A stretch of 39,542 bases of DNA from an uncultured Bacilli bacterium (GTDB taxonomy: Bacteria; Bacillota_I; Bacilli_A; RF39; UBA660). Below, one piece after another: positions 1 to 39,542 of this stretch (position 1 is its first letter; each line of letters opens with the position of its first letter). The position numbers were made by a program, and so were the translations under genes. The stretch covers positions 1 to 39,542 of the forward strand of contig CANQHF010000009.1 of NCBI GenBank assembly GCA_947623685.1. Reading direction: 5' to 3'. The notes beneath the pieces were generated by a model, which was given only the letters and a program-made list of their open reading frames with translations, ran no database searches and was not told where the DNA came from.

Positions 1-53
1 TCAATAATTCCTTTAAAATAAAGTATATCTTGTATATTTTTATTTAATGTCAT
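1..53 (-). CDS. possible partial ORF overlapping the BRO-like gene stop
   Basis: An ATG at 51-53 overlaps the TGA of the upstream BRO-like gene (50-52) in an ATGA arrangement and opens a frame that runs off the window edge; 17 codons are visible, starting MTLNKNIQDILYF. There is no Shine-Dalgarno site before it, so expression would rely on translational coupling. The fragment is too short to assign to a family. It could equally be a chance open frame beside a truncated gene. Confidence 0.25.
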   Translation of the reverse strand, partial: MTLNKNIQDILYFKGII

Positions 54-379
54 TTTGTACAAAACACTTCTGCTTTAGGGCTTGGGACTGATTCTATTAG
101 CCTTAAAATTCCTTTAGTATCTAAAGCATCTCTCAATCTTACTTTTCCATCTGAAGCCTTCATTTTCAACTGACTACATTTTGTAGTCAGTTCACTACCT
201 TCCTTTTTTAATCTATTTTTCAATACAGACCAATATTTTCTTGGCTCTACACTATTAGTCAAAGCTGAAATTACATCAACAACGCTAAAATAATAATCTT
301 CTTTTTCACTATCCCAAACGCTTATTATTTCTTTACCTTCAAATAGATTTGAGATTGTTTCTAATTTACTTTGATTCAT
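50..379 (-). CDS. BRO-N domain antirepressor-like protein, C-terminally truncated
   Basis: The 109-aa product matches the BRO family N-terminal domain: the pattern FSVVDVISALT, then a Y-W-x-x-L-K-x-R-L-K stretch, the ELTTKCSQLKMKASDGK core and a C-terminal RLIESVPSPKAE. BRO-N proteins of phages and bacteria usually continue with an FKxWLA segment and a second domain; here the frame ends nine residues after the conserved SPKAE start, so the protein is the N-terminal DNA-binding module alone or a broken gene. The start is well supported: AAAGGAGG lies seven bases before the ATG and a TTGCCA-17-TATAAT promoter lies just upstream. A shorter, decayed relative lies at 3689-3745. The role is inferred to be phage-type regulation. 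Confidence 0.7.
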   Translation of the reverse strand: MNQSKLETISNLFEGKEIISVWDSEKEDYYFSVVDVISALTNSVEPRKYWSVLKNRLKKEGSELTTKCSQLKMKASDGKVRLRDALDTKGILRLIESVPSPKAEVFCTK

Positions 380-401
380 ACAAAACCTCCTTTATAGTAG
401 C

Positions 402-430
402 ATTATATAACAAGAACATTTGTTTGGCAA
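402..430 (-). promoter_or_regulatory. sigma-A promoter of the BRO-like gene
   Basis: On the minus strand TTGCCA (425-430) and TATAAT (402-407) are separated by exactly 17 bases, with the ATG about 25 bases downstream of the -10 box. The same element, slightly diverged, lies at 3755-3783. Confidence 0.7.
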
Positions 431-472
431 TGTTTTTTTGGAATAATTTTAAATTAATTATCAGATACAAAA

Positions 473-498
473 AAACAAACCATACAAATGGCCTGTTT
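473..498 (-). terminator. intrinsic terminator of the cupin remnant
   Basis: Arms 473-482 and 489-498 pair along all ten bases on the minus-strand transcript if two G-U pairs are allowed, followed by seven U residues. On the plus strand the same positions become A-C mismatches, so it acts in the minus direction. It is conserved at 3826-3852. Confidence 0.7.
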
Positions 499-517
499 AT
501 ATAAATTATTATTTTTT

Positions 518-640
518 CTAATTATTTAATTTATCATATTCTTCATCACTAACCGGTTCAAGCCAAACATTCTCTGTTTCTTCACCTGGCACTTCAACAG
601 CAATATGACTAAACCACGTTTTCTTGGTCAAATGACACAA
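518..640 (-). pseudogene. C-terminal remnant of a cupin gene
   Basis: Minus-strand translation gives WFSHIAVEVPGEETENVWLE followed by PVSDEEYDKLNN and a TAG stop at 518-520. This matches the last 30 or so residues of the intact cupin at 3861-4286 (WFSHIAVEVPGEDTTNEWLE, SVSDEEYNKLD). Upstream of about position 635 the similarity stops and no barrel, His ligands or start remain. It is therefore the tail of a lost paralog, not a functional gene. The remaining 640-765 holds no gene I can support; it has a short plus-strand open frame without a start context and AT-rich short inverted repeats. Confidence 0.85.
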
Positions 641-765
641 AGAGATATTGCTTAAAAGAGAAAGCTATTATTTTGCACACCTATATTAGTTTTATAAATA
701 TAGTAGTATGTTATTACCTAGTCATTAAAAAACTAAGTATATTTTGGAATTCATTAGTTACCAGC

Positions 766-1401
766 TTATTTTAACTTTTTGTATCTTAAAATATTTTCAT
801 AAGTCTCTTGTGAATTTTTTAACTCACCAAAGCCAAAAATATATCGACATATTTCTCCAACATTTGATACTTCTTTTAAATATTCATTCTCTGGAATCAT
901 TTCATTATCTTTATCTCTAAAATATAGAGTTTTTATTTTATTACTCTGTAATAATTTACAAGTCATTGGATTATCTTCTATCATAAAATTTATGCCTAAC
1001 TCTATACATTTAGATACTTTGTCTTTTACGTCCCAATATATATTATTTATTGGCAAACCATTCTTTTTAAACACTTGAATAACTGCCTCTTTAGTTTCTT
1101 CTTTTAACAATCCTCTTGCAGTGATAAAAACAAACTCATAACCTTCAGTTTCAAATAATTGTAACATTTCTTTGGCTAATGGAATTAGTGGAGTTGAATT
1201 AAGGGTAGCATATACTAAATAAAGATCAACAAATTTTTGCTTTTCTTCTTCTGTCCAATCATATCGTTTTAAATAATCAAATTCATTGGGATACTTAACT
1301 CCATCTCTTCCCAATATTAATAAATCATATAATTCAGCATATGTCCTCATTGTTCTTTCAAAATCTAATATAATTCCATCAATATCTAAACCAATTAACA
1401 T
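766..1401 (-). CDS. HAD-superfamily 5'-nucleotidase-like hydrolase
   Basis: The 211-aa protein has HAD motifs in order: GLDIDG at residues 4-9 (nucleophile D6, acid/base D8), motif II in FITARG, and IEDNP near residue 140 for the Mg-binding acidic motif. Length and layout fit the 5'(3')-deoxyribonucleotidase (NT5C)-like group, which removes phosphate from nucleotides, though other small phosphatases share the fold. AAGGAG precedes the ATG by seven bases. The start codon directly abuts the stop of the radical-SAM-like gene (1402), so the two are co-transcribed and probably translationally coupled. The substrate is not determinable from sequence; a house-cleaning or modified-nucleotide role in tandem with the partner is inference. 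Confidence 0.75.
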   Translation of the reverse strand: MLIGLDIDGIILDFERTMRTYAELYDLLILGRDGVKYPNEFDYLKRYDWTEEEKQKFVDLYLVYATLNSTPLIPLAKEMLQLFETEGYEFVFITARGLLKEETKEAVIQVFKKNGLPINNIYWDVKDKVSKCIELGINFMIEDNPMTCKLLQSNKIKTLYFRDKDNEMIPENEYLKEVSNVGEICRYIFGFGELKNSQETYENILRYKKLK

Positions 1402-2532
1402 TTATTTTCTCCTTAATAATAATGATTTATTTTGAACCCAAGCCTCACTAATTAGAGGTGATTCATAAAAATCAGCATCTACAGTATAACCCGTTAACCA
1501 TTTTATAATTCTTACATCAGAAGTCGTAAGTGGCTCAGTTATTCGTATAATATTTCCACTTATATGAGCACAATCTTCAGTAGGAAATTCACAAATACCT
1601 TTTTGTTTTAATATGCATATGTGATTTTGTTTATTTCTTATTTCATAATCAAATGGTATTATATCTTGTAAATCAGCTTCAAGTAATAAGCCATCTTTAA
1701 AACTTTTACATTTTTCTTGCATAACACAATTACTACAACCTAATTCAGATGGTCTATAATAGTGAGCATTATAATCTCGTGGTAAATTATGAACGTATGA
1801 AAATAAACAAGAAGTTTTTCTAAAAACGGGAACTTGATAACTTTGAGCTATTTTTTCAAACAATTCCATTATTTTTTCGTCTATTATTTTTTTATGTCCA
1901 AATTTATAACCGGGATATGGTTGTAAATTTATACCTTGTTCTTGCCAGATTTTTACGCTTTCTGGTTTTCCTTGTAATCCTGAATATCCTATTGCCAAGC
2001 CATATTCTTTAGCTAAACTAAATACTCTATCAAAAACCTCAACACTATCATTGACATTAAATATTATTGGGCGATATTCTATTGAATATTTATAATTATT
2101 ATTTCTTTTTTTTATTTGTTTTAGATTATTTTCAAAACGTTCCATAGTGTTACCATCTAAAGGTGAATCAACTCCAAATGTTGAAAAAGCAATATGTAAA
2201 TCCAAATCAAATTCTACATCTGGAAATTTAGAAAAATCTCCTTTTGTTATAATGATTACTGGCCCTTTATGTTTAGCAGTTTCTAATCTTCTCAAATAAT
2301 TAACTGTGTTGTCTATTTGCAATAAAGGATCACCATAAAATAAATTTACCGCAACAGGTATATTAGAAAAATTAGGATTAATTTCACTAGGCAAAATACT
2401 GTAATGTTTTTCTTCACATTTCTCCCCATTTAATCTACAGTATTTACAATCATAACAATAGTCTAATGAATCCCCTAATAAGTAAAACGATTTGGCTAAT
2501 ATTGCTAAATCGGTAGTTTTTACTTTTTCCAT
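1402..2532 (-). CDS. radical-SAM-like protein with atypical Cys cluster
   Basis: The 376-aa product has a Cys cluster at C26, C29, C32 (CYDCKYC) plus C39, then features of a radical SAM partial TIM barrel: NLFYGDPLLQ, an IIITKG strand, a FSTFGVDSPLDGNTMERF stretch and a YRPIIF strand. Radical SAM enzymes normally have CX3CX2C; here the first gap is only two residues. A second cluster, CSNCVMQEKC, lies near residue 270 and could hold an auxiliary Fe-S centre. I set the start at 2532, not the longer frame at 2556, because AAAGGAGG precedes this ATG by seven bases. It is followed without a gap by the HAD hydrolase. Family placement comes from motif layout only; the reaction is unknown. Confidence 0.55.
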   Translation of the reverse strand: MEKVKTTDLAILAKSFYLLGDSLDYCYDCKYCRLNGEKCEEKHYSILPSEINPNFSNIPVAVNLFYGDPLLQIDNTVNYLRRLETAKHKGPVIIITKGDFSKFPDVEFDLDLHIAFSTFGVDSPLDGNTMERFENNLKQIKKRNNNYKYSIEYRPIIFNVNDSVEVFDRVFSLAKEYGLAIGYSGLQGKPESVKIWQEQGINLQPYPGYKFGHKKIIDEKIMELFEKIAQSYQVPVFRKTSCLFSYVHNLPRDYNAHYYRPSELGCSNCVMQEKCKSFKDGLLLEADLQDIIPFDYEIRNKQNHICILKQKGICEFPTEDCAHISGNIIRITEPLTTSDVRIIKWLTGYTVDADFYESPLISEAWVQNKSLLLRRK

Positions 2533-2554
2533 ATTTTTTCCTCCTTTGCTTTTC

Positions 2555-2560
2555 ATTATA
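2555..2560 (-). promoter_or_regulatory. candidate -10 box for the radical-SAM-like/HAD pair
   Basis: TATAAT on the minus strand lies about 22 bases before the ATG at 2532. The best -35 sequence, TTCTAA at a 16-base spacing, is weak, so the call rests on the -10 box and its position. Confidence 0.35.
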
Positions 2561-2622
2561 ACATCAATTATTTATTTTAGAATTTCTCGTTTTTTCATAG
2601 GATATATGAAATAAATTCATAC

Positions 2623-3528
2623 TTAACTAATTTTAATTTTTAGATAGTTCTCTATAAAAAATTTAGGAGCAACTGTTAAATATTTTTCAATATATGCTAA
2701 ATTAATTATAATATTTGGCAATTGTTCTTTAACATTAATAATTTTAAATTCCCCATTTTTTATATTATCTTTTACTACGTCATATATAACATAGCCAATA
2801 CCCAAATCCTTTTTTATAGCTCCCACAATCATTTCACTGGTGTGAATATTTATTACATTGTTTAATTGAACATTATTTTTTTCAAGTAGCTTATCTAATT
2901 GCTTTCTATTATCAGTTCCTTTTATTGGTAAAACTAATGGATAATTTGTTAAATCTTTAACACCACTAATTTTATCAATCGAAAGTATTGTGCCAGATTT
3001 AACTACAAAACAGTTTTCTACTTCAATCAAGGGTTTAATTATTAAATTATCTATTTTAGAGTTTATTGGAGATGTATCTATAATAAAATCAATTTCGTGA
3101 TGTTCTAATAATTTTAATAATTGAGTCGTAGTTTTGCTTATTATTGTTATTTCAATATTCGGATATTTTTTATGAAAATTAGTAATATCTTCAAATATAT
3201 AAAATGAACCAATTTGCGAAGGAACTCCTATTGATATTTTCCCCTTATTTAAAGTTTTACTTTCTACCATTGTCCTTTCAGCAGTAATTAAGTTATTGAA
3301 TGCTTCCTCTACATAAAAAAGAAGTTCTTCTCCTTTTTCGGTTAATTTAACACCCTTTGAATTTCTGTAGAACAAATTAATATTTAAATCTTCTTCTAAT
3401 TTTTTTATAGCTTTACTTACAGCAGATTGAGTAATAAATAGTTTTTTTGATGCATCAGATATACTTTCACTTGAAGCAACTTCATAAAATATTTTATATA
3501 AATTTAAATTGATATTACTTTTATACAT
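2623..3528 (-). CDS. LysR-family transcriptional regulator
   Basis: The 301-aa protein has the LysR layout: an N-terminal winged helix-turn-helix (residues about 8-65, with ITQSAVSKAIKKLEEDLNIN and the LFYR strand) and a C-terminal periplasmic-binding-like effector domain starting near KGKISIGVPSQ. LysR proteins bind DNA as tetramers and respond to small-molecule ligands. TTGGAGG precedes the ATG. Its gene points the same way as the downstream radical-SAM-like/HAD pair, 90 bases away, and it lies downstream of the cupin operon, so either could be its target; LysR regulators more often control a divergent gene, which is absent here. Confidence in the family is high, in the target low. Confidence 0.92.
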   Translation of the reverse strand: MYKSNINLNLYKIFYEVASSESISDASKKLFITQSAVSKAIKKLEEDLNINLFYRNSKGVKLTEKGEELLFYVEEAFNNLITAERTMVESKTLNKGKISIGVPSQIGSFYIFEDITNFHKKYPNIEITIISKTTTQLLKLLEHHEIDFIIDTSPINSKIDNLIIKPLIEVENCFVVKSGTILSIDKISGVKDLTNYPLVLPIKGTDNRKQLDKLLEKNNVQLNNVINIHTSEMIVGAIKKDLGIGYVIYDVVKDNIKNGEFKIINVKEQLPNIIINLAYIEKYLTVAPKFFIENYLKIKIS

Positions 3529-3555
3529 ATTATACCTCCAACCGATTTAGTTCCT

Positions 3556-3561
3556 ATTATA
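3556..3561 (-). promoter_or_regulatory. extended -10 promoter of the LysR gene
   Basis: TGATATAAT on the minus strand gives an extended -10 element about 28 bases before the LysR start; no good -35 box is visible at 16-18 bases. Confidence 0.45.
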
Positions 3562-3688
3562 TCACAAATCTTCATGATATTTTTACTAAATTACTTAAGT
3601 ATAATTGCTTTAAAAAGAAAGAAAATCAGTGGTTTTATCTTCTTCCCTATAGGATGCTTATATTTTGTAAAAATATATTTTTTATTCT

Positions 3689-3745
3689 CTAATCTTTTTT
3701 AGATTTCCCTTTTAGTTGTACACATTTTGTGGACAACTCACTTTT
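3689..3745 (-). pseudogene. BRO-N gene fragment
   Basis: The minus strand reads KSELSTKCVQLKGKSKKD before a TAG at 3689-3691, matching the SELTTKCSQLKMKASDGK core of the BRO-like protein at 50-379. The fragment is joined directly to the conserved promoter region (3755-3783); the start codon, Shine-Dalgarno site and about 60 N-terminal residues are deleted, and the C-terminus is lost. A TAA lies immediately upstream in frame. The rest of the 3529-3860 gap holds the LysR leader, this fragment, its orphan promoter and the cupin terminator. Confidence 0.75.
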
Positions 3746-3754
3746 TATAGTAAT

Positions 3755-3783
3755 ATTATAATGTTAGAACATTCGTTTGATAA
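3755..3783 (-). promoter_or_regulatory. orphan promoter upstream of the BRO fragment
   Basis: TTATCA (3778-3783) and TATAAT (3755-3760) are spaced by 17 bases on the minus strand, homologous to the promoter at 402-430. It now reads into the BRO fragment and towards the LysR gene. Confidence 0.5.
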
Positions 3784-3825
3784 TGCTTTTTTCAAATAAT
3801 TTTGAATTAATTATCAGATGCAAAA

Positions 3826-3852
3826 AAACAAACCATTTAAACTGGTCTGTTT
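3826..3852 (-). terminator. intrinsic terminator ending the tetR-to-cupin operon
   Basis: Arms 3826-3835 and 3843-3852 form a ten-base stem on the minus transcript (one G-U pair) followed by a run of U. It starts eight bases after the cupin stop codon. Confidence 0.8.
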
Positions 3853-3860
3853 AGTAATTT

Positions 3861-4286
3861 TTAATCTAATTTATTATATTCTTCATCAGATACAGATTCT
3901 AACCATTCGTTTGTTGTATCTTCCCCTGGTACCTCCACAGCAATATGGCTAAACCAAGAATTAGGTTGTGCTCCATGCCAATGTTTTACATTTGCAGGGA
4001 TTACGACAATATCTCCTGGAGATAGTTTTTGCACCTTTTTTCCTTCTTCACCGTAATATCCATAACCTGCGGTACAAATTAAAACTTGTCCACCACCAGA
4101 TTTAGCTTTATGAATATGCCAATTATTTCTACATCCTGGTTCAAATGTTACATTTGCAAAACTAATGCCATTTTCAGTTTTTGCTAATTGTTTTAGATAA
4201 CTATTTCCTGTAAAATACTTAGCATAAGCATCATTTGGTTGTCCTAATCCAAATACATTTAACTTATCAAATTCTTCTTTATTCAT
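3861..4286 (-). CDS. small cupin-domain protein
   Basis: The 141-aa protein is a single-domain cupin: motif 1 with NWHIHKAKSGGGQVLICTAG and motif 2 with LSPGDIVVIPANVKHWHGA provide the metal-binding His and Glu/Gln positions. Cupins of this size are often found beside carboxymuconolactone decarboxylase-like genes and act as isomerases, dioxygenases or ligand binders. The start at 4286 (MNKEEFD) was chosen because it follows the upstream CMD coding end with an 8-base overlap, giving translational coupling; the frame is open to 4316 but the extra residues have no ribosome site. It is the last gene of the nine-gene operon. A remnant of a paralog lies at 518-640. Confidence 0.85.
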   Translation of the reverse strand: MNKEEFDKLNVFGLGQPNDAYAKYFTGNSYLKQLAKTENGISFANVTFEPGCRNNWHIHKAKSGGGQVLICTAGYGYYGEEGKKVQKLSPGDIVVIPANVKHWHGAQPNSWFSHIAVEVPGEDTTNEWLESVSDEEYNKLD

Positions 4287-4611
4287 TTTTATCATCACTT
4301 TCATAAATTTCTTCAATTAAAGGAAAAGTACTCCAAGCTTTAGGCCAGCCTGCATAAAATGCTAGTTGTGTTACTACTTCAACAACTTCTTCTTTTTTTA
4401 GTCCATGTTCTTTTCCGATTGCAAGATGGGCTTTTAATTGTGGGTATAATCCTTGTGCAAATAATGCTGATATAGTTATTAGGCTTCTATCTCTAGGTGA
4501 TAGTTTATCTTCTCTTGACCATACCTTTCCAAATAATACATCATCATTTAATTCTGCAAATAAAGGTGCAATATTACCTAAATTATCTTTTCCTGCTGTT
4601 TGTTTTTTCAT
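4279..4611 (-). CDS. carboxymuconolactone decarboxylase (CMD) family protein
   Basis: The 110-aa product is a typical single CMD/AhpD-like helical domain: SPRDRSLITISALFAQG, then LKAHLAIGKEHGLKKEEVVE and LAFYAGWPKAWS. The conserved His in LKAHL and the Glu/Gly of the helix are present, but the CxxC of peroxidase AhpD proteins is not, so a decarboxylase- or isomerase-like role is more likely than peroxide reduction. The ATG overlaps the stop of the ABM gene by one base (TAATG), and the cupin start lies inside its 3' end. CMD plus cupin is a common pair in Gram-positive oxidoreductase operons. Confidence 0.9.
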   Translation of the reverse strand: MKKQTAGKDNLGNIAPLFAELNDDVLFGKVWSREDKLSPRDRSLITISALFAQGLYPQLKAHLAIGKEHGLKKEEVVEVVTQLAFYAGWPKAWSTFPLIEEIYESDDKNE

Positions 4612-4913
4612 TATTCATCACTCTCCAAATCTTTAAATTTTTCTACCTTCATACTTATTTGATACTTACTTCTTAAATCTGCGATTTTCTTCATCATTTC
4701 TGATTTATGATGAATATCTAATGCTTCTTTACTTTTCCATCTATCAATAAGCAAAACCGTTTCTTCATCATCTAGGGGGAAGAAATATTCGTATCTTTCA
4801 TTACCTTCTTCTTTTCTTACCATATATACGATTCCACTAGATACCATTTCGTGAACAAATTTTTTAGCATTACCATTTTCACCTTTATAATAAATGTTAA
4901 TAGTTATACTCAT
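4611..4913 (-). CDS. antibiotic biosynthesis monooxygenase (ABM) domain protein
   Basis: The 100-aa protein fits the ABM dimeric alpha-beta barrel fold: an N-terminal strand, a helix, a YEYFFPLDDEETVLLIDRW strand pair and an ALDIHHKSEMMKKI helix. ABM proteins include cofactor-free quinol monooxygenases such as YgiN, which oxidise aromatic quinols. Residues such as the W of DRW and the paired HH are in the usual region, but activity cannot be assigned. The Shine-Dalgarno AGGTTAGGTT precedes the ATG directly. It lies nine bases after the soluble flavodoxin and one base overlaps the CMD gene. Confidence 0.85.
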   Translation of the reverse strand: MSITINIYYKGENGNAKKFVHEMVSSGIVYMVRKEEGNERYEYFFPLDDEETVLLIDRWKSKEALDIHHKSEMMKKIADLRSKYQISMKVEKFKDLESDE

Positions 4914-4921
4914 AACCTAAC

Positions 4922-5389
4922 CTACATAATCCAATTTTTTATATCACTATCTGATACACTACTTGAAAATCTTTTAGCACTCATAAAATCAAGATTACTA
5001 TAAGTGTTTTTTAAGATGTTAAAGCTATTACTTACACTAGATCCACCTGAGGTTGCAAAACAAAAGATTTTCTTATTTTCTAGATTGTTTTCTTCGATAA
5101 AGGTATTAATGATTGTTGGTGCTAAATCCCACCATACAGGAAACCCAATCAAAATAGTATCATAATCGCTTAAATTAGAAACCTTATTTTTTATTTCTGG
5201 CCTTGATGATAGATTACTCATTTCTCTTGAAGATCTACTTTGTTTATTAGTCCAATCTAAATCTTCATTTGTGTATTTACGTGCAGGCTCAATTTCAAAT
5301 AAATCACCACCAGTATACTCGGCAATCTTAATTGCTACTTCTTTTGTTATTCCACTTGCCGAGAAGAAACTCACTAAAATTTTACTCAT
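4922..5389 (-). CDS. flavodoxin-family protein (soluble)
   Basis: The 155-aa protein carries a flavodoxin-like fold: the phosphate-binding loop FFSASGITKEVA near residues 8-19, ILIGFPVWWDLAPTIINTF for the 50s/60s loop and FATSGGSSVSNS near residue 113 that covers the isoalloxazine. The FPVWW motif and the KRFSSSVS end place it in the flavodoxin_4 group common in gut Firmicutes, thought to act in quinone or small-molecule reduction with FMN. It has no signal or membrane segment. AAAGGATTG precedes the start. A related, membrane-anchored copy is two genes upstream (6421-7002). Confidence 0.9.
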   Translation of the reverse strand: MSKILVSFFSASGITKEVAIKIAEYTGGDLFEIEPARKYTNEDLDWTNKQSRSSREMSNLSSRPEIKNKVSNLSDYDTILIGFPVWWDLAPTIINTFIEENNLENKKIFCFATSGGSSVSNSFNILKNTYSNLDFMSAKRFSSSVSDSDIKNWIM

Positions 5390-5419
5390 AAAATCAATCC
5401 TTTCTTATAATTATATTTT

Positions 5420-6412
5420 TCATTTTAAATTATCCTTAAAAAACTTTTCAATTTTATCAAATGGGATTATATCTTTATTATCATATAAATCCGTATGAAC
5501 AGCATCAGGAATTATCATTAGTTCTTTATTATTAGTATAGTTACTATTTGTTATCATATTTTTATAAGCATCTAGACTAAAATAACAAGAGTGAGCTTTT
5601 TTTCCATGTATCATTAAAACCGCACTTCTAATTTCATTGCTATACTTTAAAATAGGTTGATTTATAAAAGACATACATCCTATTTTATTCCATCCACCAT
5701 TAGAGTTTAAGCTTCTTTTATGATATGCTCTTCCTTTATAATATTCACTATAATCTTTAACATAAAAAGGTGCATCTATAGGTACAGGTAGATCTAGGCA
5801 TCCACCGCCTTGTTCATAACTACCATTTTTATAATCAATTATTCTTTGATGATTAAGATTTTTCTTCATTTCATATCTTGCATTCTCATTATCACCATCA
5901 TCAAAATAACCATTAGCATTGACTCTTGACATATCATACATAGTTGAAGTAACCGTTGCTTTAATTCTCGTATCAATGGCCGCAGCATTTAATGCCATTC
6001 CTCCAAAGCCACAAATACCTATAATACCAATTCTTTCAGGATCAACATTAGAAAGCGTAGATAAAAAGTCAATGGATGCTTGATAATCTTCGGTATTTAT
6101 ATCAGGTGATGCCATATATCTTGGTGTTCCGCCTGATTCTCCTGTAAAAGATGGATCAAATGCTATTGTTAAAAAACCTCTTTCTGCCATTTCTTGTGCA
6201 TATAAACCCGATGCTTGTTCTTTTACTGCTCCAAAAGGTCCACATACGCTAATAGCAGGTAACTTCCCTTTATAATTTTTAGGTTCATATAAATCAGCTG
6301 CCAGTGTTATTCCATAACGATTATGAAAAATTACTTTCCTGTGATTTACCTTATCACTTTTAGGAAACGTTTTATCCCAATTACTTTCTAAATTCAATTT
6401 TTCTTCTTTCAT
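5420..6412 (-). CDS. alpha/beta hydrolase, dienelactone hydrolase-like (Cys nucleophile)
   Basis: The 330-aa protein is an alpha/beta hydrolase: N-terminal strands with GITLAADLYEP, the oxyanion-hole region SVCGPFGAVKEQ, nucleophile elbow GICGFGG near residue 160, and a C-terminal catalytic His in PDAVHTDLYD near residue 310. The elbow has Cys where esterases have Ser, as in dienelactone hydrolase, and the family resembles the YcjY-type hydrolases. Substrate unknown; lactones or esters of aromatic breakdown fit the operon. AGGAGG lies directly upstream. Eight bases separate it from the membrane flavodoxin gene before it. Confidence 0.85.
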   Translation of the reverse strand: MKEEKLNLESNWDKTFPKSDKVNHRKVIFHNRYGITLAADLYEPKNYKGKLPAISVCGPFGAVKEQASGLYAQEMAERGFLTIAFDPSFTGESGGTPRYMASPDINTEDYQASIDFLSTLSNVDPERIGIIGICGFGGMALNAAAIDTRIKATVTSTMYDMSRVNANGYFDDGDNENARYEMKKNLNHQRIIDYKNGSYEQGGGCLDLPVPIDAPFYVKDYSEYYKGRAYHKRSLNSNGGWNKIGCMSFINQPILKYSNEIRSAVLMIHGKKAHSCYFSLDAYKNMITNSNYTNNKELMIIPDAVHTDLYDNKDIIPFDKIEKFFKDNLK

Positions 6413-6420
6413 TTTTCCTC

Positions 6421-7002
6421 CTAATAATTTATATTATTAATCCAATTTGTTACTTCTTTTTGACTAGCATTAGATGAAAACCTTTTCCCATCAATCCAAG
6501 TAATATTTTTATTATAATTCTTAAGGGTTCTTAAACTACCATTTATACCTGTACTTGCTGATGTACAAAAAGGAATAATCGTCTTACCATTTAAATTATA
6601 ATTATCTAAAAATGTTAGAACTATTTTGGGAACATCGCCCCACCAAATAGGATAACCTAAATAAATTACATCATAATTATCTGTATTGATATTATTTTTT
6701 ATTTTGGGTCTAGCACTTACATCATTTTGTTCTTTATTCGCCCTAGAATTATCATTTCCATAATTTAGATCACTATCGGTATACTCATCCTTTGGGATAA
6801 TTTCAATTAAATCTCCATCTGTAGCATTTTTTATATATTCTGCTACTTTTTTAGTAGTGCCCGTTGCAGAAAAATAAATAATTCCTATCCTTTTATCATT
6901 AGTATTTTCCGTTTTTTTATTAGAATTAATAACCCAACTTCCAATACTTACCATTATAATTATTACAATTGCAACAATTAAAACTATTATCTTTTTATTC
7001 AT
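6421..7002 (-). CDS. membrane-anchored flavodoxin
   Basis: The 193-aa protein starts with a Lys-flanked hydrophobic segment (residues 5-27, VLIVAIVIIIMVSIGSWVI), then a linker and a flavodoxin domain with YFSATGTTKKVA, YLGYPIWWGDVPKIVLTFL and FCTSASTGINGS. The signal has no lipobox; it looks like an N-terminal anchor or uncleaved signal, placing the flavin domain outside the membrane unless the anchor is inverted (the positive N-terminus predicts an external domain). Extracytoplasmic flavodoxins occur in gut Firmicutes, but the electron donor there is unclear. Two bases separate it from the amidohydrolase stop. Confidence 0.88.
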   Translation of the reverse strand: MNKKIIVLIVAIVIIIMVSIGSWVINSNKKTENTNDKRIGIIYFSATGTTKKVAEYIKNATDGDLIEIIPKDEYTDSDLNYGNDNSRANKEQNDVSARPKIKNNINTDNYDVIYLGYPIWWGDVPKIVLTFLDNYNLNGKTIIPFCTSASTGINGSLRTLKNYNKNITWIDGKRFSSNASQKEVTNWINNINY

Positions 7003-7004
7003 TA

Positions 7005-7922
7005 TTATTTTTGCCTTCTTTCTTTTAATAATTTTTGTAAGTTTTTAAAATATATTTTTTCTTTTATCTCGTTACTAAATGGAAGCTCATCAATGGCACT
7101 TTCTATTTGTTTTGTAGCACCATTTGGCATAATTCCAAATGGAGCATCCGTACCATATAAGACTTTATCAATTCCAAAGTAGTATACTGCAAGTTCTAGT
7201 GCTTTTGTATTTCCAAGTATTGCTGTATCAACATAGAACTTTTTAAACTCATCTTTTTTATCTTTCATTATGTTATCAATTCTACCTGCAAAAAATGGTA
7301 TCATAGCTCCTGTATGATGAACAATAATTTTAATGTTAGGGCACTTTGTAAATATATCAGCATTAACTAAATCAAACATGGCTTGAGATAGTTCATATTC
7401 CCAGCTAAATACGATATTATTATCTGGCTTTCGTGGGTCAAATACAGGATGAAGTAAAACAAGTAATCCAAGGCGCGCACACTTTTTTAAAATTGGCAAG
7501 TATTCTTTATCAGCAATACTTTTTCCTAAATGTCTTGTAAAAACTTGAATACCAACAAGTTCTTTAGATGTTGATATTTCATCTAAAATATGTAAGGATT
7601 CTTCTATATTATTAAACGGTAACATTCCAATTCCATAAGGAAACATATCATTATTTTCTTTAACACAGTTTATAAGTTCAAGATTAGCCTCTCGGCATAA
7701 TTTTGCTGATTCTTTAGGATTACAATAATCTTCGGCATTGATATTAGCATAACTTATTATTTGTTTAGTTATACCATTCCATAATTTTCTTCTTACGCTT
7801 AAATCTTTTAAAGATTCTATATTCGTAAAAGCATAAGTTGTTGGTATTGTAGAATCAATTTTTAACATCTTCCCATAATAATTTGGCAGTAATACGTGGG
7901 CAAATACATCAATTTTTTCCAT
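7005..7922 (-). CDS. amidohydrolase family 2 protein (ACMSD-like)
   Basis: The 305-aa protein fits the amidohydrolase_2 TIM barrel, the family of ACMS decarboxylase and related decarboxylases/hydratases. Visible landmarks: IDVFAHVLLPNYY at the N-terminus, LVLLHPVFDPRKPD near residue 160 (metal His), IIVHHTGAMIPFFAGRID near 200, and VLYGTDAPFG near 260 with the catalytic Asp. The first metal motif normally reads HxH; here it is FAH, so one ligand is replaced, as in some subgroups of the family. Ring-cleavage product decarboxylation would suit its CMD, cupin and hydrolase neighbours. GAAGGG precedes the start; one base separates it from the reductase gene. Confidence 0.85.
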   Translation of the reverse strand: MEKIDVFAHVLLPNYYGKMLKIDSTIPTTYAFTNIESLKDLSVRRKLWNGITKQIISYANINAEDYCNPKESAKLCREANLELINCVKENNDMFPYGIGMLPFNNIEESLHILDEISTSKELVGIQVFTRHLGKSIADKEYLPILKKCARLGLLVLLHPVFDPRKPDNNIVFSWEYELSQAMFDLVNADIFTKCPNIKIIVHHTGAMIPFFAGRIDNIMKDKKDEFKKFYVDTAILGNTKALELAVYYFGIDKVLYGTDAPFGIMPNGATKQIESAIDELPFSNEIKEKIYFKNLQKLLKERRQK

Positions 7923-7923
7923 A

Positions 7924-8457
7924 TTAAATATCCCTTCCTAGATTATACGCTTCTTCATAATATTTTTTTGGCATCATAGATACGGTGCCTGATCCTTTTG
8001 CATATATTCTTCCTACATCTTTAAAGTGCATATAGGAAAATAAAGTATCAAAGTATTTATTAATTGCACCATACGTAAATCCATCATCACTATTCCAAGC
8101 GGTCATTATTGCGGCTGCTTTTAAATTTTTATTTGTAATTTTAATTGTTTTCGCATAAAAACGATCTATCATCATTTTTAGCTGACTACTAACATTGTAA
8201 TAATAAACAGGAGAAGCAAAGATTATGGCATCAGATTCTAGTATCTTGTTTAAAATTTCATTCCCTTTATCTTTCCATTTGCAATCACCATTCATACCAC
8301 AAAAATCACACCCCATACAAGGATGAATATCTGTATGTGCTAAATCAATTACTTCTACTTCTTTTCCTTTATCTTTTGCACCTTTTATAAACTCATTTAC
8401 TAATGTATTTGACGTTCCGTTTTTATGAGGACTTCCAGAAAGTACAATTATTTTCAT
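7924..8457 (-). CDS. NADPH-dependent FMN reductase / iron-sulfur flavoprotein-like
   Basis: The 177-aa protein has a flavodoxin-like NADPH:FMN reductase fold starting IIVLSGSPHKNGTSNTLV (phosphate loop) and ASPVYYYNVSSQLKMMIDR. After the second strand comes a compact cysteine motif CMGCDFCGMNGDC (CX2CX2CX5C, residues about 48-60), the arrangement of the 4Fe-4S ligand loop in archaeal iron-sulfur flavoprotein Isf. Such proteins move electrons from ferredoxin or NAD(P)H to quinones or oxidants. Its ATG overlaps the tetR stop by four bases, and AGGAGGTG precedes it, so it is the first catalytic gene of the operon. Confidence 0.88.
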   Translation of the reverse strand: MKIIVLSGSPHKNGTSNTLVNEFIKGAKDKGKEVEVIDLAHTDIHPCMGCDFCGMNGDCKWKDKGNEILNKILESDAIIFASPVYYYNVSSQLKMMIDRFYAKTIKITNKNLKAAAIMTAWNSDDGFTYGAINKYFDTLFSYMHFKDVGRIYAKGSGTVSMMPKKYYEEAYNLGRDI

Positions 8458-9071
8458 TTAACACCTCCTAATATTTTTTCAAGTCCCATTTTTATCAGTT
8501 CTTTATCAGTATAAAATTTATATTTAAGTTCAGCTTTATTTATTGCTTCTTTCATTTTATTAGTTACTGAAGTATAAGGATATATACCTACTAAAAATGG
8601 TAAAAAAGTAAATGTAATATCTTCTGCTTCATCTTCTTTAATATTAAAAAATTTACATAGACACTCTTCTAACAAAAAAATAGATTCTTTAAATGCTAAT
8701 TTAAAATTAGCAATGCTTTCTACCCTACTATTTGCCTCCATTTCAAACATATTCATTGAAATAAGTTTTAGTAAGGTTTTTCGCTTTATCAAAGAATTAG
8801 TAATTTTATCTATAAAACCTTCTTTTGATATTTCTTTATTTTGGTTAAGAATGTTAAATAAATCTTCATTCCATTTTAAGTATTCTCTTTCTACAAGTGC
8901 TAAAAAAATTTCTTCTTTCGTTCTAAAATAGTTGTAGATAGAAGTTCTACCAACACTTATTTGCTCTCCAATAAGTTTAATATTTATATCTTTAAAATCT
9001 AATTTTTGATATAGTCTTTCACAAGCACTTATTATTTCTTCTTTTCTTTGATCAATCAGTTTCTTTCCCAC
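8454..9071 (-). CDS. TetR/AcrR-family repressor, first gene of the operon
   Basis: The 205-aa protein has an N-terminal TetR helix-turn-helix: EEIISACERLYQKLDFKDIN, then VGRTSIYNYFRTKEEIFLALVEREY, followed by a variable all-helical ligand domain. The start codon is GTG at 9069-9071, preceded by AAAGGAGA; no ATG lies nearby in frame. As the first gene behind a consensus promoter that carries two matching inverted repeats, it is very probably an autorepressor of the nine-gene operon, released by the pathway's substrate. Overlap with the next gene is four bases. Confidence 0.93.
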   Translation of the reverse strand: MGKKLIDQRKEEIISACERLYQKLDFKDINIKLIGEQISVGRTSIYNYFRTKEEIFLALVEREYLKWNEDLFNILNQNKEISKEGFIDKITNSLIKRKTLLKLISMNMFEMEANSRVESIANFKLAFKESIFLLEECLCKFFNIKEDEAEDITFTFLPFLVGIYPYTSVTNKMKEAINKAELKYKFYTDKELIKMGLEKILGGVK

Positions 9072-9088
9072 TTTATTTCTCCTTTTGC

Positions 9089-9101
9089 TAACGCATCGTC
9101 A
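9089..9101. promoter_or_regulatory. operator-like inverted repeat 2 downstream of the -10 box
   Basis: TAACG-CAT-CGTCA has the same layout as repeat 1 with one arm mismatch. The centres are 33 bases apart, about three helical turns, which places both sites on the same DNA face. Confidence 0.5.
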
Positions 9102-9106
9102 ATATA

Positions 9107-9135
9107 ATAATATACCTATTCTGACACTATGTCAA
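9107..9135 (-). promoter_or_regulatory. consensus promoter of the tetR operon
   Basis: TTGACA (9130-9135) and TATTAT (9107-9112) are 17 bases apart on the minus strand, about 36 bases before the GTG start. The -35 box lies inside the inverted repeat 9122-9134. Confidence 0.85.
9122..9134. promoter_or_regulatory. operator-like inverted repeat 1 over the -35 box
   Basis: TGACA-CTA-TGTCA is a 13-base palindrome with perfect five-base arms. It covers the -35 element of the tetR promoter, where a bound repressor would exclude RNA polymerase. Confidence 0.6.
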
Positions 9136-9152
9136 TATAAATTTAATAAAAA

Positions 9153-9179
9153 TGCTCATAACATCAAACGTTATGAACA
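9153..9179 (-). terminator. intrinsic terminator facing the tetR promoter
   Basis: Arms 9153-9162 and 9170-9179 pair over ten bases on the minus transcript (one G-U), with the loop at 9163-9169, followed by UUUUUAUU. No minus-strand gene ends here, so it must stop readthrough or an unrecognised RNA from 9180-9530. Confidence 0.65.
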
Positions 9180-9309
9180 CATAAATGATTTTTAAATGAT
9201 AAATATAAAATCCGCTATCACTTATATTATTTTTTTAATGTTTTTAGCATCATTACTTATAAATATGCAAGTGTGTTTTCTAAATTGTCATAAATTTTTA
9301 TAAAATATA

Positions 9310-9337
9310 TTGTTTTAGAACAAAAGTTTGATATAAT
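9310..9337 (+). promoter_or_regulatory. extended -10 promoter of the small peptide gene
   Basis: TTGTTT (9310-9315), a 16-base spacer and TGATATAAT (-10 at 9332-9337) point to a plus-strand transcript starting near 9344, about 55 bases before the ATG at 9400. Confidence 0.6.
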
Positions 9338-9399
9338 TAATTTGGAACATTTAATAGTTGGGTGATTACCGAGCTTCTTAATTGAAGGGAGGTGATAAG

Positions 9400-9483
9400 A
9401 TGTCAAAAAAAGATTTACTAATTTTCTTTTTTATTATCATTATCCTTTTACTTATAGTATTACTATTTGTAATTCTAAAATAA
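9400..9483 (+). CDS. 27-aa hydrophobic peptide, candidate type I toxin
   Basis: The peptide begins MSKKDLL and continues as an unbroken run of I, L, F and V to a terminal Lys: a short charged head and a single membrane-spanning helix, the form of TxpA/Fst/holin-like type I toxins. GGGAGGTGAT lies just before the ATG. The mRNA shows features typical of such genes: a 5' leader GGGTGATT able to pair with the AATCACC at 9487-9493, the same 3' element complementary to the AGGTGAT of the ribosome site, and a stable 3' hairpin. It is the only plus-strand gene between the tetR operon and the tRNA operon. A harmless small membrane protein cannot be excluded, and no antitoxin RNA is proven. Confidence 0.5.
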   Translation: MSKKDLLIFFFIIIILLLIVLLFVILK

Positions 9484-9487
9484 AAGA

Positions 9488-9517
9488 ATCACCTAACTCA
9501 GCAATGATTTAGGTGAT
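9488..9517 (-). terminator. hairpin at the 3' end of the peptide gene
   Basis: ATCACCTAA (9488-9496) pairs perfectly with TTAGGTGAT (9509-9517). A U-rich tract follows it only on the minus strand, so it could end an antisense RNA there, while in the plus transcript it can mask or compete with the peptide's ribosome site. Confidence 0.5.
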
Positions 9518-9531
9518 GCACATTATATGGC

Positions 9532-9567
9532 AACACTCAACATGCGATATTGAATGTTCCTTTTTTT
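9532..9567 (+). terminator. intrinsic terminator of the peptide transcript
   Basis: AACACTCAA (9532-9540) pairs with TTGAATGTT (9550-9558) with one internal mismatch, followed by CC and seven T on the plus strand. Confidence 0.55.
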
Positions 9568-9607
9568 ATTTTATGCAAGGAATCCTTGACATATTCATCA
9601 TAACATA

Positions 9608-9634
9608 AAAACGTACTTTTATCAAGTACGTTTT
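9608..9634 (-). terminator. intrinsic terminator of the tRNA operon
   Basis: AAAACGTACTT (9608-9618) and AAGTACGTTTT (9624-9634) form a perfect 11-base stem with a 5-base loop, ten bases after the last tRNA CCA end. Confidence 0.85.
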
Positions 9635-9643
9635 CTATCAATT

Positions 9644-9732
9644 TGGTGCCCGAGACCGGACTTGAACCGGTACGAGGTTTAACACTCGCAGGATTTTAAG
9701 TCCTGTGCGTCTACCAATTCCGCCACTCGGGC
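9644..9732 (-). tRNA. tRNA-Leu (anticodon TAA)
   Basis: The 89-base minus-strand sequence folds as a class II tRNA: acceptor GCCCGAG pairs with CTCGGGC, anticodon stem CAGGA/TCCTG encloses loop CTTAAAA with anticodon TAA, a long variable arm follows and GGTTCAAGTCC forms the T loop. CCA is encoded. It is the last of six tRNAs. Confidence 0.97.
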
Positions 9733-9735
9733 AAG

Positions 9736-9811
9736 TGGTGTCCTGTATGCGACTTGAACGCATGACCCTCTGATTAAAAGTCAGATGCTCTACCGACTGA
9801 GCTAACAGGAC
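9736..9811 (-). tRNA. tRNA-Lys (anticodon TTT)
   Basis: 76 bases with acceptor GTCCTGT, anticodon stem TCTGA/TCAGA around loop CTTTTAA (anticodon TTT), T arm with GTTCAAGTC and encoded CCA. Confidence 0.97.
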
Positions 9812-9833
9812 ATATAAAACAAATAAAATAAAT

Positions 9834-9908
9834 TGGTTGCCTCGGCAAGATTCGAACTTGCGCATGTCAGAGTCAAAGTCTGATGCCTTACCACTTGGCG
9901 ACGAGGCA
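9834..9908 (-). tRNA. tRNA-Gln (anticodon TTG)
   Basis: 75 bases with acceptor TGCCTCG/CGAGGCA, anticodon stem TCAGA/TCTGA around loop CTTTGAC (anticodon TTG), T loop GTTCGAATC and encoded CCA. The U1-A72 acceptor end is typical of bacterial glutamine tRNAs. Confidence 0.97.
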
Positions 9909-9916
9909 ATCTTAAG

Positions 9917-10000
9917 TGGTGGGGAGAAGTGGATTCGAACCACTGAACCCTAAGGAACAGATTTACAGTCTGCCGCGTTTAACCACTTCGCTATCTCCCC
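9917..10000 (-). tRNA. tRNA-Tyr (anticodon GTA)
   Basis: 84 bases with acceptor GGGGAGA, anticodon stem GCAGA/TCTGT around loop CTGTAAA (anticodon GTA), a long class II variable arm as in bacterial tyrosine tRNAs, and encoded CCA. Confidence 0.97.
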
Positions 10001-10003
10001 AAC

Positions 10004-10079
<76 letters not shown>

Positions 10080-10087
10080 ACAACAAA

Positions 10088-10164
10088 TGGTGGACGCTAT
10101 AGGACTCGAACCTATGACCCCTTGCTTGTAAGGCAAGTGCTCTAACCAACTGAGCTAAGCATCC
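10088..10164 (-). tRNA. tRNA-Val (anticodon TAC)
   Basis: 77 bases with acceptor GGATGCT/AGCGTCC (one wobble), anticodon stem CTTGC/GCAAG around loop CTTACAA (anticodon TAC), T loop GTTCGAGTC and encoded CCA. It is the first tRNA of the operon. Confidence 0.97.
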
Positions 10165-10179
10165 GTAAGAACGTATATA

Positions 10180-10208
10180 AATATATCAATATTTTTAATT
10201 ATTGTCAA
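10180..10208 (-). promoter_or_regulatory. promoter of the tRNA operon
   Basis: TTGACA (10203-10208), a 17-base spacer and TATATT (10180-10185) preceded by TGA give a strong extended promoter about 10 bases before the first tRNA. Confidence 0.85.
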
Positions 10209-10215
10209 GTAAGTT

Positions 10216-10575
10216 TTATGATTTTTCGTTAAACTCTTCTAATTTTTCTTTTATCCACCTAGGTAAAGATGTTTTTAGTAAATAAAATCCAAAAACCGTT
10301 TCTTTAATTTTATGATTTTTATTTTTATGTAAATCGTCATTTACGTCTTTAGCAGAAAGTTTAAGTTGGTTTTTTTCTTTTGATGCATCTAATATTTTGA
10401 CGTTTATTATGTCACCTATTTCAACATAATCAGTAATATTTGCAACATATTTATAAGTAAGTTCCGATATATGAATTAATCCACTGTATTCATCATCGAT
10501 GCTTGCAAAAGCGCCATACTTTTCAATTGCGGTGATTCTTGCCTTAACAACGTCATTTTCCTTATATTTAGCCAT
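10216..10575 (-). CDS. S1 RNA-binding domain protein (YugI/CvfD-like)
   Basis: The 119-aa protein has one S1 domain at residues 5-75: VVKARITAIEKYGAFASIDD, the GLIHISELTYKYV segment and GDIINVKILDASKEKNQLKLSAK, then a Lys-rich tail. Length and layout match general stress protein 13 (YugI, CvfD) of Firmicutes, a ribosome-associated RNA-binding protein. AGAGGTG precedes the ATG. The gene sits alone between its own promoter (10595-10623) and the tRNA operon promoter, which starts only eight bases beyond its stop codon. Confidence 0.88.
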   Translation of the reverse strand: MAKYKENDVVKARITAIEKYGAFASIDDEYSGLIHISELTYKYVANITDYVEIGDIINVKILDASKEKNQLKLSAKDVNDDLHKNKNHKIKETVFGFYLLKTSLPRWIKEKLEEFNEKS

Positions 10576-10594
10576 CGATACACCTCTAATTAGT

Positions 10595-10623
10595 ATTATA
10601 TCATATCTAAAACTTTAAAACAA
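10595..10623 (-). promoter_or_regulatory. promoter of the S1-domain gene
   Basis: TTGTTT (10618-10623), 17 bases, and TATAAT (10595-10600) with a TGA extension on the minus strand. It is back to back with the nifU-like promoter. Confidence 0.7.
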
Positions 10624-10629
10624 ACTTAC

Positions 10630-10658
10630 TTTACATTAAATATGTTGTGATGTATAAT
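10630..10658 (+). promoter_or_regulatory. promoter of the NifU-like gene
   Basis: TTTACA (10630-10635), 17 bases, and TATAAT (10653-10658). The predicted first base is near 10665, only 4-10 bases before the possible start codons, which would cut into the Shine-Dalgarno site. Confidence 0.6.
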
Positions 10659-10674
10659 TTAAAAGGTGATGAAA

Positions 10675-10911
10675 ATGAATAAAACTGAAGATAAAATCAA
10701 AGAAGTTCTAGATAAAATAAGACCATATTTAAACCATGACGGTGGCGATGTCAAATTCGTCAAATTTGAAAAAGGAATATGCTATGTTGAATTGCAAGGA
10801 GCTTGTGCTGGTTGTATGTTTGCTGATATGACCATTAGTAACACGGTTGAAGAAGTATTAACATCAGAAGTCCCAGAAGTTATAAAAGTTGTTAACATAA
10901 AGGAGGTTTAA
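10675..10911 (+). CDS. NifU-like C-terminal domain Fe-S scaffold protein
   Basis: The 78-aa protein is a single NifU C-terminal domain: IRPYLNHDGGDVKFVKF, then LQGACAGCMFADMTISNTVEEVL with the conserved CxxC (CAGC) that binds a transferable Fe-S cluster, ending VPEVIKVVNI. Such proteins assemble and deliver clusters to apo-proteins. The start at 10675 follows AAAGG at a normal distance; ATG at 10669 or GTG at 10666 in the same frame are possible and would fit a near-leaderless transcript better. Its stop overlaps that of the convergent coat-like gene by three bases, with no terminator between them. Confidence 0.92.
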   Translation: MNKTEDKIKEVLDKIRPYLNHDGGDVKFVKFEKGICYVELQGACAGCMFADMTISNTVEEVLTSEVPEVIKVVNIKEV

Positions 10912-11837
10912 AGTAAACTTCCTTTTATTATCCAATCAATTGCTGGGATATACCTATTATATAACTTGGTTAAATATACGTATACATCATATAAAAAACG
11001 TTCATATTCATCCTGCTTTACAATTATGTTTTCGATTTTGCTTTCATTAAGATCCTTATTTACTATGTCATCATGTAAATCAAAAAAATAAGATGGATAA
11101 AGAAGTCTTCCATAAAATAATAAAGCTTCTTTGTAACTTAAATAATTATTTTTAAAGTACTCATCTACTATTACATAAGCGTTTTTACCACAAAAAAACG
11201 CGTTTTTTATATACTCTGCCACATCACGAATTCGGTAATCACATACGTAATAAATCGGATTATATAATGAAAATAGCGTACCATCACAATCAATTCTTTT
11301 ATGACAAATACTAAGAAGGCTAACATCTTTTTCTAAAAGAGCTGATCTAACGTATGATATGGCGTTTTCAGCAAGACCAATATAGTAATTAGCATAATTA
11401 CATAAATATGGATATTTTTGCCCTATTTCATTTATTTGAGCTTCGAAATAATCATTTTTTGTTTCCCAAAGAGTTATCCAATCATATCTTCCTATTATCT
11501 TATCACATTCTATATTAATAGAATTATTATTAATATGGCAAATTTCGGGTAAAGTTATTCTAGCATCTTTATTAACGTATATTTGCATTAGTACGTAAGA
11601 GATGTTATTTACATAAGTTAATATTTTATTTTCATTATTTATTATTATTTCATGTACTAAAATGTTTCTTTCTATCATTTGTCTATTTATCTTATATAAG
11701 GAATCAACATCGGAAAGTGGTCTTGAAAATATTTGAAAAACATAATTTTTATCCATATACGTGAAAAAATATTTATCATCTAAATGTGAAATTTCATCAG
11801 GATGTAAACCATAGTAATAAGCAAGTATGTTTTTCAT
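10908..11837 (-). CDS. CotS/YutH-like spore coat protein with kinase-like fold
   Basis: The 309-aa protein resembles the spore coat CotS/CotI/YutH group, which has an aminoglycoside phosphotransferase-like fold. Recognisable parts are the N-terminal strand region with YMDKNYVFQIFSRP, an ISYVRSALLEKD helix, and the segment ICHKRI...LYNPIYYVCDYRIRDVAEYIK, which in the family carries H-x-R and the D-x-x-x-R-D helix. The catalytic HGD of true kinases is not intact, as often in this group. The start follows AGGTGG; the frame opens three codons earlier at a GTG inside that ribosome site. With sigE and spoIIGA in the window it supports a sporulating host. Family assignment is moderate. Confidence 0.6.
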   Translation of the reverse strand: MKNILAYYYGLHPDEISHLDDKYFFTYMDKNYVFQIFSRPLSDVDSLYKINRQMIERNILVHEIIINNENKILTYVNNISYVLMQIYVNKDARITLPEICHINNNSINIECDKIIGRYDWITLWETKNDYFEAQINEIGQKYPYLCNYANYYIGLAENAISYVRSALLEKDVSLLSICHKRIDCDGTLFSLYNPIYYVCDYRIRDVAEYIKNAFFCGKNAYVIVDEYFKNNYLSYKEALLFYGRLLYPSYFFDLHDDIVNKDLNESKIENIIVKQDEYERFLYDVYVYLTKLYNRYIPAIDWIIKGSLL

Positions 11838-11877
11838 ATAAACCACCTATTTAATTTTATGTTTTTAACAACAAAAA

Positions 11878-11898
11878 AAGAAGCTTATTTAGCTTCTT
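11878..11898 (-). terminator. intrinsic terminator overlapping the rny stop
   Basis: AAGAAGC (11878-11884) and GCTTCTT (11892-11898) pair around a loop that holds the TAA stop; seven T follow on the minus strand. The last codons of rny form the upstream arm. Confidence 0.8.
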
Positions 11899-13438
11899 CG
11901 GTTGCTCTTGTTTCTCTTATTACCGTTACTTTAACGGTACCAGGATACTGCATCTCGTTTTCAATTCTATCTTTGATGTCACGAGCGGTTTTATAACTTG
12001 CAATATCATCTATTTTTTCTGGTTCAACGATTACTCTTAATTCGCGTCCAGCTTGCATAGCATATGCTTTTTCTACGCCATCAAAATCCTTTGCGATGGA
12101 TTCTAGTTGTTCTAACCTTTTAACGTAGTTTTCTAATGAGTCATTTCTTGCTCCAGGTCTTGCTGCTGATAAGCTATCCGCAATGGATACCAAAACAGAA
12201 ATAATACTATTTGGTTCTTTATCACCGTGATGAGATTCTATTGCGTTTATTACGATTTCATCTTCACCATATTTTTTAGCAAGATCAGCGCCTATTTCAA
12301 CGTGGCTTCCTTCAACTTCAAAGTCAATTGCCTTTCCAATGTCATGAAGTAATCCAGCCCTTTTTGCAATGGCTACGTTCTCTCCTAATTCAGCGGCCAT
12401 AATTCCTGCTAGATGAGCAACTTCTTTAGAGTGTTGTAAAGCATTTTGTCCGTAACTCGTTCTAAAATATAGCTTACCCACGATGGTTACAAGTTCAGGA
12501 TCTAATTTGGTTATTCCCAAATCAAACATTGCTTCTTCACCATATTCTCTAATTTTAACATTCATCTCTTTTTGTACTTTATCATATAACTCTTCGATTC
12601 TAGCCGGATGAATTCTACCATCTTTTATTAATGTTTCGATGGTTTGTTTTGCTATTTCCCTTCTTAAAGGATCAAAGCTTGATAAAACTATCGCTTCTGG
12701 GGTATCATCAATTATTAAGTCAACTCCAGTTACCGCCTCAATCGTTCTTATGTTTCTTCCTTCACGACCGATTATTCTACCTTTCATTTCATCGTTAGGT
12801 AGTGTAACTACTGATACGGTTTGTTCATTAGTTACGTCTGATGCATATTTTTGCATTGATTCAACTAACAAATTTTTAGCTTTTTTATCAACTTCTAATT
12901 TAGCTTCCGCTTGTTTTTCCTTAATGTAAGCTGAAATTTCGGCACTCATTGAAAGTTCAACTTGTTTCATTATTTCTTCTTTTGCTTTTGTTTTTGAAAA
13001 ACCAGATATTTTTTCTAATTTTTCAATTTGTTCTTTGATAATATTTTCTGCTTTTTCTTCTAATTTTTGAATATCTTTTTGTTTTTTTTCAATACTACTT
13101 TCTTTTTCATCAAGCATTTGTTCACGATTTTGAAGTAATTCATCACGTTTTGCAATTCCGTTTTCACGTTGTAATAAACGCTCTTCATTGTCCTTTAACT
13201 CTTGCTTTTTTTCTTTTATTTCTTTTTCAGTTTCTAATTTTAACTTATAAGATTCTTCTTTAGCTTCTAATAAAGCATCTCTTTTGGCTTTTTCAGCTTC
13301 TTTTTTAGCTTTTTCAATTATGTTAGAAGCTTTATGCTCCTCCGATTTTTTTCTTAATGATGTTATAACAAATGCGATAATCGCACCAACAAATAATCCA
13401 ACGATTAGAAGTAAAGAGAAAATAAGTGTATTTCCCAT
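11885..13438 (-). CDS. rny: ribonuclease Y
   Basis: The 517-aa protein has the full RNase Y layout: an N-terminal membrane helix (residues 4-26), a long charged coiled coil to about residue 200, a KH domain with [28 protein letters not shown], and an HD domain with [13 protein letters not shown] and [10 protein letters not shown]. It is the membrane-bound endoribonuclease that starts mRNA decay in Firmicutes. Length equals that of the Bacillus enzyme. The gene is monocistronic: a TTGACT-17-TAAAAT promoter precedes it and a terminator overlaps its stop. Confidence 0.98.
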
Positions 13439-13487
13439 ATTTACCTCCGTTATTTTTTAATATAAGCATCTTCACTTATACAATTCT

Positions 13488-13516
13488 ATTTTATACGTTT
13501 AGGAGTTTATAGTCAA
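13488..13516 (-). promoter_or_regulatory. promoter of rny
   Basis: TTGACT (13511-13516), 17 bases, TAAAAT (13488-13493) on the minus strand, about 50 bases before the ATG. Confidence 0.6.
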
Positions 13517-13556
13517 GGTAAATAAATTTTTTATTTTGTTTTTTACATTTTAAAAA

Positions 13557-14564
13557 TCATTTTTTAACTTTTATGTATAGCTTTTCTTTATGAATTACTT
13601 TATTGCCAAGTTTTATTATTGCATACCCTACTTTTTCGTTATTTTTATAAGTCTTTTTATCTTTTATTTGATAATCTACGTTTATTAATTGTTTTTCATC
13701 ATTTGTTATCGGATAGTAATAATCATCTTTAGCATATATGTTTTTGTTAGGTAAGTTCATTTTGTTTCTATCAAATACTTTTTGCATACTGTAATTATTA
13801 AATCCATACTCATATAATTCTTTATGGTTTTTAAAGTCATTGCCATCATTTAACGTTACAACAATTAAATTTAAGCCATCTTTACTTGCTGAGGTAACAA
13901 GGGTGCGATAAGCCTTTTTGGTGTAACCTGTTTTGCCACCGGTAGTGTATTTATAAGTGTATAAAAGTTTGTTTTTATTAGCCCAAACATACGTTTTTTT
14001 ATTTGTTTTTACGGTGTACTTTTTACAACCAGTTATTTTTCTAAAGGTTGGATCCCCATTTGCATAACGCATTAAAAGAGCCATATCATAAGCGGTTGAA
14101 TAATTTTTTGTTTTTTCATCTAATCCATGTGGGTTTAAAAAAGTGGTGTTTTTCATTCCAATTTTTTTAGCTTTTTCATTCATTTTTTTAACGAATTTTT
14201 CCTCACCACCAAGATAGTCCGCTATCATTAAAGCCGCATCATTACCACTTTGCATCATAAGACCATAAACCATATCTTTAAGTTTCATTTTTTCTCCAAT
14301 AGATAAATATATGTTAGAACCATAGCTTTCTAAAACTTTATCAGTAACTTTAACCATTTTATCCATTTTACCAGATTCTATTGCAATTACCGCGGTCATT
14401 ATTTTAGTAGTTGATGCAATAAGCTTTTTTTTATTCATGTTTTTTGATACTAGTACTCTTTTGGTGTCTTCTTCCATCAAAACGGCTGCTTCACCTAAAT
14501 TATACGCGTTTACTTTGATTGGAATAATTAAAAGTAAAAGTAATATTACAAAGAGTTTTTTCAA
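13557..14564 (-). CDS. D-alanyl-D-alanine carboxypeptidase (DacA/DacF type)
   Basis: The 335-aa secreted protein has a signal peptide (residues 1-20, cleavage after VNA likely) and the penicillin-binding motifs in order: STTK at S51-K54, SGN at 106-108 and KTG at 212-214. It trims terminal D-Ala from peptidoglycan stem peptides outside the membrane. The C-terminal domain after residue 270 is the usual short beta domain; a clear amphipathic membrane anchor is not visible. The start is TTG (14562-14564) after AGGTGATG. Lying between rny and htpG, it has no operon partner. In sporulating Firmicutes both DacA and DacF types occur, and I cannot tell which this is. Confidence 0.9.
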   Translation of the reverse strand: MKKLFVILLLLLIIPIKVNAYNLGEAAVLMEEDTKRVLVSKNMNKKKLIASTTKIMTAVIAIESGKMDKMVKVTDKVLESYGSNIYLSIGEKMKLKDMVYGLMMQSGNDAALMIADYLGGEEKFVKKMNEKAKKIGMKNTTFLNPHGLDEKTKNYSTAYDMALLMRYANGDPTFRKITGCKKYTVKTNKKTYVWANKNKLLYTYKYTTGGKTGYTKKAYRTLVTSASKDGLNLIVVTLNDGNDFKNHKELYEYGFNNYSMQKVFDRNKMNLPNKNIYAKDDYYYPITNDEKQLINVDYQIKDKKTYKNNEKVGYAIIKLGNKVIHKEKLYIKVKK

Positions 14565-14596
14565 TTCGCATCACCTAAAACATTGTATGAAAAAAA

Positions 14597-14615
14597 GGCT
14601 TTAAATATTAAAGCC
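14597..14615 (-). terminator. intrinsic terminator of htpG
   Basis: GGCTTTAA (14597-14604) and TTAAAGCC (14608-14615) form a perfect 8-base stem with a 3-base loop, followed by a run of T on the minus strand, 13 bases after the stop. Confidence 0.85.
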
Positions 14616-14628
14616 CTAATAACTAATT

Positions 14629-16488
14629 TTATTTAGATAATAATTCGCAAACCAAGTTGCTTAACTCGGTTGGATTAGTAACTGAAAGTCCTTCTATCAA
14701 TCTTGCTTCGTTGTATAAAATCTTCGTATATTTTTTTAAAGTTTCTTTATCATTTTCGTATAATTCTTTTATTTTTTTAGCAATATCGTGATTTTCATTT
14801 ATTTCAAGGACTAGCTTAGCATTAATATGTTCATCGGTTGGCATAGCATTTATTACCTTTTGCATTTCAACGGTTACGTTTCCTTCGCTAGTTAAACAAA
14901 TTGGGTGATTTTTTAATTTATTGGTATATCTTATGCTTGATACTTCATCACCTAATTCTTTTTTCATAAACTCAAACATTTCTTTAGCATTTTCGTTTTT
15001 TTCTTTTAGTTTTTCTTTTTCTTCATCACTTGATAAATCAAAATCATTAGATGATACGTTAACAAACTTTTTATCTTCATACTTATCTAATACTTTAAAT
15101 ACGAATTCATCAACGTAATCAGTTAGGTAAAGAACTTCTTTTTTCTTATCCTTTAAAGCTTCTACTTGTGGCATCATATCAATTTTATCTATTGTTTCAC
15201 CACAAGCATAGTAAATGGTATCATCATTATCATTTAACCTTGATGTATATTCTTTTAAAGTAACCATTTTCTTTTCTTTAGATGAGTAAAAAATTATTAA
15301 GTCTTTTAAATCATCTTTTTTAGCTCCGTAATTATCATATATTCCGTATTTTATGTTAACACCAAACGTCTTAAAGAAAATTTCATATTTTTCTTTATCA
15401 TTTTCTAACATATCTTTTAACTCTTTTAATATTTTCTTTTCGATTGTTTTAGCAATTACTTTTAATTGACGGTTTTGTTGCAGCATTTCTCTTGAAATAT
15501 TAAGAGATAAATCTGGTGAATCAACAACTCCTTTAATAAAGTTTAAATAATCAGGCAATAAATCTTCACATTTATCCATTATTAAAACACCATTTGAGTA
15601 TAATTCTAAACCTTTTTTATATTCTTTAGTATAAAAGTCATAAGGTGCAGTAGCAGGTATAAACATAAGCGCATCATAACTTACTAAACCTTCTGCGTTT
15701 GTATGTATTACTCTTAATGGTTTAGTATAATCATAAAATTTTTCTTGATAAAAATTATCATATTCTTCTTCTTTTATTTTCTTTTTATTTTTCTTCCATA
15801 AAGGAATCATACTATTTATAGGATCGGCTTTACTTTTTTTATTGTCTTTTTCATCAGTTGTTTCCATTTTAATTGGGTATGTTACATAATCTGAGTATTT
15901 TTTAACCAAACCTTGTACTTTAAATTCTTCTAAAAATTCATCATAGTTTTCTTCTTTTTCATTTTCTTTAATGTGTAAAGTTATCTTTGTACCAACGCTT
16001 TTTCTTTCACAAGGTGTTATTTCATATCCGTCAGCTCCGGTAGATATCCATTTATAACCTTGTAATTCCCCCGCTTTTTTACTTTCTACTATTACTTTAT
16101 CACTTACCATAAAGCTTGAATAAAATCCAACACCAAATTGACCAATTATGTTTACGTCATCTTTTTTTTCTAAAGCTTCTTTAAACGCTAAAGAACCACT
16201 TTTAGCAATTGTTCCCAAGTTTTCAGTTAGCTCATTTTTATCCATTCCAATACCATTATCTTCTATGGTAAGTAATCTTTTTTCTTTATCAATGGTTAAT
16301 TTAATTTCTAGGTGTTTTTTATTTACCTTTAACTTTTTATTGGTTAATGATTCATAATATAACTTATCAAGTGCATCATTAGCGTTTGAAATAAGTTCTC
16401 TTAAAAATATTTCTTTATTTGTATAAATTGAGTTAATCATTAAATCTAGTAATCTTTTAGATTCTGCTTTAAATTGTTTTTTAGACAT
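14629..16488 (-). CDS. htpG: Hsp90-family chaperone HtpG
   Basis: The 619-aa protein carries the Hsp90 GHKL ATPase motifs: ELISNANDALDKL (E and N of the ATP site), IEDNGIGMDKNEL, GTIAKSGSLAF, and GQFGVGFYSSFMV as the ATP lid glycine motif. The middle domain has LNISREMLQQNRQLK with the catalytic Arg, and the C-terminal dimerisation domain ends at SNLVCELLSK without the eukaryotic EEVD. Length is normal. AAGGATGTG precedes the ATG. It is a single-gene transcript controlled by a CIRCE element, unlike Bacillus subtilis htpG, which is not under HrcA. Confidence 0.98.
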   Translation of the reverse strand: MSKKQFKAESKRLLDLMINSIYTNKEIFLRELISNANDALDKLYYESLTNKKLKVNKKHLEIKLTIDKEKRLLTIEDNGIGMDKNELTENLGTIAKSGSLAFKEALEKKDDVNIIGQFGVGFYSSFMVSDKVIVESKKAGELQGYKWISTGADGYEITPCERKSVGTKITLHIKENEKEENYDEFLEEFKVQGLVKKYSDYVTYPIKMETTDEKDNKKSKADPINSMIPLWKKNKKKIKEEEYDNFYQEKFYDYTKPLRVIHTNAEGLVSYDALMFIPATAPYDFYTKEYKKGLELYSNGVLIMDKCEDLLPDYLNFIKGVVDSPDLSLNISREMLQQNRQLKVIAKTIEKKILKELKDMLENDKEKYEIFFKTFGVNIKYGIYDNYGAKKDDLKDLIIFYSSKEKKMVTLKEYTSRLNDNDDTIYYACGETIDKIDMMPQVEALKDKKKEVLYLTDYVDEFVFKVLDKYEDKKFVNVSSNDFDLSSDEEKEKLKEKNENAKEMFEFMKKELGDEVSSIRYTNKLKNHPICLTSEGNVTVEMQKVINAMPTDEHINAKLVLEINENHDIAKKIKELYENDKETLKKYTKILYNEARLIEGLSVTNPTELSNLVCELLSK

Positions 16489-16510
16489 ATAATCACATCC
16501 TTACAAGATA

Positions 16511-16539
16511 ATTATAGTATCAATAATTAGCACTGTCAA
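16511..16539 (-). promoter_or_regulatory. consensus promoter of htpG
   Basis: TTGACA (16534-16539) and TATAAT (16511-16516) with an exact 17-base spacer on the minus strand, lying within and beside the CIRCE element. Confidence 0.9.
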
Positions 16540-16560
16540 TATATAAGTGCTAATTATTGA
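16520..16560. promoter_or_regulatory. CIRCE-type HrcA operator
   Basis: TTAGCACT and AGTGCTAA, the arms of the CIRCE heat-shock operator (consensus TTAGCACTC-N9-GAGTGCTAA), lie 11 bases apart with only the innermost base pair changed. The dyad extends outwards to perfect 15-base arms (16520-16534 and 16546-16560). The -35 box sits in the loop and spacer, so HrcA binding would block transcription. Confidence 0.92.
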
Positions 16561-16569
16561 TAAAAAAAT

Positions 16570-16618
16570 TAAGAATATATAGTGTAAATCTAAAATAGAA
16601 AACACCAATATATTCTTA
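16570..16618 (-). terminator. intrinsic terminator of the lipoprotein gene
   Basis: TAAGAATATAT (16570-16580) pairs with ATATATTCTTA (16608-16618), with further pairing inside (GTGT/ACAC and a TCTA/TAGA tip) and seven T on the minus strand. It stands five bases after the stop. Confidence 0.8.
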
Positions 16619-16622
16619 GTTT

Positions 16623-17171
16623 TTAATAAAGTCCATGTAATTTAGATATATCATCGCTTGATAGTTGGTTAACCTTCCACATACCATTTTCTTTTGTTAA
16701 TGATAAATCTATCGTATGAGTTGTTGTATCAGTTACTTCACTCATTTTTTCTATTTTATAATCCATGTATTTTTCGTTAGAAAAATTACCCTCATCATCA
16801 TTGAATTTTTCAGGATTATTTTTTAGTTCTTCTTCTGCTTGTAAGATAGCACTACGATAGTTTAAAACAGTTAATTCAACGGTTACGGTAGCTTCGTTAT
16901 CCTCTTGTTTGGTATCTTTTATAACATATGCAAACTGATCATATTGTTTTTCCATAAGTTCTTGATATTCTTCTTTTTTATCATCAGTTAAATCTTCGTT
17001 TTCAATCGTTTCTTTTAACTGAGTAATTATATTATCATCTTTATTACGATACATCTCAAAGAAAGTATCAACGGCTTCTTCTGGCTTATTATCATCAATT
17101 GCACAACTACATCCAGTTAAAAAGATTACAAAAAATAACACTACTAATATTTTTTTAATCCAATTTTTCAT
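16623..17171 (-). CDS. lipoprotein of unknown function
   Basis: The 182-aa protein starts with a lipoprotein signal: basic KNWIKK, a hydrophobic core and the lipobox LTGC with the lipidated C21. After an acidic linker comes PEEAVDTFFEMYRNKDDN, the start of an NTF2-like/DUF4878-type domain, a helical charged part and C-terminal strands ending TKENGMWKVNQLSSDD. Extracellular lipoproteins of this shape are common and their role unknown. The start was moved from 17210 to 17171 because GGAGG precedes this ATG and the lipobox then falls at the normal distance. It follows the 17221-17859 gene by 49 bases. Confidence 0.8.
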   Translation of the reverse strand: MKNWIKKILVVLFFVIFLTGCSCAIDDNKPEEAVDTFFEMYRNKDDNIITQLKETIENEDLTDDKKEEYQELMEKQYDQFAYVIKDTKQEDNEATVTVELTVLNYRSAILQAEEELKNNPEKFNDDEGNFSNEKYMDYKIEKMSEVTDTTTHTIDLSLTKENGMWKVNQLSSDDISKLHGLY

Positions 17172-17220
17172 TATATTTCCTCCTTCTGGTATTAGTTTGA
17201 TAAAAATCATTTTTTTTATA

Positions 17221-17859
17221 CTACTTTTTTAAAACTTTAATTAAACCTTTTAGTTTACATAAGATTTTAAAATCCATTTTATTAATGCTTTCCTTTATTT
17301 TTTCAAAGGCTTTTACAACATCATCTTGTTTTTTGTTAAAGCATTCTAAATATATGTATTTTAATTCATCAAAGCATTTGTTTTCGTATGTTTTATCTAT
17401 GTATTTATTAAGTAAATAAATGGTTATTTTTTCTTTTCTAGTTAATTTTTTATCGTTTTTTATTTTTTTGGTAATAAAGTATTCTATTTTGTATAAATCA
17501 AGTGCTTTAGCGCTTGATATAACATCGTTTTCTTCGTCAAATAATAGTTTACTTTTGGCTTTTACGTTTGCGTTTTCATCAAATAAAACCGCTAGCGAAA
17601 TCTCATTATTAAATAAAATGCAAGCGTATGGTATTTTTTTTATTAAATGATTTTTAAACACTTCGGTTTTTTCATATATTTCTTTTAAAAATTCGTTTGA
17701 TACGCAAACGTTATAGTTTAGAAATTCATAAAGTGTTAAATCATCTACCTTAAATGAAGGAATTTTTCTTACGTGATCAATTTCATCAGATGAATCCCAT
17801 TCGTAAAATTCATATGGCTCATTTTTAAAATTAAGTAATATATCATATACGTTTTTCAT
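17221..17859 (-). CDS. uncharacterised protein, YjbA/UPF0736-like N-terminus
   Basis: A 212-aa soluble protein that I do not firmly recognise. The N-terminus (YDILLNF, YEFYEWDSSDEIDHVRKIPSFKV) resembles the opening of the Bacillus YjbA/UPF0736 family, whose function is unknown; the resemblance is by memory only. The rest is Lys-rich and mostly helical, without catalytic motifs or membrane segments. GTAGGAGG precedes the ATG. Its start overlaps the end of the small membrane gene by 17 bases, so the two are translationally coupled. Confidence 0.65.
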   Translation of the reverse strand: MKNVYDILLNFKNEPYEFYEWDSSDEIDHVRKIPSFKVDDLTLYEFLNYNVCVSNEFLKEIYEKTEVFKNHLIKKIPYACILFNNEISLAVLFDENANVKAKSKLLFDEENDVISSAKALDLYKIEYFITKKIKNDKKLTRKEKITIYLLNKYIDKTYENKCFDELKYIYLECFNKKQDDVVKAFEKIKESINKMDFKILCKLKGLIKVLKK

Positions 17860-18064
17860 TTTTTCCTCCTACTTTAAAAATAGATATATTAATCAAGATA
17901 AAACCAATTATCATAAAGTAAAATTCTTTTATACTAATTATATAACTTATGTATTCTTTAAAATTATACCCAAAGCTAAATAAATTTATGTATAAAATAA
18001 TAAAGGAAAAACCAATTACCATGGAAAAAAAGCCAGTTATAAATAAAATAAATTTTAAAAACAA
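17843..18064 (-). CDS. small two-helix membrane protein
   Basis: A 73-aa protein with two hydrophobic segments (about residues 3-25 and 48-66) separated by a short loop with Asn, Lys and Glu, ending KVGGKNEKRI in the cytoplasm. The chosen start is TTG at 18062-18064 with AGGGTGG five bases before it; the frame also has a GTG at 18073, but that lies inside the ribosome site. No family is recognised. It is the first gene of a run with the 17221-17859 gene, and it diverges from uppP. The overlap with a well-formed ribosome site downstream supports it as real. Confidence 0.6.
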   Translation of the reverse strand: MFLKFILFITGFFSMVIGFSFIILYINLFSFGYNFKEYISYIISIKEFYFMIIGFILINISIFKVGGKNEKRI

Positions 18065-18139
18065 AATTACCACCCTAATAAATAATATTTATTTTTACAA
18101 AAATTTAGTATATAATGTAATATATAATTGGAGGTTAAG

Positions 18140-18952
18140 ATGAACATTATTAAAATTTTGCAGTACGTTTTTTTAGGTGCCATTCAAGGTTTTACCGAAC
18201 CAATTCCAATATCATCGAGTGGACATTTGTTAATTTTTAAGAATCTATTCAATTTTAAGATGCTTAATGATATTAATTTTGAAATAGTAGTTAATTTTGG
18301 GTCTTTTTTAGCTATCTTATTTTTATATCGTAAAAAAATATTAAAAATAGTATCTGATTTTTTTGGTTTTATAATAAAGAAAAAAGACGAATGTAAAGAA
18401 AATTACAGGTATGCTTGGTTAATAATTATTGCAACAATTCCAGCGGGAATTTTAGGAATTTTGTTTAAGGATACTTTTGATTTATTATCAAATAATGTTA
18501 AATTAGTTGGAATTGCCCTTTTAATTACCGCCTTTGCTTTGTTTTTAATAAGGGATTTTAAAGGAAGGAAAACCAAAAACCAAATAAGTGTATTTGATGC
18601 TTTAGTAATCGGATTATTTCAAGCAGTTGCACTTTTTCCCGGTATATCAAGAAGTGGTGCAACAATAACAGGTGCTTTAATTAAAGATTTAAAAAAGGAC
18701 GTAGCGGTTGATTATTCTTTTATGCTTTATTTACCAATTAGTGTAGCTACACTTATTTTAGGTGTTAAGGATTTAATTAATACGCCAAATGTTACAAGTT
18801 TAATTACACCTTATTTATTAGGTATGATAGCAAGTTTTATTTTAACTTATTTTAGTGCTAAATGGTTTATTAACGTGGTTAAAAAAGGAAAACTAATATA
18901 TTTTTCCATATATTGTTTAATAGTTGGGATTCTTGTTATATTATTTCTTTAA
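18140..18952 (+). CDS. uppP: undecaprenyl-diphosphatase UppP (BacA)
   Basis: The 270-aa integral membrane protein has both BacA signatures: GAIQGFTEPIPISSSGH near residue 13, with catalytic Glu and the Ser-rich loop, and FPGISRSGATITGAL near residue 170 with the Arg that contacts phosphate. It dephosphorylates undecaprenyl diphosphate so the lipid carrier is recycled for peptidoglycan, and confers bacitracin tolerance. Eight or so hydrophobic segments are visible. The usual TEFLP reads TEPIP here. The start follows GGAGG by five bases; the frame opens earlier at 18128 without a ribosome site. It is one of few plus-strand genes and ends in a shared bidirectional terminator. Confidence 0.96.
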   Translation: MNIIKILQYVFLGAIQGFTEPIPISSSGHLLIFKNLFNFKMLNDINFEIVVNFGSFLAILFLYRKKILKIVSDFFGFIIKKKDECKENYRYAWLIIIATIPAGILGILFKDTFDLLSNNVKLVGIALLITAFALFLIRDFKGRKTKNQISVFDALVIGLFQAVALFPGISRSGATITGALIKDLKKDVAVDYSFMLYLPISVATLILGVKDLINTPNVTSLITPYLLGMIASFILTYFSAKWFINVVKKGKLIYFSIYCLIVGILVILFL

Positions 18953-18954
18953 AA

Positions 18955-18983
18955 AAAAGTTTACTTAAAAAAAGTAAACTTTT
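18955..18983. terminator. bidirectional intrinsic terminator of uppP and the 33-aa gene
   Basis: A perfect 12-base stem (18955-18966 with 18972-18983) with a five-base loop has T-rich tracts on both sides: TTTTT on plus after uppP, eight T on minus after the small membrane gene. Confidence 0.88.
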
Positions 18984-19084
18984 TATAATAGTATTCCAAC
19001 TATAATTATTATGATAAGAAGTATTATGCAAATAACTACTTTACCTATTATTTTTTTCTTTTCCTCATCCGTTAGATTTTCCAT
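18983..19084 (-). CDS. 33-aa single-helix membrane protein
   Basis: ATG at 19082-19084 follows AGGAGG by five bases and opens a 33-aa frame: a charged cytoplasmic head (MENLTDEEKKKIIGK) and one membrane helix rich in Ile to the C-terminus. The stop abuts the shared terminator. A strong ribosome site, amphiphilic head and own terminator make it a likely real small gene. The function is unknown. It is not toxin-like in its leader and is convergent with uppP. Confidence 0.65.
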   Translation of the reverse strand: MENLTDEEKKKIIGKVVICIILLIIIIIVGILL

Positions 19085-19139
19085 TATAGCCTCCTATTAA
19101 TACGTCTTAATATTATCATAAACAATTAAAAAGTACAAG

Positions 19140-20072
19140 TTAAAGATGTAAAAGAAAACTATCTAACCCAACGTTTTTTAAAATTTTTCCAGATTTTATA
19201 TCATAATCTAAGTTATGTAATTTTATTAAAATATTTTTAATGGCAGTAATGTTATAATTTGCGTTTGTTGCAAGTTTAATTCGGTATGGATGAACCTTTA
19301 GTATATCTTCTATTTCCTTTATGTTTTTGCCATCATTTAGTAATAATTTACACTGATAAATTAAGGTAAACTGACTAGCTAAAAGAGCTATTATTTTTAT
19401 TGGTTCTTCTTTTAGTGCCATTAAATCATTATACGAGTTAAAGGTTTTTTCATAATTTTTATTAATTATCCCATCACATAACTCAAAGATGTTATCATTA
19501 AACGCCTTACTTGAAATTTCTAAAATGTTTTCCTTCGTAATTTTTTTATCATTTTGTTTATAAACTACCATTTTGTTTATTTCGCTTATTATAACATCAA
19601 CGTTTTTTCCAACGTAATCCACAAAGTAATTAGCGGTTTCGTAATCAATATCATAACCAAAAGATTTAAACTCATTAATTACAAAGGATGGGATGTTAGA
19701 CGGAATGTCTTTATAAATTACGTTTGCATATTGCTTTAGTTTTTTAACTATTTTCTTTCTTTCATCTAACTTATCTTCTAAAATGGTTAAAATGATAACG
19801 TTATCATGATTTTGTGCTTCTAAATATCTTTCAAAGTATTCTAAATCATGGTTTACGTTTGTTTTATTAGTGGTTAAAAAATAAGCATTTTCTCCTATTA
19901 GGACTTTTTTATCACCAAAAATTGATGGGCACGATGCATCATCTAATAAATCATTTATTTTACAAACTGATAAATCATATTTAACAACATCCTTAACGTC
20001 TTTTATTAATTTATCTATTTCTTTTTTTATTAAAAAATAATCATTTGAGTATATTAAGTAAACGTCTTTCAA
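19140..20072 (-). CDS. holA: DNA polymerase III delta subunit
   Basis: The 310-aa protein matches HolA: N-terminal VYLIYSNDYFLIKKEIDKL, SIFGDKKVLIGENAYFL, and the C-terminal domain with EEPIKIIALLASQFTLIYQCKLLL, HPYRIKLA and LHNLDYDIKSG. Delta opens the beta clamp in the clamp loader. The start is TTG (20070-20072) after AAGGTGAT; the frame reaches a GTG inside that ribosome site. The usual Firmicutes neighbours comEC and rpsT are absent here. Confidence 0.94.
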   Translation of the reverse strand: MKDVYLIYSNDYFLIKKEIDKLIKDVKDVVKYDLSVCKINDLLDDASCPSIFGDKKVLIGENAYFLTTNKTNVNHDLEYFERYLEAQNHDNVIILTILEDKLDERKKIVKKLKQYANVIYKDIPSNIPSFVINEFKSFGYDIDYETANYFVDYVGKNVDVIISEINKMVVYKQNDKKITKENILEISSKAFNDNIFELCDGIINKNYEKTFNSYNDLMALKEEPIKIIALLASQFTLIYQCKLLLNDGKNIKEIEDILKVHPYRIKLATNANYNITAIKNILIKLHNLDYDIKSGKILKNVGLDSFLLHL

Positions 20073-20124
20073 AATAATCACCTTAAGTTTATTTTAACAC
20101 ATCTAAAAATAATTTTAAATAATT

Positions 20125-20143
20125 AAAAAAGGCTACCTTTTTT
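20125..20143 (-). terminator. intrinsic terminator at the ylbF stop
   Basis: AAAAAAGG (20125-20132) and CCTTTTTT (20136-20143) enclose the TAG stop codon in a three-base loop; U-rich on the minus transcript. It closes the alkD-ylbD-ylbE-ylbF run. Confidence 0.7.
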
Positions 20144-20441
20144 TGGGTATGCCAGAAGTTATCATTTTTATTCTATTATTAATGTGCAAAGCAAGTAAGT
20201 TCACTTCGTTTTGAAGATCAATATATTTTTTTACTAAATCATTACTTAAAAGTTCTTCTTTAGCATTCATAAATGTTTTTTGATCATTTGTCTTTTCGTA
20301 TAACTCTTTTGCATCGTTAAATTTTTTTATTAGTTTTTTTACTGTTTCATCAGATTCTATTTTCTTTTTTACGTCACTTATTTTTTGATTTAAATCTGAT
20401 TTTTCTATTTCATCAATTACTTTTAATACTTTTTCTAACAT
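20133..20441 (-). CDS. ylbF: YlbF-family regulator
   Basis: A 102-aa all-helical protein of the Com_YlbF/YmcA family: IESDETVKKLIKKFNDAKELYEK, ELLSNDLVKKYIDLQNEVNLLALHINNRI. In Bacillus subtilis YlbF joins YmcA and YaaT in the Y-complex, which assists RNase Y in mRNA maturation and affects sporulation and competence. The Bacillus protein has C-terminal cysteines for an Fe-S cluster; none are present here. The order ylbD-ylbE-ylbF is that of Bacillus, and rny is in the same window. Confidence 0.85.
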   Translation of the reverse strand: MLEKVLKVIDEIEKSDLNQKISDVKKKIESDETVKKLIKKFNDAKELYEKTNDQKTFMNAKEELLSNDLVKKYIDLQNEVNLLALHINNRIKMITSGIPKKR

Positions 20442-20445
20442 TTTA

Positions 20446-20667
20446 TCACCTTAATACGTTAATGAATTTACTTACCATATCAATTTTATCCATTAAATCA
20501 TTTATTTTGTCACTTGTTCTTAATTTATATTTTTCTTTTACCTCTGAAATAAAGTAATCTATCATATCAGGGTTTCGGTTTAAAGTTTTATACCAATAAG
20601 AGTTAGATCTTAGGTATCTTTTATAATCTGGGTTTGAATCTATTATTATTTTTATTTTAGTGTCCAT
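20446..20667 (-). CDS. ylbE: YlbE-like protein
   Basis: A 73-aa protein with the YlbE family layout: NPDYKRYLRSNSYWYKTLNRNPD followed by a helix to the C-terminus. The function is unknown. Its ATG overlaps the stop of ylbD by one base and its stop is four bases before ylbF, so the three are one transcript. Confidence 0.85.
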   Translation of the reverse strand: MDTKIKIIIDSNPDYKRYLRSNSYWYKTLNRNPDMIDYFISEVKEKYKLRTSDKINDLMDKIDMVSKFINVLR

Positions 20668-21029
20668 TAGTCTTCAAACTTTTTAAATAGTTGTCTTGGT
20701 TGGTATGAAGATGCTTGATTTACACTAGATGCTTTTGATGCGGTAAAGCCTTGCAATAGTTCTATTGCTTTTTGCATACTACCTATTCCTTTTTGAACTG
20801 AATCCATATCGACTTTTTTTATGGAATCAATTAAGGATGAAAAACTAAAAGCGTCTTGTTTTTTAGTTAAGCTTCTATCATCTTTTACCTTATATTTTTC
20901 CCAGATTTTATCATCGTTACCATAAAGACTCCAAATTTCATAAAACTTTTGCCAGCTCATTTCTCCTTTTGATACGTAGCTAATTAATTCTGGTTTGGTT
21001 CTTACGAATGCCTTAAATTCTTCTTTCAA
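20667..21029 (-). CDS. ylbD: YlbD-like spore coat protein
   Basis: A 120-aa protein matching the YlbD coat protein family: FVRTKPELISYVSKGEMSWQKFYEIWSLYG, then FSSLIDSIKKVDMDSVQKGI. YlbD is found in the Bacillus spore coat. The start is TTG (21027-21029) with AGGTGAT before it; the frame begins at a GTG inside that site. It lies in the Bacillus order ahead of ylbE and ylbF. Confidence 0.8.
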   Translation of the reverse strand: MKEEFKAFVRTKPELISYVSKGEMSWQKFYEIWSLYGNDDKIWEKYKVKDDRSLTKKQDAFSFSSLIDSIKKVDMDSVQKGIGSMQKAIELLQGFTASKASSVNQASSYQPRQLFKKFED

Positions 21030-21060
21030 GATAATCACCTAATATAGTTTATGCAATAAG

Positions 21061-21732
21061 TTACTTTTTTTTCATACCCTTTAGTTTTGTCTTATCTTGT
21101 TTAGATGTCATTTTTGAATCACATATTTTATCTATTGCTTTATTATATAGTTTGTTATCTATTTTGGTATTTTTTAAAAAATTTAAAGTTTCATTTTGAT
21201 AAAGAGCATAGCACTTACTAATAAGCCAAGCTTTAGCCATCATAACGTAGTAAAAATTATTTGATGAGTTTTCAATAAAAGAAAATATGCTCTTTAATTT
21301 GTCTTCATTTATAAAATAATCTAAAAGCATAACAAAGCAAGCTCTTACCATCCAATCATTTGTGCTGGTTATGTTTTTTTCAATGAATAAAAAGACTTTA
21401 TCCTGATGCTTTTTTATCAGCTTACAATTAGAAATAACCATATCGCAAATTGCCCAATTATCTATTTTTTTAAGAAAGATGTTTAACTCATCTAACATCT
21501 GATCAATGTCCTTAACAGACGATATAACAAAGCCTTTTATTAACGTTTGCTCGTAATAATCATCTTTTATTTCTTTTAAATCTTTTATACTAAAACGCTT
21601 TGCAATGTTTTTTAAAATCGGCACTCTAACCCCAATTGTTTTTTGGTTAGTATTTATTATTTTATCGTTAAACTTCTTATATTCTTCATCTTTATTTTCG
21701 TTTAATAATTTTAATAATTCGTAATTTGTCAT
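21061..21732 (-). CDS. DNA alkylation repair enzyme-like HEAT protein (AlkD-type)
   Basis: The 223-aa helical protein fits the AlkD family of HEAT-repeat DNA glycosylases: GVRVPILKNIAKRF near the N-terminus, IDNWAICDMVISNC (WxxCD), DWMVRACFVMLLDYFI and YYVMMAKAWLISKCY. AlkD removes bulky 3- and 7-alkylpurines. The W, D and R used by AlkD are in place by eye. The gene follows the 21739 gene by six bases with AAGGTAA as ribosome site, and is followed by ylbD after 31 bases. Confidence 0.85.
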   Translation of the reverse strand: MTNYELLKLLNENKDEEYKKFNDKIINTNQKTIGVRVPILKNIAKRFSIKDLKEIKDDYYEQTLIKGFVISSVKDIDQMLDELNIFLKKIDNWAICDMVISNCKLIKKHQDKVFLFIEKNITSTNDWMVRACFVMLLDYFINEDKLKSIFSFIENSSNNFYYVMMAKAWLISKCYALYQNETLNFLKNTKIDNKLYNKAIDKICDSKMTSKQDKTKLKGMKKK

Positions 21733-21738
21733 ATTAAA

Positions 21739-22380
21739 TTACCTTGATATTTTTATGTTTAATTTATAATTATTAGCACTATCTAATACAAGAGAATAAG
21801 AAGCTGATAATTTCCCGTTATCATAATAGTAGTAACCTTTTTGCATCGTTTTTAAAATAATATCTTTATCAGTTGTTAAATTAAAGAAATTTTTAATTAT
21901 TAAATTGCAGTCTGAAACCACTTTAGAGTAGCTGAAATTATTTTTCTTATAGCTTAAGTTTAATTCAACATAAGAAACTGCAACGTCATCATAATAAACA
22001 CTTATAGAATCTTTTTTATCTTCATATTTTGATGAATTAACACCATAATATGTTAAATAAGTTTTATCATCTTTTAGTTCTTTTTTAATTTTCGTTTTAG
22101 AAAAACCAATCTTCGTTAATAAAAATAATCTTTCGTCAGAATTAACGGTTGCGTAATTACCATAAAAATAATTTACTTTATTATAAACATAATTTGCTTT
22201 GCTTTGTAAATAATACTCATTTAAAAAGCTCGATCCAATAAATAAAAAAGATGCAATAAAAATTATTAAAATCATACTTTTATTTTTTCTTTTTTTATCT
22301 TTTTTCTTATCACCAGGGAATTTTTCGAAAATTATACTTTCTTCCTTTTTACCATAATTATTAAAAGGGGTAACGTTCAT
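21739..22380 (-). CDS. single-pass membrane protein of unknown function
   Basis: The 213-aa protein has a cytoplasmic basic N-terminus (PGDKKKDKKRKNKS), one membrane helix (residues 35-52) and an external domain of about 160 residues rich in Tyr, Lys and Ser, probably mostly beta strand. No family is recognised. It has its own promoter (22402-22430) and GAGGTGAT before the ATG, 58 bases after sigE, and heads the run with the AlkD-like gene. A sporulation role is possible only from position. Confidence 0.7.
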   Translation of the reverse strand: MNVTPFNNYGKKEESIIFEKFPGDKKKDKKRKNKSMILIIFIASFLFIGSSFLNEYYLQSKANYVYNKVNYFYGNYATVNSDERLFLLTKIGFSKTKIKKELKDDKTYLTYYGVNSSKYEDKKDSISVYYDDVAVSYVELNLSYKKNNFSYSKVVSDCNLIIKNFFNLTTDKDIILKTMQKGYYYYDNGKLSASYSLVLDSANNYKLNIKISR

Positions 22381-22401
22381 TTATGAATCACCTCTAGTAT
22401 A

Positions 22402-22430
22402 AATATAGCACTTATTTTACTTTAAAACAA
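22402..22430 (-). promoter_or_regulatory. promoter of the membrane protein gene
   Basis: TTGTTT (22425-22430), 17 bases, and TGC-TATATT (-10 at 22402-22407) on the minus strand, about 20 bases before the ATG. Confidence 0.55.
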
Positions 22431-22438
22431 CATATTTT

Positions 22439-23128
22439 TTAAAGCTTTATTGTTTCTTTTATTTTTTTTATAACTTTTTTTTCTATTCTTGATATATAAC
22501 TTTGGGATATGTTTAAGCGTTCTGCTAATTCTTTTTGGGTTATTTCTTTTTCTCCAAAAAGACCATATCTTAACTTCATTATTTCTTTATCTCTTTTTGG
22601 TAATTTTTCAATTTCGTTTAATAGGGTCATCTTAAGGTCATTATCTTCTAGTTCTTTTGTAACTAAATCGGGTGCGGTACCTAAAATGTCTTCTAGGTGT
22701 AACTCATTACCTTCCGCATCAAATGATAATGACTCTTCTAATGAAACATCAGCGTTTCTTTTTTTATTTTTCCTTAAGTACATTAATATTTCGTTATCAA
22801 TGCACCTTGATGCATAAGTTGCAAGTTTGATGTTTTTATCCATTTTGTAAGTGTTTATTCCTTTAATTAGTCCAATCGTACCTATGCTTACTAAATCTTC
22901 TAAATCTATTTTGGTGTTTTCATATTTTTTAGATAAATATACAACAAGTCTTAAGTTATGCTCAATTAACTTATTTTTAGCATCTAAACTACCATTTTGA
23001 GCTTCTTTTAAATATTTTATTTCTTCTTCTTTAGAAAGTGGCTCTGGCAAAATATCGGAAGCACCAACAAAAAATAAGGTGTTTACCTTCATAAATATTT
23101 TTTTAATTAACTCAATTATTTTTTTCAT
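22439..23128 (-). CDS. sigE: sporulation sigma factor SigE precursor
   Basis: The 229-aa sigma-70 protein has a short hydrophobic pro-sequence, FFVGASDILPEPLS at residues 19-32 (comparable to the pro-sigma-E processing site YYIGGSEALPPPLS), region 2 with IEHNLRLVVYLSKKYENTKIDLEDLVSIGTIGLIKG, and region 4 with ITQKELAERLNISQSYISRIEK. It directs mother-cell early sporulation genes after cleavage by SpoIIGA. Its start overlaps the end of spoIIGA by 17 bases, as in the spoIIG operon of Bacillus. The pro-region is a little shorter than the 27 residues of Bacillus. Confidence 0.95.
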   Translation of the reverse strand: MKKIIELIKKIFMKVNTLFFVGASDILPEPLSKEEEIKYLKEAQNGSLDAKNKLIEHNLRLVVYLSKKYENTKIDLEDLVSIGTIGLIKGINTYKMDKNIKLATYASRCIDNEILMYLRKNKKRNADVSLEESLSFDAEGNELHLEDILGTAPDLVTKELEDNDLKMTLLNEIEKLPKRDKEIMKLRYGLFGEKEITQKELAERLNISQSYISRIEKKVIKKIKETIKL

Positions 23129-23924
23129 TTTTTATTCCTTCTTTCTTCATAATTTTTTTATGTAATAGTAAGTCTACCCCATCTAAATTAAAATTATTGT
23201 CACTTATACCAACTAAACATTCATCTTTTACAACTTCCTTATCTATTACAATTTTTTTTACCCTGAAACATTTAATCAGGCTTTTTTTATTAATTGTTGT
23301 GCAAGGAGTTAAAATGCACCTTGGATGATAATTTTTTAAAACTTCTTTATTAATTATTATTATGGGTCTTTTTTTATATGGGTCATACAAGTTGTTACCA
23401 GTATCTAAAAATCCCGTTAAGAAAAGCGTTTTACCATTTAAAAGCGTAATTGAAACCAAATGTTTTTTAGCTGATTCTTCTTTTTGTTTTTTTAGTGTTT
23501 TAACGTAAATAAAAAGCGCGATTGGACTTACGATGATAATAATTAGCCAATTAATACTAAAACCATTATTAAAAAAGATTAAACCAGTATTTTTATAAGA
23601 AAAAGAATCATTTATAAAATATAATGCCCCACCTAAAATTATGCTTAATAAATAAAGATATACTAAATTATTAAACGTATATCTTATATTTTTAAAACCA
23701 AATGATATAATTACCATTAAAAAAGATATTATTATTTTAAATAAAAATAGTTCAAAAGAACTTACGTTAATAAAAAGAAAAATAATACTTAATGCTCCAA
23801 TTAATGCTCCCAGTATTATTTTATATATTTTGGAGTATCTTTTTAATATTAATGAAACAAATAATAGTAATAGAAAATCTAAAAAGAAATTAAGCAAAAG
23901 TATTAAATCAACGTATATTTTCAA
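23112..23924 (-). CDS. spoIIGA: sigma-E processing peptidase SpoIIGA
   Basis: The 270-aa protein has five N-terminal membrane segments (to about residue 145) and a cytoplasmic aspartic-protease half with LFLTGFLDTGNNLYDP near residue 170, where the Asp of the DTG is catalytic. It cleaves pro-sigma-E once signalled from the forespore. The start is TTG (23922-23924) with GGTGAT upstream. Just downstream is sigE. The 105-base leader holds a Spo0A-box-like site and a TATACT -10 box. Confidence 0.93.
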   Translation of the reverse strand: MKIYVDLILLLNFFLDFLLLLFVSLILKRYSKIYKIILGALIGALSIIFLFINVSSFELFLFKIIISFLMVIISFGFKNIRYTFNNLVYLYLLSIILGGALYFINDSFSYKNTGLIFFNNGFSINWLIIIIVSPIALFIYVKTLKKQKEESAKKHLVSITLLNGKTLFLTGFLDTGNNLYDPYKKRPIIIINKEVLKNYHPRCILTPCTTINKKSLIKCFRVKKIVIDKEVVKDECLVGISDNNFNLDGVDLLLHKKIMKKEGIKNEKNN

Positions 23925-23941
23925 CTTAAATCACCAATTAA

Positions 23942-23975
23942 AGTATAAAAAAAACTTGGCAACTAAAGTGTCGAG
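23942..23975 (-). promoter_or_regulatory. spoIIG-type promoter with a Spo0A-box-like site
   Basis: TATACT (23942-23947 on minus) and TGTCGAG on plus at 23969-23975 (6 of 7 bases of the 0A box TGTCGAA) are about 21 bases apart. The Bacillus spoIIG promoter has a 0A box overlapping a -35 element at an unusual 22-base spacing, so the arrangement is suggestive. Only one such box is seen. Confidence 0.4.
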
Positions 23976-24007
23976 TTAAGGATTAGAAATTACTTTTTAT
24001 TAAAAAA

Positions 24008-24030
24008 AGAATGCTAAAGTCTAGCACTCT
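24008..24030 (-). terminator. intrinsic terminator of ftsZ
   Basis: AGAATGCTA (24008-24016) and TAGCACTCT (24022-24030) pair with one G-U on the minus transcript, followed by seven T. It separates the ftsAZ transcript from spoIIGA. Confidence 0.8.
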
Positions 24031-25115
24031 TAAAAGCTTCTTCTATTTTTCAAAAAGTTTGGAATATCATCATCGTCATCGTCATCATCAACCATAACAT
24101 CACTAACTCTTGGATTAATGGTTGGAATAGGATTTTTTTGAACTGGTTCAGATACTTGCTTTGCTTCTTCTTTTTCAAATCCAGTTGCTATTACGGTAAC
24201 GATTACTTCATCGGTTAAGTTCTCGTTTATAACCGCACCAAAGATTGTGTTTATATCATTATTAGATGTTGATCTTACCACTTCAGCGGCATCTTCTGCT
24301 TCAAATAAAGTAAGATTTGCACCACCAGTTATGTTAATTATTGCATCGGTAGCACCTGATATATTAGTTTCCAAAAGCGGACTTGATACAGCTTGTTTAG
24401 CAGCTTCTACGGCCCTGTTTTCACCGGTACCCATACCAATACCAATAAGAGCGTTTCCGCTTTTTTCCATAACGGCCTTAACATCAGCAAAATCTAGGTT
24501 AATAAGACCAGTTACAGCGATTAAATCAGAAATTGATTGTACTCCTCTATGTAGTACGTTATCAACTTCATGGAATGCTTCTACCATTGGCGTTGATTTA
24601 TCAATTATCTCTCTTAATCTGTCATTTGGAATAACGATTAAAGTATCAACGTTATTTTTTAAATCCTTAAGGCCTTCGATTGCTTGAGCCATTCTTTTCT
24701 TACCTTCAAAACTAAAAGGTTTAGTAACGATTGCAACGGTTAAAGCTCCTAATCCTTGAGCGATTTCTGCAATTACTGGAGCTGCACCAGTACCAGTTCC
24801 ACCACCCATTCCACATGTTATAAAAACCATGTCTGCGCCTTTTAAGGCTTCTTCTATTTCTTTTTTTGATTCAAGTGCTGCTTCCCTACCAACTTCTGGT
24901 CTACCACCTGCACCTAATCCAGCGGATATTTTAGATCCGATTTGAATTTTTGTTTCTGCCTTTGAACTATTTAATACTTGTAAATCAGTGTTAGCAACGA
25001 TGAACTCAACTCCTCTAACACCGCATTCAATCATTCTGTTAACGGCGTTTCCACCGCCACCACCTACACCGATTACTTTAATTTTTGCTAATTGATCAAC
25101 TGGTAATCCAAACAT
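24030..25115 (-). CDS. ftsZ: cell division protein FtsZ
   Basis: The 361-aa tubulin homolog has the GTP-binding [16 protein letters not shown] motif, [15 protein letters not shown], the T7 loop [11 protein letters not shown], and ends with the conserved C-terminal peptide [13 protein letters not shown] that binds FtsA. The acidic linker DDDDDDD is short. It builds the Z-ring. TAAGGAGG precedes the ATG, 12 bases after ftsA. Confidence 0.99.
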
Positions 25116-25127
25116 CTTTCTTCCTCC

Positions 25128-26378
25128 TTAATTATCAAAAAAGTAGCTAAAAAATCTTCCAAATATTGAGTCGCTTCTTCCGATTCTAGTTTTACTATGA
25201 ACTAAGCTGTCAACTTCGTCGCTACCAAGCATTGAATATTCTTTTTTTCTTAAGTTTATTTTTCTTACAAAGTGTTTAATAGCACCCGATACCGTTATAA
25301 ACCTTGCTTTTCTTATTCCTAAAGTGTTCATGGTATAAGTTTTAGCATCTTGACCAAAAACATCTTCTAAAACGTAATTAATTCCCGGTATATCCGTTAT
25401 GCCACCTAAGACCATTATATAACGAATTTGTTTATTTGTTAATACTTTTAATTCATTTTTTGCTACATTTAGTATTTCTACCAAACGTTTATTAATCACT
25501 TTAGAAAGCTCATACTGATTAATACTAATAAGTTTACCATTAACATCCCTTGTTTCATACGTCTCACTTTTGTTTGCGTATCTTGAATGAGCAATACCAA
25601 AGTTTTCCTTTGTTTTTCTTGCAATCTTTTTCGTTGTGTAATAGATATAAGATATATCATCATCAATTATTCTACTTCCGATTTTTAAAACCGTACTGTT
25701 TGTTATTACTGATTTATTAAAAATCGAAATTGTGGTCGTTGATTTGCCAATGTTTATCAAAGCAGTAACTTCTTTATTTAGTTCATCATCACATACTTCT
25801 TCAAAATCCGCGATGGAAGATAAAACAAGATCAACCACCTCAACACCTGCTTTTTCAACCACCTTAGCAAAAGATGCAACGGTTGTTTTAGGAACGCAAA
25901 CCATCATTGCTCTTATTCCTAATCTATCACATATTTTATTTCTTGGATCTTTTATCGTTTCTATTTCAGAACCGTTTTCATAAATGGTAAAATCTATTGG
26001 GGTTATGTCAACTAATTCCATATTTGGTAAAATATCATTAATAACCGCGTTTTGAACTCTTAACACGTCTTTTTGGGTAACCATTTTCTCTTCGTTTACA
26101 ATCGGAACGTTACCATGAACCAAAGAATATTCAGCGTCATTTGAAGGAATGGTTATGATTGCCTTTTTAATCGTTATGTTAATTCTTGATGAGATATCAT
26201 CCAAGGCTAATTTTAACCTTTCTAATAAATCTTGCTCATCAGTTATAACACCATTTTTAATTCCCTTTGATTTAACCGATGATACCGCTAAAGTTCTCGT
26301 TTTGTTATGGTAATACTCACTTACTAATATTCTTATCGTATCATTACCAATATCAATGCACGTGTATATTTTTTTCAT
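25128..26378 (-). CDS. ftsA: cell division protein FtsA
   Basis: The 416-aa actin-like protein begins IYTCIDIGNDTIRILVSE (phosphate 1), has the 1C domain, ALINIGKSTTTISIFNK (phosphate 2) and IRYIMVLGGITDIPGI (adenosine motif), and a C-terminal amphipathic helix (SIFGRFFSYFFDN) that anchors FtsZ to the membrane. I set the start at 26378 because AAAGGAAG precedes it and the promoter at 26414-26441 would give a transcript starting near 26407; the longer frame to 26405 has no leader. Confidence 0.96.
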   Translation of the reverse strand: MKKIYTCIDIGNDTIRILVSEYYHNKTRTLAVSSVKSKGIKNGVITDEQDLLERLKLALDDISSRINITIKKAIITIPSNDAEYSLVHGNVPIVNEEKMVTQKDVLRVQNAVINDILPNMELVDITPIDFTIYENGSEIETIKDPRNKICDRLGIRAMMVCVPKTTVASFAKVVEKAGVEVVDLVLSSIADFEEVCDDELNKEVTALINIGKSTTTISIFNKSVITNSTVLKIGSRIIDDDISYIYYTTKKIARKTKENFGIAHSRYANKSETYETRDVNGKLISINQYELSKVINKRLVEILNVAKNELKVLTNKQIRYIMVLGGITDIPGINYVLEDVFGQDAKTYTMNTLGIRKARFITVSGAIKHFVRKINLRKKEYSMLGSDEVDSLVHSKTRIGRSDSIFGRFFSYFFDN

Positions 26379-26413
26379 AGGCCATCTTCCTTTAAACTCT
26401 ACCATATAAGAAT

Positions 26414-26441
26414 ATTATACTATATAAATCAAATTTTTCAA
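26414..26441 (-). promoter_or_regulatory. promoter of ftsA-ftsZ
   Basis: TTGAAA (26436-26441), 16 bases, TATAAT (26414-26419) on the minus strand. With the terminator just upstream it uncouples ftsAZ from the mur genes. Confidence 0.65.
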
Positions 26442-26458
26442 AGAAAAAAATAAAAAAA

Positions 26459-26474
26459 GAACTTAATAAAGCTC
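26459..26474 (-). terminator. intrinsic terminator between divIB and ftsA
   Basis: GAACTT (26459-26464) pairs with AAGCTC (26469-26474) with one G-U on minus, followed by seven T. The stem is short, so some readthrough into ftsA is likely. Confidence 0.55.
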
Positions 26475-26479
26475 CAATT

Positions 26480-27145
26480 TTAATATGCTTGAAAATAATC
26501 TCCATAATCTAGGTATAAAATACCATTTTGTTTTCCTATGTTTTCCAAGATGGTGTTATACTTATTTATCTTATTAAACTTATTAACGGTTAAATAAACG
26601 CTGTTACCATCATTCATATAAACTAAATAACGATCACTATCTATTTCGTTTGGATCATATTTTATTTGTGACATTTGGCATAATATATCCTTATCTATTT
26701 TGTTCATTGCCTTTAAAAATCTTGCTTGCTTTTTTAACGGAACACTTCCCATCAAATAAGGGGCGCAAATTACTTTATCATCTTTTATCTTATCAGTTAA
26801 GGTTACCTTTTGATTAGTTTCGTTTTCTATATATAAAACCTTTTTTTCAGTAACGGTTATTTTTACGTTTAAAAGTCCTTTAGACACCTTTACGTTAGAT
26901 ATGTATTTATTTTTTTTTAATTTATTTTTAACCATTATACTAAAAACTCCAAAATAAGATGGGTAATCTTCTAAACCTGATTCTTTTATTATCTCATTAT
27001 CGGTTAAAATATCATTACCTTTAATTATGATGCTTCTTATTGGGACATCAATAAACTTAACACACGCAAAAGAAATTGCTACTAAAATTAGTAACAACAA
27101 AAACAATCTTTTTTTTCTTAACTTTCTTTTCCTTTTCTTTTGCAT
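26480..27145 (-). CDS. divIB: cell division protein DivIB/FtsQ
   Basis: The 221-aa protein has a very basic N-terminus (KKRKRKLRKKR), one membrane helix (residues 14-32), a POTRA domain starting VPIRSIIIKGNDILTDNEII, and a beta domain. It belongs to the divisome with DivIC and FtsL. At 221 residues it is shorter than Bacillus DivIB (263), lacking the extended tail. It lies seven bases after murB. Confidence 0.88.
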   Translation of the reverse strand: MQKKRKRKLRKKRLFLLLLILVAISFACVKFIDVPIRSIIIKGNDILTDNEIIKESGLEDYPSYFGVFSIMVKNKLKKNKYISNVKVSKGLLNVKITVTEKKVLYIENETNQKVTLTDKIKDDKVICAPYLMGSVPLKKQARFLKAMNKIDKDILCQMSQIKYDPNEIDSDRYLVYMNDGNSVYLTVNKFNKINKYNTILENIGKQNGILYLDYGDYFQAY

Positions 27146-27152
27146 GATGTTA

Positions 27153-28058
27153 TTACTCCCAATTTACAAATTCTTGTTCTATTTTTAAATCTACGTTTTT
27201 CTCTTTTTTTACTTTATCATGTACGTAATCAATTAAATCTTTAACATCTTTAGCGGATGCCTTATTATCATTAACGATAAAGTTAGCATGTTTTTCAGAA
27301 ACCTTAGCACCCCCTATGCGATAACCTTTAAGATTACATTCTTCTATTAATCTTCCCGCAAAATCATCACTTGGATTTCTAAATACTGAGCCAGCTGACG
27401 GAAATTCAAGTGGCTGAGTCATTAACCTTTTTTGTCTTCTTGTTTCCATAAGTTCCTTTATTAAAGCTTTATCCCCGTGCCTTAAAACAATGGTTGCACA
27501 AAGACATATATATTCTGGATTATCCTTTAAAAAAGACGTTCTATACTTATATTTTAAATCCTTATTATAAAGCGTTTTAACCTTTAAATCCGGTGTTAAA
27601 ACTTTAATTTGTGAGATGATGTATCCCATATCTGATTTATAAGCTCCAGCGTTCATAAAAACAGCACCACCCACACTAGCAGGAATACCACTTGCAAACT
27701 CTAAACCAGTTAAACCTTCTTTTTGAGCCTTATAAGATAACTTAACTAAACTTACTCCAGCACCAGCGGTAATTACCGTGTCATTTATTTTTACATCATC
27801 AAATAAATCAAGTTTAATTATTACCCCATCATAGTTTTTATCACTAAAAATAACGTTAGAACCATTACCAAGAACCTTATAGCTAATACCATCTTTTTTT
27901 AATTTTTTAAGAAGCAAAATAAGCTTATCAACGTTTTTAGGCCATACAAATAAACTTGCTACACCACCTACTTTATAAGTTGTATTACAACTTAATTTTA
28001 CGTTTTCCTTAAAGGATCCGATCCCATTTTTTTTAATATAATTAATTACGTCCTTCAT
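27153..28058 (-). CDS. murB: UDP-N-acetylenolpyruvoylglucosamine reductase
   Basis: The 301-aa flavoenzyme has TTYKVGGVASLFVWP (FAD domain), VLGNGSNVIF, GLEFASGIPASVGGAVFMNAGAY and PSAGSVFRNP with the catalytic Ser, with type II architecture and a C-terminal EQEFVNW. It makes UDP-MurNAc with NADPH. Its ATG overlaps the murG stop by four bases. Confidence 0.97.
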   Translation of the reverse strand: MKDVINYIKKNGIGSFKENVKLSCNTTYKVGGVASLFVWPKNVDKLILLLKKLKKDGISYKVLGNGSNVIFSDKNYDGVIIKLDLFDDVKINDTVITAGAGVSLVKLSYKAQKEGLTGLEFASGIPASVGGAVFMNAGAYKSDMGYIISQIKVLTPDLKVKTLYNKDLKYKYRTSFLKDNPEYICLCATIVLRHGDKALIKELMETRRQKRLMTQPLEFPSAGSVFRNPSDDFAGRLIEECNLKGYRIGGAKVSEKHANFIVNDNKASAKDVKDLIDYVHDKVKKEKNVDLKIEQEFVNWE

Positions 28059-29140
28059 CTTTTATCCTCCAATAGCTTAACTATTTCATCATATATTATA
28101 GATGCACTATTTTTCATTTCAAAAGACTTTAAGTTCTTCTTAAGATTATTTGTATATACCTTATCATTTAATATTTTTTCTACCATCCTAAGTAATACAT
28201 CACCATTTAAATCCTTTTCTTCCAAAATCATCGCCGAGTTTTTACTTACTAAATCCATCGCGTTTTTATACTGATGATTTTCAGTTACATAAGGACTAGG
28301 TATTAAAATTGAAGCAACGTTTAAAGAACATATCTCACTTAACGTTGATGCTCCCGCCCTAGATACTAGACAATCCGTTTTCTTAAGCAAAGACGCCATC
28401 CCATCAATATATGGAACTATTTTAATATTACTTGTATATTTATTATTTTTATACTCATCATAATAATTCTTACCAGTTACAAACATAACTTCATAATTCT
28501 TATTATTAAATAAAGTAAGCATATTTTTCATCTTATCACAAATGGTTTTTGATCCTAATGAACCCATAACGATTAAAACCAATTTTTTATTTGGATTAAG
28601 GCCATACTCTTTTTTATCTATTTGTTTTGCATCAATTGCGTTTTGTCCGCATGGATTACCTGTGTATATAAACTTTTTATCATTCATTTTTTCTTCTAGG
28701 CTTTTAAATGATACAAAAACCTTATCAGCATACTTACTTAAAAATTTATTAGTTACTCCAAAAGATGAATTCTGTTCATGAATGCAGCATTTAATACCAA
28801 GTTTATGTGCCGCATACAAAACTGGAGCACAAACATATCCCCCAACTCCAATTACAATATCTGGTTTAAACTTTTTAATTATTTTCTTACTTTTAGATAT
28901 TGCATTTAAAAACAAAAAGGCACTTTTAACGTTTTTAAGACTTAAACTACGTTTTAATCCTTCTACGTTAATACCCGTAAACTTATATCCAGCCTTTGGA
29001 ACAATATCTTTTTCCATTCTGTTTTTTGTTCCCACGTATAATATCGATGCGTTTTTATCCTTTTGCTTTATTTTATTTGCAATTGCTAAAGCCGGATAAA
29101 TATGACCACCAGTACCACCTGCTGATATAATAACTCTCAT
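28055..29140 (-). CDS. murG: UDP-GlcNAc:lipid I transferase MurG
   Basis: The 361-aa GT-B glycosyltransferase has ISAGGTGGHIYPALAIA (loop 1), VGVGGYVCAPVLYAAH, HEQNSSFGVTNK and a C-terminal SRAGASTLSEI motif that binds the UDP-GlcNAc donor. It completes lipid II on the inner membrane face. AGGTGAT precedes the ATG. It is the first gene of the dcw transcript here. Confidence 0.97.
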   Translation of the reverse strand: MRVIISAGGTGGHIYPALAIANKIKQKDKNASILYVGTKNRMEKDIVPKAGYKFTGINVEGLKRSLSLKNVKSAFLFLNAISKSKKIIKKFKPDIVIGVGGYVCAPVLYAAHKLGIKCCIHEQNSSFGVTNKFLSKYADKVFVSFKSLEEKMNDKKFIYTGNPCGQNAIDAKQIDKKEYGLNPNKKLVLIVMGSLGSKTICDKMKNMLTLFNNKNYEVMFVTGKNYYDEYKNNKYTSNIKIVPYIDGMASLLKKTDCLVSRAGASTLSEICSLNVASILIPSPYVTENHQYKNAMDLVSKNSAMILEEKDLNGDVLLRMVEKILNDKVYTNNLKKNLKSFEMKNSASIIYDEIVKLLEDKR

Positions 29141-29222
29141 GTTATCACCTACTATACAATTATATCATAATTATATGATTTTAAGATATGAAAAAGAAGA
29201 TGCTTGTAAACAAGAAAAATAA

Positions 29223-29245
29223 AAACCATTGCAAAGCAAAGGTTT
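29223..29245 (-). terminator. intrinsic terminator of the glyA-folD-smr transcript
   Basis: AAACCATTGC (29223-29232) pairs with GCAAAGGTTT (29236-29245) with one mismatch; a T-rich tract follows on minus. The right arm overlaps the first base pairs of the smr stop region. Confidence 0.6.
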
Positions 29246-29519
29246 ATTTTTTTATTTTTAAATATATAACCGTACATCCATTGTTATAATGGTTAAGATG
29301 GTAAGACTCTATTCTTTTATCTTGTTTTAGTATTTTATGGGTTTCTTCTTTTAAGGCTCCAGTACCTATTCCATGAATAATTATTATTTTAGGGTTTTTT
29401 AAATTATAATTATCATTTATGAATTCTTTTATTAAAACTCTTGCAGAATCTTTTATTTCACCATGCAAATCAAGGGTTGGTAAATTATTTATAAATACAT
29501 CATCTAAGGAAGTTTTCAT
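29244..29519 (-). CDS. stand-alone Smr-domain protein
   Basis: The 91-aa protein is one Smr domain: LDLHGEIKDSARVLIKEF (LDxH) and IIIHGIGTGALKEETHKIL (HGxGxG). Smr domains nick or bind DNA/RNA, and in MutS2 rescue collided ribosomes; here no MutS part is present. Its ATG overlaps the folD stop by four bases (ATGA), so it is made with FolD and GlyA. Its role is unknown. Confidence 0.88.
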   Translation of the reverse strand: MKTSLDDVFINNLPTLDLHGEIKDSARVLIKEFINDNYNLKNPKIIIIHGIGTGALKEETHKILKQDKRIESYHLNHYNNGCTVIYLKIKK

Positions 29520-30358
29520 TTTATCCCGTTTTGAATCTTATATGCTTTTACGGTGTTTTTTAAAAGACAAGCAACCGTCATAGGTCCAACACCACCTGGT
29601 ACTGGTGTTATTAATGATGCTTTTTTTGACACTTCATTAAATGATACATCACCACATAAAGAGTCATTTTCTTTATTTATTCCAACGTCTATTACAACAA
29701 CGCCTTCTTTTACCATATCTTTGGTTATTAAGTTAGGGTGCCCTGTTGCAACGATTAAAACGTCTGCTTTTTTAGTGTATTCTTTTATGTTTTTACTTTT
29801 AGAGTGACATACACTTACCGTTGCGTCTTTTTGTAATAGTAGCTGTATTAGTGGCTTTCCAACTAGGTTACTTCTTCCTACTATACAAACATCTTTTCCT
29901 TCAAGATCAACTTTATATAATCTTAATAGCTCCATAACTCCTAACGGAGTGCATGATACAAGGCAATCATTTTCTAACGCTAAATTACCAACGTTTGAAA
30001 AGGTAAGCCCATCAACGTCTTTTAACGGGTTAATTTCGTTTATTATTTTACCTTCGTCAAAGCCTATTGGAAGTGGCAGTTGAACTAAAATACCATTTAT
30101 ACTAATATCGTTATTTAGTCTTTTTATTTCTTTTATTACAAAGTCTTCTGATATGGTATCTGGCAATTTTATGTGTGTAAATGAAATACCAACTGATTCA
30201 CAAGCTCTTTTTTTGTTTTTAATGTATATATTACTTGCTTTGTTATCCCCAACTTGGATAACGGCAAGATGCGGAGTCAAATCCTTTTTTTCTATTTCTA
30301 TTTTTAGTTTGTTTTTTAACTCTAAACTTGCGGATATACCATCTATTATGTTACTCAT
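29516..30358 (-). CDS. folD: bifunctional methylene-THF dehydrogenase/cyclohydrolase
   Basis: The 280-aa protein has the FolD signatures: [17 protein letters not shown] with the catalytic Lys, [22 protein letters not shown] (NADP loop) and [16 protein letters not shown]. It interconverts 5,10-methylene-THF and 10-formyl-THF. GAGGAGGTG precedes the ATG, whose first eight bases overlap the glyA end. This pairs serine-derived one-carbon units with formyl-THF supply. Confidence 0.97.
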
Positions 30359-31589
30359 AAGTCACCTCCTCATATATTGGATGATCTAAACATAACTTTT
30401 TAACTCTTAATTTTAAATCTTCTAAAACTTCTTTATTATCATAATTTTTTAAGCACGTGCTAATTATTTTAGCAACGGATGCAAAGTCTTTTTCATCAAA
30501 TCCCCTGGTTGTCATAGCGGCAGTGCCAAGTCTTATTCCGCTTGTTATAAACGGGGTTGTAGGATCATACGGAATCATGTTTTTATTACAGGTTATGCCA
30601 ATTTTATCCAATATTTCTTCTGCTTCTTTACCAGTTAAGTTAACTGATTTTTTAACATCTACTAAAATTAAGTGATTATCAGTACCATTGGTAATTATTT
30701 TAAAACCCTCTAATTTTAAAGCATCACATAATACCTTTGCGTTATTAATAACTTTTTTTTGATATTTTATAAACTCTGGTGTCATAGCTTCATTAAAGCA
30801 TACCGCTTTAGCCGCGATAACGTGCATTAAAGGTCCACCTTGAATTCCTGGAAAAACGGCTTTGTTTACCTTTTTTATTATTTCTTCGTTATTGGTAAGG
30901 ATTATTCCGCCTCTTGGTCCCCTTAATGTTTTATGGGTCGTTGATGTTACAACGTCAGCGTATTTACATGGATTTTGGTGAAGACCCGCTGCAACTAATC
31001 CAGCAATGTGAGCCATGTCAACCATAAGGTATGCCCCGCAAGACTTTGCTATATCACGAAAGTATGCAAAATCTATTTTTCTTGAGTAAGCAGAAGCTCC
31101 TGCCAAAATAAGTTTTGGTCTTTCCTTTAACGCTAGTTTTTTAACTTCTTCATAATTTATTTGATTGGTTTGTCTATCAACTGAATAATGAATAAAATTA
31201 TAATCTTGACCCGAAAAACTAAGGTTATGTCCATGGGTTAAGTGTCCGCCTTCATCCAAGCTCATTGAAAGAATTTTATCACCCTTATTAAGAAGTGCTC
31301 GGTACACCGCCATATTAGCTGATGAACCGGAATGCGGCTGAACGTTTGCGTACTTAACACCAAATAATTTAGTTACTGAATTAATCGCAGCTTGTTCTAT
31401 TTCATCAACTAACGCGCATCCACCATAATATCTTTTTTTAGGATATCCTTCGGCATATTTATTTGTTAGTATGCTACCTTGAGCTTTTAAAACATCATTA
31501 CTTACAAAGTTTTCAGATGCGATTAACTCAATCGTGTTTTGTTGCCTTTTCTTTTCCTTTTCAATAATTTTAAATATTTCATTAATCAT
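30351..31589 (-). CDS. glyA: serine hydroxymethyltransferase
   Basis: The 412-aa PLP enzyme has [48 protein letters not shown] and [15 protein letters not shown] with the PLP Lys. It converts serine and THF to glycine and methylene-THF, feeding FolD. GGGGAGATG precedes the ATG, 15 bases after addA. Confidence 0.98.
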
Positions 31590-31604
31590 TTAAAGTCATC
31601 TCCC

Positions 31605-34600
31605 CTATACTTCTATAAATTTTTTTAAGTTTATAGAGTATATGTATTTTTTTACCCTTTTAGCATTAAATTTTTGTTTGATTGCCATCTCATATAAATC
31701 TAATTGTTTTTTATATAAGTCTTTTAAATCACTTAAGTTATCTACGTTATCTGTTTTATAATCAACGATGGTGTATAAATCATCTTTAACGAATAATAAA
31801 TCAATTACCCCACTAATTAATATCTTACCACTTTTTAAGGATTTATCATAGTAACTAGATGGAATTTCAAAATTTATAGGATATTCTTTATATACTTTAT
31901 CACTTTGTAATACGTCATAGTAAATGCTTGATGTAAGATATAATAATATGTCATCTAATTTTATTAGAAAAATGGCATCCTTATTTATTCTTTCATTATC
32001 AATCATATTTTTAATAGCGTTTTTTAAAGTATTAAAATCATATTTTTGAACTGGTAATTCTTCTAATATTTTATGATATAAAAGTCCAATACTAGTACTT
32101 TTAACACCATCATTTAATAAACTTGGTCTTTTAATGTATTTATTAGATTCTTTTATATTACTTACTGATAAATAACTAGGTACGTTTATCATTTCGCTTT
32201 GATACTTAAAATCCTTTACCTTTTTATACCAATCATAATCAAAGTTTTCTTTTGTTTTGTCTTGTTTATCTAATAATATTGATTCATCTATTTCGCTTTC
32301 ATTAACATAATTAAAAGTAACTTCTGCATCAGTTTTGAAAGTTTTAGGTATAACCATACTTAAATTTCTTAATTTATTTAAAGAAGGATGTCTTAATAAG
32401 CACGCTAAAATGATATCTAAATAATTCTTAACGTTTTTTAAATATAATTTAGAAATACATCTTTGTTTACCAATTTTAGATGATATTTTAGTTACTAAAT
32501 TTTCTAAATTATTTACGTAACCAGTTATGAAAATCTTTTCTTTAGCTCTTGTTAAAGCTACATAAAGAATTCTTAATTCTTCTGATAACATTTTATTTTT
32601 TTCTAAGGTTTTATACACCATCATTGCTACTGATTCATATTTAAGTTTATAATCATCATCTTTTATGTTACAAACAAATCCTAAGTCTTCATTTATCGTA
32701 ATGTTACTTCTTAAATCTTTAAAATTAAAATTTTTAGCAGCTTCTGATAAAAACACAACTGGATATTCAAGTCCCTTTGATTTATGAATCGTTGTTATTA
32801 AAACGTTATCTTCATCAGATAATGGGTTAACTCCTTGTAGCGTCCCTTTATTTAAAATAACATCTTGTAAATAAATTATAAACTCGTGTAAACTTTTTTT
32901 ATCTTTTTTCTCAAAACTACTTGCGTGGTTAATTAATTGCATTAGATTTTTATATCTATTATCATATGATGGCAAAGAAGTTAAAATTGACGTAACATTA
33001 TATTCTTTATATATTTTACTTAAGGTATCACTTAAATAATGATTTATGCTATAGTTTCTTAACTCATTTATATCATTAACAAAAGATAATACTTTTTCAT
33101 CTTTAACATCAAGTAAACTTTCATATAAACTTACGTTTTTATCAACCTTATATTCTAATATTTCATTTAAACTTATATCTATTAAAGATGAATTTAAAAC
33201 GCTCATTAATGCAACATCATCATAAGGATTATCTATTACCTTAAGAAAGTTTATCATTAATTTAATTTCATAATTATCAAAGTACTCATTTTGTTGTTCT
33301 ACGTATACGTTTACTTTCATCTTATTTAGAGCTTTATAAAAAATGTTACTATTTGTTAATGATCTTAATAAAATTACTATATCACTTGGTTTTATTTTTC
33401 TATAATCATTAGTATTTTTATCAATTACTTGATAATTACTATTTAATAAATCAGATATTTTTTTTGCTACCAATATAGCTTCTTTTTCCGTTTTGGTTAA
33501 ATCATCGTCTGGTTTTTCTTCTTTTTTATCATCTATTAAAGTTACGTCGCAAGATAAATCTTTTCCGGTTTTAAAAGATGCTCCCAAATATAATTTTTCA
33601 TTATCATCATAGCTTACTTCTCCAAAGCTTTCGCTCATCGTGTTTTCAAAAATAAAGTTGCAAAAATCAATTACTTGTTTTCTACTCCTAAAGTTTTTAG
33701 ATAAAGTAATTAGCCTTGGAAAAGAAGTAGTACTTGCATCTTGTTTATCTTTATTAAATATTTCAGGGCAAGCGCTTCTAAAACGATAAATACTTTGTTT
33801 TACATCTCCTACGATAAAAAGATTTGTACCATCAAGTGAAATAGCGTTAAAAATAAGGTTTTGCATTTCGTTAGTATCTTGATATTCATCTATTAATATT
33901 TGTTTGTATTTTTTTGATATCGATGTGGCAAGATCAGTTTTTTTACCATCTTTAACTAATAATTCGATTACAAAATGAGCGACATCACTAAATGAAAAAG
34001 CGTTTTTTTGTCTTTTTTCTTCTAATAATAATTTTCGGTATCTTTTTACCACGTTAAATAATGGAATTAAAACTTCTTTTATTTTTTCTTGCTCTTTTAT
34101 AAATACATCATCAGTAATAAACATAAGTTCATGATAGTTTTTATTTATGTCCTTTTTTAATTCGTCTCTTATTACTTTGTATTTAATCATTCGATCATCG
34201 TCTTTATATCCTTTTGGGGTTCTTAAAGTATCAAAGCTCATTAATCTTAATAGTTTAGATAACTCATCAAAGTTACTTACCGTCAAAAAATTATTAATGT
34301 AATTTCTTTCTTTTTTAGCTAATAACAAAACGTTATCAAAAGTTTCATCACCATCTAAATCATTTATTATCTCTTCATATAATTTATCATAACCAGACAT
34401 GTTTTGTCTTACTTGTTTTAATAACATATCTTTATAAAATATATTATCTTTATTATAATTACTAATGATTTTTTCTATTTGTAAAAAAGGATAAGGCGTA
34501 GTATCTAAAAAAGAATCTATTTTTAATATGATATCACTTATTAAATTAGTATTTAAAGAAGAAAACATATCTAACATTTTTTCATAGTTTTCTTCCTTTA

Positions 34601-35033
34601 AAAAGGAATCTTCCATTACTTTTTTTAACGTTTTATCTTTTAATATAACTTCTTGTTCATTAGATAAAATATCAAAGTTTTTATCAATGTTAAGTTTTTC
34701 AAAATTATTTTCAACGATTTCTTTATAAAAAGCATCCATGGTGGTTATTTTAGCAACATCTACTAAAGATAATTGTTTTTTTATGTAATCATTATTTTTG
34801 TTTTCTTTATATAAAGAACTTAACTTATCTTTTATCCTTTTTTTCATTTCTTCTTTACTAGCGTTAGTAAATGTTACGATTAAAAGTTCGTCAATACTTA
34901 CTTTTTTTAAAAGAAGGTTAATTACCCTTTGCGTTAAAACCGCTGTTTTTCCACTTCCAGCAGCAGCACTTACGATTACTTTTCCCCCTTCGGTATTTAT
35001 TGCAAGCGTTTGATCAACGGTCCATTTAGGCAT
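31605..35033 (-). CDS. addA: ATP-dependent helicase/nuclease subunit A
   Basis: The 1142-aa UvrD-like helicase has Walker A AAAGSGKTAVLT near residue 28, LIDEYQDTNEMQ (motif II) and VGDVKQSIYRFR (motif III), LRILYVALTRAKEKIFITG, and a C-terminal RecB-type nuclease with YTIVDYKTDNV and KQLDLYEMAIKQ. With AddB it resects double-strand breaks for RecA. The start at 35033 follows AAGGTGAT inside the addB end (8-base overlap), so the pair is coupled. Confidence 0.97.
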   Translation of the reverse strand: MPKWTVDQTLAINTEGGKVIVSAAAGSGKTAVLTQRVINLLLKKVSIDELLIVTFTNASKEEMKKRIKDKLSSLYKENKNNDYIKKQLSLVDVAKITTMDAFYKEIVENNFEKLNIDKNFDILSNEQEVILKDKTLKKVMEDSFLKEENYEKMLDMFSSLNTNLISDIILKIDSFLDTTPYPFLQIEKIISNYNKDNIFYKDMLLKQVRQNMSGYDKLYEEIINDLDGDETFDNVLLLAKKERNYINNFLTVSNFDELSKLLRLMSFDTLRTPKGYKDDDRMIKYKVIRDELKKDINKNYHELMFITDDVFIKEQEKIKEVLIPLFNVVKRYRKLLLEEKRQKNAFSFSDVAHFVIELLVKDGKKTDLATSISKKYKQILIDEYQDTNEMQNLIFNAISLDGTNLFIVGDVKQSIYRFRSACPEIFNKDKQDASTTSFPRLITLSKNFRSRKQVIDFCNFIFENTMSESFGEVSYDDNEKLYLGASFKTGKDLSCDVTLIDDKKEEKPDDDLTKTEKEAILVAKKISDLLNSNYQVIDKNTNDYRKIKPSDIVILLRSLTNSNIFYKALNKMKVNVYVEQQNEYFDNYEIKLMINFLKVIDNPYDDVALMSVLNSSLIDISLNEILEYKVDKNVSLYESLLDVKDEKVLSFVNDINELRNYSINHYLSDTLSKIYKEYNVTSILTSLPSYDNRYKNLMQLINHASSFEKKDKKSLHEFIIYLQDVILNKGTLQGVNPLSDEDNVLITTIHKSKGLEYPVVFLSEAAKNFNFKDLRSNITINEDLGFVCNIKDDDYKLKYESVAMMVYKTLEKNKMLSEELRILYVALTRAKEKIFITGYVNNLENLVTKISSKIGKQRCISKLYLKNVKNYLDIILACLLRHPSLNKLRNLSMVIPKTFKTDAEVTFNYVNESEIDESILLDKQDKTKENFDYDWYKKVKDFKYQSEMINVPSYLSVSNIKESNKYIKRPSLLNDGVKSTSIGLLYHKILEELPVQKYDFNTLKNAIKNMIDNERINKDAIFLIKLDDILLYLTSSIYYDVLQSDKVYKEYPINFEIPSSYYDKSLKSGKILISGVIDLLFVKDDLYTIVDYKTDNVDNLSDLKDLYKKQLDLYEMAIKQKFNAKRVKKYIYSINLKKFIEV

Positions 35034-37887
35034 TATTATCACCTTCTAACATCTTTAATACTTCTTCGTTTTTATAATCAAGTGGTTTTCTTTTTTTATC
35101 TATTTTCATATCAAATTTACATATTGAACTAAAAGGACAATACAAGCAAGGATCAATTCTACCACCAATTGGACTTGCTTTTGCAATACCATTATTAATG
35201 TCTTTAGAAATATTTATTATGGTGTTATTAATGTTATTAAATATAGCATCTAAACTACTTAAATCAAATAAACATTCTTCATCTAATTTATCTCTTTTTT
35301 TAACCGCTAAATAGGTTCCTATGTCATCTTTACCAAAAAGATTAATTACCCTTTCATCTTTGTTTATAATACCATTTTCCTTTAGCTTTTCTTTTAAGGT
35401 TTCTTCTTTTTGTTCTATTTTTAAATCTCTTGATGAAATAGAGTCCTTAATAAGGGCTGGATAATATAATAAACCTGACGGAATAAGGTTTTTATTAGTT
35501 AAATCACCACTTTTCTTAACCGCTAAAAGATAAAGTAACATTTGCATATTAAGACCCATTAAAACATCATCTAACCTAAACTTTTTATCACCAGTTTTAT
35601 AATCAATTACTACGTAATAATAATTATCATTATCCTCATAAACATCTATTCTATCTACTATTCCACTTACCTTTGCCATAACATCATCAGTTTTAACAAT
35701 AACTGGCTTAATGATGTTATTATCATCTATTTTAAACTCAAAATACCTAGGTTTAAACGATGATATTTTCTTTTCTGATATAATGTTTTGAACAATTAAA
35801 GATACGTTCTTTTTTAGCTTTTTAATTAAGTAATTTACCGTGTTAGATAAGTTTATATTATTTTCTTTTAAATATTGATTAGTATATTTTAAAACGTATT
35901 CATCAAGGTTATTAATAGTTATTAAACTAAGATCATTTTTTATTATTTTCTCTAACACATAATGAATAAAAATCCCTATTTGTCTTTTATCAAAAATATA
36001 TTTTTCTTTAACCTTTAGTTTTAAAATGTTATTACAAAGATAATAAAAAGGACATTTAGCATAATTTTCAATGGCACTTGGGCTAAGATTAATTACCTTT
36101 TTAGGTTTTAGTTTTACCTTATAATCTATATCATGCAAATTAAAATCATTTATTTTATCTAAATCAATATCCTTTATCATATTTATTTTATTATCTGATA
36201 ATAATTTAGAATAACTATTTAAAATTAGGCTTTTATCATATAACTTATCATTTTCTATTTCTTTTAAATTTATCCAAGAAAGATAAGAAGATGGCGTTTT
36301 AATACTTAAATCTAAATCTAATTTATGGCTAGTTATAATAACATTTTTACCCTTTAAAAGACGTTTTACCTTGTTTTTTTCCTTTTCATAATGTTCGTCA
36401 ATTAAACTAATTAAATCATCTTTTTTAATATCATAATTATTTAATAAACCGTCTAAACTAAAGTTAATTGGTACGTTTTTATCTTCAAATGATGTTATAT
36501 ATACATACTTTTTATCTAAAGCATTTGCTTCATTTAAATTACAGATGGTAATTTCATCTTGCATATTACTTTTACTAGTTACGGTATAATTAATGTTTTC
36601 TAATGCTAACACAACATCACTTAACTTTGCATCATCACTTAAATTATCATTTATAATATCAAAAGCTTCAGTAAGTTTTAAAGCCCCTTCATAATCTTTT
36701 TCATACAAAACATCAATTATTTTCTCTTCACTTAAATAAGTATATAAATATCTTAATATTTCCGTTTTACGCGCATCTTTAATAATGTTTTCAATTAAAT
36801 ATTTAATTGGCAAAATAACGCTTGTTTTAGCATCATTTAAAGTCTTTAAGAAAGATTCATCATCCAAGGTAAAATCACTTTTATTTCCGCTCGGATTAAG
36901 CGTAAATGGTAAATAAAAATTTTCATCTTGTAAGTTATAGCTGTAAACATAATTATCAAGCTTATCAATCATCTTATTTGATACATCAAATAAATCTAAT
37001 TTTAACATTTCAAGAAAAGTCTTACAGCTAAAATCACCTTTTAATATTTTAACAAAAACATTAATAAAACGACTAGTTAAAATACCACTTACCAAGTTTT
37101 TAGAATAAGAATGATTTAAAAACAAATTAAAATATGGTTCATATTTATTTATGTTATTACCCGTGATTAAAAAATCTTTATATTTTTCATTTTCCATTAT
37201 TCTTTTGCAAACATCATTACTTATAAAAGCAACCTCATCACTTACGTCATTAAGATTTTTATAATAAGCATTATAATTATCATTAAATGATGAAAAATTA
37301 ATGCTATCATCTATCTTTTTTAGCCTACTTTCTAATAAATTATTATAAATGCAATCAAAAATAAGCAAATTCCCATTATCACTTATTTTTTTAATTAAAC
37401 GAAGCATATCATAATCTATTTCATCTAAAAGGGCAAAGGCATAATTACCATTAAAAGTGCCGCTATCAGCCACCTTTTTTAAAAGAAGCCTTTCATTTAT
37501 TAAACCATGATTTTTTAATTCTTTTTCATATTCTGAATATATTAATTGTAAATCATTTTGTTTATCATTATTAGATAAAGTAACTTTATAAAACAAATCA
37601 TAAGTTTTAATTAACTCTTTGATAAAATCACCAGATATAAAATCTTTATATATACTTAATTTATTACTTACCTTTTTAACGGCTTCGTACATTATAATAA
37701 AATTTTCATTATCATCTAATATTTTTTCATAACCAGTATAAATACTAGATAAAAAATTCTTAATATTTAAAACGTTAACATTTTTATTTATGAATTTTGA
37801 TTTATAATATAACTCCATATAAGAAGGTACTATTATGGTGTAATCATTTAAATCATCCATTTTTTCTAATGGTAATACTTTAATCAT
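35026..37887 (-). CDS. addB: AddB/RexB-type nuclease subunit
   Basis: The 953-aa partner of AddA has a C-terminal PD-(D/E)XK nuclease, with VDRIDVYED, YVVIDYKTGDKKF and LNMQMLLYLLAV, bracketed by Fe-S cysteines: one in YAKCPFYYLC and three in PCLYCPFSSIC. The N-terminus has no Walker A; it starts YTIIVPSYMELYYK, as in the RexB subtype of lactic acid bacteria. At 953 residues it is short for AddB (about 1150). It is the first gene of the addB-addA run. Confidence 0.88.
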   Translation of the reverse strand: MIKVLPLEKMDDLNDYTIIVPSYMELYYKSKFINKNVNVLNIKNFLSSIYTGYEKILDDNENFIIMYEAVKKVSNKLSIYKDFISGDFIKELIKTYDLFYKVTLSNNDKQNDLQLIYSEYEKELKNHGLINERLLLKKVADSGTFNGNYAFALLDEIDYDMLRLIKKISDNGNLLIFDCIYNNLLESRLKKIDDSINFSSFNDNYNAYYKNLNDVSDEVAFISNDVCKRIMENEKYKDFLITGNNINKYEPYFNLFLNHSYSKNLVSGILTSRFINVFVKILKGDFSCKTFLEMLKLDLFDVSNKMIDKLDNYVYSYNLQDENFYLPFTLNPSGNKSDFTLDDESFLKTLNDAKTSVILPIKYLIENIIKDARKTEILRYLYTYLSEEKIIDVLYEKDYEGALKLTEAFDIINDNLSDDAKLSDVVLALENINYTVTSKSNMQDEITICNLNEANALDKKYVYITSFEDKNVPINFSLDGLLNNYDIKKDDLISLIDEHYEKEKNKVKRLLKGKNVIITSHKLDLDLSIKTPSSYLSWINLKEIENDKLYDKSLILNSYSKLLSDNKINMIKDIDLDKINDFNLHDIDYKVKLKPKKVINLSPSAIENYAKCPFYYLCNNILKLKVKEKYIFDKRQIGIFIHYVLEKIIKNDLSLITINNLDEYVLKYTNQYLKENNINLSNTVNYLIKKLKKNVSLIVQNIISEKKISSFKPRYFEFKIDDNNIIKPVIVKTDDVMAKVSGIVDRIDVYEDNDNYYYVVIDYKTGDKKFRLDDVLMGLNMQMLLYLLAVKKSGDLTNKNLIPSGLLYYPALIKDSISSRDLKIEQKEETLKEKLKENGIINKDERVINLFGKDDIGTYLAVKKRDKLDEECLFDLSSLDAIFNNINNTIINISKDINNGIAKASPIGGRIDPCLYCPFSSICKFDMKIDKKRKPLDYKNEEVLKMLEGDNNA

Positions 37888-37933
37888 AACACGCCTTCTT
37901 TCATAATATTATTATAACAAAATAATAAAAGAA

Positions 37934-37956
37934 AAAGAACGGTTAATCCGCCCTTT
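37934..37956 (-). terminator. intrinsic terminator of the 281-aa protein gene
   Basis: AAAGAACGG (37934-37942) and CCGCCCTTT (37948-37956) pair over nine bases on minus with two G-U pairs and a run of T. The stop codon lies in the loop. Confidence 0.7.
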
Positions 37957-38788
37957 TATACATTTTATTTTCAAGTTTTTTTCTTAACTTCATTTTATTC
38001 TTATCACCTAAAATATACACTTTATTAAAAATATCAGAATACATATTAAAAGCATCTTTTTTAGCTAACTCAACATCTTTATCATAATAACTTCTTCCAG
38101 GATCATTTTCAATTACTTCAAAAGAAGAAAAACTTTTTAATACATCTTCTTTACTTATTTTATCATACTCTAATGAATTAAAAATAGCATTTATTAAAAC
38201 TTTATAATAAACTTCTTCTTTAGTTACGATTTTATCTGTTTTACTTACGTTTTCATTAAATATTTTATAATTATCTTTAACATCACTTAACAATTTAGAA
38301 ACTATTTTTTTCTCTTCAATTTTAGTTTGTTTTTTATGAAACGCAATTGATTTTTCCTTGGTCTTTTTAATGTAATTAATTAACTTTAAAAAATCACTTT
38401 CACTTAATTTAAAAGCCATTTTAACAAAATTCATATAAACTTTTTTAAACTCTTCTAAACTAATTATTTCATTAATTAAAGACTCACCATTCTCATCAAA
38501 AGTATCATTCATCGTTTTATTAAATAGCTCATCATACTTTGAACTAATCATATTTTGTAATGAACGATCTTGATCTATAAAAAGAGATTTTAAAGGTAAA
38601 TAATTAGATTCATAAGCTTGTTCAACATCAAAAAGCGCACAAAAAACAGCATTCATTTTAGCTTCTTCAACATCATACTTTCTTATTTTATTTTGACCTG
38701 GCTTTCTACCATCATAAAATTCCTGATGCGCTAAATTATATTGCCTTTCATACCTTTTAATCTCATTCATTATGTTTTTATAAGTCAT
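37943..38788 (-). CDS. uncharacterised 281-aa soluble protein
   Basis: Not recognised. The product is strongly charged and predicted helical: KNIMNEIKRYERQYNLAHQE, an acidic FDENGESLINE, a Lys-rich KKTKEKSIAFHKKQTKIEEKK (possible coiled coil near residue 160) and a basic C-terminus KMKLRKKLENKMYKRAD. No membrane segment, signal or catalytic motif is seen. The start at 38788 was chosen because GAGGATG lies 8-10 bases upstream; the frame opens three codons earlier. It is monocistronic with its own terminator, between the thioredoxin-like gene and addB. Confidence 0.65.
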   Translation of the reverse strand: MTYKNIMNEIKRYERQYNLAHQEFYDGRKPGQNKIRKYDVEEAKMNAVFCALFDVEQAYESNYLPLKSLFIDQDRSLQNMISSKYDELFNKTMNDTFDENGESLINEIISLEEFKKVYMNFVKMAFKLSESDFLKLINYIKKTKEKSIAFHKKQTKIEEKKIVSKLLSDVKDNYKIFNENVSKTDKIVTKEEVYYKVLINAIFNSLEYDKISKEDVLKSFSSFEVIENDPGRSYYDKDVELAKKDAFNMYSDIFNKVYILGDKNKMKLRKKLENKMYKRAD

Positions 38789-38880
38789 ATATATCATCCT
38801 CTATCATATAAATTTTGCTTGAGTTACTATTATAACACAATTTCTTAAAATGTTAACATAAAATTATTAACTTAAGCATA

Positions 38881-38910
38881 AAAATAAGACAAAAAACATT
38901 GTCTTATTTT
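38881..38910 (-). terminator. intrinsic terminator of the thioredoxin-like gene
   Basis: AAAATAAGACA (38881-38891) and TGTCTTATTTT (38900-38910) form a perfect 11-base stem on both strands; the stop codon lies in the arm and T-rich sequence follows on minus. Confidence 0.8.
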
Positions 38911-39464
38911 GCTTTCTTTTTAATATCTTTATTTCTTTTACTAAACATAAATAAAATTATTACCAAACATACTGAAACAAAAGATACCATCATTACCATA
39001 AGATTATTATTTTTCTGTTTATATATACCCTTATTCATGCTTATGCAATCTTTAACATCACTATTTGTTTTAACTTTTAAAACAACATCACAATATTCAT
39101 CTTCATCTTCGTATGCTTTAATTGCTTTGGTTAACTCATCTTTTACCTTATCATTAAATCCAACAAAACTATTAGATCCAATTACAATAAAAGGAGTTTT
39201 ATTATTTCTTATATTTAAGGCATCACGCACCTTTGAACTTAACTTTTTATTACTTTTAATATTAAAACTATTTACATTAACTCTATTATCATCTTTTTTA
39301 TAATTTGCTAACCAATTTTTAAGTTTTGTGCAATCCTTACAATCATCTTCATAAAAAACGTTAACATTAATTGAATAATCAACCGACGAATTAGTTGCAA
39401 GTGCTTTTGTTATAATTGGCAAACATAAAAACATTATAAAAAACATCAAAATTTTCTTTTTCAT
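38904..39464 (-). CDS. membrane-anchored extracytoplasmic thioredoxin-like protein
   Basis: The 186-aa protein has an N-terminal signal peptide (residues 1-23, ALA site), a thioredoxin-like domain with INVNVFYEDDCKDCTKLKNWL (CKDC active site) and a cis-Pro TPFIVIG, then a C-terminal membrane helix (MVMMVSFVSVCLVIILFMF) and basic tail. The layout predicts an outside-facing disulfide exchange domain tethered by its tail. The C-terminal part before the helix has two further Cys (YCDVV and VKDCIS). The partner or substrate is not known; a DsbD/CcdA-like donor is not seen here. Confidence 0.8.
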   Translation of the reverse strand: MKKKILMFFIMFLCLPIITKALATNSSVDYSINVNVFYEDDCKDCTKLKNWLANYKKDDNRVNVNSFNIKSNKKLSSKVRDALNIRNNKTPFIVIGSNSFVGFNDKVKDELTKAIKAYEDEDEYCDVVLKVKTNSDVKDCISMNKGIYKQKNNNLMVMMVSFVSVCLVIILFMFSKRNKDIKKKAK

Positions 39465-39484
39465 ATAATACCTCTTTTAACTTA

Positions 39485-39512
39485 TTAAAGGTGTGATTAA
39501 TCACACCTTTAA
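39485..39512 (-). terminator. 28-base perfect palindrome, terminator or operator
   Basis: TTAAAGGTGTGATT (39485-39498) is exactly repeated inverted at 39499-39512. It follows an upstream stop codon by one base and precedes the thioredoxin-like start by about 20 bases. The U-tract on minus is weak (CCUUUAAUAAG), so it may stop transcription poorly or act as an operator. Confidence 0.5.
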
Positions 39513-39513
39513 T

Positions 39514-39542
39514 TTATTTAGAATATACAGTTGCTCCTGTAT
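39514..39542 (-). CDS. C-terminal end of an unidentified gene
   Basis: The minus strand reads TGATVYSK then TAA at 39514-39516, running in from beyond the window, directly before the 28-base palindrome. Nine codons are too few to identify the protein. Confidence 0.45.

Follow-up and report, generated by a model that had tools for sequence, protein, structure and literature searches.

A putative type I toxin–antitoxin module with a LexA-type box in its toxin promoter from an uncultured Bacilli bacterium

Described type I systems and the present locus

In the BsrG/SR4 and TxpA/RatA systems of Bacillus subtilis, the antitoxin RNAs pair at the 3′ end of the toxin mRNA, according to a review (PMC6562991). 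Here we describe a candidate system of this kind at positions 9310–9567 of a 39,542-nucleotide stretch of DNA from an uncultured Bacilli bacterium (contig CANQHF010000009.1; the whole stretch is referred to below as the window). The locus shares with BsrG/SR4 and TxpA/RatA a small hydrophobic peptide, a cis antisense RNA (here predicted) of about 100 nt or more that overlaps the mRNA 3′ end, a Shine-Dalgarno sequence (SD) held in structure, and a host of the same general lineage (PMC6562991). It differs in that the peptides of the present family are shorter (25–30 aa) and match no library model, and the review gives no SOS control for either B. subtilis pair (PMC6562991).

SOS-inducible type I toxins are represented in the literature consulted by tisB, symE, and dinQ of E. 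coli (PMC8309996, PMC6562991). The tisB/istR-1, symE/symR, and dinQ/agrB pairs combine a LexA-controlled toxin promoter with an antitoxin RNA, as would the present family with its LexA-type boxes, and the membrane peptides TisB (29 aa) and DinQ (27 aa) each form a single helix and have the size found here (PMC8309996, PMC6562991). These likenesses are of control and size, with no relation seen in sequence, and the E. coli systems belong to a different phylum; moreover, IstR-1 binds a standby site, whereas the antisense RNA predicted here overlaps the 3′ end (PMC8309996, PMC6562991). In C. difficile CD2517.1-RCd8 and related modules, the toxin and antitoxin genes likewise converge and overlap, occur in several copies, and belong to a Gram-positive host, but are reviewed as having Sigma B promoters where the present family has LexA-type boxes (PMC6563280). 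We found no LexA-controlled type I pair from a Gram-positive organism in the titles, abstracts, and passages of open-access literature consulted, which describe such coupling for E. coli only.

The initial annotation had likened the locus to TxpA/BsrG. As a statement about arrangement, this is supported by a conserved hydrophobic peptide, a conserved antisense promoter and terminator that overlap the mRNA 3′ end, and a covarying mRNA lock. The likeness does not extend to homology: the locus matched no family above cut-off in Rfam, Pfam, NCBIfam, or PADLOC, with neither peptide nor RNA assigned to the TxpA/BsrG family (11.3 bits with the Rfam BsrG model, for which the cut-off is 55).

The peptide and its family

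We read the locus as a promoter, an mRNA of approximately 224 nt, and an ORF for a 27-aa single-helix peptide, bounded by the –35 element on its 5′ side and the T-run of the plus-strand terminator on its 3′ side (Table 1). A tetR-type gene (PF00440, PF17929) lies to its left, and to its right the minus strand carries six tRNA genes. Every sequence element named in the initial annotation was present when we read 9300–9570: GGGTGATT lies at 9360–9367, GGGAGGTGAT at 9387–9396, and AATCACCT at 9487–9494, facing TTTAGGTGAT at 9508–9517. Three further features had not been part of that annotation, namely the antisense promoter, the LexA-type box, and membership in a large family.

Table 1 Features of the candidate toxin–antitoxin locus, in window coordinates
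Feature	Position	Strand	Evidence
Toxin promoter: TTGTTT (9310–9315), 16 bp, TATAAT (9332–9337)	9310–9337	+	Sequence; region aligned and conserved across copies
LexA-type box AGAACAAAAGTTTG, between –35 and –10	9317–9330	+	One mismatch against clade lexA/recA box GAACAAATGTTTG
Predicted toxin mRNA; 5′ 9344–9364 pairs with 3′ 9534–9560	9344–9567	+	Fold z –7.2, covariation, own-tail pairing
SD-covering stem: ATTACC (9365–9370) with GGTGAT (9391–9396) around a CTTC/GAAG stem	9365–9396	+	Fold; ACC/GGT to GCC/GGC exchange in relatives
Hydrophobic 27-aa peptide MSKKDLLIFFFIIIILLLIVLLFVILK, candidate toxin	9400–9483	+	ORF from ATG at 9400; purifying selection
Predicted antitoxin RNA, about 110 nt, 5′ hairpin CAAGGATTCCTTG (9576–9588)	9480–9590	–	Model R1; fold z –4.7
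Antitoxin terminator hairpin ATCACCTAA...TTAGGTGAT, then TTCTTTTATTTT on minus strand	9488–9517	–	Fold –14.2, z –4.9
Toxin mRNA terminator: AACACTCAA...TTGAATGTTCC, then T7	9531–9567	+	Sequence; conserved
Antitoxin promoter: TTGATA (9625–9620), 17 bp, TG-extended TATGAT (9602–9597)	9597–9625	–	Promoter scan

The hydrophobic peptide and ribosome site proposed at the outset hold up; the ORF lies behind GGGAGGTGAT and encodes a single hydrophobic stretch. Both the peptide and the DNA of the locus have homologs in relatives. Because a pattern lying in the antisense 5′ region guided part of the collection of the wide sample, family counts are no census; on that understanding, a nucleotide profile built from these homologs and run over the fetched loci identified 190 distinct copies, 134 of them near full length, with 85 different peptides. 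The small ORF is intact in 111 of the 134 near-full copies. Visual inspection sorts the peptides into about six types, which have little in common except a charged start and a single hydrophobic stretch. Among 24 distinct 27-aa relatives of type A, dN/dS is 0.18, indicating purifying selection, which a random ORF arising in AT-rich DNA would not show. In every measured type, synonymous changes outnumber non-synonymous ones (dN/dS 0.18, 0.17, 0.42, 0.61, and 0.13). The locus thus has the small hydrophobic protein under selection that marks a type I toxin–antitoxin system. Toxin activity is argued from resemblance, and a harmless membrane peptide would give an identical picture.

The host genome, a draft assembly of 65 contigs, contains six copies of the family, and some family copies stand in tandem. 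Of 39 host-family genomes sampled, 24 carry a match to a covariance model of the antisense RNA, as does one of 257 others of the class. The antisense pattern occurs in at least 113 stretches of GTDB contigs; among the matches listed, most titles name uncultured Bacilli, Tenericutes, or other Firmicutes-type MAGs. Searches of plasmid sequences returned partial matches only (E 0.1 or worse), and the pattern had no match in viral_contigs.

Two observations concern the flanks. The conserved stretch ATATGCAAGTGTGTTTTCTAAATTGTCA lies 5′ of the toxin promoter in the window (9266–9300) and in 15 other copies (16 of 190). On the other side, a hairpin at 9608–9636 (AAAACGTACTTTTATCAAGTACGTTTT), probably a tRNA-gene terminator, includes the antitoxin –35, so that this sequence is common to the tRNA unit and the antitoxin unit; a similar arrangement occurs at host copy C25, beside tRNA-Thr.

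The mRNA fold and the antisense RNA

The predicted toxin mRNA starts with GGAACATT and finishes with AATGTTCC followed by a T-run. Folding of 9343–9568, a check proposed in the initial annotation, gave –66.5 kcal/mol, whereas shuffled sequences gave –36.7 ± 4.2 (z –7.2), with both ends of the mRNA zipped together; the mRNA terminator hairpin by itself is weak (z –0.9). In a count of the window-derived fold over 34 diverse copies, pairing holds in 85.7% of cells. Two-sided changes occur in 158 cells, against 56.9 ± 7.5 in shuffles (0/500) and at most 43 when the fold was slid, in a test where a fold from one member favors true over slid versions and where shuffles do not preserve relatedness. 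Neither the number of pairs with two-sided change (20) nor that of further pair types (56) exceeded shuffles in these copies. In 99 of 100 copies, the leader pairs better with the tail of its own copy than with those of other types; at least 10 leader-to-tail pairs form in 99 of 100 predicted folds.

A second element of the fold covers the SD. The conserved partner of the SD is the leader ATTACC/ATTGCC: the window has the pair ATTACC/GGTGAT, where other type-A copies have ATTGCC/GGCGAT. Complementarity to the 3′ element had originally been ascribed both to a 5′ element and to the ribosome-site AGGTGAT. The 5′ sequence GTTGGGTG (9357–9364) pairs with CACTCAAC (9534–9541), and the ribosome-site complementarity is unconserved. 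We rejected AGGTGAT–AATCACCT pairing as a conserved feature, since most type-A relatives read GGAGGCGAT; this complementarity arises because of the extended SD sequence.

On the opposite strand, a predicted antitoxin RNA overlaps the predicted toxin mRNA. Model R1 matches the window here with an E-value of 1.9e-12, the window copy being among the model's 32 sequences. The hairpin at 9488–9517, previously taken to work in both directions, is present, but its T-run is on the minus strand only, with the mRNA terminating instead at a separate hairpin (Table 1); we therefore read it as a terminator for the antisense RNA. In 34 copies the tail of this terminator is T-rich (mean 7.7 of 10), and helix 5 covaries. 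A minus-strand promoter lies 3′ of the toxin terminator, with 17-bp spacing in 123 and a TG-extended –10 in 124 of the 127 scorable copies (of 134), and a –35 that is mostly TTGNNA. Because the collecting pattern stops short of the –10, this element was not selected by the collection. Overall, the conserved opposite-strand promoter and terminator predict a gene whose antisense transcript is complementary to the toxin mRNA.

LexA-type boxes in the toxin promoters

The host genome encodes lexA and contains four exact matches to GAACAAATGTTT, lying 5′ of lexA, of recA, of a gene that appears dinD-like from its translation, and of toxin copy C25. In a scan with a matrix built from 21 lexA promoters plus recA, superseding a three-site matrix, the toxin box of the window scores 16.6 bits, ranking third of 79,058 window positions, compared with 22–23 bits for the lexA and recA boxes; the LexA-type boxes of copies C25, C20, and C22 reach 19.0–22.1 bits. 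Across the family, a LexA-type box lies within 4 nt of the –10 in 52 of 134 toxin promoters (approximately 39% of near-full copies; shuffled mean, 0.075). The remaining 82 carry no recognized box, which counts against an SOS reading. The clade LexA box is thus found in toxin promoters of the family, with one mismatch in the window copy. Given the 52 boxes, and a window box that ranks third but is weaker, we regard predicted SOS control as well supported for many family copies and plausible for the window copy.

Other sequences occupy some of these promoters. Thirty of the 134 copies (approximately 22%) have no recognized LexA-type box and instead show, at the –35, TTCG[AC]TTGT or a closely similar sequence (L064, L078, L079, L088, L098, L099, and others); elsewhere in the host genome, the TTCG motif has five matches, against five for a reversed control. 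In the tandem copies L067 and L071 of genome G029, a third operator-like imperfect repeat, around TTTACTCAAAGTGGAGTG, adjoins the –10. Separately, the best-scoring LexA-type box of the window (413–426, AGAACATTTGTTTG, 19.0 bits) lies just upstream of a Bro-N domain gene (50–379, minus strand), which for this reason may be SOS controlled.

Interpretation of the locus

The locus is very probably a chromosomal type I toxin–antitoxin module, with putative SOS control in many copies. This reading draws on peptide selection, mRNA fold and covariation, an antisense promoter in nearly all copies, the antisense terminator tail, the six host-genome copies, and presence in most sampled family genomes (24 of 39); its link to SOS draws on the 52 of 134 LexA-type boxes and on the same box at host lexA and recA. 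We propose a model in which the mRNA would be silent from birth, its 5′ end zipping to its 3′ end and its leader stem hiding the SD. The antisense RNA of about 110 nt, made from the promoter just downstream, would overlap the mRNA 3′ UTR, and the duplex would remove or block leaked toxin mRNA, presumably through RNase III. In many copies, LexA would occupy the box between the –35 and –10 until lifted by DNA damage, whereupon the mRNA would exceed what the antitoxin can silence, and the single-helix peptide of 27 aa may act on the membrane, leading to arrest or dormancy.

Purifying selection on the peptide and lexA-type control beside many copies would also be consistent with an RNA pair governing a small, non-toxic membrane protein that serves the cell, for instance by modulating division or a membrane complex upon SOS induction, with its dose tuned by the antisense RNA. 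We consider this improbable, since a toxin–antitoxin module better explains than a dedicated protein why one RNA chassis bears several peptide types that look unrelated, why some copies have decayed (23 of 134 lack an intact ORF), and why tandem arrays occur. Much less probable still is a small MITE-like mobile repeat that spreads at tRNA ends, its inverted ends imitating the mRNA lock. Such an element would account for inverted ends, many paralogs, tandem copies, and a tRNA gene within 350 nt downstream in 42 of 134 copies (41 convergent), compared with 3.2% of random sites in the same loci. However, the ends match the predicted start site and T-run terminator and vary between types with pairing kept, the peptide is under coding selection, and promoters on both strands are conserved. 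Mobility could be compatible with a toxin–antitoxin module.

Beyond the module itself, we judge evenly poised a broader proposal, in which one antitoxin-RNA chassis serves interchangeable membrane toxins and operators (LexA-type, TTCG, and others), in up to a dozen or more copies per 1–2 Mb genome, and DNA damage in a Gram-positive lineage would trigger type I toxins as a battery. For probing toxin action, the family offers many RNAs, operators, and peptides to compare. Since the SOS-inducible type I toxins in the literature consulted are all from E. coli and the present family shows no evident relation to them in sequence, an SOS-linked family in uncultured Bacilli, if true, would suggest more than one origin for the coupling of membrane toxins to DNA damage.
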